In this document: positions 1 to 64,000 of the stretch, piece by piece
Position numbering within the stretch: the stretch's first letter is position 1
Layout: the number at the start of each line of letters is the position of its first letter
NCBI GenBank assembly: GCA_021325525.1
Contig: JAJPHB010000063.1
Span: forward strand, 1-64,000
Direction: 5' to 3'
DNA from: Alphaproteobacteria bacterium
GTDB taxonomy: Bacteria > Pseudomonadota > Alphaproteobacteria > ATCC43930 > CGMCC-115725
Length of the DNA: 64,000 nucleotides
Position numbers and translations under genes: made by a program
The notes under the pieces: model-generated
The model's input: the letters and a program-made list of their open reading frames with translations, nothing else
Databases searched by the model: none
What the model was told of the DNA's origin: nothing

Positions 1-28
1 CCGCCGCGGCGGCACGGGAGAGCTCGGA

Positions 29-3680
<3,652 letters not shown>

Positions 3681-3682
<2 letters not shown>

Positions 3683-3804
3683 ACCACGAAGTCATGAAGT
3701 CATGAAGGGAACAATGACCCGTGCCCGCGCGCTGCTTGCGTCCAAGGTCACAGGGCGGTGATGGAGGCAGGATCAGCCCTTCGTGCCTTCGTGTCTCGTG
3801 GTTT
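3681..3804. repeat. Imperfect inverted repeat of ACGAAG-type units
   Basis: The left arm at 3681-3709 begins GAACCACGAAGTCATGAAG and the right arm at 3778-3804 is close to its reverse complement (CCTTCGTGCC...CGTGGTTT), separated by about 68 bp. Each arm is itself built from tandem CATGAAG or CTTCGTG units. This resembles dispersed noncoding REP-like elements common between alphaproteobacterial genes. It fills most of the space between the oxoprolinase stop and the convergent GST stop, so it may also act as a bidirectional transcription barrier. Confidence 0.6.
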
Positions 3805-3829
3805 GAGCGTTCTCTTCTTCCAGTTTTTT

Positions 3830-4468
3830 TCAAAAGAACGGCGCCTCGATGCCTTCCTTGGCGAAGACGCGGCGTACCGCCGGACGCTCGACGAGGCGGT
3901 CGAGGAGGCGCCGCACCGCCGCGCGGTTGCGCGCCGGGTTGACGAAGCCCCGCGTCCAGCGCGCCAGCATGAGGAGATAGAGATCGGCGACCGAGAAGCT
4001 GTCGCCGAGGAGGTAGGAGCCACCCGCCGCGAGTGCCGTCTCGATGCGGTCGAACATCTGGCCGATGCGCGCTTCGGCATGCGCTTTCACCTGCGCCGCC
4101 GCGGCGGCATCGTCGGTCAGGCGCTCGGGATAGAAATAGGTGATGAGCTCCGCCTGCACCGTGTTGGTGAGGTGGATGAGCCATTTGTAGAAATGGGCGC
4201 GGAGCGGCAGGCCGAAAGGCGGAGCGAGGCGGCTTTCCGGATGGCGGTCGGCGAGGTGGAGACAGATGGCGGCGCTTTCGAAGAGAACGAGCTCGCCATC
4301 CACCAGCACCGGGATGAGGCCATTCGGGTTGAGGCGCAGATAGTCCGGCGATTTCTGCGCGTTCTTCGTGCGGTCGACGAGGCTGAGCTCGAAAGGCTCG
4401 CCGATCTCTTCGAGCGCCATATGCGGCGCCATGCTGGCATTGCCCGGATAGTAGTGGAGCGTGTACAT
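3830..4468 (-). CDS. Glutathione S-transferase family protein
   Basis: The 212-residue protein has the canonical cytosolic GST layout. A thioredoxin-like N-terminal domain (about 1-78) contains the cis-Pro region NGLIPVLVDG and the glutathione gamma-glutamyl-binding FESAAICLHLAD, followed by an all-helical C-terminal domain (about 85-212) with SVADLYLLMLARW. The start near MYTLHYYPGNAS carries Ser at the usual catalytic Tyr/Ser/Cys position. AAGGAG lies 8 nt before the ATG. It would conjugate glutathione to an electrophile or act in aromatic degradation or detoxification; the substrate is unknown. It is transcribed convergently to the oxoprolinase. Confidence 0.93.
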   Translation of the reverse strand: MYTLHYYPGNASMAPHMALEEIGEPFELSLVDRTKNAQKSPDYLRLNPNGLIPVLVDGELVLFESAAICLHLADRHPESRLAPPFGLPLRAHFYKWLIHLTNTVQAELITYFYPERLTDDAAAAAQVKAHAEARIGQMFDRIETALAAGGSYLLGDSFSVADLYLLMLARWTRGFVNPARNRAAVRRLLDRLVERPAVRRVFAKEGIEAPFF

Positions 4469-4497
4469 CCCGTCTTCTCCTTACCGTTGCCGTTCCG

Positions 4498-5442
4498 TCA
4501 CCCTCGCCGGCGACGCGGCGCGCTCGTCGCCAGCCACACGCCCGCAAGGATGGTCGCGATGCCGGCCAGATGAAACCCGTGGAGCTCCTCGCCGAGGAAC
4601 AGGATCGCGAGGGCCGTGCCGAAGGCGGGCAGAAGGTGGATGGTGAAGCCGGCCCGGTTGGCGCCGACCGCCGCGACGCCGCGGTTCCAGCAGACATATC
4701 CCAGGACCGAGGCGAAGAGCGAGACGTAGAGAATGCCGCCGGCGCTGGCGAGGCTGAGGACGGTGCGGCGGAGCAGGAGATGCTCGGCAAGGAAGAAGGG
4801 AGCGAGGCAGAGGACGGCGAAAAGCGACAAGAGGAACAGCAGCTCGAGCCCCGCGAAATCGCGCGGCCGCCGCTTCAGCAGCACCGAATAGAGCCCCCAG
4901 ACCGGCATCGCCGCGAGGATGACGGCATCGCCGCGATTGACGTCGAAGCGGAGCATCTCCGCCATCTCGCCGCGCCGCATGATGACGAGGATGCCGGTGA
5001 AGGAGACGAGCATGCCGACGACCTGCCGCGCCGTCGGCTTCTCGCCTTCGAGCGCCCAGGAGCAGAGCAGGATGAAGAGCGGTACCGAGGAGTTCATCAG
5101 CACGGCGTTGACGGTCGTCGTCATGCCGAGGCCGAGATAGACGAGGACCTGGAAGAGCGCCGCGCCGAGCCCGGCCAGCAGAAGCAGTATGCGCCAATGG
5201 CGGGCGACGAGATGCCATCGCCCGGCGAGGCGCGGCAGGACGAGCGGCGCCAGAATGGCGAGGGCGCCCGCCCAGCGCCAGAAATTGAGCGCGATCGGCG
5301 GCACGGCGCCGCGCAAGGCGCGCCCAACGACCCAATTTCCCGACCAGAAGAGCGATGCGAGGGCGAGCAGGAGGAAGGGACGGAGATCGGCGCGGAGGCG
5401 GATGGGGCGCGCAGGATCGGCGATCGGCTCGGCGCTCGGCAT
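4498..5442 (-). CDS. DMT family transporter (EamA domains)
   Basis: The 314-residue protein has about ten hydrophobic segments arranged as two EamA repeats (roughly 25-150 and 170-305), the hallmark of drug/metabolite transporters such as RhaT or YdcZ-type amino-acid and metabolite exporters. Family-typical signatures are FWSGNWVVGRAL near the N-terminus, NAVLMNSSVPLFILL in the first repeat, and FLGEELHGFHLAGIATILAGV at the end of the second. The stop lies 29 bp upstream of the GST start, so the two may be co-transcribed. The substrate is not predictable from sequence. Confidence 0.9.
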   Translation of the reverse strand: MPSAEPIADPARPIRLRADLRPFLLLALASLFWSGNWVVGRALRGAVPPIALNFWRWAGALAILAPLVLPRLAGRWHLVARHWRILLLLAGLGAALFQVLVYLGLGMTTTVNAVLMNSSVPLFILLCSWALEGEKPTARQVVGMLVSFTGILVIMRRGEMAEMLRFDVNRGDAVILAAMPVWGLYSVLLKRRPRDFAGLELLFLLSLFAVLCLAPFFLAEHLLLRRTVLSLASAGGILYVSLFASVLGYVCWNRGVAAVGANRAGFTIHLLPAFGTALAILFLGEELHGFHLAGIATILAGVWLATSAPRRRRG

Positions 5443-5574
5443 CGTCGGAGGATGTCGCCCGGCCCGGCCAAAAGCAAACGTTCCGCACGCGCGCGGCGCG
5501 CAGGGCTCTCATGCCGCGCTTGCGGATTGGCGTCGGCCGCATGGCGCGGAATTGCGATGAATCATGCCAAATTG

Positions 5575-5616
5575 AATCAAAATCAAGATGAAATAGTCTC
5601 GATGTTATTCTTGATT
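5575..5616. promoter_or_regulatory. AT-rich leader with 8-bp inverted repeat upstream of parA
   Basis: The region from about 5550 to 5690 is markedly AT-rich against roughly 70 % GC surroundings. It contains AATCAAGA (5581-5588) and its exact reverse complement TCTTGATT (5609-5616), 20 nt apart. AATCAA is also repeated just before the left arm (from 5575). A TTTATAAAG sequence near 5640 could be a -10 element. The position before a ParA/ribbon-helix-helix pair suggests an operator or parS-like site; this is inference. Confidence 0.45.
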
Positions 5617-5731
5617 GTCGCTGATATTCTCCGGCCTTCTTTATAAAGAGAGCAGGATGAAACCGTATCTTTACAAAGATTCCCCAAGGTCGCGTCCGGA
5701 ATTTGCCTCATGGCGACTTATGGAGGGTCGA

Positions 5732-6442
5732 ATGAAGGTGATCGCGATCGCCTCGCAGAAGGGCGGATCGGGGAAAACGACGCTGGCCGGCCACATCGCC
5801 GTGCAGGCGGAGCGGGTCGGCGCCGGGCCGGTCGCGCTCGTCGACACCGATCCTCAGGGCAGCCTCGCCGAATGGTGGAACGTCCGCCAGGCCGAGACGC
5901 CCGTTTTCGTCGCCACCGGGATCGCGCGCCTCGCCGAGGATTTGCGGCGCCTGCGCGCGCTCGGGATGCGCCTTCTCGTCATCGACACGCCGCCCGCCAT
6001 CGCGGCGACGATCTCGGAGGTCGTCCGCGTCTCCGACCTCGTCATCGTGCCGGCGCGGCCGAGCCCGCACGATCTGCGCGCCGCCGGCGCCACCGTCGAG
6101 CTCGTCGAGAAGCTGTCGCGGCCGCTCGTCTTCGTCATCAACGGCGCGCAGCAGCGCGCGCGCATCACCTCGGAGGCGGCGATCGCGCTCTCGCAGCACG
6201 GCACGCTCGCCCCCTCGATCATCCACAACCGGACCGGCTTCGCCGCCAGCATGATCGACGGCCGCACCGTCATGGAGGTCCCGGGCGAGGCGCGGGGCGC
6301 CGAGGAGATCGCCAAGCTCTGGGAGTATCTCGACGCGCGGCTCGGAGACCAGCGCCGCACCATGCTCGCCGCCGACCCGCTACGCCCGCAGCAACGCCTT
6401 TTCGGCGGCGGCTGGCAGCTGGCACTTCAGGAGTCGCCATGA
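5732..6442 (+). CDS. ParA family partition ATPase
   Basis: The 236-residue protein is a ParA/MinD-type deviant Walker ATPase: KGGSGKTT at residues 10-17 with the signature Lys10, Walker A-prime LVDTDPQGSL near residue 38 and Walker B LLVIDTPPA near 85. Such ATPases position DNA or protein cargo on the nucleoid. The start at 5732 was chosen because GGAGGG sits 4 nt before it and the motif falls at the usual distance from the N-terminus; in-frame ATGs at 5615, 5657 and 5720 lack this. No ParB is present; the partner is the overlapping ribbon-helix-helix gene. It is an orphan ParA, so chromosome segregation is not the only possibility; positioning of a protein cluster is equally open. Confidence 0.9.
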   Translation: MKVIAIASQKGGSGKTTLAGHIAVQAERVGAGPVALVDTDPQGSLAEWWNVRQAETPVFVATGIARLAEDLRRLRALGMRLLVIDTPPAIAATISEVVRVSDLVIVPARPSPHDLRAAGATVELVEKLSRPLVFVINGAQQRARITSEAAIALSQHGTLAPSIIHNRTGFAASMIDGRTVMEVPGEARGAEEIAKLWEYLDARLGDQRRTMLAADPLRPQQRLFGGGWQLALQESP

Positions 6443-6864
6443 ACCTCGTAAAGCCCATCGCCTCCTTGTCGAGCGATCTCCTCGCGCGCAAGGGCAGCGC
6501 CCAGCCGGCCTATCTGGCATTCCCGTTTCCGGCGCCGCCGCCTCGGCTCGAGCTGCGGACGCCGCCGCCCACCCCGGAACCCGCTCGCGCGGCGAAACCG
6601 GAGGCGGTGCCGGCGCCGCACGGCGAAGGTCCCGTCCGCCTCCGCGCGCGCGGCGGTGGACGGCCGCCGCAGATCGGGTCGAAGGCGGCGAAAGTGTCGC
6701 TCCGCCTCGATGCCGACCGCCACCAGCGCCTGCGCCTCGCGGCGCTCCATCTCGGCCGCTCGGGTCAGCAGATTCTGACCGCCGCTCTCGACGCCTATCT
6801 CGACGGCCTCGTCGGGACGGTGATGGACGGTCAGTGCGCGTGCCTGCAGCCGCCGGCGGAATGA
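6439..6864 (+). CDS. Ribbon-helix-helix DNA-binding protein, probable ParA partner
   Basis: This 141-residue protein starts inside the parA stop codon (ATGA overlap), so the two are translationally coupled. Residues about 1-75 are proline/alanine-rich and probably disordered. Residues about 83-120 read as a ribbon-helix-helix unit: a basic beta strand KVSLRLDAD, then two helices ending LTAALDAYLDGL. Plasmid ParG, Omega and similar RHH proteins act as centromere-binding partners and autorepressors of ParA operons, which fits here. The C-terminal tail ends with a small CAC motif. The assignment rests on pattern and context, not on an identified family. Confidence 0.65.
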   Translation: MNLVKPIASLSSDLLARKGSAQPAYLAFPFPAPPPRLELRTPPPTPEPARAAKPEAVPAPHGEGPVRLRARGGGRPPQIGSKAAKVSLRLDADRHQRLRLAALHLGRSGQQILTAALDAYLDGLVGTVMDGQCACLQPPAE

Positions 6865-6877
6865 GAGCCGCACCGGC

Positions 6878-7438
6878 ATGATCGCGCCCGATTCGGCCTC
6901 GGGGAAGCCTGGCGAGCTCTTGCCGGTCGCCAGCCTGACGACGGTGCCGTTGCGCAAGAGCGGCGCCTTCGCCCGTCCGCAGCCCGCGCTGCTGCCCGTC
7001 GTGCATGCGACGGCGGCGCGCGGCCTCGCCGCGGCGGTCCCGGCGAAGGACGAGCCCGTCCGCATCATCGCCTGGTGGGAGCAATTGAAGCAGGGGCGGC
7101 GCTTCCCCTCGCCCGAGGATCTCGACCGCGGGGCGATCGCGGCGGCTTGGCCCGAGGCGGTGCTGCTCGACTACGACGCGACGCAGGAGGCCATCCTCGG
7201 CGCGACCCGGCTCAGCACGGCGGGTCTCGTTCCGAGCGAGATCGTCGAGTATTCGGCGATGGTGACGGAATGGCTTCTCGGCTTCGGCCGCAAGGCGGCG
7301 CAGCTCGGCGGCGCGCTGTGGGAGGAACGGGAATTCCCGATCGGGCGGGGCATCGCCCGCTATCGCATCATCGCCCTGCCGTTGAGCAGCCGCGGCCGCG
7401 TCGTCGATTCCGTGCTCTGCCGCCTCGCCCCGGCCTGA
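6878..7438 (+). CDS. PAS-like domain protein of unknown role
   Basis: The 186-residue cytoplasmic protein has a low-complexity first 60 residues. Residues about 65-186 resemble the alphaproteobacterial PAS_5 type: a WWEQLKQGRRFPSPEDLDR opening like the usual W-x(n)-LP-R-DIDP pattern, a central strand VLLDYD, a helix with FGRKAAQLGG and closing beta strands ALPLSSRGRVVDSVLCRL. PAS_5 proteins in these bacteria are small single-domain sensors with unknown ligands. It starts 13 bp after the RHH gene and may belong to the parA operon. No output domain is visible. Confidence 0.5.
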   Translation: MIAPDSASGKPGELLPVASLTTVPLRKSGAFARPQPALLPVVHATAARGLAAAVPAKDEPVRIIAWWEQLKQGRRFPSPEDLDRGAIAAAWPEAVLLDYDATQEAILGATRLSTAGLVPSEIVEYSAMVTEWLLGFGRKAAQLGGALWEEREFPIGRGIARYRIIALPLSSRGRVVDSVLCRLAPA

Positions 7439-7540
7439 CGCCCTCGCCGGGGTTGGCAAATCCCCGGCAAGGCGCCACCATCCGGGGGGCATCGCGGGGC
7501 GCTGCCGCTCAGATGGCTCTCGCAAAGGGGAGGGGCGGGG

Positions 7541-8542
7541 ATGGCGGAGATTCATTTCACCTATCTGAGCGGCCCCGACATCGCCGCTCTGGCGATGACG
7601 GATGACGAGATCCTGGCGGCGGTCGAAGGCGGGCTGCGCGCGCAGGGCGAAGGCCAAGCCGTCATCGAGCCGCGCGTCCATCTCGTTCCGGACAAAGCCT
7701 TCAACGGCCACTTCAACGTGCTGCGCGGCTATCTGGCGCCGCTCGGCGTCGCCGGCGTCAAGATCGTCGGCGATTTCGTCGACAATTATAAGCAGGGCCT
7801 GCCTTCGGAGATGGCGCTGCTCAACCTCTTCGATCCGCGCACCGGTATGCCGAAGGCGCTGCTCGATGCCGCCGCCATTACCGATATGCGGACGGGCGCG
7901 GTGACGGCGCTCGGCGCCAAGCATCTGGCGCGGCGAAGCAGCCGCGTGCTGGGCCATATCGGCGCGCGCGGCACGGCCTATTGGAATGTGCGCCTCCTCG
8001 ACCATCTCTTCGATTTCGCCGAGATCCGCGTCCATTCGCGCCGCCCGGAGAGCCGCGAGGCCTTCGGCGCGCGCCTTGCCCGCGACCTCGGCAAAACGAT
8101 CACCGTCACGGAGGACTGGCGGAGCTGCGTCGAGGGCGCCGACATCATCGTCGAAGCCTCGCGCCTCGAAAAGCCGACGCCGCTCCTCAGGACGGAATGG
8201 ATCAAGAAGTCCGCCCTTGTCGTGCCCTATGGCACGATGAGCGCCGTCGAGCTCTCCTTGACCGACATCATGGACAAGATCGTCGTCGATGATTGGGGCC
8301 AGTGCCGGACCGGCATGTTCGGCAGCCTGCGCGCCCATGTCGAGAGCGGCCGCCTCTCGGAAGCCAATCTGCATGGCGAGTTGGGCGACATCGTCTGCGG
8401 CCGGAAGCCGGGCCGCTCGCAGGAGGACGAGACGATTCTGTTCTGGCACCGCGGCCTCAGCCTCTCCGACATCGCCCTCGGCCATGCCATGCTGGAGAAG
8501 GCGGCCCGGCTCGGCCTCGGACAGCGCCTCAGATACGCCTGA
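7541..8542 (+). CDS. Ornithine cyclodeaminase / mu-crystallin family protein
   Basis: The 333-residue protein has the two-domain layout of the family: an N-terminal substrate/dimer region (about 1-110) and a Rossmann NAD(P)-binding domain (about 120-310). Visible landmarks are FNVLRGYLAPLGVAGVKIVGDF, the TDMRTGAVTALGAKHLAR segment that precedes the Rossmann fold, and GADIIVEAS. A purine-rich GGGGAGGGG lies before the ATG. Family members convert ornithine to proline, reduce ketimines or dehydrogenate opine-like amino acids. The Rossmann glycine motif is GHIGARG rather than a perfect GxGxxG plus A, so the cofactor and substrate remain uncertain. Confidence 0.85.
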   Translation: MAEIHFTYLSGPDIAALAMTDDEILAAVEGGLRAQGEGQAVIEPRVHLVPDKAFNGHFNVLRGYLAPLGVAGVKIVGDFVDNYKQGLPSEMALLNLFDPRTGMPKALLDAAAITDMRTGAVTALGAKHLARRSSRVLGHIGARGTAYWNVRLLDHLFDFAEIRVHSRRPESREAFGARLARDLGKTITVTEDWRSCVEGADIIVEASRLEKPTPLLRTEWIKKSALVVPYGTMSAVELSLTDIMDKIVVDDWGQCRTGMFGSLRAHVESGRLSEANLHGELGDIVCGRKPGRSQEDETILFWHRGLSLSDIALGHAMLEKAARLGLGQRLRYA

Positions 8543-9324
8543 GTGCCTGACTCAAAAGCTCCCGCGAGGGTCACAAGCAGCTTCGCTGCCAAGGGGCCGC
8601 CGTAGTGATCCGGTTCTGGCCATTAAGGACTCCACGCCGTATCGTGCCGCTGCAATGTTCGCTTGCTTTCGCCAGAGCCGCGAATTCTGAAGAGGTTTAG
8701 ATCCATGCTGTACCGCGGAATGGATCGGGCCCAGCTCGACACGGCCTACAACAACCTCGCCGCGGTACCATCATCGATCCCAACCATCATCATGCTGCGC
8801 ACCGCCGGGCGCGGCGGCCGGTCAGGGCAACCCTCGCTGTGATTCCGCGAGCCCATCCGGCATTCGCGCCATTTGAGACAGAGGAAGGCCCGAGGTGAAC
8901 CACGGTCCTGCGGTAACCAATCCGCGCATCAGAGTCTGATCAACCCTCGCCTCTCGCCGCCGCGCCCGGCCGTGCGCAGTCCGCTTACCCTCGCGCTGAC
9001 AACAACAGCGATTGCAGCCGCTCGCTCGCAGTCTTGAAAACGGACATGAGAATCACGACACCGCGCCGCGTGAAACGGGCTTTTGGGTCAGGCCTGAGGC
9101 GCCGCCGTCGGGCGAAGCGGTTCGATCCCGTATCTCTGTATTGCTTCGCTTGCCAACGCCACGGCGCCAGTATAGGCGTTATGATGGCCGCAGCATTTCA
9201 GCAAAATGCCGCGCGATATTTTGCCGATTTTCATGCTGTCCTTCTTGTTTTTCTGCGCTGATTACGAACTATTTATCTCGTCTCGCGATGATGCGAGCCG
9301 CTATTGTCCAGTTGCGAGCGGTCG
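8543..9324. other. 782-bp decayed intergenic region
   Basis: No intact gene is supported here. The stretch holds a short alpha/beta-hydrolase remnant (8705-8842), a small hairpin CTCGC-GATGAT-GCGAG at 9282-9297, and an AT-richer segment (about 9200-9290) just before the Sel1-like gene that may include its promoter. A basic 75-codon frame at 9034-9261 has no family resemblance or ribosome binding site and was not called. Confidence 0.5.
8705..8842 (+). pseudogene. N-terminal remnant of an alpha/beta hydrolase
   Basis: A 45-codon frame begins MLYRGMDRAQLDTAYNN, which matches the conserved opening of a family of bacterial alpha/beta hydrolases (formamidase/esterase-like, with the LDxxYNN motif). 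After about residue 22 (AAVPSS) the similarity stops, and the frame ends at a TGA about 20 codons later. No lipase box or catalytic triad follows on this strand. It is best read as a truncated gene whose body was deleted. Its small size makes chance resemblance possible but unlikely given the run of matching positions. Confidence 0.5.
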
Positions 9325-10152
9325 ATGTTGAACAGGGAGAAGCGGGCGAGCCTTTCGGCCGGGCTGCTCGTTCAACGGGAGGCTCGGCGCGAGGCGGACG
9401 CGCCGGCGGCGGCCGGGCCGGGGCCGGCACCATTGGCGCAAGAGGTGCTGTCGAGCAAAGGCGCGGCCAACACTGCTGGATTTCGGCCTGACGGTTGGAC
9501 CTATGAGGGCGCGCCGGCAGCCTTGCGCGGCGCGCCGACCGGCGTCGTGACGCCGTTCCCGCCGATCGCCTCCCGCCTCGAGCCCGAGCCGCCCGCAGCG
9601 CCGCCGGCGCCGGCCGCCGAGACGCTCCCGGCGGCGCCGCCGCCGGTTCTCGAGGCGCCAGCCGCCGCGCCTGCAGCGCCGCCTCGCGCCCGGCGCATTC
9701 CCGCGCTCAATCCGGTGGTTCTCTTCGGCTGCCTCGCGCTCGCCGCGTCCGGCGCTCTCTTCATCCTCTCGCAGGCGCCGCAGCGCAGCGAGATGGCTCC
9801 GCCTCGGCCCGTCGCCGCCTCTGAGCCGCCCGCCCCGCAGCACCCGGACGCCGCACCCGCAGCAGCGCCGGACGAAACGGCGGCGCTCACCCTGCGCGGC
9901 GACCAGTTCCTGTCGCGGCTCGACATCGCCACGGCGCGGCTCTTCTACGAACGCGCCGCCGAGCGCGGCAGCGCCGCGGCGGCGCTCGGCCTCGGCCGAA
10001 GCTTCGATCCGCTCTTTCTCGACGCCTCGCATGTCCGCGGCATCCGCGGCGATCCGCGCATCGCGGCCGGCTGGTACCGCAAGGCGAGCGCCGCCGGCGA
10101 GGGCGAGGCGGCGCCGGCGCTGGCGCGGCTCTTGGCGAAATATCCAGAATAG
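9325..10152 (+). CDS. Membrane-anchored Sel1/TPR-like protein
   Basis: The 275-residue protein has a proline/alanine-rich cytoplasmic region (about 1-120), one transmembrane helix near 127-148 (NPVVLFGCLALAASGALFIL), another Pro/Ala linker, and a C-terminal pair of helical repeats (about 200-272) with RLFYERAAERGSAAAALGLG and WYRKASAAGEGEAAPALARL. These fit Sel1-like repeats and are periplasmic in the predicted topology. Such proteins often scaffold envelope assemblies. The ATG at 9325 was preferred over an upstream TTG at 9304; neither has a strong ribosome binding site. The function is unknown. Confidence 0.7.
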   Translation: MLNREKRASLSAGLLVQREARREADAPAAAGPGPAPLAQEVLSSKGAANTAGFRPDGWTYEGAPAALRGAPTGVVTPFPPIASRLEPEPPAAPPAPAAETLPAAPPPVLEAPAAAPAAPPRARRIPALNPVVLFGCLALAASGALFILSQAPQRSEMAPPRPVAASEPPAPQHPDAAPAAAPDETAALTLRGDQFLSRLDIATARLFYERAAERGSAAAALGLGRSFDPLFLDASHVRGIRGDPRIAAGWYRKASAAGEGEAAPALARLLAKYPE

Positions 10153-10175
10153 CGCAGGGCCGCGCCGGCCTCGCC

Positions 10176-10550
10176 TCAGCGCGGCGTGGGATTGCCCTTC
10201 CGCAGGACATCGAGCTTCAGCGGCAGCTTCTCGCCCAGCCACAGCGCGTGATGGGCGTGATCGGCGTATTCGTCCTCGGTATTCGGGTGGACGAGGATGG
10301 TGAGCGCGCCGCGATTGAGCATGAGCCACGGCACGATGCGCGCGAAATCCTGCGCCGCGAAGGCAAGCTGATACATCGCGGCGGGATGCGGCCCGACCGG
10401 CCGCTCGTGCCAGCGCCCGAGCAGAGCCGCCGGGAAGGCGGCGGCGAGGCGGCCGCGCAGCGCCGCCGCCTCCTCGCTGCGCGCGGCCTCGAAGTAGATA
10501 TGCGCGTGATAGCCGGCGATCGCGGCGACGTCGGAGAGGGGCTCAGCCAT
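10176..10550 (-). CDS. DOPA 4,5-dioxygenase family protein
   Basis: The 124-residue protein matches the small DOPA 4,5-dioxygenase family (vicinal-oxygen-chelate-like extradiol enzymes). It has the metal-ligand strand GYHAHIYFE near residue 14, GRWHERPVGPHPAAMYQLAF in the middle, and the histidine-rich LVHPNTEDEYADHAHHALWLG at the end. Fungal and bacterial members cleave the catechol ring of DOPA. Its start overlaps the last 8 nt of the aromatic ammonia-lyase homologue on the same strand, so the two are co-transcribed and may act on related aromatic amino-acid substrates (inference). Confidence 0.88.
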   Translation of the reverse strand: MAEPLSDVAAIAGYHAHIYFEAARSEEAAALRGRLAAAFPAALLGRWHERPVGPHPAAMYQLAFAAQDFARIVPWLMLNRGALTILVHPNTEDEYADHAHHALWLGEKLPLKLDVLRKGNPTPR

Positions 10551-12072
10551 TCCCGGAGCCTAGCACGGCTTGCCGTGCGGCGGCCACGACCGCCGCGCTC
10601 CCGGTTGCGAGACGCTCGATCTCCGGGCCGAGACTGCGGTCCTCGTCGAGACGCGGGACGAGGGCGCGGATCGCTGCCTGCGCCGCCGCGAGCGGCGGTC
10701 CCAGGACCGGCGGCGGCGTGCGCAGATCGACCGCCTGCGCCGCCAGCATCAGCTCGATCGCGAGGAGCCGCCGCAGCGCCGCCAGCAACTCCTCGGCCTT
10801 GCGCAGGACGAGCGGCGTCTGCGGCGCGTGGTCCTCGACCCCGTTGGCGACGGCGGTGAAGTCGAGGCTCGCCGGATTGGCGCGCAGCCGGCATTCGGCG
10901 CAGAGCGCCGCGATCGTCTTCTGCACCGGTGCGAAGCCGGCGCGGTCGCCGCCGACGGGCGTCAGGAATTTCGGCAGGCCCGACGCCTCGGGCTGCATCA
11001 GCTTCATCATCCGGCCGGCGGCGAGGTCGGCGACCGGCACAAGGGCGAGCGCGAGCGTATCGAAGGCGAGGGCGAGGGCCGCCGTATGGAAATTGCCGGT
11101 CGAGACGATGCGGCCCGCTTCGAGAAGGACGAGCGGGTTGTCGGCGGCCGCGTTGAGCTCGGCCTCGACCGCCCGCGCGGCGAGATCGCGGGCCGCCAGC
11201 GCGGCGCCGTGGACGGGCGCGATGCAGCGGAAGCTGAGCGCGTCCTGCACCGCGCGGGCCGCGCCGGGCTGCCAGAGGGCGCTGCCCGCCAGCCATCGGC
11301 GCAAGGCGGCGGCGGCCTCCTCCTGGCCGGGCGCCGGGCGTGCCGCCGCGACCTCGGCAAGGAAGGGCGAAGGATTGGCGCGATACCCCTCGCAGCTCAG
11401 CGCGGCGGCGAGCGCTGCCAGCTCCGCCAGTTCGGCCGCATCCTCCAGCAGGAGCACGGCGTGTCCGACGCTGAGCCCGTTGCTGTTGACGAGGGCGAGC
11501 CCGTCCTTCGGCGCGAGAACCGTCTTTTCGAGGCCGGCGCGGCGCAGCGCTTCAGCCGCGGGCATGGTGGCGCCCGCCATCTCGACCTCGCCTTCGCCGA
11601 TGAGCGGCAGCATGAGATGCGCCATCGGCGTCAGATCGGCGGCGCCGATCGAGCCGAGCGACGGGACAAGAGGAGAGATGCCGCTGTTGAGGAGGCCGAT
11701 GACGCCGGTGAGGCATGCCGCCGAGGCGCCGGCGCCGCCCCGCGCCAGCCCGTTGGCGCGGACGAGGAGCGCGGCGCGCACGGTTTCGGCAGGATAGCAA
11801 GGGCCGAGGGCGGCGGCGCGGCCGCGCAGGATGCGCTCCTGGAAGTCGGCGATCTCGCTCGCGGCGAGGCGGTGGCCGAGATTGGCCCCGAGTCCCGTCG
11901 TCAAGCCATAGACCGCCTCGCCTCGGGCAAGGCTCGCGGCGACGACGCGCCGCGCGGATTCGATCCGGGCCGCCACCTCCTCGCCGAGGCGGACCCGCGC
12001 CGCCCCGCGCGCGACGGCGACAATTTCGGCGCGCGTCAAGCCGAATCCGGTGATGGTGACCACCCTCGCCAT
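10543..12072 (-). CDS. Aromatic amino acid ammonia-lyase (HAL/PAL/TAL) homologue lacking the MIO tripeptide
   Basis: The 509-residue product aligns along its length with histidine/phenylalanine ammonia-lyases: the catalytic-Tyr loop AVYGLTTGLGANLG near residue 55, LLNSGISPLVPSLGSIG near 140, and NSNGLSVGHA, FHTAALALAFDTLALAL and a C-terminal helical bundle. The motif that self-cyclises to the MIO electrophile, normally GSVGASGDLAPL, here reads GSIGAADLTPM: one residue shorter and without the Ser of Ala-Ser-Gly. Classical ammonia elimination is therefore doubtful. The start at 12072 was chosen at the family-typical N-terminus; an in-frame ATG at 12147 would overlap the divergent topoisomerase start. 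It is followed by an overlapping DOPA-dioxygenase-like gene. Confidence 0.8.
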   Translation of the reverse strand: MARVVTITGFGLTRAEIVAVARGAARVRLGEEVAARIESARRVVAASLARGEAVYGLTTGLGANLGHRLAASEIADFQERILRGRAAALGPCYPAETVRAALLVRANGLARGGAGASAACLTGVIGLLNSGISPLVPSLGSIGAADLTPMAHLMLPLIGEGEVEMAGATMPAAEALRRAGLEKTVLAPKDGLALVNSNGLSVGHAVLLLEDAAELAELAALAAALSCEGYRANPSPFLAEVAAARPAPGQEEAAAALRRWLAGSALWQPGAARAVQDALSFRCIAPVHGAALAARDLAARAVEAELNAAADNPLVLLEAGRIVSTGNFHTAALALAFDTLALALVPVADLAAGRMMKLMQPEASGLPKFLTPVGGDRAGFAPVQKTIAALCAECRLRANPASLDFTAVANGVEDHAPQTPLVLRKAEELLAALRRLLAIELMLAAQAVDLRTPPPVLGPPLAAAQAAIRALVPRLDEDRSLGPEIERLATGSAAVVAAARQAVLGSGNG

Positions 12073-12145
12073 GTCGTTCGATACGGCAGGAACTCGCATC
12101 GGGTCAACGGTAACGGCGCCCCGGATCGGCCGTTCAACTTTCGTC

Positions 12146-13273
12146 ATGCGCTCCGAGATCGAGACCGCCGCACGAGCCTTGCTGCCGGCGCAGGCGACGG
12201 CCGCCGCCTGCGAGCCGGCGGCGGCGGCGCGCCTCGCCCGGCTGCGCTATGTCCGCGACGACGCTCCCGGCATCACGCGGCGCCGAGCCGGGACGAGCTT
12301 TTCCTATCGCGATCCCTCGGGGCGGCCGATTCGCGACAAGGAGACCTTGGCGCGCATCAAGGCGCTGGCGGTGCCGCCCGCCTGGCGCGAGGTCTGGATC
12401 TGCCCCGATCCCGACGGGCACATCCAGGCCGTCGGGCGCGACGCCCGCGGCCGCAAGCAGTATCGTTACCATCGGCGCTGGCGCCAGGTGCGCGACGAGG
12501 CGAAGTTCGGCCATATGATGCGCTTCGTCCGCGCCCTCCCGCGCATCCGCGAGCGCGTCGCCGGCGATCTCGCGCGCCCGGGTCTGCCGCGCCCCAAGGT
12601 GCTGGCCGCGATCGTCCGCCTGCTCGAAACCACGCTCGCCCGCATCGGCAACGAGGAATATGCGAGGAACAACCACAGCTACGGGCTGACGACGCTGCGC
12701 AACCGCCATGTCCGGGTCAGGGGCCGCGGCATCGAGCTCGATTTCCGCGGCAAGCACGGGATGAAGCGCCATTTGGAACTGCGCGATTGGCGGCTGGCGC
12801 GCATCATCGCCAAGCTGCAGGACCTGCCGGGACAGGAGCTCTTCCAGTTCGTCGACGACGACGGTGAGCGGCACGCGATCGGCTCGGAGGATGTGAACGA
12901 CTACCTCCGCGAGATTTCGGGCGAGGAGGTCACAGCCAAGGATTTCCGCACCTGGGCGGCGACGACCTTGGCCGCCGTGGCGCTGCGCGAGTTCGAGGCC
13001 GTCGACAGCGCGGCCAAGGCGAAGGCGAATGTGCTGCGCGCCATCGAGGCGGTGGCGCAGATGCTCGGCAACACGCCGGCGGTGTGCCGGAAATGCTATA
13101 TTCACCCGGCGATCCTGGATGGCTATCTCGACGGCAGCCTCCTCGCTACCCTCAAGGCGCGGGCGGCGGATGCGCATCTGCGCGACAATCTCCCGGGGAT
13201 GACCCCGGAGGAGGCGGCCGTCACCGTCTTCCTGCGCGAGCGCCTTGAGGCCGAGGCCGAAAAGCGGTCGTAA
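12146..13273 (+). CDS. DNA topoisomerase IB
   Basis: The 375-residue protein is a poxvirus/bacterial type IB topoisomerase, which relaxes supercoils through a 3-prime phosphotyrosyl intermediate. The N-terminal domain (about 15-90) has ITRRRAGTSFSYRD and KALAVPPAWREVWICPDPDGHIQAVGRDARGRKQYRYH. The catalytic domain shows the family Arg/Lys regions NNHSYGLTTLRNRHV and FRGKHGMKRH, the His/Arg segment AKDFRTWAATTLA, and the C-terminal Tyr in RKCYIHPAIL. The length is usual for the bacterial family. The ATG at 12146 was chosen because in-frame upstream codons run into the divergent lyase gene. No clear ribosome binding site precedes it. Confidence 0.95.
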   Translation: MRSEIETAARALLPAQATAAACEPAAAARLARLRYVRDDAPGITRRRAGTSFSYRDPSGRPIRDKETLARIKALAVPPAWREVWICPDPDGHIQAVGRDARGRKQYRYHRRWRQVRDEAKFGHMMRFVRALPRIRERVAGDLARPGLPRPKVLAAIVRLLETTLARIGNEEYARNNHSYGLTTLRNRHVRVRGRGIELDFRGKHGMKRHLELRDWRLARIIAKLQDLPGQELFQFVDDDGERHAIGSEDVNDYLREISGEEVTAKDFRTWAATTLAAVALREFEAVDSAAKAKANVLRAIEAVAQMLGNTPAVCRKCYIHPAILDGYLDGSLLATLKARAADAHLRDNLPGMTPEEAAVTVFLRERLEAEAEKRS

Positions 13274-13316
13274 TACCTGGAACCGCAAATCGCCGATACG
13301 GCGACCCTCGCCCTGG

Positions 13317-13397
13317 TCATCGCGAGCCGACGGCGAAGCAATCCAGGAGCCCGCGCCCTGGATTGCTTCGTCGCCTTCGCCTCCTCGCAACGACGAC
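13317..13397. repeat. Palindromic GAAGCAATCCAG-type repeat
   Basis: The left arm GTCATCGCGAGCCGACGGCG plus AAGCAATCCAGG and the right arm CCTGGATTGCTTCGTCGCC plus TTCGCCTCCTCGCAACGAC form a large imperfect hairpin around a short GC spacer. The element belongs to the very common bacterial repeat that reads CATTGCGAGGAGCGAAGCGACGAAGCAATCCAG. It lies just behind topoisomerase IB and ahead of the convergent response regulator, where it could terminate both transcripts. Confidence 0.75.
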
Positions 13398-13434
13398 GTC
13401 GAGACGGCGAATCAGGCTGCCCTAACAGCGGGCA

Positions 13435-14154
13435 TTAGCTGACCTCGACGGTCGGCGTGAAGATGTAGCCGGTGCCGCGCACCGTCTTGATGATGGTGGG
13501 TTTCTGCGGATCGTCCTCGAGCTTGCGGCGCAGGCGCCCGACTTGCACGTCGATGGTGCGGTCGAAGGGGCCGGCCTCGCGATTGCGCGCGAGGTCGAGA
13601 AGGCGGTCGCGGCTCAACACCTGGTTGGCGTTGTTGACGAAGGCGGCGAGCAGGTCGAACTCGCCGGTGGTGAGGCGCACTTCGCTGCCGCTGGGGGAGA
13701 CGAGCTCGCGCGTCGAGAGATCGAGGTTCCAGCCGGCAAAACGCGCCTTCGAGCGGCCTGCCGGCTTTTCGTTGGCGCGCGAGGAGGCCCGGCGGAGCAC
13801 GCTCTTCACCCGCGCCAGCAGCTCGCGCAGGTGGAACGGCTTCGGCAGGTAGTCGTCGGCGCCCATTTCGAGGCCGATGATGCGGTCGACGGTCTCGCCG
13901 CGCCCGGTCAGGATGATGATGCCGATATTGGATTCATCACGCAGCGAGCGCGCCAGCGTCAGCCCGTCCTCGCCCGGCAGCATGAGATCGAGGATGACGA
14001 GGTCGACCGGCGTCTGCGCCATGATCTTGCGCATTCCGGCGCCGTCGTTGGCGGCGCTGACGGTGTAGCCTTCGCCCGACAGATACTCCTGGACGACCTC
14101 GCAAATTTCCTTCTGGTCGTCAACGACGAGAATATGAGGCGAAGAAGCGGTCAT
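13435..14154 (-). CDS. OmpR-family response regulator
   Basis: The 239-residue protein has a receiver domain (about 7-120) with the acidic pair VVDDQ, phosphoacceptor Asp in LVILDLMLPGEDG, Thr in IIILTGRGE and Lys in DDYLPKPFHLRELLARV. A C-terminal winged helix (about 140-236) ends RTIDVQVGRLRRKLEDDP and RGTGYIF. It is therefore a DNA-binding two-component regulator. No histidine kinase gene is adjacent. The start at 14154 gives the normal distance to the first receiver strand; a longer in-frame ATG lies at 14193. Three TTACA boxes upstream are a likely autoregulatory operator. Confidence 0.93.
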   Translation of the reverse strand: MTASSPHILVVDDQKEICEVVQEYLSGEGYTVSAANDGAGMRKIMAQTPVDLVILDLMLPGEDGLTLARSLRDESNIGIIILTGRGETVDRIIGLEMGADDYLPKPFHLRELLARVKSVLRRASSRANEKPAGRSKARFAGWNLDLSTRELVSPSGSEVRLTTGEFDLLAAFVNNANQVLSRDRLLDLARNREAGPFDRTIDVQVGRLRRKLEDDPQKPTIIKTVRGTGYIFTPTVEVS

Positions 14155-14253
14155 GGCCCTGCTGAATCTGGCTGATCCCGGAACCGGATGCAATAACGCA
14201 AAGGTGGCAGCCTCCGTCCTGTCGTCAGCGCTCAGCGCGAGCCGAGGACATCT

Positions 14254-14278
14254 TTACACTTGTTTACAATTCCTTACA
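14254..14278. promoter_or_regulatory. Triple TTACA direct repeat, likely response-regulator operator
   Basis: TTACA occurs at 14254-14258, 14264-14268 and 14274-14278, exactly 10 bp apart, so all three face the same side of the helix. On the other strand this reads GTAA(A/G)-N5-GTAAA-N5-GTAAA, the spacing and core reported for CpxR/OmpR-family boxes. It lies between the divergent OmpR-type regulator and ECF sigma genes and could control both. A further TTACA at 14307-14311 is out of phase. Confidence 0.65.
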
Positions 14279-14395
14279 CGAATCCGCAGCGGCTGACATC
14301 ATGGGATTACATCCTCCGCGTAAATTCCCGGGACCAAGACGCTTTCGTTGAACGAGCAGCGCAGGGACCAACGGCACACGCGAAGGAGCGCAGCG

Positions 14396-15025
14396 ATGGC
14401 CGATCGGAACATCTATCGCAAGATCGAAGAGGAAATCCCGCGATTGCGGCGCTATGCGCGCGCCCTCACTCGCGAGGTGAGTGCCGCCGACGACCTTGTC
14501 CAGGATTGCCTGGCGCGCGCCCTCGGCAAGGTGCATCTGTGGCAGAAGGGGACCGATCTGCGCGCCTGGCTCTTCACCATCCTGCACAATCAATATGTGA
14601 ACCATGTCCGCCGCGCGGTGCGCGAAGGGGCCGCGGTCGCGCTCAGCGAGACCGAGCCGATGCTGACCACCCAGCCCAATCAAGCCAAGCGCCTCGAACT
14701 GCGCGATCTGGAGCGCGCCATCGCCAAGCTGCCCGAGGAGCAGCGCGCCGTTCTGCTGCTGGTCGGGCTCGAAGGCATGCGCTATGAGGAGGTCGCGACC
14801 GTCCTCAACGTGCCCGTTGGCACCATCCGCTCGCGCCTGTCGCGCGGGCGCGAGATGCTGCGCCAGCTCATCGGCATGGCGGAACCCCGCGAGCCGGCGC
14901 GGCGGCGCGGCGTTTCCGTCGGGTTGAACTTGAGCGCGCATGGCGAGACGCCGCTGAGCCGGGCAGCGCCGCTGCGGCGCGCGCCCTTTGCCGCCGCCCT
15001 GCCGCAGGAGGCGCTGCACGATTGA
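14396..15025 (+). CDS. ECF-type RNA polymerase sigma factor
   Basis: The 209-residue protein has region 2 (about 15-75) with RRYARALTREVSAADDLVQDCLARAL and the region 2.3/2.4 helix LRAWLFTILHNQYVNHVRR, and region 4 (about 105-160) with LPEEQRAVLLLVGLEGMRYEEVA and the recognition helix VPVGTIRSRLSRGREMLR. Region 3 is absent, as in the ECF group. A roughly 45-residue basic C-terminal extension is unusual for short ECFs. AAGGAG lies 8-13 nt before the chosen ATG, which excludes an earlier ATG at 14348. No anti-sigma gene or PhyR/NepR is adjacent. It probably controls a stress regulon; the signal is unknown. Confidence 0.9.
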   Translation: MADRNIYRKIEEEIPRLRRYARALTREVSAADDLVQDCLARALGKVHLWQKGTDLRAWLFTILHNQYVNHVRRAVREGAAVALSETEPMLTTQPNQAKRLELRDLERAIAKLPEEQRAVLLLVGLEGMRYEEVATVLNVPVGTIRSRLSRGREMLRQLIGMAEPREPARRRGVSVGLNLSAHGETPLSRAAPLRRAPFAAALPQEALHD

Positions 15026-15031
15026 GCCGAC

Positions 15032-15062
15032 CCGGCCGGTGCCGTCGCGCGGCACCGGCCGG
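15032..15062 (+). terminator. Perfect 13-bp hairpin after the sigma factor gene
   Basis: CCGGCCGGTGCCG (15032-15044) and CGGCACCGGCCGG (15050-15062) are exact complements around a 5-nt TCGCG loop, starting 7 bp after the sigma-factor stop. There is no T-tract, so this may be a hairpin-type 3-prime end rather than a classical intrinsic terminator. Confidence 0.5.
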
Positions 15063-15087
15063 AGACCGCCGCGACGACGATAGTGGT

Positions 15088-15280
15088 GGAACCGGAGAAT
15101 TGCGGGGGGTGTTGAGGGTTCGTGTGCGCCTGCTCGATGGCGCGCACCGGACAGCGGGTCGCCGGGCGCCCGCGAGAGCGTGTCCGACCTCCCCCGAGCC
15201 CGGCATGGCAAAGTCTCCCTGTATGCGGGTTTGCCACCCGCAAACTGGTCGGGTGCGATCACGCGCCCGACCGTTTTTTT
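15088..15280 (+). ncRNA. Candidate small RNA with EcfG-like promoter
   Basis: GGAAC at 15088-15092 followed after 17 nt by TGTT (15110-15113) approximates the alphaproteobacterial general-stress promoter GGAAC-N16/17-CGTT, with one mismatch. About 165 nt later the transcript would end at the strong terminator at 15247-15280. The interval contains further hairpins (near 15125-15150 and 15228-15245) and no convincing coding frame. It was not matched to a known RNA family and is inference only. Confidence 0.3.
15247..15280 (+). terminator. Rho-independent terminator
   Basis: GGTCGGGTGCG (15247-15257) pairs with CGCGCCCGACC (15262-15272) through one G-T pair and a 4-nt ATCA loop. GTTTTTTT follows immediately. 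It is a strong intrinsic terminator with no recognised gene directly upstream, so it may end a noncoding RNA beginning near 15120. Confidence 0.8.
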
Positions 15281-15462
15281 GCCCGCCCTCGAACGAACGC
15301 CGAACTTTACTCGCGGCGCCGCCGCCTCTCAATGGCGAAAAGCGGCAGGCGGCCTTGGTGAGCGTCAATTGCGGGTTGCCGCGCCTTGCCGCGGGAACGT
15401 TCCCCGCCCCGCGCTCGTTGCCGGGTGACGATCTTCGAGCCCTGGCGAGTGGTGGAGGCAAG

Positions 15463-15699
15463 ATGCTGGGAAGACATGTCTATCGCGTGGCGCCTTTGCG
15501 CGACGGCGCGTGGAGCGTTGCCAAGGAAGGCGAGGCGCAGCCGCGCGGCCAGAGAGGGTCGCGCCAGGAAGCCGTGGAATACGCCTGCTCGCTGGCCGTC
15601 GCCGATCAGCCGAGCCGGGTCACGGTCGAGAACGAGGACGGCACGATCGCCGAGGAGAAATCCTACGGCGCCGACCTCGCCCAGCAAGTCCGCGGATGA
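15463..15699 (+). CDS. DUF2188-like small protein
   Basis: The 78-residue protein begins MLGRHVYRVAPLRDGAWSV and continues as alternating strand/helix with SRQEAVEYACSLA and SRVTVENEDGTIAEEKSYG. This is the compact beta-beta-alpha-beta pattern of the DUF2188 family (small proteins that read hVxPxxxGWxVKxEG...A...A). GGAGG lies 4 nt before the ATG, which fixes the start within a longer open frame. The function of DUF2188 is unknown. It precedes the glucan locus in the same direction by about 170 bp. Confidence 0.7.
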   Translation: MLGRHVYRVAPLRDGAWSVAKEGEAQPRGQRGSRQEAVEYACSLAVADQPSRVTVENEDGTIAEEKSYGADLAQQVRG

Positions 15700-15869
15700 C
15701 ACGCTGAGGTCATGGAACCCCGCCTCGGTGCGATCGTTTGCCGTGACGGCTCCCTGTGGCGACGCGGCGAAAGAGACGCGTGGGAGGGCGCACCGTTCTC
15801 CTCTGCCGTACCAAATTCTGTGCGATGGAATAGTATATCGCGGCCCCGGCCTGGTCCTAGGAAAACGGG

Positions 15870-18800
15870 CTGGAGGAGCAGCTGAGGAAACTCAAGCCAC
15901 AGGCGCCTTTCCCGGCGGAAACCAGTGCCGCAAAGTCCGCCGTCGCGGTCGGCGCGGTTGCGGTCGAGCGGCGGCCGCCGGCGCTCATCTATGAGCTGCA
16001 CCCGTCCCTGGCGGGGCCGCTGCCGCTCTGGCGCGGTCATCTGCCGCGCATCGCCGCGATGGGCTTCGACACCGTCGCCCTGCTCCCCTTTCATCCGACC
16101 GGCGCCGATCGCAACCTCTACGCCGTCGCCGATCACTATGCCGTCAGCGCGGCGCTGGCGGAGGGCGCTCCCGTCGACGGCGCCGCCGCGCTCGGCGATT
16201 TTCTCGCCGCGGCGCGGGGGCACGGCCTTGCCGTCATCATGGATCTGGTCGTCGACAGGGTCGCCCGCGACGGGACCCTCGCGCGCCAGCACCCGGACTG
16301 GGTCCTGCGGGACGGCGGCGCCGGCGCGTTCGCGCCGCTTGCCCATGACGGGCCGGCGCAATCCTCCATCCTCGCCTATTTCGCCGGCGTCGTGCGGCAT
16401 TATCTCGATCTCGGCTTCGCCGGATTTCGCTGCGTCGCCGCCCACCGCGTGCCCGTCGCGAGCTGGCAGGCGCTGATCGCGGGCGCCCGCGCTCAGTCCC
16501 CGGATGCGCTCTTCTGCGCCGATACCCTGGGCGCGCCGCTCGATGCGGCGGAGCGGCTTGCGGGCGCGGGATTCGACTTCCTTTTCGACAGCCTCGCCTG
16601 GTGGGATTTCCGCAGCCCTTGGCTCTTGGAGCAGCACGAGGCTCTGCGCCGCATCGCCCCGACCATCGGCTTCCCCGAGAGCCATGACACGGCGCGGCTC
16701 GCCGGCCGGCTCGCGGCCGCCGGCATCGGCGATGCGCGTCTCATCGAGGCGGAGTACCGCCAGCGCTACGCCCTCGCCGCGACCTTCTCGAGCGGGCTGC
16801 TGATGCCGATCGGCTATGAATGGGGCTGGCGATCCCCCTTCGATCCAGCGCCCGCCTGCTTCCGCCCCGCGGCCGAGGAGCGGCATTTCGACCTCGCGCC
16901 CGCCATCGCCGCGGTGAACCGGATGAAGCGCAGGACGCCGGTCCTCGAGAGCAACGGACCGCTGCGCCTCCTCTCGCCACCCGATGAGCCCGTCATGGCG
17001 TTGGCGCGCCAGGACGAGGACGCCACGGAATGGGTCTTCACCGTCTTGAACCGCGACCCGGCGACGGCGCGGCAGATCGCGACCGACGCGCTCATCGCCA
17101 TCGCCGACGACCGCCATCTTCTCCTCACCGAGATCACCGCGGCGGAGGCCGCCCCGGTCTCGACGCTTCGCATCGCCCTCGAGCCGCTGGAGACGCGGAT
17201 CTTCCTCGGCCGTTCGCGACCTCTCGCCGCCGTCCTCGCCGATATGGCGCCGGCGCCGCACATGCATCCCGAGTGGCGGCCGGAAGCGCGGATCGTCATC
17301 GAGGCGGTCGAGCCCTTGATCGACAATGGCCGCTACCCGGTGAAGCGCATCGTCGGCGAGTCGCTCGAAATGACCGCCGACATTCTGCGCGACGGGCATG
17401 ACAAGCTGGCGGCGCTCCTCCGCTACCGCCATGCGGACGAGGCGACCTGGCGCGCGAGCCCCATGCGCCATATCGACAATGACCGCTGGGGCGGCCGCTT
17501 CGTCCTCGAACGGATCGGCCGCTATCTCGTCGCCATCGAGGCGTGGACGGATCATTTCGCATCCTGGCGCGACGAGGTGGCGAAGAAGCGCGCGGCAGGC
17601 CAGGACATTAGGCTGGAGCTCATCGAGGGGCGGGCGCTCGTCGCTGCCGCCGCGGCGCGCGCCGATGCCGCCGACGGCGCCGCCTTCACCGCTCTTCTCG
17701 CTTCCCTGGATGCGGCGGATGACGAGGAGAAGGCAGCGCTGCTGCTGTCGCGCCTCGTTGCCGATCTCGTCGCCCGCTGGCCCGACCGCAGCGACGCCGT
17801 CCGGACGCCCAATGCCTTCGAGGTCATCGCCGACCGCCCGGCGGCGCGCTTTGCCGCCTGGTACGAGATGTTCCCGCGGAGCCAAGGACGCGTGCCGGGC
17901 CGCAGCGCCAGTTTCGATGACTGCATCGCCCGCCTTCCCGAGATCGCCGCGCTCGGCTTCGATGTCGTCTATCTCGTGCCGATCCACCCGATCGGCCGCA
18001 TCAACCGCAAGGGACGCAACAACGCGGTCGTGGCGGCGCCGGGCGACCCCGGCAGCCCCTACGCGATCGGCGCCGCGGAGGGCGGCCATTGCGCCGTCGA
18101 GCCGGCGCTCGGCACGCTCACGGATTTCCGCCGCTTCGTCGCCGCGGCCGCGACGCTCGGCATGGAGGTGGCGCTCGATTTCGCCGTGCAATGCGCGCCC
18201 GACCATCCCTGGATTCGCGAGCATCCGGAGTGGTTCCTGTTCCGCCCTGACGGCACCATCAAATATGCGGAGAACCCGCCGAAGAAGTACCAGGACATCG
18301 TCAATGTCGATTTCTACAATTCCGACCGCGCGGCGCTGTGGCGCGCGCTGCGCGACATCATCCTGTTCTGGGCGGCGGAAGGGGTCCGCATCTTCCGCGT
18401 CGACAATCCGCACACCAAGCCCGTTCCGTTCTGGGAATGGTGCATCCGCGAGGTCCAGGACCAGTACCCGGACATCATCTTCCTCTCCGAGGCCTTCACT
18501 CGGCCGAAGATGATGAAGCTTCTCGCCAAGGCGGGCTTCACGCAGTCCTACAGCTACTTCACCTGGCGCAACACGAAATGGGAGCTGACGCAGTACCTGA
18601 CCGAGCTGACGCGCGGCCCCGAGCGCGAATACATGCGGCCCAATTTCTTCACCAACACGCCGGACATCCTGCCGCAGATCCTGCAGCTCGGCGGCCGGCC
18701 GGCCTTCCGCACCCGCCTCGTCCTGGCGGCGACGCTGTCGCCGGCTTACGGCATCTACAACGGCTTCGAGCTCTGCGAGAACACGGCCATTCCCGGTACC

Positions 18801-19214
18801 GAGGAGTATCTCCATTCCGAGAAATACGAATACAAGGTGTGGGATTGGGACCGGCCGGGCAACATCAAGGCGGAGATCGCCGCGCTCAATCGCTTCCGTC
18901 GCGCCAATCCGGCCCTGGCGCTGTTCACGAACCTCACCTTCTGCCCGGCCGATGACGACAACATTCTGGCCTATGTGAAGCTGACGCCGGACCGGGCGAA
19001 TATCGTCGTCGCCATCCTCAATCTCGATCCCTTCGCGCCGCACGAAGCGACGGTCGAGCTGCCTCTGCACGAGATGGGGTTTCCCTGGGACAGCGTCCTT
19101 TTGCTGGAGGATGGGCTCGGCGGGATGACGCGCGAGTGGCGTGGCGCGCAGCAGAGAGTGCGGCTCGACCCGGCGGTGCAGCCGGCGCTTCTCGCACGCG
19201 TCCGGCGGCTCTGA
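15870..19214 (+). CDS. glgE: Alpha-1,4-glucan:maltose-1-phosphate maltosyltransferase with extra N-terminal GH13-like domain
   Basis: GlgE extends alpha-1,4-glucans with maltose from maltose-1-phosphate. Residues about 480-1110 form the enzyme proper: the DUF3416-type N-domain beginning RIVIEAVEPLIDNGRYPVKR, then the GH13_3 core with nucleophile Asp845 in FRVDNPHTKP, acid Glu874 in FLSEAF and FTNTPDILP. Residues about 40-430 are a second GH13-like barrel in which the nucleophile site GFRCVAAH has Val189 for Asp and the acid site CADTLG has Asp218 for Glu, so it is probably inactive. Similarity extends upstream of the first ATG (16059), but the frame back to the stop at 15858 holds no ATG, GTG or TTG. 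A CTG at 15870 (AGGA 7 nt upstream) or 15882 is the best start; 15870 is used provisionally. It is the first gene of the trehalose/glucan locus. Confidence 0.88.
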   Translation: MEEQLRKLKPQAPFPAETSAAKSAVAVGAVAVERRPPALIYELHPSLAGPLPLWRGHLPRIAAMGFDTVALLPFHPTGADRNLYAVADHYAVSAALAEGAPVDGAAALGDFLAAARGHGLAVIMDLVVDRVARDGTLARQHPDWVLRDGGAGAFAPLAHDGPAQSSILAYFAGVVRHYLDLGFAGFRCVAAHRVPVASWQALIAGARAQSPDALFCADTLGAPLDAAERLAGAGFDFLFDSLAWWDFRSPWLLEQHEALRRIAPTIGFPESHDTARLAGRLAAAGIGDARLIEAEYRQRYALAATFSSGLLMPIGYEWGWRSPFDPAPACFRPAAEERHFDLAPAIAAVNRMKRRTPVLESNGPLRLLSPPDEPVMALARQDEDATEWVFTVLNRDPATARQIATDALIAIADDRHLLLTEITAAEAAPVSTLRIALEPLETRIFLGRSRPLAAVLADMAPAPHMHPEWRPEARIVIEAVEPLIDNGRYPVKRIVGESLEMTADILRDGHDKLAALLRYRHADEATWRASPMRHIDNDRWGGRFVLERIGRYLVAIEAWTDHFASWRDEVAKKRAAGQDIRLELIEGRALVAAAAARADAADGAAFTALLASLDAADDEEKAALLLSRLVADLVARWPDRSDAVRTPNAFEVIADRPAARFAAWYEMFPRSQGRVPGRSASFDDCIARLPEIAALGFDVVYLVPIHPIGRINRKGRNNAVVAAPGDPGSPYAIGAAEGGHCAVEPALGTLTDFRRFVAAAATLGMEVALDFAVQCAPDHPWIREHPEWFLFRPDGTIKYAENPPKKYQDIVNVDFYNSDRAALWRALRDIILFWAAEGVRIFRVDNPHTKPVPFWEWCIREVQDQYPDIIFLSEAFTRPKMMKLLAKAGFTQSYSYFTWRNTKWELTQYLTELTRGPEREYMRPNFFTNTPDILPQILQLGGRPAFRTRLVLAATLSPAYGIYNGFELCENTAIPGTEEYLHSEKYEYKVWDWDRPGNIKAEIAALNRFRRANPALALFTNLTFCPADDDNILAYVKLTPDRANIVVAILNLDPFAPHEATVELPLHEMGFPWDSVLLLEDGLGGMTREWRGAQQRVRLDPAVQPALLARVRRL

Positions 19215-19932
19215 ACGCCGCCTTCGCCACCGCTCCGAGGATGCCCGAAGCCTCGACATCGAAATCGCGGATCAGCGCCTCGATGGCGCGGGCGCGGTTC
19301 TCCTTCGCCTCGCGCTCCGCCTGCTGCTCCGCTTCGAGGCGCTGCCGCGCCGCGCCGTTCTCGCGGAAGACGTGGATCGCCTTCGTCATGTCGCCGATCT
19401 CGTCCTGCCGCTCGGTGTCGGTGATGGTGACGGAATAGTCCTGGTTGGCGAGCTGCGTGACGATACCGCTGATGCGCACGACCGGGGCGACGACGCGGCG
19501 GCCGAAAATGCCGTACATGAAGCCGGCGAAGATCGCCGCCGTGAGCCCGACCATGATCTCGGCGATGAGTGTCATCGTCTCGGCATGCTGCCGCGCCGCC
19601 GCCGCCTCGCGCTGGGCGCGGGCGTTCATCTTGGTCTGGAACTGCGCGATGGGCTCCATGATGACCGCCTTGTTGCGGTCGTAGTTCTCGTCGAAGATGA
19701 GCTTGCGCGCCGTGTCGAAATCCTTCGCCGCGACCGCCTTCATCGCCGCGTCCTTGGTCTTGATGAGGGCGTCGGAATTGGCCTTCGCCTTCTCGATGAG
19801 GGCGAGCTCCTCCGCCGGCGCGCCGAGCGCCTTCAAGCGGGCGACGACGCGGTCGCGCGTCTTTGTCTCGTTCACCTCGCGCCAATAGGCGTCGTAATGG
19901 CTCTTCTCGCCGAAGATCGTATAGCGCCGGAG
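19215..19932 (-). pseudogene. Truncated methyl-accepting chemotaxis protein (middle fragment)
   Basis: On the minus strand an open frame gives the end of a four-helix-bundle sensor (IFGEKSHYDAYWREV..., FDTARKLIFDENYDRNKAVIMEPI), a transmembrane helix (IAEIMVGLTAAIFAGFMYGIFG), a HAMP domain (PVVRISGIVTQLANQDYSV, ERQDEIGDMTKAIHVFREN) and the first turn of the signalling region (AIEALIRDFDVEASGILGAVAKAA). Similarity ends at about 19215-19230, exactly where the glgE stop lies on the other strand, so the entire methylation/CheW-binding region is missing. The sensor also lacks its first transmembrane helix. It cannot be functional and marks a recombination junction. Confidence 0.75.
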
Positions 19933-20060
19933 ATTGCGCCTGCCGGACCTCGTCACAGGGCAGGATGAACTCTGCCAGTTCGCGGCTGTAGAACGCCGCG
20001 GCGGAGCGGATCGGCGCCGCGGCGAACCCCGCCGACGCCGGGCAGGCGTCGGCGCAGAAA
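19925..20060 (-). pseudogene. C-terminal remnant of a DUF5996-like protein
   Basis: Reading the minus strand from 20059 gives an open stretch including SAGFAAAPIRSAAAFYSREL, directly followed by AEFILPCDEVRQAQSP, which resembles the C-terminal segment of DUF5996 proteins (a Y-x-E-L-x-EF-x-LPY-x-x-VR pattern before a final helix). The frame then runs out of similarity at about 19930, where the chemotaxis receptor fragment begins in a different frame. No start and no body of the protein remain. The family call is from memory of the motif and is moderately secure. Confidence 0.45.
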
Positions 20061-20201
20061 ACCGGCCGGCGCAGTGCGGTTCACGGCGCGGCCCCGGCGA
20101 TTGTGGGGTGTAGGACTGAACCGGCGCTCACCGCATGCGTTCGCAGCTTTCGAGGCGCCGCCCATGCGGGCGGCTCTCCAGGAGACGATGCAGCCCGCCC
20201 G

Positions 20202-23532
<3,331 letters not shown>

Positions 23533-23543
<11 letters not shown>

Positions 23544-25739
23544 CGGCGCGCTCGATCGCGGCACCCTCGACGCCCTGCGCGAGGGGCGGCATGGAAACCC
23601 CTTCGCCGTGCTCGGCATGCATGAGGAGGAGGGGAGGGTGGTCGTGCGCGCCATGCTCCCCTGGGCGCGCAAGCTCGCCGTCATCGAGGCCGAGAGCGGC
23701 GAAATCGCGGCGGAGCTGCCGCTGCAGCATCGCGACGGCCTTTTCGCCGGGGCGATCCCGGGCCGCGACCGGCCGTTCCGCTATCGTCTGCGCGCCGAAG
23801 GCGCTCTTGGACCCGCCGAGTTCGAGGACATCTATCGCTTCCCGCCGGTGCTGGGCGAGCTCGACGTCTATCTCCTCGCCGAAGGGAGCCATTTGCGCAG
23901 CTGGGAGAAGCTCGGCGCCCACCCCATGGTTCTTGACGGCGTCGCCGGGATCGGCTTCGCCGTCTGGGCGCCCAACGCTCGCCGCGTCAGCATCGTCGGC
24001 CCCTTCAACGATTGGGACGGGCGGCGTTGGCCGATGCGGCTGCGCCGCGAATGCGGCATCTGGGAGCTCTTCGTGCCCGGCCTGCAGCCGGGCGCTCTCT
24101 ACAAATACGAGGTCGTCGGCGCCGACGGCGTCTTGCGCCTCAAAGCCGATCCCTATGCCGAGGCCGCCGAGCGGCCGCCCGGCACCGCCTCGATCATCGC
24201 CGCGCCGGCCCGCCACGAATGGCGGGACGCGGCTTGGCTCGCCGGGCGCGGCGAGCGCAACCACCGCTTCGCGCCGATCGCCTGCTACGAGGTCCATCTC
24301 GGCTCCTGGCGGCGCAACCTCGCCGAGGGCGGCCGCTATCTGACATACCGCGAGCTCGGCGAGCAGCTCGTTCCCTATGTCCGCGAGATGGGCTTCACCC
24401 ATATCGAGCTGCTGCCCATCACCGAATATCCCTTCGACGGGTCCTGGGGATACCAGCCGGTCTCGCTCTTCGCGCCGACGAGCCGCTACGGCACGCCGGC
24501 GGAGTGCCGCGCCTTCATCGACACCTGCCATGCGGCGGGGCTCGGCGTCTTCCTCGACTGGGTGCCCGGGCATTTTCCCACCGACCCGCACGGGCTCGTC
24601 CGCTTCGACGGCACCGCGCTCTACGAGCATGCCGATCCGCGCCAGGGCTTCCATCGCGACTGGAACACGATGATCTACAATTACGGCCGGCGCGAGGTGG
24701 CGAACTTCCTGCTGTCGAGCGCGCTCTACTGGCTCGAGGAGTTCCATATCGACGGCCTGCGCGTCGATGCGGTCGCCTCGATGCTCTATCTCGACTACAG
24801 CCGCGGACCCGGCGAGTGGGTCCCGAACATCCATGGCGGCCGGGAAAATCTCGAAGCGATCGCCTTCCTTCGCCGCCTCAACGAGCTGGCCTTCGGCCGC
24901 ATCGGCGGCGTGACCACGATCGCCGAGGAGTCGACGGCCTGGCCGGCGGTGTCGCGGCCGACCTCGACCGGCGGCCTCGGCTTCGGCTTCAAATGGAACA
25001 TGGGCTGGATGCACGACACGCTGCGCTACATCTCGCACGACCCCATCCACCGCAAATACCACCACAACGACTTGACCTTCGGCTTCCTCTACGCCTTCCA
25101 CGAGAATTTCGTCCTGCCGCTCAGCCATGACGAGGTCGTCCACGGCAAGGGCTCCATCATCGGCCGGATGCCGGGCGACCGCTGGCAGCGCTTCGCCAAT
25201 CTGCGCGCCTATTACGGCTATATGTGGGGCCATCCCGGCAAGAAGCTGCTCTTCATGGGCGGGGAGTTCGCCCAGGAGCGCGAATGGAACCACGATATCG
25301 GCCTCGATTGGCAACTGCTCGACGATCCGATGCATCGCGGCGTGCAGTTGCTGGTCCGCGACCTCAACCGCCTCTACCGCGAGACGCCGGCGCTCCATGC
25401 CCGCGACAGCGAAGCCGAGGGCTTCCAGTGGATCGATGGCGGCAATGCCGAGGCGAGCGTCATCGTCTTCGCCCGGCACGGCGCCTCGCCCGGCGAGGCG
25501 GCGCTCGTCTGCTGCAACTTCACCCCGGTCGTCCGCGAGGATTGGCTGATCGGCGTGCCGCGCCCCGGCCGCTGGCTCGAGCGCATCAACACCGACGCCG
25601 TCGAATACGGCGGCAGCGGCGTCGGCAATGCAGGCGCCGTCGAGGCGCAAGCGCATCCGATGCACGGGCAGGCCCATTCCGTCCGCCTGCGCCTGCCGCC
25701 GCTCGCCACTCTCATCTTCACGCTGGATGCTCGCACCGC

Positions 25740-25743
<4 letters not shown>
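23533..25743 (+). CDS. glgB: 1,4-alpha-glucan branching enzyme
   Basis: The 736-residue protein introduces alpha-1,6 branches into glucan. It has the N1 domain (about 10-105, with [15 protein letters not shown]), the CBM48 domain (about 125-220, [25 protein letters not shown]) and the GH13_9 barrel with [10 protein letters not shown], nucleophile Asp in [17 protein letters not shown] near 411, acid Glu in [10 protein letters not shown] and [12 protein letters not shown]. The start at 23533 has GAGG 6 nt upstream and overlaps the treS-mak stop by 11 nt. Its stop overlaps glgX by ATGA. Together with GlgE it makes branched alpha-glucan from maltose-1-phosphate. Confidence 0.97.
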
Positions 25744-28042
<2,299 letters not shown>

Positions 28043-28046
<4 letters not shown>

Positions 28047-29866
28047 GGCGCCATCGCCGCCTGCCCTTCGGCGCCGAGCTCGTGCCCGGCGGCGTGCGGT
28101 TCCGCCTGTGGGCGCCCGCCGCGGCGAGCGTCGCCTGCGTCATCGAGGGCGATCGACCGCGGCAGTTGGCGATGACGCGACAGGATGGCGGCTGGTTCGA
28201 GCTCGTCGCCGAGGCAGATCCCGGGACGCGCTACCGCTATCTCGTCGACGGGCTGGCCGTTCCGGACCCCGCCTCGCGCCACCAGCCCGACGACGTCGCG
28301 GGTCCGTCCGAGGTGATCGACCCCGCCGCCCACGTTTGGCGCGATGCGGATTGGCGCGGCCGCCCCTGGGAGGAGGTGGTGCTCTATGAGCTGCATGTCG
28401 GGACCTTCTCGGCGGGCGGCGATTTCGCCGGTGTCGAGCGCCGGCTCGATCATCTCGTTCGGCTGGGCGTCACCGCTGTCGAGCTCATGCCGGTCGCCGA
28501 TTTTCCCGGCCGCCGCAATTGGGGCTATGACGGCGTCCTCCTCTTCGCCCCCGACCACCGCTACGGCCGCCCCGAGGCGCTGAAGCGTCTCGTCGAAGCC
28601 TGCCACGAGCGCGGCCTCGCCATCCTCCTCGACGTCGTCTACAACCATTTCGGGCCGGAGGGGAACTACCTCCACCGCTACGCGCCGCAATTCTTCACCG
28701 AGCGCCACCGGACGCCGTGGGGCGCAGCCATCAACTTCGACGGGCCGATGAGCCGACCGGTGCGCGATTTCTACATCGAGAACGCGCTTTACTGGCTCGA
28801 GGAATTCCATTTCGACGGGCTGCGCTTCGACGCCGTCCACGCCATCATCGACGAGAGCCGCCCCGACATCCTGAGCGAGATCGGTGCGGCCATCCGCCGG
28901 CACTTCGGTGCCGAGCGGCCGATCCACCTCGTGCTCGAGAACGACCGGAATCAATCGCGCTATCTGGAGCGGCACGACGGGCGTGCCGGGCTCTTCACCG
29001 CGCAATGGAACGACGACCTCCACCATGCGCTGCGCGTCGCGGCGACCGGCACCGCCGGCGGCTATTACGCCGATTACGCCGACCATCCGGCCGCGCTTCT
29101 CGGCCGCGCGCTCGCCGAGGGCTTCGCCTTCCAGGGCGAGGCCTCGGCCTATCGCGACGGCGCGGCGCGCGGCGAGCCCTCGGCGCATCTGCCGCCCACG
29201 GCCTTCGTCTCCTTCATCCAAAACCATGATCAGGTCGGCAACAACGCGTTCGGAACCCGCCTCTCGGGCCAGGCGAGCGCGGCGGCCATCCACGCCGCCA
29301 CCGCGATCCTGCTGCTGTCGCCGCAAATCCCGATGCTGTTCATGGGCGAGGAATGGGGGAGCCGGCGGCCGTTCTGCTTCTTCTGCGACTTCGCGGGCGA
29401 TCTCGCCGCCGCCGTGCGCGACGGGCGCCGCCGCGAATTCGCGAAATTCCCGGAATTCGCCGATCCCGCGCTGCGCGAGCGCATTCCCGATCCCAACGCC
29501 GAGGAAAGCTTCATGCGCTCCGTCCTCGCTTGGAGCGAGCGCGAGGCGCCGGACCATGCCGAATGGCTCGAGCGCCATCGGGCGCTCCTCGCTCTGCGGG
29601 CGCGCGAGATCATGCCTCGCCTCGCCGGCATCGGCGGGCATATCGGGACATGGCGTGCGCTGGGCGAGCGGGCGGTCCGCGCCGAGTGGCGCCTCGCCGA
29701 CCATTCGCGCCTGACGCTGGTCGCGAACTTCTCCGACGCAAGCATCGTTGACGCCGAGGACCGTCCGCGGGGGTGCTGCCTCTATGCGACGGTGCCGCCG
29801 ACCGATGACGGCGTGGTGCCGGCGCGATCGGCGGTCTTCTTCTTGGCTCCTCCAGGACGCGCATGA
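28043..29866 (+). CDS. treZ: Malto-oligosyltrehalose trehalohydrolase
   Basis: The 607-residue GH13_10 enzyme releases trehalose from maltooligosyl-trehalose made by TreY. The N-terminal CBM48-like domain (about 1-95) contains FGAELVPGGVRFRLWAPAA. The barrel has DVVYNHFGPEGNYL, nucleophile Asp in GLRFDAVHAI, acid Glu in LVLENDRNQSRYL and Asp in FIQNHDQVGNNA, plus LFMGEEWG. These are the TreZ-specific signatures. Start and stop share ATGA overlaps with glgX and malQ, so expression is coupled to the locus. Confidence 0.96.
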
Positions 29867-32091
29867 GCGACGACTCCCTCTTGGTGAATCTTGCTGCGCT
29901 GGCCGGGATCGAAACGCGCTACCGCGACGCCTGGGGCGGCGAGAAGGTCGTCCGCCGCGAAGCGATCGAGGCGCTTCTCGCCTGTCTCGGCCTGCGCGTC
30001 GACAGCGCCGGCCGCGCGGCGGCGCTCATGCGCGAGCTGGCGGCGCAGCGCTGGCGGCAGCTCTGCGATCCGGTGCTGGTCCTGCCGGCCGAGCGACCGG
30101 TCGCGGAGATTCCGCTGTATCTGCCGCTGGATCGGGAAAGCCTCGAATGGCGCCTCACGGACGAGGCGGGCGCCGTGCGCGAGGGACGCGCCTTCGGCGA
30201 AGACATGCCCCAGCGCGATGATGGCGCGGCCGCCGAGCACGGCGTCGCTGTGCGGTTGCTGCGGCTCGAAAAGCTGGCGGCCGGATATTTCAGCCTCGTC
30301 CTGCGCTGCGGCGGCCGCGAATGCAGTGCCACCATCATCGTCGCTCCGGCGCAATGCTATCTGCCGGCAGAGCTCGATCACAACCGGCGCGCCTGGGCGC
30401 TCACGACGCAGCTTTATGCGCTGCGCTCGCGCCGCAATTGGGGCATCGGCGATTTCAGCGACCTCGCCGAGCTTTCCTCCGGCATCGCGCGGCATGGCGC
30501 GCGCGCCGTCGGCGTCAATCCGCTGCACGCGCTCTTCGCGGCCGAGCCGCGTCACATCAGCCCCTATTCGCCGTCGAGCCGGCTCTTCCTCAACGATCTC
30601 TACATCGATGTCGAGGCGGTGCCGGAATTCGCCGCGTGCGAGCCCGCGCGGGCCTTCGCCGCGCTGCCCGACACGGAACGCCAGCTTGCCGCGGCGCGGG
30701 ATTCCGATCTTGTCGACCACGCGGCCGTCGCTGCCCTGAAGCGCGCAGCCTTCGAGCACCTCTACCGTTGCTTTCGCGACCGCCATCTGGGCGCGGGGCG
30801 GGCTGCCGCGCTGAGCGAGCGCGGACGGGCTTTCCGGGCGTTTCAGCAAGCCGGCGGCGAGGCGCTGCGGCGCTTTGCCGTCTTCGAGGCGCTGCACGAG
30901 CTTTATATCGCCTCGGGCGTCGGCTTCGCCTGGCGCCAGTGGGAGCTCCCGATGCAGGATCCGGCCTCGGCGGAAGTGGCGGAGTTCGCGGCGGCGGAGT
31001 ACGAGCGGATCGAGTATTTTCAATATCTGCAGTGGGAAGCCGACCGGCAGCTCGGCGAGGCAGCGCGCCGCGGCCGCGATGCCGGCCTCGCGATTGGGCT
31101 CTATCGCGACCTCGCGGTCGGCGTCGATCCGCATGGTGCCGAAGCCTGGGCCGACCAGGAGCTGCTGGTGCCGGACGCCTCGGTCGGGGCGCCGCCCGAC
31201 CTCCTCAATTTCAAAGGCCAGAATTGGGGCCTTGCACCGATCAATCCGCTGGTGCTCAGGGCCCGCGCCTACGCGCCCTTCATCGCCTGCCTGCGGGCGA
31301 ACATGCGGCATGCGGGAGCGCTCCGCATCGACCATGTCATGGCGCTGCAGCGCCTTTACTGGGTTCCGGGCGGCATGGCGCCGTCCGAGGGCGCCTATAT
31401 CGCCTATCCCATCGACGACCTCCTGCGCATTGTTGCCCTCGAAAGCCATCGCCAGCGCTGCGCCGTCATCGGCGAGGATCTCGGCACGGTGCCCGAAGGG
31501 TTCCGCGAGCGGTTGCGCGCGGCCAACGTCCTCTCCTATCGCGTGCTCATCTTCGAGCGGCAGGCGGATGGCAGCTTCGTTCCGCCCGACCAGTATCCGG
31601 AGCTGGCGACGGCGTCCGTCGCCACCCACGACGTCGCGACCCTCAGAGGCTATTGGACCGGACGCGACCTCAAATGGCGGCGCGAGCTCGATCTCTATTC
31701 CAACGCGGGCCAGCGCGCCGAGGCCGAGGCGAGCCGGGCGCGCGAGCGCCGCCTTCTCCTCGACGCGCTCGTCCGCGAGGGCGTCTTGCCGCCCGATGCC
31801 GCGAAGAGCCTCCTCGGCGACGAGGCGCATCCGGTCTTCGCGCCGGCCCTGAGCGAGGCCGTGCATCGTTTCCTCGGCCGCTCGAATGCGCGCCTGGTGC
31901 TCGTTCAGATCGAGGATGCTCTGGGCGAGCTCGACCAGGCGAACCTGCCGGGGACCTTCGACGAGCATCCGAACTGGCGGCGCAAGCTGTCGCTCGCGGT
32001 AAGCGAGCTGCTGGGCGACCCGGCCCTGGCACAGCTCGCCGCCGCCCTCAACGAGGCGCGACAGCTTCGCCGAGCCGCGCCGCCGCGATGA
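29863..32091 (+). CDS. malQ: 4-alpha-glucanotransferase (amylomaltase)
   Basis: The 742-residue GH77 enzyme transfers maltosyl and longer units between alpha-1,4 chains, so it can remodel short maltodextrins left by GlgX and TreY. The N-terminal beta-rich region (about 1-160) is of the extended MalQ type. The catalytic part has NWGIGDFSDL, NPLHALFAAEPRHISPYSPSSR, nucleophile Asp in ALRIDHVMALQRLYWVPGG, acid Glu in VIGEDLGTVP and Asp in ATHDVATLRGYW. Start overlaps treZ and stop overlaps treY through ATGA. The length fits long-form bacterial MalQ. Confidence 0.96.
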   Translation: MSDDSLLVNLAALAGIETRYRDAWGGEKVVRREAIEALLACLGLRVDSAGRAAALMRELAAQRWRQLCDPVLVLPAERPVAEIPLYLPLDRESLEWRLTDEAGAVREGRAFGEDMPQRDDGAAAEHGVAVRLLRLEKLAAGYFSLVLRCGGRECSATIIVAPAQCYLPAELDHNRRAWALTTQLYALRSRRNWGIGDFSDLAELSSGIARHGARAVGVNPLHALFAAEPRHISPYSPSSRLFLNDLYIDVEAVPEFAACEPARAFAALPDTERQLAAARDSDLVDHAAVAALKRAAFEHLYRCFRDRHLGAGRAAALSERGRAFRAFQQAGGEALRRFAVFEALHELYIASGVGFAWRQWELPMQDPASAEVAEFAAAEYERIEYFQYLQWEADRQLGEAARRGRDAGLAIGLYRDLAVGVDPHGAEAWADQELLVPDASVGAPPDLLNFKGQNWGLAPINPLVLRARAYAPFIACLRANMRHAGALRIDHVMALQRLYWVPGGMAPSEGAYIAYPIDDLLRIVALESHRQRCAVIGEDLGTVPEGFRERLRAANVLSYRVLIFERQADGSFVPPDQYPELATASVATHDVATLRGYWTGRDLKWRRELDLYSNAGQRAEAEASRARERRLLLDALVREGVLPPDAAKSLLGDEAHPVFAPALSEAVHRFLGRSNARLVLVQIEDALGELDQANLPGTFDEHPNWRRKLSLAVSELLGDPALAQLAAALNEARQLRRAAPPR

Positions 32092-34892
32092 GCCCGCCCG
32101 CCGGTGCGCCGCGCGCCACCTACCGCCTGCAATTCAGCCGCGACTTCACCTTCCGCCAGGCGGCGGAGCTTGTCGACTACCTCGCCGACCTTGGCGTCAG
32201 CCATCTTTACGCCTCGCCCTTTCTGCAGGCACGGCGCGGCTCGCGGCACGGCTACGACATCACCGACCACAACCGCCTCAATCCCGAGATCGGCTCCGCC
32301 GAGGATTTCGCCGCCCTCGTCGATCGCCTGCATGCGCGCGGCATGGGGCTCATTCTCGATTTCGTGCCGAACCATATGGGCATCGGCGGCAACGACAACG
32401 CCTGGTGGCGCGACGTTCTCGAATGGGGCGAGGCCTCGCCCTATGCCGGCTTCTTCGACATCGACTGGAATGCGCGCCGCCGCGACCTCAAGGGCAAGGT
32501 GCTGCTGCCGGTGCTGGGCGACCAGTACGGCGCCATTCTCGAAGAGGGCGAGATCGTGCTTCGCTTCGAGCGCGCCGAGGGCCGCTTCGCCATCGCCTAT
32601 TTCGAGCACCGCTTCCCGGTGGCGGCGGCGCAGTATGCGGCGATCCTGCGCCGCGCGCCGCTCGACCGCCTCGATGCCGGGGCGCGTGCCGTCCTCAGCG
32701 ATCTGATCGGCGCCGCCGAGGCGCTGAGCATGGAAACGGCGGAGCCGGCGCGGCGGGAAGCCTTGCTGGAGCTGAAACGGCGCCTGGCCGACGCCACCGC
32801 GCGCCGGCCGGCCCTCGCAGCCGCGATCGAAGCGGGGGCGGCGAGCTTCGCCGGCCGCGCCGAGGATCGGGACAGCTGGCGCCGCCTCCACGATTTGCTC
32901 GAGGCGCAATTCTATCGTCTCGCTTATTGGCGCGTCGCCGCCGACGAGATCAATTACCGGCGATTCTTCAACATCAACGAGCTGGCCGGGCTCCGCATCG
33001 AATTGCCTGAGCTGTTCGCCCGTGCGCATCGCCTCGTCCTGTCGCTTGTCGGTTCTGGCGCCATTCAGGGGCTGCGGATCGACCACATCGACGGGCTGTT
33101 CGATCCCGCCACCTATTGCCGGCGCCTGCAAGACGAGGCGGCGCGCGCTCGTCCGCCGGGTTCGGGGCCCTTCTATATCGTCGTCGAGAAGATTCTCGCC
33201 CGCTACGAAACCCTGCCCGATTGGCCGGTCGCCGGCACGACGGGCTACGAATTCGCCAACCAGGTCGGCGGCCTCTTCATCGATCCGCGATCGGAGCGGC
33301 GCCTCTCGCGCTTCTATGCCAGGATCACCGGCGAGACCAAGAGCTTCGACGAGGTGCTCTACGCCAGCAAGCTGCGGATCGTCACGGTCAATCTGGCGAG
33401 CGAGACGGCAGTGCTGGCGCAGGCCTTCCACGACCTCGCATCGAGCGATTGGCGCACGCGCGACTTCACGCTGAACGGCATGCGCGATGCGCTGGGCCAG
33501 GTGCTCGCCGCCTTTCCCGTCTACCGGACCTATGTCGATGCCGGCGGCGCCGGCGCCGAGGATCGCCGCTTCATCGACTGGGCGATCGCCGTCGCGAAGC
33601 GACGGTCGCCGGCCGCCGACACTTCGATCTTCGATTTCATCGGCGCCGTCCTGGCCGGCTCGCTTGATGGCCGGCGCGCCGCCTCGCGGTCGGAGATCCT
33701 GCGCCTTGCCATGCGCTTCCAGCAATTGAGCGGCCCGGTCATGGCCAAGGGGCTCGAAGATACCAGCTTCTACCGCTATGTCCCGCTCGTCGCGCTCAAC
33801 GAGGTCGGGGGCGATCCGCGGCGTTTCGGCGTCTCGCCCGCCGCGCTCCATCGCCTGAACGAGGAGCGCGCCCGGCGCTGGCCCGAGGCGATGCTGGCGA
33901 CGGCGACGCATGACACGAAGCGGGGCGAGGATGCGCGCGCCCGGCTCGCCGTGCTCTCGGAGCTGCCCGGGGAATGGCGCCGCCGCGTGACGCTGTGGCT
34001 GCGCCTCAACCGCCTCCGGCGCGGCGAGATCGACGGCGTGCCGGCGCCGAGCCGCCGGGATGAGTATCTCTTCTACCAGGCGGCGTTGGGCGCGTGGCCG
34101 CCCGGCCTCGAACCGACGGACGCGCCGGCGGTCGCGGCGCTTGCCGAGCGCGTTGCCGCCGCCATGATCAAGGCGGTGCGCGAGGCCAAGGAGCAGTCGA
34201 GCTGGGGCAACCCGAACGAGGCGTATGAGGCGGCGCTGCGGCGCTTCATTTCAGGCGCTCTCGACGCCTCGCACCCCAACCCCTTCCTCGCCGATCTCGC
34301 CGGCTTCGTCGGCCGGATCGCCCGCCTCGGCGCGCTCAACAGTCTCGGCCAGACGGCGCTGAAGCTGACGAGTCCCGGCGTTCCCGACATCTATCAGGGC
34401 GGCGAGCTCTGGGATTTCAGCCTCGTCGATCCCGACAACCGCCGGCCGGTCGATTTCGCGCGCCGCCGCGGCATGCTGGCCGGGGTCGAGTCGGCGCCGC
34501 CGCTCCGGCCCGGCGGCGCCGGCGATGCCTGGCGCGACGGCCGCGAGAAGCTCTATCTCGTCCACCGGCTCCTTCACGTCCGCGCCGCGCATCCGGCGCT
34601 CTTCGGCGAAGGCGCGTATCTGCCGCTCGCCGCCGAAGGCGAGCGCGCCGACCATATCTTCGCTTTCCTGCGCCAGCATCAGGGGGTGAGCCTCGCCGTC
34701 ATCGTTCCCCGCCTCCTCGCCAAGATCGCCGACGAGGAGGGAAGGGCCGACTGGGCCGACACGCGGCTGTCCCTGGGCGCGGCGTCGGCCTGGCGCGACA
34801 TTCTGAGCGGCCGGCGCTACGAGGGCGGGGCGCCGCTCGAGGCCGCGGCACTCTTCGCCGCCTTCCCGGTGGCGGTGCTCGCCGCCGAATGA
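32088..34892 (+). CDS. treY: Malto-oligosyltrehalose synthase
   Basis: The 934-residue GH13_26 enzyme isomerises the reducing-end alpha-1,4 link of maltodextrins to alpha,alpha-1,1, giving maltooligosyl-trehalose for TreZ. Family signatures are TYRLQFSRDFTFRQAAELVDYL at the start of the barrel, YASPFLQARRGSRHGYDITDH, DFVPNHMGI, FDIDWN, nucleophile Asp in GLRIDHIDGLFDP, acid Glu in VVEKILARYE, and Asp in ATATHDTKRGEDARARL. The ATG at 32088 overlaps the malQ stop; longer open sequence upstream is inside malQ and was rejected. It is the last gene of the coupled block; creA follows after 83 bp. Confidence 0.96.
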   Translation: MSPPAGAPRATYRLQFSRDFTFRQAAELVDYLADLGVSHLYASPFLQARRGSRHGYDITDHNRLNPEIGSAEDFAALVDRLHARGMGLILDFVPNHMGIGGNDNAWWRDVLEWGEASPYAGFFDIDWNARRRDLKGKVLLPVLGDQYGAILEEGEIVLRFERAEGRFAIAYFEHRFPVAAAQYAAILRRAPLDRLDAGARAVLSDLIGAAEALSMETAEPARREALLELKRRLADATARRPALAAAIEAGAASFAGRAEDRDSWRRLHDLLEAQFYRLAYWRVAADEINYRRFFNINELAGLRIELPELFARAHRLVLSLVGSGAIQGLRIDHIDGLFDPATYCRRLQDEAARARPPGSGPFYIVVEKILARYETLPDWPVAGTTGYEFANQVGGLFIDPRSERRLSRFYARITGETKSFDEVLYASKLRIVTVNLASETAVLAQAFHDLASSDWRTRDFTLNGMRDALGQVLAAFPVYRTYVDAGGAGAEDRRFIDWAIAVAKRRSPAADTSIFDFIGAVLAGSLDGRRAASRSEILRLAMRFQQLSGPVMAKGLEDTSFYRYVPLVALNEVGGDPRRFGVSPAALHRLNEERARRWPEAMLATATHDTKRGEDARARLAVLSELPGEWRRRVTLWLRLNRLRRGEIDGVPAPSRRDEYLFYQAALGAWPPGLEPTDAPAVAALAERVAAAMIKAVREAKEQSSWGNPNEAYEAALRRFISGALDASHPNPFLADLAGFVGRIARLGALNSLGQTALKLTSPGVPDIYQGGELWDFSLVDPDNRRPVDFARRRGMLAGVESAPPLRPGGAGDAWRDGREKLYLVHRLLHVRAAHPALFGEGAYLPLAAEGERADHIFAFLRQHQGVSLAVIVPRLLAKIADEEGRADWADTRLSLGAASAWRDILSGRRYEGGAPLEAAALFAAFPVAVLAAE

Positions 34893-34975
34893 CGGGGCGC
34901 CTCGCGGCGCTGGCGGCGGCGCCGCGCCGCGGCGACAATGAGCGCTCCTGGAATTCACAGCCTCGGACTGAAATC

Positions 34976-35464
34976 ATGCTGCTCAGATTGGCCGCCGTCG
35001 GCCTCCTCTGTCTCTTCGCCACCGCCGCCGGCGCCGCCGACAGCGATCAGGTCGGCCGCTTCCGCAACGACTGGACCGGGAATTCCATCGTCGTCGAGGC
35101 GGTCGCCGACCCCAAGGTCGCGGGCGTCACCTGCCACCTCACCTCCTTCGACCGAAGCCTTATCGACCGCCTCTCCAAGGGCAATTGGTTTCAGGACCCC
35201 TCGAACAGCTCGATCGCCTGCCGCCAGACCGCGCCTATCGTGATCGGCGACATCGAGCTGTCGCCGGCCGGCGAGGAGGTCTTCTCGGAGCGCAAGAGCC
35301 TCATCTTCAAATCGATCGCGGTGCGGCGCATCTACGACCGCAAGAACGACACGCTCATCTACGTCGCCTATAGCCGGCAGGTGAAGGATGCGAGCGCCAA
35401 AATGAGTGTCTCGACCATCGCCCTCTTCAACACCGCCCCGGTCTGGTCGAAGCGCAAGCCGTAA
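34976..35464 (+). CDS. creA: CreA family periplasmic protein
   Basis: The 162-residue protein has a signal peptide (MLLRLAAVGLLCLFATAAGA, cleavage near residue 20) and the CreA family body: VGRFRNDWTGNSIVVEAVADPKV, GVTCHLTSFD, GNWFQDPSNSSIACRQT, FSERKSLIFKSIAVRRIYD and VYVAYSRQ-like strands. Cys residues 48 and 79 (approximate) may form a disulfide. CreA is a conserved exported protein of unknown function, next to creBCD in enterobacteria but isolated here. The start was chosen for the signal peptide; an upstream in-frame ATG at 34889 adds no family sequence. Confidence 0.9.
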   Translation: MLLRLAAVGLLCLFATAAGAADSDQVGRFRNDWTGNSIVVEAVADPKVAGVTCHLTSFDRSLIDRLSKGNWFQDPSNSSIACRQTAPIVIGDIELSPAGEEVFSERKSLIFKSIAVRRIYDRKNDTLIYVAYSRQVKDASAKMSVSTIALFNTAPVWSKRKP

Positions 35465-35530
35465 TCGGCGCCTCTCCCGCGCATGTTCGCGTCTCTCAGC
35501 TCCCGCTCTCTCGCTTGCCTCAGTCCGATT

Positions 35531-35640
35531 GCCCTCTCCCGCTTGCGGGAGAGGGCAGGGTGAGGGCATGTTTCAAGTCGCTGGCGCTGCCGTACACGCC
35601 GGCTACCCTCACCCCGACCCTCTCCCGCACGCGGGAGAGG
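35531..35640. repeat. Pair of inverted CTCTCCCGC-hairpin repeats
   Basis: At 35531-35570 a perfect hairpin GCCCTCTCCCGC-TT-GCGGGAGAGGGC is followed by AGGGTGAGGGCATG. At 35605-35640 the element recurs in the opposite orientation, CCCTCACCCCGACCCTCTCC and then CGCACGCGGGAGAGG. This is the widespread noncoding repeat CCCTCACCC...CTCTCCCGC. Related copies lie around glyQ/glyS (62788-62817, 62873-62928). The hairpins may also terminate creA transcription. Confidence 0.75.
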
Positions 35641-35669
35641 AGGATTCTTCAAGGTGGATATAGCGCTTC

Positions 35670-36815
35670 ATGTCCGAAGCTGCGGTCGAATGCGTCGTCG
35701 TCGGGGCCGGGGTCGTCGGGCTCGCCGTCGCGCGGGCGCTGGCGAAGGCCGGCATCGAAGTCATGGTGCTCGAGCGCGAATACGGCATCGGCTTCGAGAC
35801 CTCCTCGCGCAACAGCGAGGTGATCCATGCCGGGATCTACTATCCGAAGGACAGCCTCAAGGCGCTGACCTGCGTCGAGGGCAAGCGCCGCCTCTATGCC
35901 TATTGCGCGGCGCATGGCGTGCCGCACAAGCGCCTCGGCAAGCTGATCGTCGCCTGTTCCGAGGAGGAGCTGCCGCTCCTGGACGGCATTCGGGCGCGCG
36001 CCGCCGCGAACGGCGTCGAGGACCTCGTGGCGCTCGATGCCCGCGAGCTGCGGCGCCTGGAGCCGGCCCTCGCCGCGCTGGGCGGCCTTCTCTCGCCCTC
36101 GACCGGCATCATCGACAGCCATGCCCTCATGCTGGCCTATCAGGGCGAGGCCGAGGCGGCCGGCGCGATGGTCGTCTTCCGCGCCCCCGTCGAAGGCGGT
36201 GCGTTGCGAAAGGACGGCTTCATGCTCGAGATCGGCGGCGCCGAACCCATGCGCCTTGCCTGCCGCATGCTCGTCAACAGCGCCGGCCTCTACGCGCCGG
36301 CCTTGGCGCGCCGCATCGCCGGCATCCCGGCGGCGAGCATCCCGCGCGACTATCTCTGCCGCGGCGTCTACTTCACGCTGAGCGGCAAGGCGCCGTTCTC
36401 GCGCCTCATTTATCCTGTGCCGGAGAAGGCAGGGCTCGGCGTCCATTTGACGCTCGACCTCGCCGGCCAGGCGCGCTTCGGCCCCGATGTCGAATGGATC
36501 GACCGCGTCGATTACACCGTCGATCCGCGGCGCGGCGACGGCTTCTACGCGGCGATCCGCCGCTACTGGCCGGGCCTTCCCGACGGCGCGCTGCAGCCGG
36601 GCTATGCCGGCATCCGTCCGAAGATCACGGGGCCCGGCGAGGCGGCGGGCGATTTTGTCGTCCAGGGGCCGCAGGCGCATGGCATTCCCGGCCTTGTCAA
36701 CCTTTACGGCATCGAATCGCCGGGGCTCACCGCCTCGCTCGCTCTCGCCGACCGGGTCCTCGCCTGCCTTGCCGAGCGGGAGAGCGCTCTGGCGGGGGCG
36801 GCCGGCGCCGGCTAA
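35670..36815 (+). CDS. FAD-dependent oxidoreductase, L-2-hydroxyglutarate oxidase-like
   Basis: The 381-residue DAO-superfamily flavoprotein has an N-terminal dinucleotide-binding motif [20 protein letters not shown] with the following acidic residue in VLERE, the LhgO-type signature [16 protein letters not shown], and a C-terminal FAD motif GYAGIRPKI...[17 protein letters not shown]. LhgO oxidises L-2-hydroxyglutarate to 2-oxoglutarate; close paralogues act on other 2-hydroxy acids or glycerol-3-phosphate. It is followed by a class II aldolase gene 37 bp downstream, so a small-acid catabolic role is plausible. Confidence 0.85.
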
Positions 36816-36852
36816 ACTCGGCCGCAACCATCATCATCCGAGGATCGCGCCG

Positions 36853-37620
36853 ATGTCGACCGTCACCGCCTTCCGTCCGCCGCCTTCGCCGCAGCAGCTT
36901 TCGGAGGCCGAGGTGCGGGTCGAGCTCGCGGCCTGCTACCGGCTCGTCGCGCATTTCGGCATGGACGATCTCGTCTTCACGCATATCTCGGCGCGCGTGC
37001 CCGGCACCCACGATCGCTTTTTCATCAATCCCTACGGCCTCCATTTCAGCGAGATCACGGCGTCGAGCCTCGTCAAGATCGATCTCGACGGCAACGTCGT
37101 CGAGGATAATGGCCATCCCGTGAACAAGGCCGGCTTCGTCATTCACAGCGCCATTCATGCGGCGCGCCCCGACGTCGCCTGCGTACTCCATACTCATACG
37201 CGCTCCGGGGTCGCGGTCTCCTGCCTTGCCGAAGGCCTGCTGCCGCTCAACCAGTTCTCGCTGCAATTCTACAACCGTGTCGCCTACCATGATTACGAAG
37301 GCGTCGCGCTCGATCTCGACGAGCGGCAGCGCCTCGTCGCCGATCTCGGCGACAAGCGGGTAATGATCCTGCGCAACCACGGGCTGCTCACCGCGGGCCG
37401 CACGATCCCCGAGGCCTTCTCGCTGATGTACTACCTCAACGAATCCTGCCGCGTGCAGATCGAAGTGATGGCGAGCGGCGGCAAGATCCATCAAGTCGGC
37501 GGCCAGGTCGCGGAGAAGACCGCGCGGCAATTCGACCGCGACGACATGCCGGGCGGCCAGCGCGAATGGCCGGCCCTGCTGCGCCTTCTCGACCGCAAGG
37601 ACCCGAGCTACCGCCAATAA
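36853..37620 (+). CDS. Class II aldolase/adducin family protein
   Basis: The 255-residue protein matches the class II aldolase/adducin family of Zn-dependent aldolases. The fold starts at LAACYRLVAHFGMDDLVFTHISARV. The metal-binding HTHT is seen in CVLHTHTRSGVAV, and a third His lies in LRNHGLLTAGRTIPEAF. FINPYGLHFSEITASSLVKIDLDG is the phosphate/substrate loop. The third Zn-ligand region is conserved, but the catalytic Glu of fuculose aldolase is not obvious, as is typical for the adducin-like subgroup. The substrate is unknown. Confidence 0.88.
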   Translation: MSTVTAFRPPPSPQQLSEAEVRVELAACYRLVAHFGMDDLVFTHISARVPGTHDRFFINPYGLHFSEITASSLVKIDLDGNVVEDNGHPVNKAGFVIHSAIHAARPDVACVLHTHTRSGVAVSCLAEGLLPLNQFSLQFYNRVAYHDYEGVALDLDERQRLVADLGDKRVMILRNHGLLTAGRTIPEAFSLMYYLNESCRVQIEVMASGGKIHQVGGQVAEKTARQFDRDDMPGGQREWPALLRLLDRKDPSYRQ

Positions 37621-37643
37621 GCGCCCGAGAGCGGGGCCGCGCC

Positions 37644-37829
37644 CTACCGGCCGCGGCAGAGATACCAGAGCGCCATCGGCCAGGCGAGGACCGCCGGCAG
37701 CGTGTCGAGGAAGATGAGGCGCTGGCCGCGCCAGGTGAAATCGGCGGGGGTGGCCGGGCCGCCCGGATGCGCGAAGCAGGCGGCGCCCGCGGCGAGGTAG
37801 AGCAGGGCGAAAATCGCGAGGTGTTCCAT
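37644..37829 (-). CDS. Small membrane protein, function unknown
   Basis: The 61-residue protein has two predicted helices: MEHLAIFALLYLAAGAACFA at the N-terminus and FLDTLPAVLAWPMALWYLC at the C-terminus, joined by a polar loop with HPGGPATPADFTWRG. The composition and in-frame length suggest a real small inner-membrane protein. It lies convergent to the aldolase gene and divergent from the aminotransferase. A full CtrA box 54 bp upstream of its ATG suggests cell-cycle control. No family recognised. Confidence 0.6.
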   Translation of the reverse strand: MEHLAIFALLYLAAGAACFAHPGGPATPADFTWRGQRLIFLDTLPAVLAWPMALWYLCRGR

Positions 37830-37882
37830 CTTGCGCCACCGAGCGGGCCGAGAGGATATGCAAAACGTTCGCGCCGATATCG

Positions 37883-37897
37883 TTAATGAAGCGTTAA
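37883..37897. promoter_or_regulatory. CtrA binding box TTAA-N7-TTAA
   Basis: TTAA (37883-37886), seven nucleotides (TGAAGCG), TTAA (37894-37897) is an exact match to the full CtrA recognition sequence of Alphaproteobacteria. It sits in the divergent intergenic region between the small membrane protein gene (minus strand) and the aminotransferase gene (plus strand), in a position to control either one. Confidence 0.65.
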
Positions 37898-37990
37898 GGC
37901 GGCGCGCGCCCGGCCTGTGCCGCTTTGGCGAGATTGCGCGCGCATGCTAGGCTTCGCCGCGCGCGGACCGCAGGAGACGAGGAGAATCCC

Positions 37991-39337
37991 ATGTACGAGA
38001 GCGATGGCGAGGCGGGGAGTTCCGGCATCCCGAACAATCTCGACGCCTATTTCATGCCGTTCACGGCGAACCGGCAGTTCAAGGCCAATCCGCGCCTCCT
38101 CGTCGCCGCCGAGGGAATGCATTACACCGCCCATGACGGCAGGCGCATCCTCGACGGCACGGCCGGGCTCTGGTGCGTCAATGCCGGCCACGGCCGCAAG
38201 CCCATCGTCGAGGCGGTGCAGCGCCAGGTGGCGCGCATGGATTATGCGCCTTCCTTCCAGATGGGCCACCCCGTCGCCTTCGAGGCGGCGGCGAAGCTCG
38301 CCACCATGCTGCCCGGCGATCTCGACCACGTCTTCTTCACCAATTCCGGCTCCGAGGCGGTCGACAGCGCGCTCAAGATCGCCTTGGCGTATCACCGGGT
38401 CCGCGGCGAAGGCGCGCGCACGCGGCTCATCGGCCGCGAGCGCGGCTATCACGGCGTCGGCTTCGGCGGCATCTCGGTCGGCGGCATTTCGCCCAACCGC
38501 AAATTCTTCGGCAACCTGCTCCCCGGCATCGACCATCTGCCGCATACCCACAATCTCGAGAAGAACGCCTTCACCCGCGGCCAGCCCGAATGGGGCGCGC
38601 ATCTCGCCGACGAGCTCGAACGCATCGTCGCGCTGCACGACGCCTCGACCATCGCCGCCGTCATCGTCGAGCCGGTCGCCGGCTCGACCGGCGTCCTCGT
38701 GCCGCCCAGGGGCTATCTCGAAAAGCTGCGGGCGATCTGCAGCAAATACGGCATCCTTCTCATCTTCGACGAGGTGATCACCGGCTTCGGCCGCCTCGGC
38801 GCCGCTTTCGCCAGCGAGTATTTCGGCGTCATTCCCGACATGATCACCTGCGCCAAGGGCATCTCCAACGGCACCATCCCGATGGGCGCGGTCGCCCTGC
38901 GGCGCGGCCTCTACGACGCCTTCATGGCCGCCGCGCCGGAGAACTCGATCGAGCTCTTCCACGGCTACACCTATTCGGGCCACCCGGTCGCCGCCGCGGC
39001 GGCGATCGCGACGCTAGATCTCTATGTGAAGGAAGGGCTCTTCCAGCGCGCCGCCGAGCTCTCGCCTTATTGGGAGGAGGCGGCGCACGCCATGCGCGGC
39101 CTGCCGCATGTCATCGATGTGCGCAATCTCGGCCTCGTCTGCGGCATCGAGCTCGAGCCCATCGCCGGCAAGCCGACGGCGCGCGCCTTCGACGCCTTCC
39201 TCAGATGCTACGAGAAGGGCCTCCTCATCCGCACGACGGGCGACATCATCGCGCTGTCGCCGCCGCTCATCGTCGAGCGCAAGCAGATCGACGAAATCTT
39301 CGGCACGCTCGAGAGCGTGCTGAAGGCGGCGGCCTGA
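37991..39337 (+). CDS. Class III omega-aminotransferase, beta-alanine:pyruvate type
   Basis: The 448-residue PLP enzyme belongs to class III aminotransferases. It shows GLWCVNAGHGRKPIVEAVQ, FFTNSGSEAVDSALKIAL (phosphate-binding), ERGYHGVGFGG, the cofactor Asp in LIFDEVITGFGRLG and the Schiff-base Lys in TCAKGISNGTIPMGAV, and HGYTYSGHPVAAAAA. The N-terminal LDAYFMPFTANRQFKANPR is typical of beta-alanine/omega-amino acid:pyruvate transaminases. GGAGA lies 5 nt before the ATG. The role is transamination of beta-alanine or other omega-amino acids. It may be under CtrA control. Confidence 0.92.
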   Translation: MYESDGEAGSSGIPNNLDAYFMPFTANRQFKANPRLLVAAEGMHYTAHDGRRILDGTAGLWCVNAGHGRKPIVEAVQRQVARMDYAPSFQMGHPVAFEAAAKLATMLPGDLDHVFFTNSGSEAVDSALKIALAYHRVRGEGARTRLIGRERGYHGVGFGGISVGGISPNRKFFGNLLPGIDHLPHTHNLEKNAFTRGQPEWGAHLADELERIVALHDASTIAAVIVEPVAGSTGVLVPPRGYLEKLRAICSKYGILLIFDEVITGFGRLGAAFASEYFGVIPDMITCAKGISNGTIPMGAVALRRGLYDAFMAAAPENSIELFHGYTYSGHPVAAAAAIATLDLYVKEGLFQRAAELSPYWEEAAHAMRGLPHVIDVRNLGLVCGIELEPIAGKPTARAFDAFLRCYEKGLLIRTTGDIIALSPPLIVERKQIDEIFGTLESVLKAAA

Positions 39338-39348
39338 GGCGGCTTTCG

Positions 39349-39531
39349 ATGGCGCTCGAAATGCGGGCCGCCTGCGAGAAATGCGGCGCGGCGTTGCCGC
39401 ATGAGGAGACGGCCTTCATCTGCAGCTATGAATGCACCTTCTGCGGTTCCTGCAGCGAGGCGATGAGCCACACCTGCCCCAATTGCGGCGGCGAGCTCCT
39501 GCGCCGCCCGCGGCGGCGCCGCAGGCCGTGA
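39349..39531 (+). CDS. DUF1272 zinc-ribbon protein
   Basis: The 60-residue protein starts MALEMRAACEKCGAALP and holds four CxxC-type Cys pairs (CEKCG, CSYECTFCGSC, CPNCGGELLRRP), matching the DUF1272 family of tiny zinc-ribbon proteins. It begins 11 bp after the aminotransferase stop and is probably co-transcribed. The C-terminal six residues are nearly all Arg. The function is unknown; nucleic-acid binding is plausible. Confidence 0.85.
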   Translation: MALEMRAACEKCGAALPHEETAFICSYECTFCGSCSEAMSHTCPNCGGELLRRPRRRRRP

Positions 39532-39541
39532 CGCGCCGCGC

Positions 39542-39579
39542 TCGCTTCCGTCTCTCCTCTTGGGGAGAAACGGAAGCGA
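39542..39579. terminator. Bidirectional hairpin between convergent genes
   Basis: TCGCTTCCGTCTCTCC (39542-39557) and GGGAGAAACGGAAGCGA (39563-39579) form a nearly perfect 16-bp stem with one bulged A and a 5-nt loop. It lies between the convergent DUF1272 and MFS genes and would serve both. Confidence 0.6.
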
Positions 39580-39586
39580 AGAGCGC

Positions 39587-40903
39587 TCACGCCAGCGCGG
39601 CGACGCGGGCGCGCTCCTGAACGAAGAGCACCGAGATGCCGCTGACGAGGCCGGCCGCCATGACGTAATAGGCGGGCGAGATCGGATCGCCGGTGATCTT
39701 CACGAGGAAGGTGGCGATGACCGGCGCGAAGCCGCCGAAGATGGTGACGGCGAAGCCGTAGCTCGTCGACAGGGCGCTGTAGCGGACATTGGTCGGGAAC
39801 ATCTCGGAGAGGATGGTGCTGATGACGCCGGTATAGAGCGTCAGGATCGCCGCCGCGATGCCCTGCACCAGCACCAGCCCCCAGATCGTCGGGATCGAGG
39901 CAAGCAGCAGGAAGAGGGGATAGGAGAGGACGAAGCTGAGCCCGGCGCAGGCGAAGAGCATCACCTTCCGTCCGAATACGTCCGAGAGGCCGCCGACGAC
40001 AGGCGTCAGCACGAGATAGACGACATTGGCGAAGGTGGCGGAATAGAGCGCGAGGCCGGGATCGATCTTCAGGGTCTGCGCCGCGTAGGTCGGCATGAAG
40101 ACGATGAAGGTGTAGTTGAGGACGCAGCCGATGATGCTGAGCCCGAAGGCGGCGAGGAACGCCGTCCGGTGGAGCGCCAGGGCGTCGACCAGCGGCAGCC
40201 TTGTCAGCGCCTTCGCCGCCGCCGTCCTCTCGAAGGCCGGCGTCTCGGCGACGCGGGTGCGCAGATAGTAGCCGATGGGGCCGAGGACGAAGCCGAGCAG
40301 GAAGGGGAGGCGCCAGCCCCAGGCATAGAAGCTCGCGGAGTCCATCACCGAATTCAGCACCGCCGCCGAGAGCGCCGCCGCGATCGCGCCGATCGCCGTC
40401 GCCGCCTGCTGCCAGCTGCCGACGAGGCCGCGCCGGCCGGCCGGCGCGTATTCGACGAGGAACGCCGCCGCCCCGCCCCATTCGCCGCCCGTCGAGAAGC
40501 CTTGCATCAGTCGGCAGACGACAAGGATGACGGGGCCCCAGAGGCCGATCGCCGCATAGCTGGGGGCAAGGCCGGTGAGGCCGGTCGCGAGCGCCATCAT
40601 GCCGACGGTCACGACCAGCGCCTTGCGCCGGCCGAAGCGGTCGCCGTAATAGCCGATGACGATGGCGCCGATCGGGCGCATCAGGAAGCCGACGCCGTAG
40701 GTGGCGAAGCTCTTCAGCAGAGAGGTGACGGGATCGCTCGAGGGGAAGAAGGCCTGGCCGATCGCGAGAGCGAAATAGCCGTAGATGACGAAATCGTAGA
40801 TTTCGAAAATCTGGCCGATCGAGCAGGCGAGGATCGCGCGGCGCGTCGTCGCCGCCTCGGCCTTGTCAATGCGCTGCATGCCAGGCGCGGCTGTGTCCAC
40901 CAT
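39587..40903 (-). CDS. MFS transporter, metabolite:H+ symporter (MHS) type
   Basis: The 438-residue protein has twelve predicted transmembrane helices. Signatures of the MHS branch are IGQIFEIYDFVIYGYFA in TM1, GYYGDRFGRRKALV in the TM2-3 loop, RLMQGFSTGGEWGGAAAFLVEYAP in TM4-5 and GGLSDVFGRKVML in the second half. Relatives import organic acids, proline/betaine or shikimate with protons. The start at 40903 is supported by GGAGGG 5 nt upstream; a longer frame to 40999 lacks one. The substrate is unknown. Confidence 0.92.
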   Translation of the reverse strand: MVDTAAPGMQRIDKAEAATTRRAILACSIGQIFEIYDFVIYGYFALAIGQAFFPSSDPVTSLLKSFATYGVGFLMRPIGAIVIGYYGDRFGRRKALVVTVGMMALATGLTGLAPSYAAIGLWGPVILVVCRLMQGFSTGGEWGGAAAFLVEYAPAGRRGLVGSWQQAATAIGAIAAALSAAVLNSVMDSASFYAWGWRLPFLLGFVLGPIGYYLRTRVAETPAFERTAAAKALTRLPLVDALALHRTAFLAAFGLSIIGCVLNYTFIVFMPTYAAQTLKIDPGLALYSATFANVVYLVLTPVVGGLSDVFGRKVMLFACAGLSFVLSYPLFLLLASIPTIWGLVLVQGIAAAILTLYTGVISTILSEMFPTNVRYSALSTSYGFAVTIFGGFAPVIATFLVKITGDPISPAYYVMAAGLVSGISVLFVQERARVAALA

Positions 40904-41049
40904 GGGTTCCCTCCGAGGACGGCCGTACTCCTGTATGCGCCAATCGTAGCATGAAACCCGCCGCCCGCTACTATTCCTTGAAATGCGCCGGATGCGCATG
41001 CCGGCGGAGATAGCGCCGGAGCCGGGGATCGGGTGTATAACCGCCGCGC

Positions 41050-41994
41050 ATGCTCTTCTTTCTCCTGAAGCGCCTCGCCGGTCTCGTTGCGACCCTCGCG
41101 GCGGCGACCCTCGTTGTCTTTCTCGTGCTCGAAGTGCTGCCCGGCGATCCGGCGCAGGTCATGCTCGGCACCGAGGCGCGGCCGGAGCAAGTCGCGGCGC
41201 TGCGTCACGAGCTCGGCCTCGACCGGCCGGCGCCGCAGCGCTACGTCGCCTGGATCGGCGGCATGCTGCGGGGCGATCTCGGCCGCAGCTACACCTATCA
41301 GGTGCCGGTGGCGGAGCTGGTAGGCGAACGGCTCCTCGTCACCGTGCCTCTCGCCCTTCTCGCGATGGCGCTGACAACGGCGCTTGCCCTCGGCCTCGGC
41401 GTCTATGCGGCGGCGCATCAGGGGCAGGCGGGCGATCTCGGCGTCATGGGCCTGACGCAGCTCGGCATCGCCGTGCCGAATTTCTGGTTCGCCTTCCTCC
41501 TCATTCTGCTGTTCGCGGTGCATCTCGGCTGGTTCCCCTCCGGCGGCTTTCCCGGCTGGGGCGCCGGCATCGGCGCGGCGCTGAAGGCGCTCCTCCTGCC
41601 GGCCTTGGCGCTCGCCGTGGTGCAGGCGGCGATCCTCGCGCGGATCACCCGCTCGGCCGTGCTCGACATTCTCGGCGAGGACTTCATCCGCACAGCCCGC
41701 GCCAAGGGCAACAGCCGCGCCCGCGCCCTGTGGCGCCACGCCTTGCGCAACGCCCTCGTTCCCGTCGTCACCATCATGGGGCTGCAATTCGCGAGCCTCC
41801 TTGCCGGGACGATCATCGTCGAGAACGTCTTCACGCTGCCCGGCCTCGGGCGTCTCGTCTTCCAGGCGATCACTCAGCACGACCTCATTGTCATCCAGGA
41901 CGTCGTCGTGCTCCTCGCCGGCCTCGTCATCCTCATCAATTTCGCGGTCGATCTCCTCTACCTCGCGATCGACCCGCGCCTGCGGCGGCGATGA
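41050..41994 (+). CDS. Dipeptide/oligopeptide-type ABC transporter permease, DppB-like
   Basis: The 314-residue inner-membrane protein has six transmembrane helices with the DppB/OppB layout: LLKRLAGLVATLAAATLVVFLVLEVLPGDPA at the N-terminus, a long periplasmic loop with LGLDRPAPQRYVAWIGGMLRGDLGRSYTY, and the EAA loop ILGEDFIRTARAKGNSRARALWRHALRNALVP. It opens a five-gene-style importer operon with DppC, DppD and DppF homologues; no solute-binding protein gene is adjacent. Substrates of this family include peptides, nickel and glutathione. Confidence 0.94.
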   Translation: MLFFLLKRLAGLVATLAAATLVVFLVLEVLPGDPAQVMLGTEARPEQVAALRHELGLDRPAPQRYVAWIGGMLRGDLGRSYTYQVPVAELVGERLLVTVPLALLAMALTTALALGLGVYAAAHQGQAGDLGVMGLTQLGIAVPNFWFAFLLILLFAVHLGWFPSGGFPGWGAGIGAALKALLLPALALAVVQAAILARITRSAVLDILGEDFIRTARAKGNSRARALWRHALRNALVPVVTIMGLQFASLLAGTIIVENVFTLPGLGRLVFQAITQHDLIVIQDVVVLLAGLVILINFAVDLLYLAIDPRLRRR

Positions 41995-42848
41995 GCGCCG
42001 TCGCCGAGAGAGGGCGGCCCGCCCGGCGGCGGCGCGTCTTCCGGCATTGGGGGCTCGTCTGCGGCGCGATTTTGACGGCGCTCCTTCTCCTCATCGCCCT
42101 CGTCTCGCTCGTCTGGACGCCGCATTCGGCGACGGCGATCGATTTGACGCAGCGCCTGCTGCCGCCCTCGCCCCGGCATTGGCTCGGCACCGACCATTTC
42201 GGCCGCGACATCGCTTCGATGCTGATGGTCGGCGCGCAGAATTCGATTCTGGTCGGCATCGTCGCCGTCGCCATCGGCGTCGCGCTCGGCGTGTCTCTCG
42301 GCCTCCTGGCCGCGGCGCAGGGCGGCTGGGCGGAAGAGGCGGCGATGCGGCTCGCCGATTTCACCTTCGCCTTTCCGGCGGTGCTCTCGGCGATCCTCAT
42401 CACGGCGCTTCTCGGGCCGGGCGCCGTCAATTCCATCATCGCCATCGGCATCTTCAACGTGCCGGTCTTCGCCCGGCTGACGCGCGGCGCCGCGCGCGCC
42501 ATCTGGACGCGCGACTTCATCCTGGCCACGCGCGCCGCCGGCAAGGGCGGGCTGCGGATCACGCTCGAGCACGTGCTGCCCAACATCGCCAGCATCCTCA
42601 TCGTCCAGGCGACGATCCAGTTCGCCCTCGCCATCCTCGCCGAGGCTGGACTCTCCTATATCGGCCTCGGCACGCAACCGCCGTTTCCGAGCTGGGGCCG
42701 CATGCTGAACGAGGCGCAGACCTTCCTCTTCCTGGCGCCGCGCCTCGCCATCTTTCCGGGGCTGGCGATCGTCGCCGCGGTCCTCGGTCTCAACCTTCTC
42801 GGCGACGGGCTGCGCGATCTTCTGGATCCGCGCCTTCGCCGCTTCTGA
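41991..42848 (+). CDS. Dipeptide/oligopeptide-type ABC transporter permease, DppC-like
   Basis: The 285-residue partner permease starts within the dppB-like stop (ATGA). It shows the DppC signature HWLGTDHFGRDIASMLMVGAQNSILVGIVAV, the EAA loop WTRDFILATRAAGKGGLRITLEHVLPN, and the C-terminal LSYIGLGTQPPFPSWGRMLNEAQ. The N-terminus is Arg-rich and cytoplasmic. It forms the translocation pore with the DppB-like subunit. Confidence 0.94.
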   Translation: MSAVAERGRPARRRRVFRHWGLVCGAILTALLLLIALVSLVWTPHSATAIDLTQRLLPPSPRHWLGTDHFGRDIASMLMVGAQNSILVGIVAVAIGVALGVSLGLLAAAQGGWAEEAAMRLADFTFAFPAVLSAILITALLGPGAVNSIIAIGIFNVPVFARLTRGAARAIWTRDFILATRAAGKGGLRITLEHVLPNIASILIVQATIQFALAILAEAGLSYIGLGTQPPFPSWGRMLNEAQTFLFLAPRLAIFPGLAIVAAVLGLNLLGDGLRDLLDPRLRRF

Positions 42849-42851
42849 ACC

Positions 42852-43823
42852 ATGGCCCTGCTCGAAGTCGAAGCTCTCGGCGTCGTCATCGACAGCCCGC
42901 GGGGGCCGCTCGAAATCCTGCGCGACGTCGGCTTCGCGCTGGAGAGCGGGCGCATCCTCGGAATCGTCGGCGAATCGGGGAGCGGCAAGACGATGACCGC
43001 GCTTGCCCTCATGGGCCTTCTGCCGCCCGGGGCCCGGGCGCAGGGCTCGGTGCGGCTCGGCGGGCGCGAGCTGCTCCGCCTCGACGAGCACGCGCTCTGC
43101 CGGCTGCGCGGCGACCGCGTCGCGATGATCTTCCAGGAGCCGATGAGCGCGCTCAACCCGCTGCAGCCCGTCGGCGCGCAAATCGCCGAGCCGCTGCGCC
43201 TTCACCGCAAGATGCCGGCGGCCAAGGCGGCGGCCGAGGCGCGGCGCCTTCTCGCCCGCGTTCATCTCCCGGATCCCGACCGGCTCGCCGCCGCCTTTCC
43301 CCATCAGCTTTCGGGCGGACAGCGCCAGCGCGTCATGATCGCGATGGCGCTCGCCTGCGGCCCCGACCTCCTGGTGGCCGACGAGCCGACGACAGCGCTC
43401 GACGTGACGGTGCAGGCGCAGATCCTCGACCTTCTCGTCGAGCTGGTCGAGGAGACGGGCATGTCGCTCATCCTCGTCAGCCACGACCTCGCGGCGGTCG
43501 CCGAGACAGCCGACGAGGTCCTGGTCCTCTACGGCGGCACGGTCGTGGAGCACGCGCCGGTCGCGGCGATGCTCCGCCACCGCGCCCATCCCTATACGCA
43601 GGGGCTCTTCGCGGCGCGGCCGGCGACCGGGCTCTTCCGCGCCATTCCGGGCAGCGTTCCGGATCTGGCCGCGCTGCCGCCCGGCTGCCGCTTCGCCGAT
43701 CGCTGCCCACTCGCCATCGCCGCGTGCGGCGACGGGCCGCCGCCGCTCGGACTCGTCGGTCCCGGTCACCGCGCCGCCTGCATCCGGCTCGAGGCGGCGG
43801 CGGCAACGGCGGAGGCCTCGTGA
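42852..43823 (+). CDS. ABC transporter ATP-binding protein, DppD/OppD-like
   Basis: The 323-residue ATPase has Walker A GESGSGKT near residue 40, Q-loop [15 protein letters not shown], signature LSGGQRQRV, Walker [14 protein letters not shown] and the H-loop [11 protein letters not shown]. The C-terminal oligopeptide-transporter domain contains [18 protein letters not shown], a Cys pattern that binds an iron-sulfur cluster in related proteins. It follows the permease pair by 3 bp and overlaps the next ATPase gene by GTGA. Confidence 0.95.
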
Positions 43824-44785
43824 CGCCGCCGCTTCTCGCCGTCGAAGAGCTGGTCCGGCGCTATCGCCGGCCGCGGGCGTTCCCCTGGCGCCGCGGCGAG
43901 GCGGTGGCGGCGCTCTCCGGCGTCAGCTTCGCGATCGCGCGCGGACGCAGCCTCGGCATCGTCGGGGAATCGGGTTCGGGCAAGTCGACCCTGGCGCGGC
44001 TCGTCATGGGATTCGAGCGGCCCGATGCCGGCCGCGTCCTCTTCATGGGAGAGGATCTGGCCGAAGCGCCGCCGGCGCGCCTGCGCCAGCTTCGGCGGGG
44101 GCTGCAAATGGTCTTCCAGGACCCGGTCGGCTCCCTCGATCCCCGCCACCGCGTCGGGCGCATCGTCGGCGAACCGCTCGACATGCTGGACGGCGCCGCG
44201 CGCGGCGACCGGAGCGCGCGCGTCGCGGCGGCGCTCCGATCCGTGGGACTCGGCGCCAGCGATGCGCAGCGCTACCCGCACGAGTTCTCGGGCGGCCAGC
44301 GGCAGCGCATCGCCATTGCCCGGGCGCTCATCACGCGGCCGGCGCTGATCGTCGCGGACGAGCCGGTCTCGGCGCTCGACGTTTCGGTGCAGGCGCAGGT
44401 GCTGGCCGTCATGAAGGCGCTCGCGGCCGAGCATGAGGTCACCTATCTCCTCATCAGTCACGATCTCGCAGTGATCGCCTACGTCACGGTCGACGTCGCC
44501 GTCATGTATCGCGGCGCCATCGTCGAGACGGGGCCGACCGCCGCCGTCCTGGAGCGGCCGCTCCACCCCTATTCGCAGGCGCTGAAGGAGGCGGCGCCGC
44601 GCCTCGTCGCCGGACGCCGGCGCCACCGCACCCGCCCCGCGGCGCCGCCCGGCGAACCGGCCGCGGCGGGACGCGGCTGCGCCTATGCCGAACGCTGCCC
44701 GCTCGCGCAGCCGCGCTGCCGCGAGGAGGCGCCGGCGCTGCGCGAGGTGGCGCCCGGCCGGCGGGCGGCCTGCCATTTTCCGTGA
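43820..44785 (+). CDS. ABC transporter ATP-binding protein, DppF/OppF-like
   Basis: The 321-residue second ATPase starts at a GTG overlapping the preceding TGA. It has Walker A GESGSGKST near residue 52, Q-loop VFQDPVGSLDPRHRVG, signature FSGGQRQRIAIARAL, Walker B LIVADEPVSALDVSVQ and LISHDLAVIAYV, then the C-terminal CAYAERCPLAQPRC cluster-type motif. With the DppD-like protein it would drive uptake through the DppB/DppC-like pore. The N-terminal RRYRRPRAFPWRRGEAV is a family-typical insertion. Confidence 0.95.
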   Translation: MTPPLLAVEELVRRYRRPRAFPWRRGEAVAALSGVSFAIARGRSLGIVGESGSGKSTLARLVMGFERPDAGRVLFMGEDLAEAPPARLRQLRRGLQMVFQDPVGSLDPRHRVGRIVGEPLDMLDGAARGDRSARVAAALRSVGLGASDAQRYPHEFSGGQRQRIAIARALITRPALIVADEPVSALDVSVQAQVLAVMKALAAEHEVTYLLISHDLAVIAYVTVDVAVMYRGAIVETGPTAAVLERPLHPYSQALKEAAPRLVAGRRRHRTRPAAPPGEPAAAGRGCAYAERCPLAQPRCREEAPALREVAPGRRAACHFP

Positions 44786-44848
44786 CCCGCTCTCCGCGGA
44801 ATTCCCGTCCGAGGCTTGCGTTTGCCTCGCAAGCCAAGGAGTGAGGCC

Positions 44849-45124
44849 ATGCGCGGATTCCAGCAAGCATGCGCCGTAGCCGTCCTGCTGGGGACGGGTG
44901 GAGCGGCCTTTGCCGAGACGCCGCCCTGCCGGCCGGCTCTCGACAGCGTGCAGCGCGAGGTGGCGTCGGCCGGCCTCTCGGCCGCCAAGACGGCGCAAGT
45001 GCAGGCGCTGCTCGAGCAAGCCGCGCGCGCCTGCAAGGAGAGGAACGGGGTCGTTGCCATGGCCGGCATCGACCAGGTCCGCGATATCATTCGCGACGAG
45101 CGCAAGAACGCGAGCGGATCGTGA
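44849..45124 (+). CDS. Small secreted protein, function unknown
   Basis: The 91-residue protein has a clear Sec signal peptide (MRGFQQACAVAVLLGTGGAAFA, cleavage before ETPP). The mature part is about 69 residues, mostly helical, with two Cys (in PPCRPALDSV and ARACKERNGV) that could form a disulfide bridging two helices. AAGGAG lies 7 nt before the ATG. Its stop overlaps the start of the next small gene (GTGA). No family recognised; the helical hairpin with two Cys resembles small periplasmic regulators in outline only. Confidence 0.65.
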   Translation: MRGFQQACAVAVLLGTGGAAFAETPPCRPALDSVQREVASAGLSAAKTAQVQALLEQAARACKERNGVVAMAGIDQVRDIIRDERKNASGS

Positions 45125-45309
45125 TCGCGCCGCGAAAAGAGGGCCGTAGCCTCGACGACGAGAACAAGGCGGCGCCGAAGGTCAATCCGGAAAAATCCGG
45201 CGTCCGCTCCGGCAATCCCCAGCTCGACCCGGAGAGCGCCCGCAAGGAACAGGAACGGCCGCGCGACACGCCGAAGGTCCCGCGCCACGCGCGCAAGCGC
45301 GGCCGATAA
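45121..45309 (+). CDS. Small hydrophilic, probably disordered protein
   Basis: The 62-residue frame starts at GTG within the stop of the secreted protein gene. It is rich in Lys, Arg, Asp, Glu and Pro (for example DDENKAAPKVNPEKSG and QERPRDTPKVPRHARKRGR) with no hydrophobic core or signal peptide. Coupled start position and stop-free length are the only support. It may be real or a chance extension. Confidence 0.4.
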   Translation: MIAPRKEGRSLDDENKAAPKVNPEKSGVRSGNPQLDPESARKEQERPRDTPKVPRHARKRGR

Positions 45310-45396
45310 AAATTCGCACCAGGCTCTTTTCAGGCATAGGCAAGCTGCGCCAAGCTCCCTATCTCTTCCCCTGGCAAGCAAGCAGAAGGGCTTGGC

Positions 45397-46029
45397 ATGG
45401 CATCCATCCCGGACAGCGCCTTCCAGCGCTTCGATGAAAGTCCGGATGAGGAATTCTACCGGCTGCCGCGCTTCGTCACCCATATCGACGACAGCGCGAT
45501 CGCCGCCGTCACCCAGCTCTACCGGCGATATTTCCGGCCGGGCGCCGCGATTCTCGACTTGATGTCGAGCTGGGTCTCGCACTTGCCGCCCGAGATCGAG
45601 TATTCGCGCATCGTCGGCATCGGGATGAATGGCCAGGAACTCGCCGAGAATCCGTTTCTCGACGAATGGCACGTGCAGAATCTGAACCGCGATCCGCATT
45701 TGCCCTTCGCCGACGGCGAGTTCGACGGCGCCGCTATTTGCGTCTCGGTGCAGTATCTGACCCGTCCCGTCGAGGTGATGCGCGAGGTCGGGCGCGTGCT
45801 GCGCCCCAGGGCGCCGCTCGTCATCACCTTCTCCAACCGCTGCTTCCATACCAAGGCGACCGCCTGCTGGCGCCTGCTCGACGATGACGGCCATCTGCGC
45901 CTCATCGCGCATTTCCTGCGCGAGGCCGGCAATTGGCGGGAGCCGGATTGCTGCGATGCCCGGCTCACCACCGATGGCGACCCGCTCTATGCCGTCGTCG
46001 CCTGCCGCAGGGACGATCAGGACTCGTAG
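45397..46029 (+). CDS. SAM-dependent methyltransferase, class I
   Basis: The 210-residue protein has a methyltransferase-11-like Rossmann fold. [15 protein letters not shown] is the motif I region (with LMSSW in place of the usual GxGxG), [47 protein letters not shown] covers motifs II-III, and a C-terminal helix/strand pair follows. The N-terminal part with [21 protein letters not shown] is conserved in a group of proteobacterial homologues. The degenerate glycine motif leaves cofactor binding to be shown. It is convergent to apt, with 3-prime ends overlapping by 13 nt. Confidence 0.75.
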
Positions 46030-46532
46030 GCGACCATCGAGGTGAAGGGGACGTCGAGCCGCTGACGGCCGCCGAGGAAGCTGAGCTCGATAATGGCCGC
46101 CGACGCCACCACTTCGGCCCCGACGCTGCGGCAGAGGGCGATCGCCGCCGCCATCGTCCCGCCCGTCGCCAACAGATCGTCGAGCACGACGGCGCGCTGA
46201 CCCGGCCGGATCGCATCGGCCTGGATCTCGATGGTGTCGCTGCCGTATTCGAGATCGTAGGTGAAAGGGATCGTGGCGCCGGGCAGCTTGCCTTTCTTGC
46301 GGACCATGACGAAGCCGCGGCCCATGCAATAGGCGAGCGGCGCAGCGACGAGGAAGCCGCGCGACTCGATGCCGACGAGGAGGTCGGGCGCGAAGGGGGC
46401 CAGCGCCGAGGTCAGGCGCTCGACGGTCGCATGCCACGCTGCAGGATGGGCGAGAAGGGTGGAAATATCGTAGAAGAGGATGCCCGGCTTGGGGAAGTCG
46501 GGGACACCGCGGATGTGCTGCTTGAGATCCAT
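46017..46532 (-). CDS. apt: Adenine phosphoribosyltransferase
   Basis: The 171-residue cytoplasmic enzyme salvages adenine with PRPP to AMP. The N-terminus [23 protein letters not shown] is the APRT signature. [26 protein letters not shown] and the PRPP-binding loop [16 protein letters not shown] are all present. The start at 46532 was chosen by family comparison; in-frame ATGs at 46553 and 46583 are also possible, and no strong ribosome binding site decides it. Confidence 0.93.
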
Positions 46533-46684
46533 GGTCTTGTTCTTCGGTCGCATTTCCGGCGCCATGCGCCAGCGGAGCCGCACTCTAATCGTTTCGCTGC
46601 GGTCAGGCAGTAATATCTTCTCGCGCGTCTTCTTCAGTGCTCGGCGGAGCTGATGGGCCGGCCCAAGGAGAAGAGGGTGGCCGG

Positions 46685-47824
46685 ATGACCGGCGAGCGCG
46701 GCTGGCTGCGCGCCTCGCGCCAGGGTGACCGGCTGATCTTCGAGGCGGGCGGCGCTTGGGTCATCGGCGCCGCCGCCTCGCTCGATCGCCAGATCCGCGC
46801 GGCCGGGCGGCCGGACGCGCGCTTCGCGCGCCTCGATCTCGGCGCCCTGACGGCGCTCGACACCGCCGGCGCGTGGCTCCTGCGCCGTCTTGAGAACGAG
46901 CTGAGCGCCGCCGGCGCCACCGTCGAGCGTGCCGGCCTCGGCGATGCCTTCGTGCCGCTCCTCGAGCAGATCACCGAGAGCGATGCGGCGCCGAGCCTTC
47001 CCGACACCCGGCCGCCGCCTTATCGCTTCGGCGACTTCACGGCGCGAATCGGCAAGGCGGTCATCCGTGCCGGAAAGCGCGGCGCCGAACTCCTCGGCTT
47101 TCTCGGACTCGTCTGCATCGTGGCGCTGCGCACGTTGCGGCGGCCGCGCCGGCTGCGCTTTGCGACGCTCGTCACGCATATGGAGCAGACGGGGGTCGAC
47201 GCGCTGCCCATCGTCGGGCTCCTCTCCTTCCTCATCGGCGTCGTCTTCGCCTTCCAGGGCGCCGACCAGCTGCGGCGCTTCGGCGCGGAGCTCTACACCG
47301 TCAACCTGCTCGGCATCGCCATCTTGCGCGAGCTCGGCGTCATGCTCGCCGCCATCATCGTCGCCGGCCGCTCGGGCAGCGCCTTCACGGCGCAGATCGG
47401 CACGATGAAGGTCAATGAGGAGATCGACGCCATGCAGGTCCTCGGCCTCGACCCGATCGAGATCCTGGTCCTGCCGCGCATCCTCGCCTTGCTGCTGACG
47501 CTGCCGCTCATCGCCTTCTACGCCGACATTATGGGCCTGCTCGGCGGCGCCTTGATGGCGTGGGGCACCCTCGACATCTCGATTCCAGCGTTCCTGCGCC
47601 AGCTCCGCTCGCCGCTGCCCGGCTGGACTTTCTGGATTGGCGTGTTGAAAGCGCCGGTATTCGCCGGCATCATCGCCCTCACCGGCTGCTATGAAGGGCT
47701 GCGGGTCGCGCGCAGCGCCGAAAGCGTCGGGCGCCTCACCACCCGGTCCGTCGTCGAATCGATTTTCTTGATCATCGTCGCTGATGCCCTCTTCTCGATC
47801 GCCTTCTCCTATCTCGGCATCTGA
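46685..47824 (+). CDS. mlaE: MlaE-family ABC transporter permease with N-terminal STAS-like domain
   Basis: The 379-residue protein begins with a STAS-like domain (about 10-100, with [25 protein letters not shown]), followed by the MlaE/YrbE permease. It shows [77 protein letters not shown] and [19 protein letters not shown]. Fusion to a STAS domain replaces the separate MlaB subunit of enterobacteria. ATG 46685 was preferred over a GTG at 46637. It heads the lipid-transport operon mlaE-mlaF-mlaD-lipoprotein that moves phospholipids between membranes. Confidence 0.92.
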
Positions 47825-48602
47825 GAGCCCGGGCGGCACGGCGGAGCCGGCCATCGTCGTCCGCGGACTCACCATGCGCGTCGACGGCCGCGTCGTGCTG
47901 GAGAATCTCGACCTCGAGGTTCGCCGCGGCGAGGTGCTCGGGGTCGTCGGCGCCTCGGGCGCCGGCAAATCGGTGCTGCTGCGCGCCCTCGTCGGTCTCT
48001 TGCGCCCGTCCTCGGGGCGGATCACGATCCTCGGCGAGGACCGCGCCGCGCTCGGCGCCGAAGAGCGGCGGAGCTTCGATGCCCGCTTCGGCGTGCTCTT
48101 CCAGGACGGCGCGCTCTTCAGCTCGCTCAGCGTCGCGCAGAACATCCAGGTGCCGCTGCGCGAGCACCTCGCCCTCTCCGACGCGCTCATCTCCGAGCTC
48201 ACCCGCCTCAAGCTCGCCGTCGTCGGCCTGCCGGTCGAGGCGGCGCTCAAATATCCGGCCGAGCTGTCGGGCGGGATGCGCAAGCGCGCCGGCCTTGCCC
48301 GCGCCCTGGCGCTCGATCCCGAGCTCCTCTTCCTCGACGAGCCGACCGCCGGTCTCGATCCCATCGCCGCCGCCGAGTTCGACGCCCTCATCGCCGATCT
48401 GAAGCGCAGCATGCACCTGACGGTCCTCATGGTGACGCACGACCTCGACAGCCTCGCCGCCATTTGCGACCGCATCGCCGTCCTCGTCGACCGGCGCCTC
48501 GTCGTCGGCACGCTCGACGAGCTGCTGCAGCATCCGCATCCGTGGATTCGCTCCTATTTCGCCGGTCCGCGCGGCCGCGCGGCACAGCGCGCCGCGGGTT
48601 AG
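47784..48602 (+). CDS. mlaF: MlaF-type ABC transporter ATP-binding protein
   Basis: The 272-residue ATPase overlaps mlaE by 41 nt. It has Walker A GASGAGKSVLLRAL near residue 57, Q-loop LFQDGALFSSLSVAQNI (the MlaF-type variant), signature LSGGMRKRAGLARALA, Walker B LLFLDEPTAGLDPI and the H-loop MVTHDLDSL. These match the YrbF/Ttg2A group. It would energise the MlaE permease. The first 30 residues are Ser/Pro-rich and come from the overlap. Confidence 0.93.
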   Translation: MPSSRSPSPISASESPGGTAEPAIVVRGLTMRVDGRVVLENLDLEVRRGEVLGVVGASGAGKSVLLRALVGLLRPSSGRITILGEDRAALGAEERRSFDARFGVLFQDGALFSSLSVAQNIQVPLREHLALSDALISELTRLKLAVVGLPVEAALKYPAELSGGMRKRAGLARALALDPELLFLDEPTAGLDPIAAAEFDALIADLKRSMHLTVLMVTHDLDSLAAICDRIAVLVDRRLVVGTLDELLQHPHPWIRSYFAGPRGRAAQRAAG

Positions 48603-48605
48603 AGG

Positions 48606-49568
48606 ATGGAGACCCGCGCCCACTACATCGTCGTCGGCGCCTTCGTGCTGGCCCTCATCGCCGCGATTTTCGCCGCGATCATCTGGCTGGCGCGCATCCA
48701 GTTCGAGCGCGAAGGCGCGTACTACGACATCTTCTTCCGCGGCTCGGTCAACGGTCTCAGCGACGGCGCCCCGGTGCGCTACAATGGCGTGCCGATCGGC
48801 CGCGTCGTGATGATCCGCCTCGACCCCAAGAATGTCGAACGCGTCCGCGTCCGCGTCGCCATCGATACCTCGACGCCGATCAAGCAGGATGCGGTCGCCT
48901 CGCTGGAGACGCAGGGGATCACCGGCCAGGCCTATGTCCAAATCTCGGGCGGCAGCAACGCCAGCCCGCCGCTGACGACGCCGCCCGACCGCGCCTACCC
49001 GGTCATCCGCTCGCGGCCCTCGCAGCTCGAAGAAGTGGTGTCGAGCGCGCCGGAGCTGCTCAGCCGGGCCATCGCCGTCGCCGACCGGTTGACCGAGGTG
49101 CTGAGCGAGGATAACCAGGCGGCGCTGACCCGGACGCTGCGCAATCTCGACACGCTGACGGGAACGCTGGTCAAGGACAGCAGCGAGGTCGACCGGCTGA
49201 TGACGGAAGGCACGGGGGTGATCGCCGAATTGCGCGCGACCGCGGCGACGGCCAACACGCTGCTCGCGCATTTCGACCAGGCGCTCAACGACAAGAGCGG
49301 CGTCGCCGGCAAGCTCTCGGCCACTCTCGACGAGTTCGGCCGCTCGGCTCGGCTGCTCGCGCAGGCGACGGACCATCTCGACGGGCTGATCCAGGAGAAC
49401 CGGCCGGCGCTGCGTGATTTCACCCAGCGCGGCCTCACGCAGGCCGAGCAGCTCGTCTCCGATTCGCGCGCGCTCGTTGCCGAGCTGAACCGCATCGCCG
49501 ACGAGATCGAGCGCGATCCCTCGCGCTTCCTCTACGGCGACAGGCGCGAAGGATACCACCCGCGATGA
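48606..49568 (+). CDS. mlaD: MlaD-type MCE domain protein
   Basis: The 320-residue protein has one N-terminal transmembrane helix (about 7-29, YIVVGAFVLALIAAIFAAIIWLA) and a single MCE domain (about 38-118) with FFRGSVNGLSDGAPVRYNGVPIGRVV and the pore-loop region after ASLETQGITGQAYVQISGG. A long helical/coiled C-terminal part (about 140-315) follows, as in alphaproteobacterial MCE proteins that form extended barrels. It is the periplasmic lipid-binding ring of the Mla-type importer/exporter. Its stop overlaps the next gene by ATGA. Confidence 0.92.
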   Translation: METRAHYIVVGAFVLALIAAIFAAIIWLARIQFEREGAYYDIFFRGSVNGLSDGAPVRYNGVPIGRVVMIRLDPKNVERVRVRVAIDTSTPIKQDAVASLETQGITGQAYVQISGGSNASPPLTTPPDRAYPVIRSRPSQLEEVVSSAPELLSRAIAVADRLTEVLSEDNQAALTRTLRNLDTLTGTLVKDSSEVDRLMTEGTGVIAELRATAATANTLLAHFDQALNDKSGVAGKLSATLDEFGRSARLLAQATDHLDGLIQENRPALRDFTQRGLTQAEQLVSDSRALVAELNRIADEIERDPSRFLYGDRREGYHPR

Positions 49569-50248
49569 CGCGGCTGCGTGACGCTCGCCTGTCGCGACGC
49601 CGCCTCTGTCGGCGCCTCGCCGCCGGAACGCCGCTCCTGCTGGCCGCGGGCTGCGCCAGCCTGCTGCCGCAGCCGGGGCAGCCGCCGCAGCTCTACCTCC
49701 TCCGCAGCCGGGTAAAATTCCCGCCCGACCTGCCGCGGGTCTCCCAGCAATTGCTGGTCGCGCTCCCCGTCGCCTCCGCCGGGCTCGACACCGAGCGCAT
49801 CGCCCTCAGCCGCTCGGCCGTGACTCTCGACTATTTCGCCAATGCCGCCTGGACCGACCACGCTCCGGCGCTGGTGCAATCGCTTCTCGTCCGATCCTTC
49901 GAGGCGACCGGCAAGATCGTCGGCGTTGCCCGCGATTCCGCCTCGCTGCGCCCGGACTACCTGTTGCTCTCCGAACTCGAGCGGTTCGAGGCGGTCTATA
50001 GCGACAGTGAGGCGGCGCCGAAGGTCGAGGCGGCGCTCGTTCTCCGCCTCGCCCGCATGCCCGACCGGGTCATCATCGGCGAGCGGCGCGCCGAGCGCAG
50101 CGCAGCGGCAGGCGCGAACAGCATGGCGCCCATCGTCGCCGCCTTCGGCGAGGCGCTCGATGGCGCTCTCGAGGAGCTGGTCGCCTGGACGCTGCGTCGG
50201 ATCAGCGCCGACGCCGCTTCCGGCGCCCGCAGAGGCGCCGCGCCGTGA
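49565..50248 (+). CDS. ABC-type transport auxiliary lipoprotein (PqiC-like)
   Basis: The 227-residue lipoprotein has a signal ending in the lipobox LLAAGC, with the modified Cys near residue 31 and no Asp at +2, so it should reach the outer membrane. The body matches the ABC_trans_aux family: YLLRSRVKFPPDL, LLVALPVASAGLDTERIALSRSAVTLDYFANAAWTDHAPALVQSLLVRSFEAT and DYLLLSELERFEAVY. Such proteins close MCE transport systems at the outer membrane. It is translationally coupled to mlaD. Confidence 0.88.
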   Translation: MTRLRDARLSRRRLCRRLAAGTPLLLAAGCASLLPQPGQPPQLYLLRSRVKFPPDLPRVSQQLLVALPVASAGLDTERIALSRSAVTLDYFANAAWTDHAPALVQSLLVRSFEATGKIVGVARDSASLRPDYLLLSELERFEAVYSDSEAAPKVEAALVLRLARMPDRVIIGERRAERSAAAGANSMAPIVAAFGEALDGALEELVAWTLRRISADAASGARRGAAP

Positions 50249-50279
50249 CCGTCGAGGGTGCGGATCGCGGAACGCGGCC

Positions 50280-51056
50280 ATGACCGACCTTCTCAAGCTG
50301 AGCCGGGCGGAACTCGAGACCATGGCCGCGGCGGCGCGCGAGATCCGCGAATGCGAGCGCGTCCTCGCCAAGACCGGCGACAGCGTCCTCAGCGAGGCGT
50401 TGCGCGGCGCCGAAATCTTCTATGAATGGCACCACTATCCCGAGGGCGATGTCTACGACCCGGAGAGCCACGCCCAGTTCTTCTACCATGCGCATGCGCC
50501 GGGCCAGCGCGGCGGGCGCGAGCATGGCCATTTCCACACCTTCCTGCGGCCGCGCGGCATGCCCGCGGGCATCCAGCCGCTGATGCTGCCGGAGCTCGCC
50601 ATCGCCGACGCGCCGGCGGCGCCCGCCGATCCGGTGCTGGCGCCGGTGGCGCAGCCCAACCAGGGCGGCAACAACGACAAGCTGAGCCATCTCGTTGCCA
50701 TCGCCATGGACCAATCGGGCGCGCCCATACGCCTCTTCACCTGCAATCGCTGGGTGACGGGCGAGACCTGGTACAGCGCCGAGGATGTCTGCGCCATGCT
50801 CGATCGCTTCGTCATCGATCTGGCGCGTCCGTCCTGGCCGCTCAACCGCTGGATCACGGCGATGTTCCGCCTGTTCAAGCCGCAGATGCGCATGCTCCTT
50901 CAGGCGCGCGATGCCGCCGTGATGAACTGGCGTCGCCGGCACCGCGGCAAGGTCCATGTTTTCGAGGACCGCCGGCTCGAAGTCGCCTCGGCCGCCGAGA
51001 TCGACCTCGCCGAGCAGATCCGGGCGGTCGAGCTGGCGCTGCGCCGCGCCGCGTAA
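50280..51056 (+). CDS. Conserved hypothetical protein, DUF6969-like
   Basis: The 258-residue cytoplasmic protein has a conserved-looking core: ECERVLAKTGDSVLSEALRG, the His-rich FYEWHHYPEGDVYDPESHAQFFYHAH and GGREHGHFHTFLRPRGMP, a Pro/Ala linker, SHLVAIAMDQSGAPIRLFTCNRWVTGETWY and a basic helical end. The clustered His/Glu/Asp residues could bind a metal. I recall this pattern from the DUF6969 family but could not confirm it. It starts 31 bp after the lipoprotein gene and may be at the end of the mla operon. Confidence 0.6.
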   Translation: MTDLLKLSRAELETMAAAAREIRECERVLAKTGDSVLSEALRGAEIFYEWHHYPEGDVYDPESHAQFFYHAHAPGQRGGREHGHFHTFLRPRGMPAGIQPLMLPELAIADAPAAPADPVLAPVAQPNQGGNNDKLSHLVAIAMDQSGAPIRLFTCNRWVTGETWYSAEDVCAMLDRFVIDLARPSWPLNRWITAMFRLFKPQMRMLLQARDAAVMNWRRRHRGKVHVFEDRRLEVASAAEIDLAEQIRAVELALRRAA

Positions 51057-51193
51057 GCCGGCCGGCCGCTTCGGCGCCGGCCGATCTCCCGGGGTCGCCG
51101 GGGATGGGTTTACAGGATGTTAATCGCTGCCTCGCAGAATGGCCGTGGCGGGCCGAAGCGCGGATCCGCCGGACGGCAGCGAGGTCGAGATCG

Positions 51194-52309
51194 ATGGCGA
51201 ATACCCTGGCCCAGGCAGATGTAGAGCGCCTGTTGGCCAATCCTTCTGAACGCATGCGGGCCGAGATGGCGGCGAAGGTCGGCACCGCCTTCGAATCCGG
51301 CACGTTGACGCCGACGGAACGCCGTCTCGCCGAGGAGATCTTTCGGGTTCTGATGCGCGATGCCGCCGAACGCGTGCGCCGCGCCCTCGCCGATCACGTC
51401 AAGGATGCCAGCGACCTGCCGCACGACGTCGCCGTCGCTCTCGCGCGGGACGTGGATGTGGTCGCCCTGCCCATCCTCGAACACTCCGCCGTGCTGACCG
51501 ACGAGGATCTGGTCGAGATCATCCGCCTCGGCAGCAGCGACAAGCAGGTCGCGATCGCCGGCCGCAAAATCGTGTCGACGACCCTCGCCGCGGCCCTTGT
51601 CGACAGCGCCAATCCGGCGGCCGTGGCGCGGCTCGTCGGCAATGAAGGGGCCGAGCTCAGCGAAGCCTCGCTGCAGACCATCGTCACGCGTCACGGCGAG
51701 GACGTCGTCATCCAGGAGCCGCTCGCCGCGCGCAAGGCGCTGCCGGCGACGGTGCTCGAACGGCTCGTCGCGCTCGCCTCGGATTCGCTGCACGCCTTCC
51801 TCGCGCGGCGGAGCGACTTGCCGCCGGGTACCGCGAGCGACCTCGTGCTGCGCATCCGCGAGCAGGCGACGGCGTCCCTCCTCTCGGAGATGACGCCGCC
51901 GGGCGAGGCCGGGCATCTGGCGCGCCAGCTCCACAAAGCCGGCCGCCTCACCCCCTCGCTCATCTTGCGCACGCTCTGTCTCGGCGACCTCGCCTTTCTC
52001 GAAGCGGCTTTCGCCGAGCTTGCCGGCATTCCGGTCCACAATGCGCGCCTTCTCATTCATGACCCGGGCGAGCTCGGGCTGCAGAAGCTCTACGCCCGCT
52101 CCGGCCTGCCGCCGGAGCTCTATCCCGCCTTTCGCGTCGCCATCGACGTCGCCCATGAGACGCCCTTCGACGGCGGCGAGAACGACCGCCAGCGGCACAG
52201 CCGGCGGACGCTGGAGCGCATCCTGACGCAATTCGAAGAGATCGGCGCCGACAACCTCGATTATCTTCTGGCGAAGCTGCAATCCGCCCCGGCAAGCGTC
52301 GCCGCCTGA
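51194..52309 (+). CDS. DUF2336 domain protein
   Basis: The 371-residue all-helical protein matches DUF2336, an alphaproteobacterial family of HEAT-like repeats. It shows the opening VERLLANPSERMRAEMAAKVG, AERVRRALADHVKDASDLPHDVAVALARDVDVVALPILEHSAVLTDEDLVEII (the most conserved block) and several later repeats. Members are often linked to cell-cycle, flagellar or CtrA/general-stress regulation, but the molecular role is unknown. The ATG at 51194 precedes the family start; a longer frame upstream has no conserved sequence. It is convergent with the AAA ATPase gene. Confidence 0.85.
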   Translation: MANTLAQADVERLLANPSERMRAEMAAKVGTAFESGTLTPTERRLAEEIFRVLMRDAAERVRRALADHVKDASDLPHDVAVALARDVDVVALPILEHSAVLTDEDLVEIIRLGSSDKQVAIAGRKIVSTTLAAALVDSANPAAVARLVGNEGAELSEASLQTIVTRHGEDVVIQEPLAARKALPATVLERLVALASDSLHAFLARRSDLPPGTASDLVLRIREQATASLLSEMTPPGEAGHLARQLHKAGRLTPSLILRTLCLGDLAFLEAAFAELAGIPVHNARLLIHDPGELGLQKLYARSGLPPELYPAFRVAIDVAHETPFDGGENDRQRHSRRTLERILTQFEEIGADNLDYLLAKLQSAPASVAA

Positions 52310-52345
52310 TCGCGCGCCCCTTCCGGCCCGCCCGCCTTCGTCCTG

Positions 52346-54100
52346 CTAAACGAGACCGCGCTCCACCGCCTGCCGCACCAGCACGTGGTGGCGCATCATC
52401 TGCGTCGTGAACTGGTAGCGCAGCCCGTCGAGCCCGTTGATCCGGCGCAGCATGGCGCCGCGCGCGGGCTCGGTCAGCTTCTTCAGCGGATATTGCAGCG
52501 CCAGCGTCGACAGCGTGATGCCGTGCTCCGCCGCCGCCCGCGCGACTTCCGCCACGGTGAAGGTGCCGAAGGGATCGCAGGCGCAGCGCGCGGCGGCGAA
52601 GAGCACGTCCTTGAATGCCGTTCCGCCTTGCGTGCTCGCCACGGCTTGCGCGTAGGCCTCCTTCACCTTGCTCTCGGCCTCTTCGGCGGCCCGCAGCGCG
52701 GCATAGCGCAAATCCTCGCGCTCGATGGTGCGCGACTGCCGCCGCAGCGCGCAGCGCGCGGCGAAGAGGCAGAGCAGCTGCGCGTGGTAGGGAAGGCCCT
52801 GCGCCAGCTCGATGATCCGCTGCCGCACCTCGGGGGAAAAGCGCAGCCCCGAGCGCTCCTCGCCGCCGCTGATGATGCCGTCGATCTCGCGCGCGGTCAT
52901 GAGCGGCAGCGGGACGGTGACGAGGGTGCGCTGCAGCGAAGGATGCTTTCCGAGCAGCGCGTCGACATCCTCGGCGACGCCGATCAGGAGGATCGTTACC
53001 GGGACCGAGGCGTCCGACATGTTCTTGATGAGCTCGGCCAGCTTGTTCCGCGTCGTCTCGTTGGTCACCCGGTCATATTCGTCGATGACGAGGATGACGT
53101 GCTTGTCGTGCAGCCGGCCGAAGACGCCGACGAGCTCGGCGATCCCGATCTCCCCCGGCGAGAGCAGCGCCTCGAAATTGTCGATCCCGGCCCGGCTCGT
53201 GGCGCCGACGCCCTCGGCGAGGAAGGCCGAGGGAATGCGGCGCAGGAAGCTGCGGAACAAATCCTCGAAGGAGAGCTCGGAGCTGCAGGCGAATTTGACG
53301 ACGAAGTAGCCCGCCTCCTCGGCCTTGCTCGCGATGATGTTGGCAAGCGAGGTCTTGCCGCTGCCGCGCTCGCCGTAGAGAACGATGTGAGCGCGCTCTT
53401 CCTCGATCGCGGAGATGATCCGCTGCATCTGCGCATAGCGGCCGAAGAACGCCGATCCGCGCTGCTTCGGTCGGGTCGGCGTGAAGGCCTCGCGCAGCGC
53501 CGCGCTGGAGGCGCCGTCCGCGCCTTGGCCGCGGCGCAGCCAGGGCAATCCGGGCGCCGTCAGCGTGAAGCTCGGCGCCGCCGCCAGGGCGGCGCCGTCC
53601 CCGACAGGCGGCCGCGACGGCGGGGGCGCGGCCGCACTCGTCTCGGCCGCCCGGACGGGGGAGGGAGGGGATGGCGGGCGCACCGGCACCGGGCGGGCGA
53701 AAGGGACGGCGCGGCTGCGCGCCTGCGCTGCGCTTTCGGCCCGTGCCTCGCCGGGATGACCCGGATGAGAGGCAAGCGGCGTCAGGCGGTGCGGCTCTGA
53801 GGGCCGGGTGATCTCCGGACGGATGGCAAAGGCATGCGACTCGATGACGCGCGGCGCCCGCAGCTCGGCGCTTCGCGGCGCGGGCGGCGGCACGCTCTTC
53901 GCCGCGCTGCGGCCCGGCTCGCCGCCGACCACCGGGCTCCCGTGCTGCGGCAGGCGCGGCTCGGGACGGCCGAGGGGGACGACGCTCGCGCTGCGGCCGA
54001 GCTCGAGGATGGCGCCGTCCGCGAACGGATCATCCGCCTCGCCGCCGGGCGGCACCTGATCGCGACGTCGGCGGCGAAACCAATCCTTTGGGTTGGACAT
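52346..54100 (-). CDS. AAA/STAND-type ATPase with winged-helix C-terminus and disordered N-terminus
   Basis: The 584-residue protein has about 200 Pro/Ala/Arg-rich, probably disordered residues first. An Orc1/Cdc6-like AAA domain follows: FFGRYAQMQRIISAIEEE, Walker A GERGSGKTS near residue 241, Walker B VILVIDEYDRV near 338, sensor 1 TILLIGVAEDVDAL and sensor 2 region LAQGLPYHAQLLCLFAARCAL. The C-terminal 90 residues (KDVLFAAARCACDPFGTFTVAEVARAAAEHG, LKKLTEPARGAMLRRI) look like a winged helix. ATPases of this type act as regulators or DNA/protein loaders; no target is known. It stands alone on its strand. Confidence 0.82.
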   Translation of the reverse strand: MSNPKDWFRRRRRDQVPPGGEADDPFADGAILELGRSASVVPLGRPEPRLPQHGSPVVGGEPGRSAAKSVPPPAPRSAELRAPRVIESHAFAIRPEITRPSEPHRLTPLASHPGHPGEARAESAAQARSRAVPFARPVPVRPPSPPSPVRAAETSAAAPPPSRPPVGDGAALAAAPSFTLTAPGLPWLRRGQGADGASSAALREAFTPTRPKQRGSAFFGRYAQMQRIISAIEEERAHIVLYGERGSGKTSLANIIASKAEEAGYFVVKFACSSELSFEDLFRSFLRRIPSAFLAEGVGATSRAGIDNFEALLSPGEIGIAELVGVFGRLHDKHVILVIDEYDRVTNETTRNKLAELIKNMSDASVPVTILLIGVAEDVDALLGKHPSLQRTLVTVPLPLMTAREIDGIISGGEERSGLRFSPEVRQRIIELAQGLPYHAQLLCLFAARCALRRQSRTIEREDLRYAALRAAEEAESKVKEAYAQAVASTQGGTAFKDVLFAAARCACDPFGTFTVAEVARAAAEHGITLSTLALQYPLKKLTEPARGAMLRRINGLDGLRYQFTTQMMRHHVLVRQAVERGLV

Positions 54101-54355
54101 GTCCTTTGACCGCTAATGCGCTGACGGGCGAAGCGAAATCGACGACACGGCGAAGGACATGGCGAGTCGTCGTCGCCGCCGCTCTAACGGCCTGCTCACC
54201 GAAAGGTTTCACCTGCCATAAAATCATCACGATGGTTTCATCGGAGCGGCATTCTGCTACCGCTAGAACCGACGCCTCTCGACCCACCGGACCGGTTCTG
54301 TCACAAAGGCGCGGCCCGGTGCGTTTGCAAGACCCTCAGCAAACGGAGCTCGCTC
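54101..54355. promoter_or_regulatory. Divergent promoter region, ATPase / phosphoesterase
   Basis: This 255-bp interval between two divergent genes has no coding frame with support. The segment near 54205-54250 is AT-richer (TGCCATAAAATCATCACGATG and neighbours) and is the most likely place for promoter elements. No clear -35/-10 pair or repeat could be assigned. Confidence 0.3.
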
Positions 54356-55726
54356 ATGGCCTGCGCCCGCCTCGTCCTCGGCTCGCTCGCGATCATGGCC
54401 CTCTTGACCGCGCCAAGCGTCGCGGCGCCGCCGCCGAAGGGCCTCGACCGCATCGCGCATATCATCGTCATCTACCTCGAAAATCACAGCTTCGATAACC
54501 TCTTCGGTGATTTTCCGGGAGCAAACGGCCGGGCGAACGCCGGCAAGGCCGCGGTGCAAGTCGACGCCGAAGGCCGGCCCTACGCGGCCTTGCCTCCCGT
54601 CTACGACGCCTATGCGAAGCCCCCCGGGCCCGACCCGCGCTTTCCGGCCGAGCTGCCCAACAAGCCCTTCCCGATCGACGCCTATGTCCCGCAGGACCAG
54701 CGCGCGCCCGACCTCGTTCACCGTTTCTACCAGGAAGAGATGCAGATCGATGGCGGCAAGATGGACAAGTTCGCCGCCGTCTCGGACGCGCGCGGGCTCA
54801 GCATGGGTTATTACGATGGGAGCAAGATGCGCCTCTGGCGCTATGCGCGGGAGTATGTGCTCGCCGACAATTTCTTCCACGCGGCGCTCGGCGGTTCCTT
54901 CCTCAACCATATCTGGATGATCTGCGCCTGCACGCCGCGCTACGAAGGCGCCCCCGCCGCGATGACCGCCGTTCTGCGCGCGGATGGCAGCCTCGAGAAG
55001 GACGGCCAGATCACTCCCGACGGCTTCGCCGTCAACACGATCCAATCGGTCTTCACCCCGCATTCCGCCAAGATCACCGACAAGAGCCGGCTCCTGCCGC
55101 CGCAGACCCTGCCGACGATCGGCGACCGCCTCAGTGAGAAGAACGTCTCCTGGGCCTGGTATTCGGGCGGCTGGAACGCGGCGCTCGCCGGCGATCCCGC
55201 GCCGAGCTTCCAATTCCATCACCAGCCCTTCGCCTATTTCGCGGCCTATGGCGACGGCACCGAGGCGCGCCGGCGGCACCTCAAGGACGAGACGGATTTC
55301 CTCAACGATATCGATGCCGGAACCGTGCCCGCCGTGGCCTTCTATAAGCCGCTCGGCCTCGACAACGAGCATCCCGGCTATGCCGACATCACCTCGGGCG
55401 ACCGGCACGTCGAAGCGGTGATCGAGAAGATCCGGCACAGCAGCGCCTGGCCGTCCAGCGTCATCATCGTCACTTACGACGAGAATGGCGGATATTGGGA
55501 CCATGTGGCGCCGCCGAAAATCGACCGCTGGGGGCCGGGAAGCCGCGTTCCGACGGTGATCATTTCGCCCTTCGCCAAGCGCCACTACGTCGATCACACC
55601 TTCTACGACACGACCTCGATCCTGCGCCTCATCGAGGAGCGCTTCCGCCTGAAGCCGCTGGGTACGCGCGATGCCCAGGCGAACGACCTCCGCGCGGCCT
55701 TGACCCTTTCGCAGAGCGCGCCCTGA
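54356..55726 (+). CDS. Secreted phosphoesterase family protein (acid phosphatase / phospholipase C-like)
   Basis: The 456-residue protein has a signal peptide (first about 23 residues, ending PSVAA) and the phosphoesterase-family (PF04185) fold. It shows IVIYLENHSFDNLFGDFPGANG with the family metal-binding ExxSFD motif, ADNFFHAALGGSFLNHIWMICA, YYDGSKMRLWRYAREY, and IVTYDENGGYWDHVAPP with SRVPTVIISPFAKRHYVDHTFYDTTSILRLIEERF. Family members hydrolyse phosphomonoesters or phospholipids in the periplasm. The ATG lies 255 bp from the divergent ATPase gene, in a region with no other gene. Confidence 0.92.
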   Translation: MACARLVLGSLAIMALLTAPSVAAPPPKGLDRIAHIIVIYLENHSFDNLFGDFPGANGRANAGKAAVQVDAEGRPYAALPPVYDAYAKPPGPDPRFPAELPNKPFPIDAYVPQDQRAPDLVHRFYQEEMQIDGGKMDKFAAVSDARGLSMGYYDGSKMRLWRYAREYVLADNFFHAALGGSFLNHIWMICACTPRYEGAPAAMTAVLRADGSLEKDGQITPDGFAVNTIQSVFTPHSAKITDKSRLLPPQTLPTIGDRLSEKNVSWAWYSGGWNAALAGDPAPSFQFHHQPFAYFAAYGDGTEARRRHLKDETDFLNDIDAGTVPAVAFYKPLGLDNEHPGYADITSGDRHVEAVIEKIRHSSAWPSSVIIVTYDENGGYWDHVAPPKIDRWGPGSRVPTVIISPFAKRHYVDHTFYDTTSILRLIEERFRLKPLGTRDAQANDLRAALTLSQSAP

Positions 55727-55784
55727 CCGCAGATACCGAGGGGCGAAACGAAGGCTTCGTCCCGAGGGGGCCGGGAATGGCGGC

Positions 55785-56105
55785 TCAGGCCGCCGCCTTG
55801 GGCGGCTTCTCGGCGATGCCCTGGCTCTGCTCGCGGCGCGTCATTTCGTCCCACACATCCTGCGGCGCGATGCCCATCTCGGCCCACAGCACGACGAGGT
55901 GGTAGACGAGGTCGGCGCTCTCGCCGACGACGCCCTCGCGGTCGTTGCGCACGGCGTCGATCGCCACCTCGACCGCCTCCTCGCCGACCTTCTGCGCGAT
56001 CTTGTTCCGGCCGGCGGCGAGGAGCTTCGCCGTGCGCGAGGATGACGGCTCCATCCCACGGCGGGCGAGGACGGCTTCGTAGAGTCGACAAACAGCATCG
56101 CTCAT
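55785..56105 (-). CDS. hisE: Phosphoribosyl-ATP pyrophosphohydrolase
   Basis: The 106-residue protein is the stand-alone HisE of histidine synthesis, hydrolysing phosphoribosyl-ATP to phosphoribosyl-AMP. The MazG-like all-alpha fold shows the Mg-binding KVGEEAVEVAIDAV and ESADLVYHLVVLWAEMG. RTAKLLAAGRNKIAQK is the HisE-specific N-terminal region. AGGA lies about 9 nt before the ATG at 56105, which is preferred over an in-frame ATG 9 nt earlier. Other his genes are not in the window. Confidence 0.94.
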   Translation of the reverse strand: MSDAVCRLYEAVLARRGMEPSSSRTAKLLAAGRNKIAQKVGEEAVEVAIDAVRNDREGVVGESADLVYHLVVLWAEMGIAPQDVWDEMTRREQSQGIAEKPPKAAA

Positions 56106-56142
56106 TGCGGGCATCCTGCAAGGCGGTCGGCAGCAACCGATG

Positions 56143-57525
56143 CTAATGCAACGTCCCGGACTTGCCTACGGCGCGTCCCGGCTCATCCGGATCGGCGCCG
56201 CTGGACTCGGCGAGACGGGCGGCGGCCGCTCGGGGGAACGGCACCGTTTCCGGGCGCGCGGCCTCGCCGACGCCGGCCAGCGTCGCGAGCGCTGCGCAAA
56301 GAAAGAAGCTCGCGATCCACCAGGATTGCCAAATGCCGAAGCTGATCGAGGCGGCGATGGTGACGGCGGCGAGGCCGCCCGCGGCCGCCGGCGCGGCGGG
56401 GCGCCCGGGCGCGAAGAGCGGCAGGAACAGCGTCGCCAAAGCGAGTGCGGCGGCAAGCGCGCCGACGGCGCCCAGCTCCACCCAGATCTGGAGGGCGGCA
56501 TCGTGCGGATGCAGCGGCAGGAGCCCGACCGTGCCCATGGCTTGCCGCGGATGCTCCGCCGTGGCGCAGCGGTAGAGCGTCACCTTGTCTTCGGGTCCCG
56601 CCAAGCGCCGCGACGCGTCCATGCCCCAGCCGAGGAGCGGACGCTCCAGGATATGCCAGTCGACGAAGCGCCAGATATAAAGGCGATGGAGACCCGAGGA
56701 TTGGTATTCCGCCAGATCGCAGAAGGAAGCCGGATCGGGCATCGGTATGAGGAGAAAGGGAAGGGCGAGGACGAGGGCGCATTGCAGAAGAACGAGCACG
56801 CGCCCGAAGCCGAGCCAGAGATAGGTGGCGAGCGCCGCGGCGAGACCGGCCGGCAGCGCCAGCTTCGCCGAGGCGCTGTGGAGGACCCCGATCGCTGCCG
56901 TGGCGGCAAGGAGCGACAGGCCCGCCGCAAGGCGGCGCCCGCTCCGGAGGAGCGCGACCAGCAGCGGCGGCAGCAGCAGCGCATGGACGATGGCGCCGCG
57001 GCTATAGGCATTGGCGAGGGTGATGTCGGTGATCTCGCGGCGCCGCGCCCAGGCGGTGAGATCGCCGCCCATCGCCGTATCGGCGAGCATGACGGCCGCC
57101 GCCGCGCCGAGTCCGGCAGCCAGCGCGAGAACGGCTTCCTGCCGCCGTGCCTGCGGCAATTGCGCCGCCAGCGCGATCACCCCCGCGCCGATGGCGATTT
57201 CGCCGAGCAGCCGGCCGCCCTCGAAGAGCGCGGCGCCGGGCGCCACGGCCCACAGCGCCGAGAGGATGGCGATGACCGGGAGGAGCCAGAGAAGCCGCAT
57301 CCGCGCCAGCGCCGCCAGTATCGAGGGGCGGCGCTCGCGCGGCATGGCGAAGAACAGGGCGATGCCGAGCGCCGGCAGCAGAACGGCTAGGCCGAGCGGC
57401 GCCAGATAGGCGACCGGGCCCACCGCGCCGAAAGCCAAATTGACGGCGCGCTCGCGCGGCCGAGGGCGGGTCTCATCGGCGCGATCCTCGCCTTGTCGCC
57501 GCATCGGCGTGAGTGTGTCGTTCAT
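56143..57525 (-). CDS. O-antigen ligase / Wzy-type membrane protein
   Basis: The 460-residue membrane protein has about eleven hydrophobic segments. The long loop near the C-terminal third holds RLYIWRFVDWHILERPLLGWGMDASRR and HPHDAALQIWVELGAVGALAAALAL. These match the O-antigen ligase/Wzy_C signature (R-x-x-W in the loop with GxG, then H-x-x-x-L-x-x-W-x-E-x-G). Family members join O-antigen or related polysaccharide to lipid A or polymerise it in the periplasm. The cytoplasmic N-terminus is charged. It lies 37 bp downstream of tRNA-Pro on the same strand. Confidence 0.88.
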   Translation of the reverse strand: MNDTLTPMRRQGEDRADETRPRPRERAVNLAFGAVGPVAYLAPLGLAVLLPALGIALFFAMPRERRPSILAALARMRLLWLLPVIAILSALWAVAPGAALFEGGRLLGEIAIGAGVIALAAQLPQARRQEAVLALAAGLGAAAAVMLADTAMGGDLTAWARRREITDITLANAYSRGAIVHALLLPPLLVALLRSGRRLAAGLSLLAATAAIGVLHSASAKLALPAGLAAALATYLWLGFGRVLVLLQCALVLALPFLLIPMPDPASFCDLAEYQSSGLHRLYIWRFVDWHILERPLLGWGMDASRRLAGPEDKVTLYRCATAEHPRQAMGTVGLLPLHPHDAALQIWVELGAVGALAAALALATLFLPLFAPGRPAAPAAAGGLAAVTIAASISFGIWQSWWIASFFLCAALATLAGVGEAARPETVPFPRAAAARLAESSGADPDEPGRAVGKSGTLH

Positions 57526-57559
57526 GTCGCGATGATGCCGCCAAACGGCGGCAAGAATC

Positions 57560-57636
57560 TGGTCGGAGTGAGAGGATTCGAACCTCCGGCCCCCGCCTCC
57601 CGAAAGCGGTGCACTACCAGGCTGAGCTACACTCCG
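57560..57636 (-). tRNA. tRNA-Pro (CGG)
   Basis: The minus strand reads CGGAGTG...CACTCCGA-CCA with a 7-bp acceptor stem, D-arm TAGCTCAGCCTGGTAG, anticodon stem CCGCT/GGCGG, loop TTCGGGA (anticodon CGG), and T-arm GGAGG-TTCGAAT-CCTCT. The CCA end is genome-encoded (57560-57562). It decodes CCG proline codons, which are abundant in this high-GC genome. Confidence 0.97.
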
Positions 57637-57708
57637 ATGCCGAGCGGCGGGAGCTATAGCGCCATACGCGCCCCGCCGCAACCCGTATCGGATGCCGGAT
57701 GCGGGGTG

Positions 57709-58752
57709 CTAATAGCCGCGAGCCAAGCAGAAATCGACGGTTTCGAGAAGCGCCCGCTTCTCCGGCCCGTCCTTGAAGGCGTCGAGCGCCGCGCGGGCGA
57801 GGCCGCCGTAATGCCGCGCCCGGTCGGCGGTATCGCTGAGGGCCGCGTGCCGGCGCAGCAGCCGGATCGCCTGATCGAGATCGCCCTCGCGCTGCTCCAG
57901 CTCTTCGAGGGTGCGGCGCCAGAATCGGCGCTCCTGCTCGTCGCCGCGGCCGAAGGCGAGGACGACCGGCAGCGTGATCTTGCCCTCGCGGAAATCGTCG
58001 CCGACCGTCTTGCCGAGCTCCGACTGGCGGGCGGAATAGTCGAGCATATCGTCGACGAGCTGGAAGGCGATGCCGAGATTGCGGCCATAGGCGGTGAGCG
58101 CCTGTTCCTCCGCCTTTGGACGCTCGGCGACGACGGCGCCGATCCGGCTCGCGGCGGCGAACAGCTCGGCGGTCTTGGCGCTGATGACGTCGAGATAGGC
58201 CGTCTCGCTCGTCGCCGTATCGTTGGAGGTGACGAGCTGAAGCACTCCGCCCTCGGCGATGACGGCGGAGGCGTGCGAGAGAATCGCCAGCACTTCGAGC
58301 GAGCCGTCCTCGACCATGAGCTGAAAGGCGCGGCTGAAGAGAAAGTCGCCGACCAGCACCGAGGGCTTGTTGCCCCAGACGGCGTTTGCGGTGGCGAGGC
58401 CGCGGCGCAAATCGCTCGCATCGACGACATCGTCGTGGAGCAGCGTCGCCGTATGGATGAACTCGACGGCGGCGGCGAGCGCGATGTGGCGCCGCCCGCT
58501 GCGATAGCCGCACAGGCGGGCCGCCGCCAGGGTCAGCATCGGCCGCAGCCGCTTGCCGCCGGCAGCGATGATGTGCCCGGCGAGCTGCGGAATGAGCGCG
58601 ACCGGGCTCTGCATGCGCTCGAGGATCAGCGCGTTGACGCCGTCGAGATCGGCGCGCACCAGCTCGGCCAGAAGGTCGAGGCTCGACGCCAGCCTTTCCT
58701 GCTCGATGCCCGCTTCTGCTCCCGCGACGAGCGCCAAGTCGAACTCCCGCAT
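57709..58752 (-). CDS. ispB: Polyprenyl diphosphate synthase (octaprenyl/decaprenyl type)
   Basis: The 347-residue trans-prenyltransferase makes the quinone side chain. Its motifs are KRLRPMLTLAAARL, FIHTATLLHDDVVDASDLRRG (first Asp-rich motif DDVVD), GNKPSVLVGDFLFSRAFQL, GKITLPVVLAF and the second Asp-rich motif QLVDDMLDYSA. Small residues five before the first motif point to a long-chain product (C40-C50), the ubiquinone tail. The exact length cannot be read from sequence. The promoter on the minus strand lies at 58817-58844. Confidence 0.93.
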   Translation of the reverse strand: MREFDLALVAGAEAGIEQERLASSLDLLAELVRADLDGVNALILERMQSPVALIPQLAGHIIAAGGKRLRPMLTLAAARLCGYRSGRRHIALAAAVEFIHTATLLHDDVVDASDLRRGLATANAVWGNKPSVLVGDFLFSRAFQLMVEDGSLEVLAILSHASAVIAEGGVLQLVTSNDTATSETAYLDVISAKTAELFAAASRIGAVVAERPKAEEQALTAYGRNLGIAFQLVDDMLDYSARQSELGKTVGDDFREGKITLPVVLAFGRGDEQERRFWRRTLEELEQREGDLDQAIRLLRRHAALSDTADRARHYGGLARAALDAFKDGPEKRALLETVDFCLARGY

Positions 58753-58791
58753 GACATGGCCGCCCGAGCACGTGCGCTCGCGCCGACCGCA

Positions 58792-58808
58792 CTTGACCTG
58801 CGGTCAAG
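58792..58808. promoter_or_regulatory. Palindrome CTTGACC-TGC-GGTCAAG at the ispB transcription start
   Basis: Two exact 7-bp arms around TGC lie about 9 bp downstream of the putative -10 element, where a repressor would block initiation. The partner protein is unknown. Confidence 0.4.
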
Positions 58809-58816
58809 CTGTAGCG

Positions 58817-58844
58817 AGCATAGAAGAGTAGCCACTTGGGTCAA
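58817..58844 (-). promoter_or_regulatory. Sigma-70-like promoter for ispB
   Basis: On the minus strand TTGACC (58839-58844) and TATGCT (58817-58822) are separated by 16 nt, a good housekeeping promoter pair pointing to the polyprenyl synthase gene. Confidence 0.55.
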
Positions 58845-58895
58845 GCCCACTGAGGACGCGGACGGGACGCCAATGCTCTTGCTGCCGCCGGCGCG

Positions 58896-59108
58896 ATGAA
58901 GGAGCTCCTCCGCACCAATGACGCGGTGCGCCTGTCGTGGCTGCAGGCGGTGCTCGAGGAAGCGGGCATCGCGTTCCTCGTCCTCGACAGCCACACCAGC
59001 ATCGTCGAGGGCAGCATCGGCGCCATTCCACGGCGGCTCGTCGTCGCCGATGCCGATCATTTCCGCGCGAGCGCGGCGCTGCGCCGCGCCGAAGCCGAGA
59101 TCGCGTGA
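58896..59108 (+). CDS. DUF2007 domain protein
   Basis: The 70-residue protein matches DUF2007 (putative signal-transducing, PII-like ferredoxin fold): MKELLRTNDAVRLSWLQAVLEEAGIAFLVLDSHTS, then IGAIPRRLVVADADHFRASAALRRAE. In many alphaproteobacteria it precedes a TrmN6-like methyltransferase, as here, with a GTGA stop/start overlap. The function is unknown. Confidence 0.88.
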   Translation: MKELLRTNDAVRLSWLQAVLEEAGIAFLVLDSHTSIVEGSIGAIPRRLVVADADHFRASAALRRAEAEIA

Positions 59109-59878
59109 CGGGAGCCGACCGGCCTTCGCCCGTAGCGCCCGCGGCGCCGCTGACGGAGGACGGTCTCCTCGGCGGCCGCGTGCGGCTGCGCCAGCCGGCG
59201 GAGGGCTATCGCGCGGCGATCGACCCCGTCTTCCTCGCCGCCGCGGTTCCGGCGGGACCGCAGGATATGGTGCTCGATATGGGCTGCGGCGCCGGCGCCG
59301 CCTCGCTGTGCCTCGCCGCGCGCGTTGCGGGCTGCCGCATCGCCGGCTTCGATCAGCAACGCGACCTCGTCCGCCTTGCCGGCGACAACATCCAGCTCAA
59401 CGGGCTGACGGCGCGGCTCTCGGCGATGCAGGGCGATCTGCTGAACCCGCCGCCGCGCCTCGCTCCCGGCTCCTTCGACCACGTCATGGCGAACCCGCCC
59501 TTCCTCGAAGCCGCCGCGGCGACGGCCCCCGCCGATCCCGGCGCTGCCGCGGCGCGGCTCGAAGGCAAGGCGGATCTCGCGGCCTGGATCCGCGTCGCTC
59601 TGCTGATGGCGCGCGCCAAGGGCAGCATCACGATCATCCACCGCGCCGACCGCATCGAGACGGTGCTGGCGCCCCTCGCCGGCAAGGCCGGGGAGATCGC
59701 GATCTTTCCCCTCTGGCCCGGCGCCGGCAAACCCGCGAAGCGCGTCATCATCCGCGCCCGCACGCAGGTGGCGACGCCGACCCGGCTGCTGCCCGGCCTC
59801 GTGCTGCACGAGGCCGACGGGCGCTTCACGGCGGCGGCGGAAGCGGTGCTGCGCGACGCCGCGGCGCTGGAGTTTTAA
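59105..59878 (+). CDS. TrmN6/YfiC-like methyltransferase
   Basis: The 257-residue SAM-dependent methyltransferase starts at GTG within the DUF2007 stop. It has LLGGRVRLRQPAEGYRAAIDPVFLAAAV, the SAM motif VLDMGCGAGAASLCLAARV, and the N6-adenine/N5-Gln-type catalytic NPPF in FDHVMANPPFLEAA. The pattern corresponds to TrmN6 (tRNA1-Val A37 N6-methylation). Product specificity is inferred from family. Confidence 0.9.
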   Translation: MTGADRPSPVAPAAPLTEDGLLGGRVRLRQPAEGYRAAIDPVFLAAAVPAGPQDMVLDMGCGAGAASLCLAARVAGCRIAGFDQQRDLVRLAGDNIQLNGLTARLSAMQGDLLNPPPRLAPGSFDHVMANPPFLEAAAATAPADPGAAAARLEGKADLAAWIRVALLMARAKGSITIIHRADRIETVLAPLAGKAGEIAIFPLWPGAGKPAKRVIIRARTQVATPTRLLPGLVLHEADGRFTAAAEAVLRDAAALEF

Positions 59879-59893
59879 GGAGGCGCCGGGCGC

Positions 59894-60163
59894 TCAAGCG
59901 CCGCGCCGGGCGGTCAGCGAGGCGATCTGCTGCTCGCGCCATTCCTGGTCCTTGTCGGCGAGCACGCCGACGCAGGATTCGACGCAGACATCGCAGATGA
60001 AGACATCAGGTCCGGCGATGAGATGCGCCACCTCGTCGCCGGCCCGACCGCAGAAGGTGCAGGCGGGCTCCGCCGCCGTCTCGTTCTCCCCGGCGCCGAG
60101 GCGGCGGCCCAGCGCCTGCCAGATGCTGTCGCGGATCGTGCCCATCGCGGACATTATTGCCAT
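59894..60163 (-). CDS. Stand-alone ClpX-type C4 zinc finger protein
   Basis: The 89-residue protein contains one ClpX C4 zinc-binding domain: CTFCGRAGDEVAHLIAGPD then VFICDVCVESCVGVL, with the CxxC-N18-CxxC spacing of ClpX. It has no AAA domain. The N-terminal 33 residues are variable and the C-terminus is a charged helix (DQEWREQQIASL). In ClpX this domain dimerises and binds substrates and adaptors such as SspB, so a free copy could compete with or bridge to ClpXP. Several in-frame ATGs are close together (60163, 60154, 60145); the first is used. Confidence 0.82.
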   Translation of the reverse strand: MAIMSAMGTIRDSIWQALGRRLGAGENETAAEPACTFCGRAGDEVAHLIAGPDVFICDVCVESCVGVLADKDQEWREQQIASLTARRGA

Positions 60164-60210
60164 GCCGGCATGACGGCCGGCAACCCGCCCAGCCTCGGCC
60201 TCAGCTCGCT

Positions 60211-60240
60211 TTGACAGGCCGGGCCCGCGCCCACTACCAT
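60211..60240 (+). promoter_or_regulatory. Sigma-70-like promoter in the sppA leader
   Basis: TTGACA (60211-60216), 18-nt spacer, TACCAT (60235-60240) reads toward the S49 peptidase gene. A transcript from it would pass through a 150-nt leader with a terminator at 60360-60389. Confidence 0.5.
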
Positions 60241-60359
60241 GCTACCATGCGAAACCTGGGCTTCTGCGTCATGGCCGCCAACGACCCGTCGCTCGCCGCG
60301 GCGGAGCCGGAGGGGTGTTGCAGGCGCTAGCCGCGCTGCAAGGACGAATGACTGACCCG

Positions 60360-60389
60360 AGGCCCCGTCAAATGCGGCGGGGCTTTTTT
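60360..60389 (+). terminator. Intrinsic terminator within the sppA leader
   Basis: AGGCCCCG and CGGGGCTT pair around a 10-nt loop and are followed by a T run (TTTTTT at 60384-60389). Being between a promoter and a coding gene, it could be an attenuator or the end of a small RNA. A hairpin TGCAGGCG...CGCGCTGCA lies just upstream (about 60319-60340). Confidence 0.65.
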
Positions 60390-60580
60390 GGCGAGGTGAA
60401 ACCCATGGCGGCCCGCTTTTCGCGACCTTCCTCATGGTCGCCTTCTGGCCGCGGCACGCCGATCGCTTCGAGCGCGGGCGGAAGCGCTACGCCTCCGGCA
60501 GCCGGGTGCTCGAATGGCGCTCAGCCGGCGTCCCGGCGCGGGCTTGGCAACCGACGCGCGATCGACCATCTACTCCGGCT

Positions 60581-61444
60581 ATGGAGCTTCGCGATCTCGC
60601 GCGCCACATTCCGCTGGAGCGCTTCCGCAACCCGCCGCCCGTCGTCGCCGTGCTGCGCCTCAACGGCGCCATCGGCATGCGCGGGCGGCGCGGCCTCAGC
60701 CTCGCCAACAAGGCGGGGGTGATCGAGCGCGCCTTCGGACTGCGCCGGCTGGCAGCGGTGGCGCTCAGCGTCAACTCGCCCGGCGGCTCGCCCGTGCAAT
60801 CGGCCCTTCTCTATCGCCGCATCCGGCAGCTCGCCGACGAGAAGAACCTGCCGGTCTTCGCCTTCGCCGAGGACGTCGCGGCCTCCGGCGGCTATTGGCT
60901 CGCGCTTGCCGCCGACGAGATCTATGCCGAGGAGACCTCGATCCTGGGCTCGATCGGCGTCGTCAGCGCCGGCTTCGGCTTCACCGAGCTCTTGCGCCGC
61001 CTCGGCATCGACCGCCGCCTTTATACCGCCGGCGAGCGCAAATCGCTGCTCGATCCGTTCCTCGCCGAGGATCCGCGCGACGTCGAGCGCCTGACGGCGA
61101 TTCAGCGCGACATCCATCTGAGCTTCAAGGAGCATGTGAAGAGCCGCCGCGGCGCGAGGCTGAAGGGCAGCGAGGAAGAGCTCTTCAACGGCGACGTCTT
61201 CACCGGCCGCGCGGCGCTGGAGCGGGGGCTCATCGACGGCATCGGCGATCTGCGCGGCGTCATGCGCGCCCGTTTCGGCGACAAGGTTGAGCTTCGCCTC
61301 GTCGAGGACCGCCGGCGGCGCTTTCCGGCTCTGCCCTTGCCCTGGGCGGCGCGGGGCGGCTTCGGCGCGGTCGCCGGCGAGGCCGTGGGCGATTTGCTGG
61401 CGACGGTCGAGGAGCGGCTTCTCTGGGGACGCTTCGGCCTCTGA
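60581..61444 (+). CDS. S49 family peptidase (SppA/SohB-like)
   Basis: The 287-residue protein is a short SppA-type signal-peptide/membrane peptidase. It shows VVAVLRLNGAIGM at the start, AVALSVNSPGGSPVQSALLYRRIR (oxyanion strand), the nucleophile Ser in AEDVAASGGYWLALAADEIYAEETSILGSIGV and the general-base Lys region YTAGERKSLLDPF. There is no obvious transmembrane anchor, unlike SppA67K. The start at 60581 has no clear ribosome binding site, and 417 bp of upstream sequence contains the promoter/terminator pair described separately. Confidence 0.9.
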   Translation: MELRDLARHIPLERFRNPPPVVAVLRLNGAIGMRGRRGLSLANKAGVIERAFGLRRLAAVALSVNSPGGSPVQSALLYRRIRQLADEKNLPVFAFAEDVAASGGYWLALAADEIYAEETSILGSIGVVSAGFGFTELLRRLGIDRRLYTAGERKSLLDPFLAEDPRDVERLTAIQRDIHLSFKEHVKSRRGARLKGSEEELFNGDVFTGRAALERGLIDGIGDLRGVMRARFGDKVELRLVEDRRRRFPALPLPWAARGGFGAVAGEAVGDLLATVEERLLWGRFGL

Positions 61445-61491
61445 CGCGGGCTTTTCTTGACCGCGCCCGCAGCGCTCCCTAAACCCTATCC

Positions 61492-61746
61492 ATGCTCGGC
61501 CTCGGCTTCAGCAAACTCGTCCTCCTCGTCGTCGTCATTCTTCTCGTCTGGTACGGCTATAAATACGTGGCCCGGGTCGAGGAGGTCCGGCAGGCGCTCC
61601 GCCGCGCCCGCGACGCGGCCGAGGGGCGCAAGCGCGCCGGCGCCGCCCGCCTCGAGGCCGAGGACATGGTGAAGTGCCGGAGCTGCGGCACCTATGTCGC
61701 CGCGCGCGGCGCCAGCCGCTGCGGCCGCAGCGATTGCCCGTGGTGA
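61492..61746 (+). CDS. Small membrane protein with zinc ribbon (PP0621-like)
   Basis: The 84-residue protein has one N-terminal transmembrane helix (KLVLLVVVILLVWYGYKYVA, about 8-27), a charged helix and a C-terminal zinc ribbon with CRSCGTYVAA and CGRSDCPW. This is the layout of PP0621-like proteins. It is expected in the inner membrane with the ribbon in the cytoplasm or periplasm. The function is unknown. It starts 47 bp after the S49 peptidase gene. Confidence 0.75.
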   Translation: MLGLGFSKLVLLVVVILLVWYGYKYVARVEEVRQALRRARDAAEGRKRAGAARLEAEDMVKCRSCGTYVAARGASRCGRSDCPW

Positions 61747-61775
61747 GAAGCTGTCAGCTGCCGGTTCTCCGCTCT

Positions 61776-61814
61776 GCTGAAAGCTGACGGCTGATAGCTG
61801 AAAGCTGATGGCTG
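61776..61814. repeat. Tandem AGCTGA-rich repeats
   Basis: GCTGAAAGCTGACGGCTG (61776-61793) and GCTGAAAGCTGATGGCTG (61797-61814) are 18-bp direct repeats with one mismatch and a 21-bp period. Partial copies occur from 61749. The stretch fills the gap before glyQ. Confidence 0.6.
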
Positions 61815-61896
61815 CCGGGCCAGCAGCCGCGATTGACCCTCCCGAATCCCGCCGATATGGTGCGCCGCACAACAACTGCCTGCGGATAAGGCGAGA

Positions 61897-62817
61897 ATGG
61901 CGGCCGGGCCTGCGGCGGGAGCGACCAGCTTCCAGTCGATCATCCTCGAATTGCAGCGCTATTGGGCGGCGCAGGGTTGCGTCATTCTGCAGCCCTACGA
62001 CCTCGAAATGGGCGCCGGCACCTTTCATCCGGCGACGACCTTGCGGGCGCTCGGCCCCGAGCCCTGGCGCGCCGCCTATGTCCAGCCCTCGCGGCGGCCG
62101 ACCGACGGCCGCTACGGCGAGAACCCGAACCGGCTGCAGCATTATTACCAGTTCCAGGTCATCCTGAAGCCGGCGCCCGCCGACAGCCAGGCGCTTTATC
62201 TCGGCAGCCTCGCCGCGATCGGCATCGATGCCGGCCTCCACGACATCCGCTTCGTCGAGGATGATTGGGAGAGTCCGACCCTCGGCGCCGCCGGGCTCGG
62301 CTGGGAGGTCTGGCTCGACGGCATGGAGGTGAGCCAGTTCACCTATTTCCAGCAGGTGGGCGGCCTCGAATGCGATCCCGTCTCGACCGAGCTCACCTAC
62401 GGGCTCGAGCGCCTCGCCATGTATGTCCAGGGCGTCGAGAGCATCTTCGATCTCGACTTCAACGGCGCGCCCGGCGCCGGCCGCATCACCTATCGCGACG
62501 TCTTCCATCGCGCCGAGCGGGAGTTCTCCGCCTTCAATTTCGAATACGCGAACACCGGCAAGCTCTTCGAGCATTTCCGCGACGCCGAGGCGGAATGTGG
62601 CGCGCTGGTCGCGGCCGGCCTCGCGCTCCCCGCCTATGACCAATGCATGAAGGCGAGCCACATCTTCAACCTGCTCGATGCCCGCGGCGTCATCAGCGTG
62701 ACCGAGCGCGCCGCCTACATCGCCCGCGTCCGGACGCTGGCCAAGGCCTGCTGCGAGGCGTGGGTCGCGGGCGGCTCGGACATGCATCCTCCCCCCAACG
62801 GGGAGAGGGCAGGGTGA
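61897..62817 (+). CDS. glyQ: Glycyl-tRNA synthetase alpha subunit
   Basis: The 306-residue class II synthetase alpha subunit carries the catalytic domain: [36 protein letters not shown] (motif 1 region), [33 protein letters not shown] (motif 2) and [23 protein letters not shown] (motif 3). The last 14 or so residues ([13 protein letters not shown]) are encoded by a CTCCCC-hairpin repeat and differ from the usual family C-terminus, so the stop itself lies in the repeat. It pairs with GlyS to charge tRNA-Gly. Confidence 0.97.
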
Positions 62818-62928
62818 CGGGGAGCCGCCGGGGCGCGATGGTTCCGAAGAGATTGACCGTGCTGCGCATCCTCCTCACCCTCCCCATGCTGCGCATGGGT
62901 CCCCTCCCTCTCCCCAAGGGGCGAGGGC
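62788..62928. repeat. Two CTCCCC-hairpin repeats between glyQ and glyS
   Basis: CCTCCCCCCAACGGGGAGAGG plus GCAGGGTGA (62788-62817) and, in opposite sense, CCTCACCCTCCCC followed by CCCTCTCCCCAAGGGGCGAGGG (62873-62928) are variants of the repeat at 35531-35640. The first copy includes the glyQ stop codon. Such elements are common between alphaproteobacterial genes. Confidence 0.65.
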
Positions 62929-62933
62929 GATAA

Positions 62934-64000
62934 ATGCCCGAGCTGCTCCTCGAGCTCTTCACCGAAGAGATCCCGGCGCGCATGCAGGCGCGGGCCGCCG
63001 AGGAGCTGCGCCGCCTCGCTATCGAAAAGCTGGCGGCGGCCCAGCTCCGCCACGGTGAGGCGCGCGCCTTCGTCACGCCGCGGCGGCTGACGCTCGTCGT
63101 CGATGGCCTGCCGGAGGCCCAGCCCGATGTCAGCGAGGAGCGGCGGGGACCGCGCGTCGGCGCGCCCTCAAAGGCGATCGAGGGCTTTTTGAAGTCAGTT
63201 GGTCTCAACTCTATTGACCAATGTGAGATCAGGCGAACTGAAAAGGGCGATTTCTATTTCACATCTTCACTGATCAAGGGCCTACCGATCCAAAGAGCTA
63301 TCGTAGAGGTGCTTGATGAAATAATCGAGGACTTTAGTTGGCCAAAATCAATGAGATGGGGAAACAATAGCTTTCGTTGGGTTCGTCCACTACGCAATAT
63401 CTTGGCTGTTGTTGATGGTGAGGCGCTGACTTTTGAACTCGATCTTAAGCGTGATCTGAAAAGCATTATCGAACCCACAGACCAGGACAAGCTGATTGCA
63501 AACAATAAGACATTTGGCCACCGCTTCCTCGCGCCTGCGCGCTTCGCCGTCACCGGCTTCGCCGATTACGCCGAGAAGCTGCGCGGCGCCTATGTCATCC
63601 TCGATCCCGCGGCGCGGCGGCAGAAGATCGCCGACGATCTGCGCCTCATGGCGCATGGGGAGGGGCTGCGCCTCAAGGAGGATCCGGCGCTGCTCGACGA
63701 GGTGACGGGGCTCGTCGAGTTTCCGGTCGTCCTTTCGGGCGCCATCGACCCCGCCTTCATGGCGCTGCCGCCCGAGGTGCTGACGACGGCGATGCGGGCG
63801 CATCAGAAATATTTCGCCTGCCTCGACAAGGCGGGGCGCCTCGCGCCGCGCTTTCTCGTCATCGCCAACAACCTCACCCGAGATGGCGGCGCCGCCATCG
63901 TCGCCGGCAACGAGCGGGTGCTGCGGGCGCGGCTGTCGGACGCGCAGTTCTTCTGGGACCAGGACCGCAAAACGCGGCTCGAAAGCCGCGTCGAGAAGCT
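62934..64000 (+). CDS. glyS: Glycyl-tRNA synthetase beta subunit (partial, runs off the window)
   Basis: The frame is open from the ATG to the window end (355 codons; the full family is about 700). It begins PELLLELFTEEIPARMQARAAEEL, the GlyS signature, and continues with FVTPRRLTLVVDGLP, PKSMRWG and RWVRPLR, GHRFLAP, VEFPVVLSGAIDPAFMALPPEVLTTAMRAHQKYF and NNLTRD. All expected blocks are in order. Residues about 83-196 are encoded by DNA of 44 % GC with AT-rich codons (63181-63520), unlike the 67-75 % GC on both sides, while the protein stays family-like and in frame. GlyS binds tRNA-Gly for GlyQ. Confidence 0.95.
   Translation, partial: MPELLLELFTEEIPARMQARAAEELRRLAIEKLAAAQLRHGEARAFVTPRRLTLVVDGLPEAQPDVSEERRGPRVGAPSKAIEGFLKSVGLNSIDQCEIRRTEKGDFYFTSSLIKGLPIQRAIVEVLDEIIEDFSWPKSMRWGNNSFRWVRPLRNILAVVDGEALTFELDLKRDLKSIIEPTDQDKLIANNKTFGHRFLAPARFAVTGFADYAEKLRGAYVILDPAARRQKIADDLRLMAHGEGLRLKEDPALLDEVTGLVEFPVVLSGAIDPAFMALPPEVLTTAMRAHQKYFACLDKAGRLAPRFLVIANNLTRDGGAAIVAGNERVLRARLSDAQFFWDQDRKTRLESRVEK
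63181..63520 (+). other. Low-GC in-frame mosaic segment inside glyS
   Basis: Hand count gives 149 G+C in 340 bases (44 %). The 60 bases before have 45 G+C (75 %) and 63541-63600 have 40 (67 %). The transition is abrupt at both ends, near the codons for EGFLKS and FGHRFLAP, both highly conserved places where homologous recombination could cross over. Codon choice inside favours AAA, GAT, ATT, AAT and TTT. There is no stop or frameshift. Confidence 0.85.

Follow-up and report, generated by a model that had tools for sequence, protein, structure and literature searches.

The question raised by this locus is how pieces of two unrelated genes came to lie on the minus strand of the spacer between glgE and treS, and whether the pieces or the glucan genes were there first. 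The window (the whole 64,000-nucleotide stretch analysed here) is part of a 4.79-Mb draft genome in 172 contigs. The two flanking genes and the insert between them all lie on one contig of 69.6 kb, in an operon of the order glgE-treS-glgB-glgX, with glgB downstream of treS. The insert, at 19215-20074 and roughly 860 bp long, begins directly behind the glgE stop codon (19212-19214) and resembles its flanks in G+C. The glgE gene itself is complete: when its last 400 residues were aligned to 25 relatives, the match extended to residue 396-400 in 21 of them. Some 400 extra residues (16059-17290) precede the N/S domain of GlgE, with a weak amylase-like domain match at residues 2-80. The coordinates of the features are collected in Table 1.

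Table 1. Genes, gene pieces and junctions in and around the glgE-treS spacer (window coordinates)
Feature	Position	Strand	Evidence or remark
glgE	16059..19214	+	left flank, whole to last residues; Pfam GlgE_dom_N_S 5e-56, GLGE_C 1.1e-20
Junction 1: glgE stop / receptor piece	19214..19216	.	end of homology
Methyl-accepting chemotaxis protein (MCP) gene, internal piece	19216..19929	-	54% to Azospirillum ramasamyi MCP; HAMP 5.7e-7
Junction 2: receptor piece / DUF5996 piece	19926..19934	.	ends adjoining, or with a few bases of overlap
DUF5996 gene, near-C-terminal internal piece, 48 codons	19931..20074 (about)	-	PF19459 E 1.4e-7; 56% over 48 residues
Junction 3: DUF5996 piece / treS leader	20072..20083	.	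minus-strand stop codon 20081-20083
treS with maltokinase-like C-terminal part	~20202 (ATG)..23543	+	right flank; Pfam Alpha-amylase 3.1e-91, Malt_amylase_C 2.8e-31, Mak_N_cap 1.7e-7

The larger piece comprises 238 codons and covers the sensor helices, the second membrane segment and HAMP of a chemotaxis receptor. Over query residues 10-247 it aligned without gaps to an annotated MCP carried on a plasmid of Azospirillum ramasamyi (WP_246024381.1; 54% identity over nearly the whole piece, E 6e-46), and judged by this alignment the homology is far beyond chance. From the alignment coordinates the piece corresponds to residues 70-307 of the 562-residue Azospirillum protein, with both gene ends missing. 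A Pfam scan of the piece returned HAMP only and no C-terminal signalling domain of methyl-accepting chemotaxis proteins (PF00015), and homology stops at 19216. Because the whole signalling domain and the first, N-terminal membrane segment are missing, the piece cannot work as a receptor. The Azospirillum gene, in contrast, is intact, has its C-terminal half and stands in a different gene neighbourhood. A check for decay gave 0 gaps over the 238 codons and changes in 0 of 4 strongly conserved columns, the small number of columns making this a weak test. Substitutions relative to the closest homologue numbered 73, 64 and 98 of 238 at the first, second and third codon positions, a pattern that would be expected from a coding past.

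The smaller piece had been described in an earlier note on this DNA as a DUF5996-like C-terminal fragment. The family and the strand are borne out by a minus-strand match to PF19459 (window 20077-19925, E 1.4e-7, above the curated cut-off), which extends only over positions 219-269 of 296. It is not the C-terminal end, since the last roughly 30 residues of the protein are missing, so that this piece, too, lacks both gene ends. Comparison with an intact homologue (56% identity over 48 residues) places it at about 20074-19931. Six of 18 near-invariant columns are changed in the piece, whereas the 16 intact homologues from relatives, scored by leave-one-out, show 0-2 changes each. At four of the six the conserved residue is a tyrosine, which has become cysteine in three cases. 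By this measure the DUF5996 piece has decayed under relaxed constraint. The receptor piece could be younger than this decay, or the decay test may be too blunt. The literature search found no paper naming DUF5996.

Parent genes of the pieces were looked for in the own genome, in relatives, in the order and the class, and in GTDB contigs, plasmids, phages and viral contigs, and no close parent of either piece was found in these collections as searched. For the receptor, the own genome held no match above 38% identity besides the piece itself. None above 40% was present in 60 relatives, either at the locus or elsewhere, and at that identity the intact receptor which the earlier note had proposed to look for at this place in related genomes is not found there. 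At E 1e-30 the piece itself was the only receptor match among 43 genomes of the order and among 385 genomes of the class (both including the own genome, the latter with up to seven candidates scored per genome); the sets of relatives, order and class genomes overlap. The GTDB contig collection gave four distant matches, the best with 45% identity over a short part, the phages gave one record at 31%, and the viral contigs gave no receptor match. The best match in all collections searched was the one at 54%, from an Azospirillum megaplasmid in the plasmid search. The receptor gene was likely acquired horizontally. For DUF5996, the own genome yields no match besides the piece. Full-length matches occur in 16 of the 60 relatives, and a further relative has a short one. 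The source site of the lost DUF5996 gene was not recovered by comparison with G001, a genome of the same genus: the region around its intact DUF5996 gene (L091) matches the own genome only as scattered pieces on several contigs.

The relative age of the insert and the operon was read from 28 loci in as many relatives, each with a treS start (L010-L037, L038 being left out). Of these loci, 25 have glgE immediately in front of treS in the same orientation and lack the fragments. Measured from the stop codon of glgE to a conserved tryptophan of TreS, the distance is 23-609 bp in 24 relatives, compared with 1059 bp in the window; L017, which has both genes and no stop at the expected place, is left out of this count. 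The remaining three loci (L015, L022 and L028) have treS and no convincing glgE match within 1.5 kb upstream, the one weak match to the glgE query at L015 (E 1.6e-7, 23%) overlapping its treS. The genome G001 is collinear with the window over 13.4-34.9 kb, from the sigma-factor gene through glgE, treS and glgB to further glucan genes, and lacks the insert; G006 and G003 are collinear with the window over the parts compared. Since glgE and treS are adjacent in 25 of 28 relatives and the block in G001 is collinear without the insert, the fragments arrived after the glucan gene order was in place. Judged by gene order, the glucan cluster is the older at the locus and the gene pieces are the newcomers. 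The operon is of the GlgE-pathway type, its treS carrying a maltokinase-like part; it has the order glgE-treS-glgB as in relatives and differs from theirs in its long spacer with debris.

The earlier note had concluded the opposite, namely that insertion or rearrangement had brought the glucan genes here and that the receptor gene predates the locus. The sole support for this sequence of events is that the pieces abut glgE. Given the adjacency without fragments in the relatives it is refuted unless all of them lost the receptor independently, and the collinear block within the genus and the lack of a receptor match above 40% identity in the 60 relatives speak against it as well; we regard it as scarcely credible. 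The order of arrival is the reverse, the fragments having come into an older operon. What the earlier note had seen correctly is a gene graveyard with frozen recombination junctions: there are two gene pieces without ends and, where at least two junctions had been counted, three were found (at about 19215, 19930 and 20075).

An assembly artefact, with a chimera built into the contig, would also give an insert that is unique and has no near relative, and the genome is a draft. This is unlikely, as the collinear flanks and the insert are in one contig, the insert has the G+C of its surroundings and decayed DUF5996 residues are not expected in a chimera made from a live gene. Nor do we think it at all probable that the minus-strand frame is expressed, as a chimeric membrane protein or as an antisense regulator of glgE or treS. 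In its favour, the frame stays open over 369 codons, and there is a 312-codon GTG frame at 19956-19018. However, it runs on into glgE antisense, and long open frames abound in such high-G+C DNA (for example 1198 codons antisense to glgE). A simple scan found no promoter-like site on either strand, the frame is absent from all relatives searched, and the DUF5996 part of it is decayed. Very probably, the insert consists of non-functional remnants of two unrelated genes which entered the spacer of an older operon in the present lineage. Bacterial pseudogene remnants in spacers (for example PMC522871, PMC2916853 and PMC3899985) are likewise fragments without ends and under relaxed constraint; here, both pieces are homologous to gene parts with their ends missing, and relaxed constraint is seen in the DUF5996 piece. 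Unlike in those remnants, two unrelated pieces are joined here, they are flush with the stop codon of a neighbour, and the parent copy was not found in the genome.

The junctions bear on the route by which the remnants formed. As the earlier note had stated, the receptor is cut at the glgE stop and the DUF5996 piece runs into the middle of the receptor; the cut at the stop holds to within 1-2 bases (homology to 19216, stop codon at 19212-19214). The two pieces are read in different frames, and their ends meet to within about 2 bases. They may share a short stretch at this junction. The residual treS leader (20078-20201) has no clear beyond-chance resemblance to the spacers of 22 relatives, so that junction 3 is not pinned by ancestral sequence; the weak ranks of L036 (equalled by 3 of 100 shuffles) and L033 (by 6 of 100) are about as expected from 22 tests. 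A 23-nt direct repeat flanks the insert (19182-19204 and 20121-20143, 18 of 23 positions identical), and none of 200 shuffles reached 18. As a target-site duplication it is unproven, as 5 of 200 random window pairs equal it.

Two routes to this arrangement were weighed. In the first, a longer DNA with the DUF5996 and receptor genes on the minus strand, foreign or relocated, would have landed in a permissive spacer, where it would have been useless and trimmed by deletions. The deletions would have run to the glgE stop and been halted there by selection on glgE, which would explain why the receptor piece is flush with the stop codon. The deletional bias known from bacteria (PMC5447742) agrees with this route. 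No intermediate stage of the erosion was found. We consider a larger insert followed by erosion somewhat probable, and prefer it only moderately over capture in one step because no paired parent locus was found.

In the second route, a double-strand break just behind glgE would have been sealed by end joining, capturing two short pieces from unlinked places, so that whole genes would never have been present here. That both pieces are internal, abut so closely and possibly share a few bases is consistent with such a patchwork, as is the presence in the own genome of two Ku genes (L116 and L117, G000:C9), which lie some 16 kb from each other. It would also agree with decay being seen in the DUF5996 piece and none in the receptor piece, and with the two genes not being neighbours in relatives: the receptor query gave 0 matches in the 16 intact DUF5996 neighbourhoods, searched over flanks up to about 6 kb and shorter at contig ends. 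On the other hand, the source genes are now absent from the own genome, and the exact stop at the end of glgE needs either chance or selection. One-step capture is a possible but doubtful origin. Only tentatively could the spacer be taken as a natural record of one-step end joining, in which two internal pieces of unlinked, now absent genes were joined at a break immediately downstream of a stop codon, the genome having two Ku genes.

Directly upstream of glgE lies a sigma-factor gene (14348-15025, PhyR_sigma2 and Sigma70_r4_2), an order kept in G001, G006 and G003. This sigma factor is presumably linked to EcfG/PhyR as a general stress regulator, which suggests that the glucan/trehalose cluster sits beside such a regulator. 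Inside the insert, the plus strand has three terminator-like sites, of which two overlap, compared with 0.7 expected; these putative sites, which are consensus matches only, might lower read-through into treS.

Other DNA is found in the same spacer in relatives. The glgE-treS spacer of G011 (L012:1168-1421) carries a roughly 250-bp MITE-like repeat which occurs in tens of places in that genome, with full-length copies at 82-94% identity and 56 matching pieces including that of the spacer itself. The spacer of G014 (L021; G014:C58:5804-5964) carries palindromic repeats, with 128 matching pieces in the genome, again including its own. Since repeats also sit in these two spacers, the glgE-treS spacer tolerates insertions of different junk DNA in several lineages of the family. 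The insert in the window is otherwise ordinary genome debris. Debris beside an operon dates the debris and not the operon, and the direction of the evolutionary inference for this locus is corrected accordingly.

Follow-up and report, generated by a model that had tools for sequence, protein, structure and literature searches.

A 330-bp low-GC segment within glyS of an alphaproteobacterium, probably acquired from a distant alphaproteobacterial lineage by in-frame recombination

The window analysed here, a stretch of 64,000 nucleotides from an alphaproteobacterial genome, ends within glyS, the gene for the beta subunit of the bacterial heterotetrameric glycyl-tRNA synthetase (GlyRS). The gene runs beyond the window to contig position 65075, with its stop outside the window, and its complete product of 713 amino acids matches the PF02092 profile with 633.7 bits (curated cut-off 29.2). 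glyS is present in the genome as a single copy and is preceded by glyQ, which is 83% identical to its counterparts in the same-genus genome and the nearest family members. The host genome is a 4.79-Mb draft in 172 contigs, some of only ~3 kb, and may be a metagenome assembly. The features of the locus are collected in Table 1.

Table 1. Features of the glyQ-glyS region, in window coordinates
Feature	Position (strand)	Description	Basis
glyQ, alpha subunit	61897..62817 (+)		host-like sequence and GC content
glyS	62934..64000 (+)	PF02092 at residues 4-568, DALR_1 at residues 599-704	full frame read from L001
Left edge	63165..63200 (+)	conserved KAIEGFLKS, in predicted B2 helix 79-89	codon-level comparison, structure model
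Block, probably foreign	63186..63515 (+)	residues 85-194	maximum-score segment, codon usage, identity break, signature residues
B1 H3-S7 loop PKSMRWGNNSFRWVR	63342..63386 (+)	contacts tRNA in E. coli; lies entirely within the block
Extra stretch of ~15 residues, ~170-186	63441..63491 (+)	predicted flexible loop	alignment; pLDDT <50 at 175-179 and 181-183
Right edge	63507..63545 (+)	conserved TFGHRFLAP, inside the B1 domain	codon-level comparison, E. coli numbering

Within glyS, a block of 330 bp (110 codons) departs from the composition of the gene while remaining in frame: the GC content is 0.74 over residues 1-80, 0.45 over residues 81-199 and 0.69 over residues 200-355, all within one open frame. 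The initial annotation had described an in-frame low-GC block without frameshift at 63181-63520 (residues 83-196, 44% GC), and our analysis bears this out; the best-scoring low-GC segment of the window (42.7% GC, score 52.5) sits slightly inside those limits, and the residue range and composition given earlier were essentially right. The translation of the block alone matches PF02092 with 73.2 bits. Codon-level comparison also agreed with the earlier placement of both edges in highly conserved protein stretches: the codons switch from GCG ATC GAG GGC to TTT TTG AAG TCA GTT on the left (AIEG/FLKS) and from AAG ACA TTT to GGC CAC CGC TTC CTC GCG on the right (TF/GHRF).

Across the window, the GC content of 340-bp segments averages 0.691 (sd 0.040), with a minimum of 0.435 at 63176, overlapping the block. 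The block likewise ranks first among the low-GC segments of 718 kb of this genome, sampled by stretches, and the runner-up (score 36.6) lies outside any long reading frame; a contig of 2912 bp without any GC (C170 of G000, L102), probably masked with N, was excluded from this later scan. At third codon positions, GC3 is 0.45 in the block versus ~0.88-0.89 in the rest of glyS. When the amino acids of the block were held fixed, its synonymous codons lay 15.6 standard deviations from flank usage (z -15.6), and a value as extreme did not arise in any of 20,000 simulations (expected GC3 0.86). In a comparison of 124 glyS genes, 87 of them with high GC3, the within-gene GC3 drop of the window gene (-0.51) was by far the largest, the second largest being -0.35 (residual sd 0.067). 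Elsewhere in the window, the second strongest low-GC segment (5550-5742; 193 bp, 41.5% GC) is apparently intergenic and lies immediately upstream of a ParA-like reading frame.

We then compared the window protein with its relatives, namely one same-genus genome (G001, with glyS L003) and 37 further genomes of the same family; the block is not common to any of these host relatives. In the flanks, window GlyS shares 77% of its residues with L003 and 60-77% with 18 family members, whereas in the block these values are 44% and 40-49%, against an average of 63% among the 18 family members themselves across the same segment. In a sliding comparison, identity drops at ~residue 85 and recovers at ~200. 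Window GlyS retains 12 of 15 family signature residues in the flanks and only 2 of 16 in the block, where family members keep 11-16 of the 16, with the exception of G009, which keeps 5. The alignment also revealed in the block ~15 extra residues that are absent from the closer family members and occur in some form in several other alphaproteobacterial lineages. Separate phylogenies of the two parts, as proposed in the initial annotation, gave discordant positions: the flanks placed window GlyS as sister to L003 (95*), and the AU test rejected a forced grouping with L049 (p 0.014), while the block stood apart from the supported family clade, next to L049 (97/82), on a short terminal branch (0.43). 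Grouping the block with the host family gave borderline AU values (p 0.065 and 0.073) on just 104 columns. Altogether, the identity breaks, the discordant trees, the lost signature residues and the foreign codons lend good support to the earlier suggestion that a portion of glyS had been exchanged for its counterpart from a lower-GC relative, and we conclude that the block is probably a piece of glyS from a distant low-GC alphaproteobacterium, recombined in frame.

The best matches to the block all come from Alphaproteobacteria, at ~50-55% identity. No relative above this level was found among 385 genomes of the class, further orders, plasmids and phages, and a peptide-pattern search over one genome per species (~85,000 species) returned no closer one. 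The donor would therefore best be read as an unsampled lower-GC alphaproteobacterial lineage. Of the two sources named at the outset, a low-GC relative or an endosymbiont, an alphaproteobacterial relative is thus consistent with the matches, and nothing points to an endosymbiont.

In E. coli GlyS, domain B2 spans residues 66-124 and the second part of B1 spans residues 125-215 (PMC8464048). The block corresponds to ~94-187 in E. coli numbering; it takes in the latter half of B2 and the greater part of this B1 section. The substitutions W150A and R159A in the B1 loop of the E. coli protein abolish charging (PMC8464048); both residues are kept in window GlyS, as W142 and R151, along with K138 and R141 of the same loop. 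The host family mostly has F at the position where the block has W. Window GlyS also keeps the nearly invariant positions of a 28-member alignment, and an AlphaFold2 model of the beta subunit showed a coherent fold (mean pLDDT 90), with values below 50 restricted to two runs inside the extra stretch (Table 1). Like E. coli GlyS (PMC8464048, PMC9908026), the window protein is full length, with the B1, B2, B3, HD and anticodon-binding domains, and retains the key tRNA-contacting residues; unlike it, residues 85-194 would come from another lineage, with ~15 extra residues in B1. Since the loop that contacts the tRNA and the near-invariant residues are retained, the mosaic gene most likely yields a beta subunit that functions in the ordinary way and differs in one additional flexible loop. 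The suggestion that the mosaic alters tRNA recognition or escapes inhibitors found no support for the same reason.

Two other accounts of the block were weighed. An assembly chimera, in which host reads were joined, within glyS, to reads from a low-GC alphaproteobacterium of the same sample and back again, is an unlikely one. The fragmented draft would allow for it, as would the lack of the block in every host relative and the absence of a native counterpart of the block from the whole genome assembly. However, it requires two misjoins at exactly homologous, in-frame sites 330 bp apart, and no further glyS fragment is found in the assembly. Common short-read assemblers require at least ~21 identical bases, whereas the longest exact runs shared at either edge by the host and known homologues of <55% GC are of 12 bases or fewer, not enough to produce a k-mer misassembly, although the true donor may differ from these homologues. 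These short runs disfavour the joining of two genomes that the initial annotation had held out as the alternative. Similar patches are moreover seen in glyS genes from genomes of 1-20 contigs, which argues that patchiness is not peculiar to this assembly.

Vertical descent would make the block native, the product of locally fast evolution and drift to low GC. Variability across the class is indeed higher in this segment than in others, and the grouping with the family was not rejected at 0.05 in the AU tests, yet drift of this kind fits poorly with the fall in GC3 from 0.88 to 0.45 at abrupt edges, with the extra residues and with the short terminal branch in the block tree. Nearly all of the family signature is lost from the segment while the class-wide conserved positions are all kept, and we regard descent within the family as highly improbable.

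For the favoured reading, replacement by recombination, we propose that an ancestor of the host acquired DNA from a remotely related alphaproteobacterium of lower GC content, and that recombination then swapped the matching 330 bp of native glyS with the reading frame kept. Entry would have been by natural transformation, the route that we favour; ComEC is present in the host genome. Gene transfer agents are common in Alphaproteobacteria and package random host DNA, so that an agent of the RcGTA type could have served as the carrier instead, a proposal that differs in the route only. The marker GTA_TIM (PF13547), detected in a Caulobacter control, was not found in the host genome, although it may have been lost later, and the block has no match in phage records; we give this route hardly any credence. 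At the edges, the mean identity between host DNA and homologues of <55% GC is 51% over the 120 bp to the left of the block and 46% over the same length to the right. If the donor resembled these homologues, the identity would be far below the needs of ordinary RecA recombination. Because low-GC homologues are only ~50% identical to the host beside the block, we infer that joining took place through short identities at one end or more, by homology-facilitated illegitimate or microhomology recombination. Integration could also be explained by a donor more similar to the host beside the block than any of these homologues, or possibly by a longer import that was trimmed afterwards by recombination with native DNA.

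Patches of unusual composition or identity were also observed in other glyS genes; they are candidate mosaics, picked out by composition and identity values, and the regression scan for discordant windows proved untrustworthy when close pairs were compared over conserved windows and supplied leads only. The GlyS proteins of two genomes of one genus, G065 (L071) and G289 (L055), are 97-100% identical over ~residues 241-510, and their ends show 20-80% identity and lower GC3; the pair is a strong case of a within-gene mosaic. In the same family as the host, G009 glyS (L016) has a low-GC patch at ~225-285 of its frame, the same segment as the block, where the identity with its closest relative drops from 0.86 to 0.59 and a threefold PLQFVN-type repeat is inserted between SMRW and RWVRP. 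In G304 glyS (L128), a patch at 346-405 has GC3 values as low as 0.40 and is as little as 0.33 identical to L141, its nearest relative, versus ~0.9 along most of the gene. G106 glyS has low GC3 at ~150-270. G404 glyS (L115), from a genome of 3 contigs, carries at ~541-660 an in-frame insertion of ~120 residues with a GC3 of 0.40-0.60 in a gene of ~0.93; an apparent donor match to L136 was rejected as an alignment artefact around this insertion. L068 was likewise considered as a further mosaic over the stretch that the block occupies and was rejected, as its profile gave no support. In Alphaproteobacteria, glyS might repeatedly have received short, very divergent in-frame replacements at identities far below RecA needs, with the stretch ~80-200 hit more than once (in the window, G009, G106 and possibly G065), an idea that we hold as doubtful.

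The window gene is an extreme case of the known subgenic recombination mosaics, being unusually divergent and sharply bounded. As in subgenic lateral transfer (Chan et al., 2009, PMC2639706), a portion of one gene would have been exchanged for the orthologous portion from another lineage, with edges that fall within protein domains and not between them; the survey found that recombination breakpoints show no preference for leaving domains intact (PMC2639706). The present case differs in that the piece is very short, has ~45-50% protein identity and lies 27 GC points off the host. Homology-facilitated illegitimate recombination (PMC3240628), in which foreign linear DNA can be joined when just one of its ends has long homology, would be in keeping with the low edge identity, but its usual outcome is a gain or loss of DNA, whereas the replacement here occupies the homologous site and keeps the frame on either side. 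A search of the open-access literature for mosaic aminoacyl-tRNA synthetases found no directly matching paper. Whole-gene trees of aminoacyl-tRNA synthetases can conceal foreign parts, which a scan of GC3 within the gene reveals. If the mosaic is real, it would show that a housekeeping synthetase tolerates the exchange of portions of two tRNA-binding domains for a piece of only ~45-50% identity, and would provide a natural gauge of the divergence that is tolerated in the in-frame integration of DNA.
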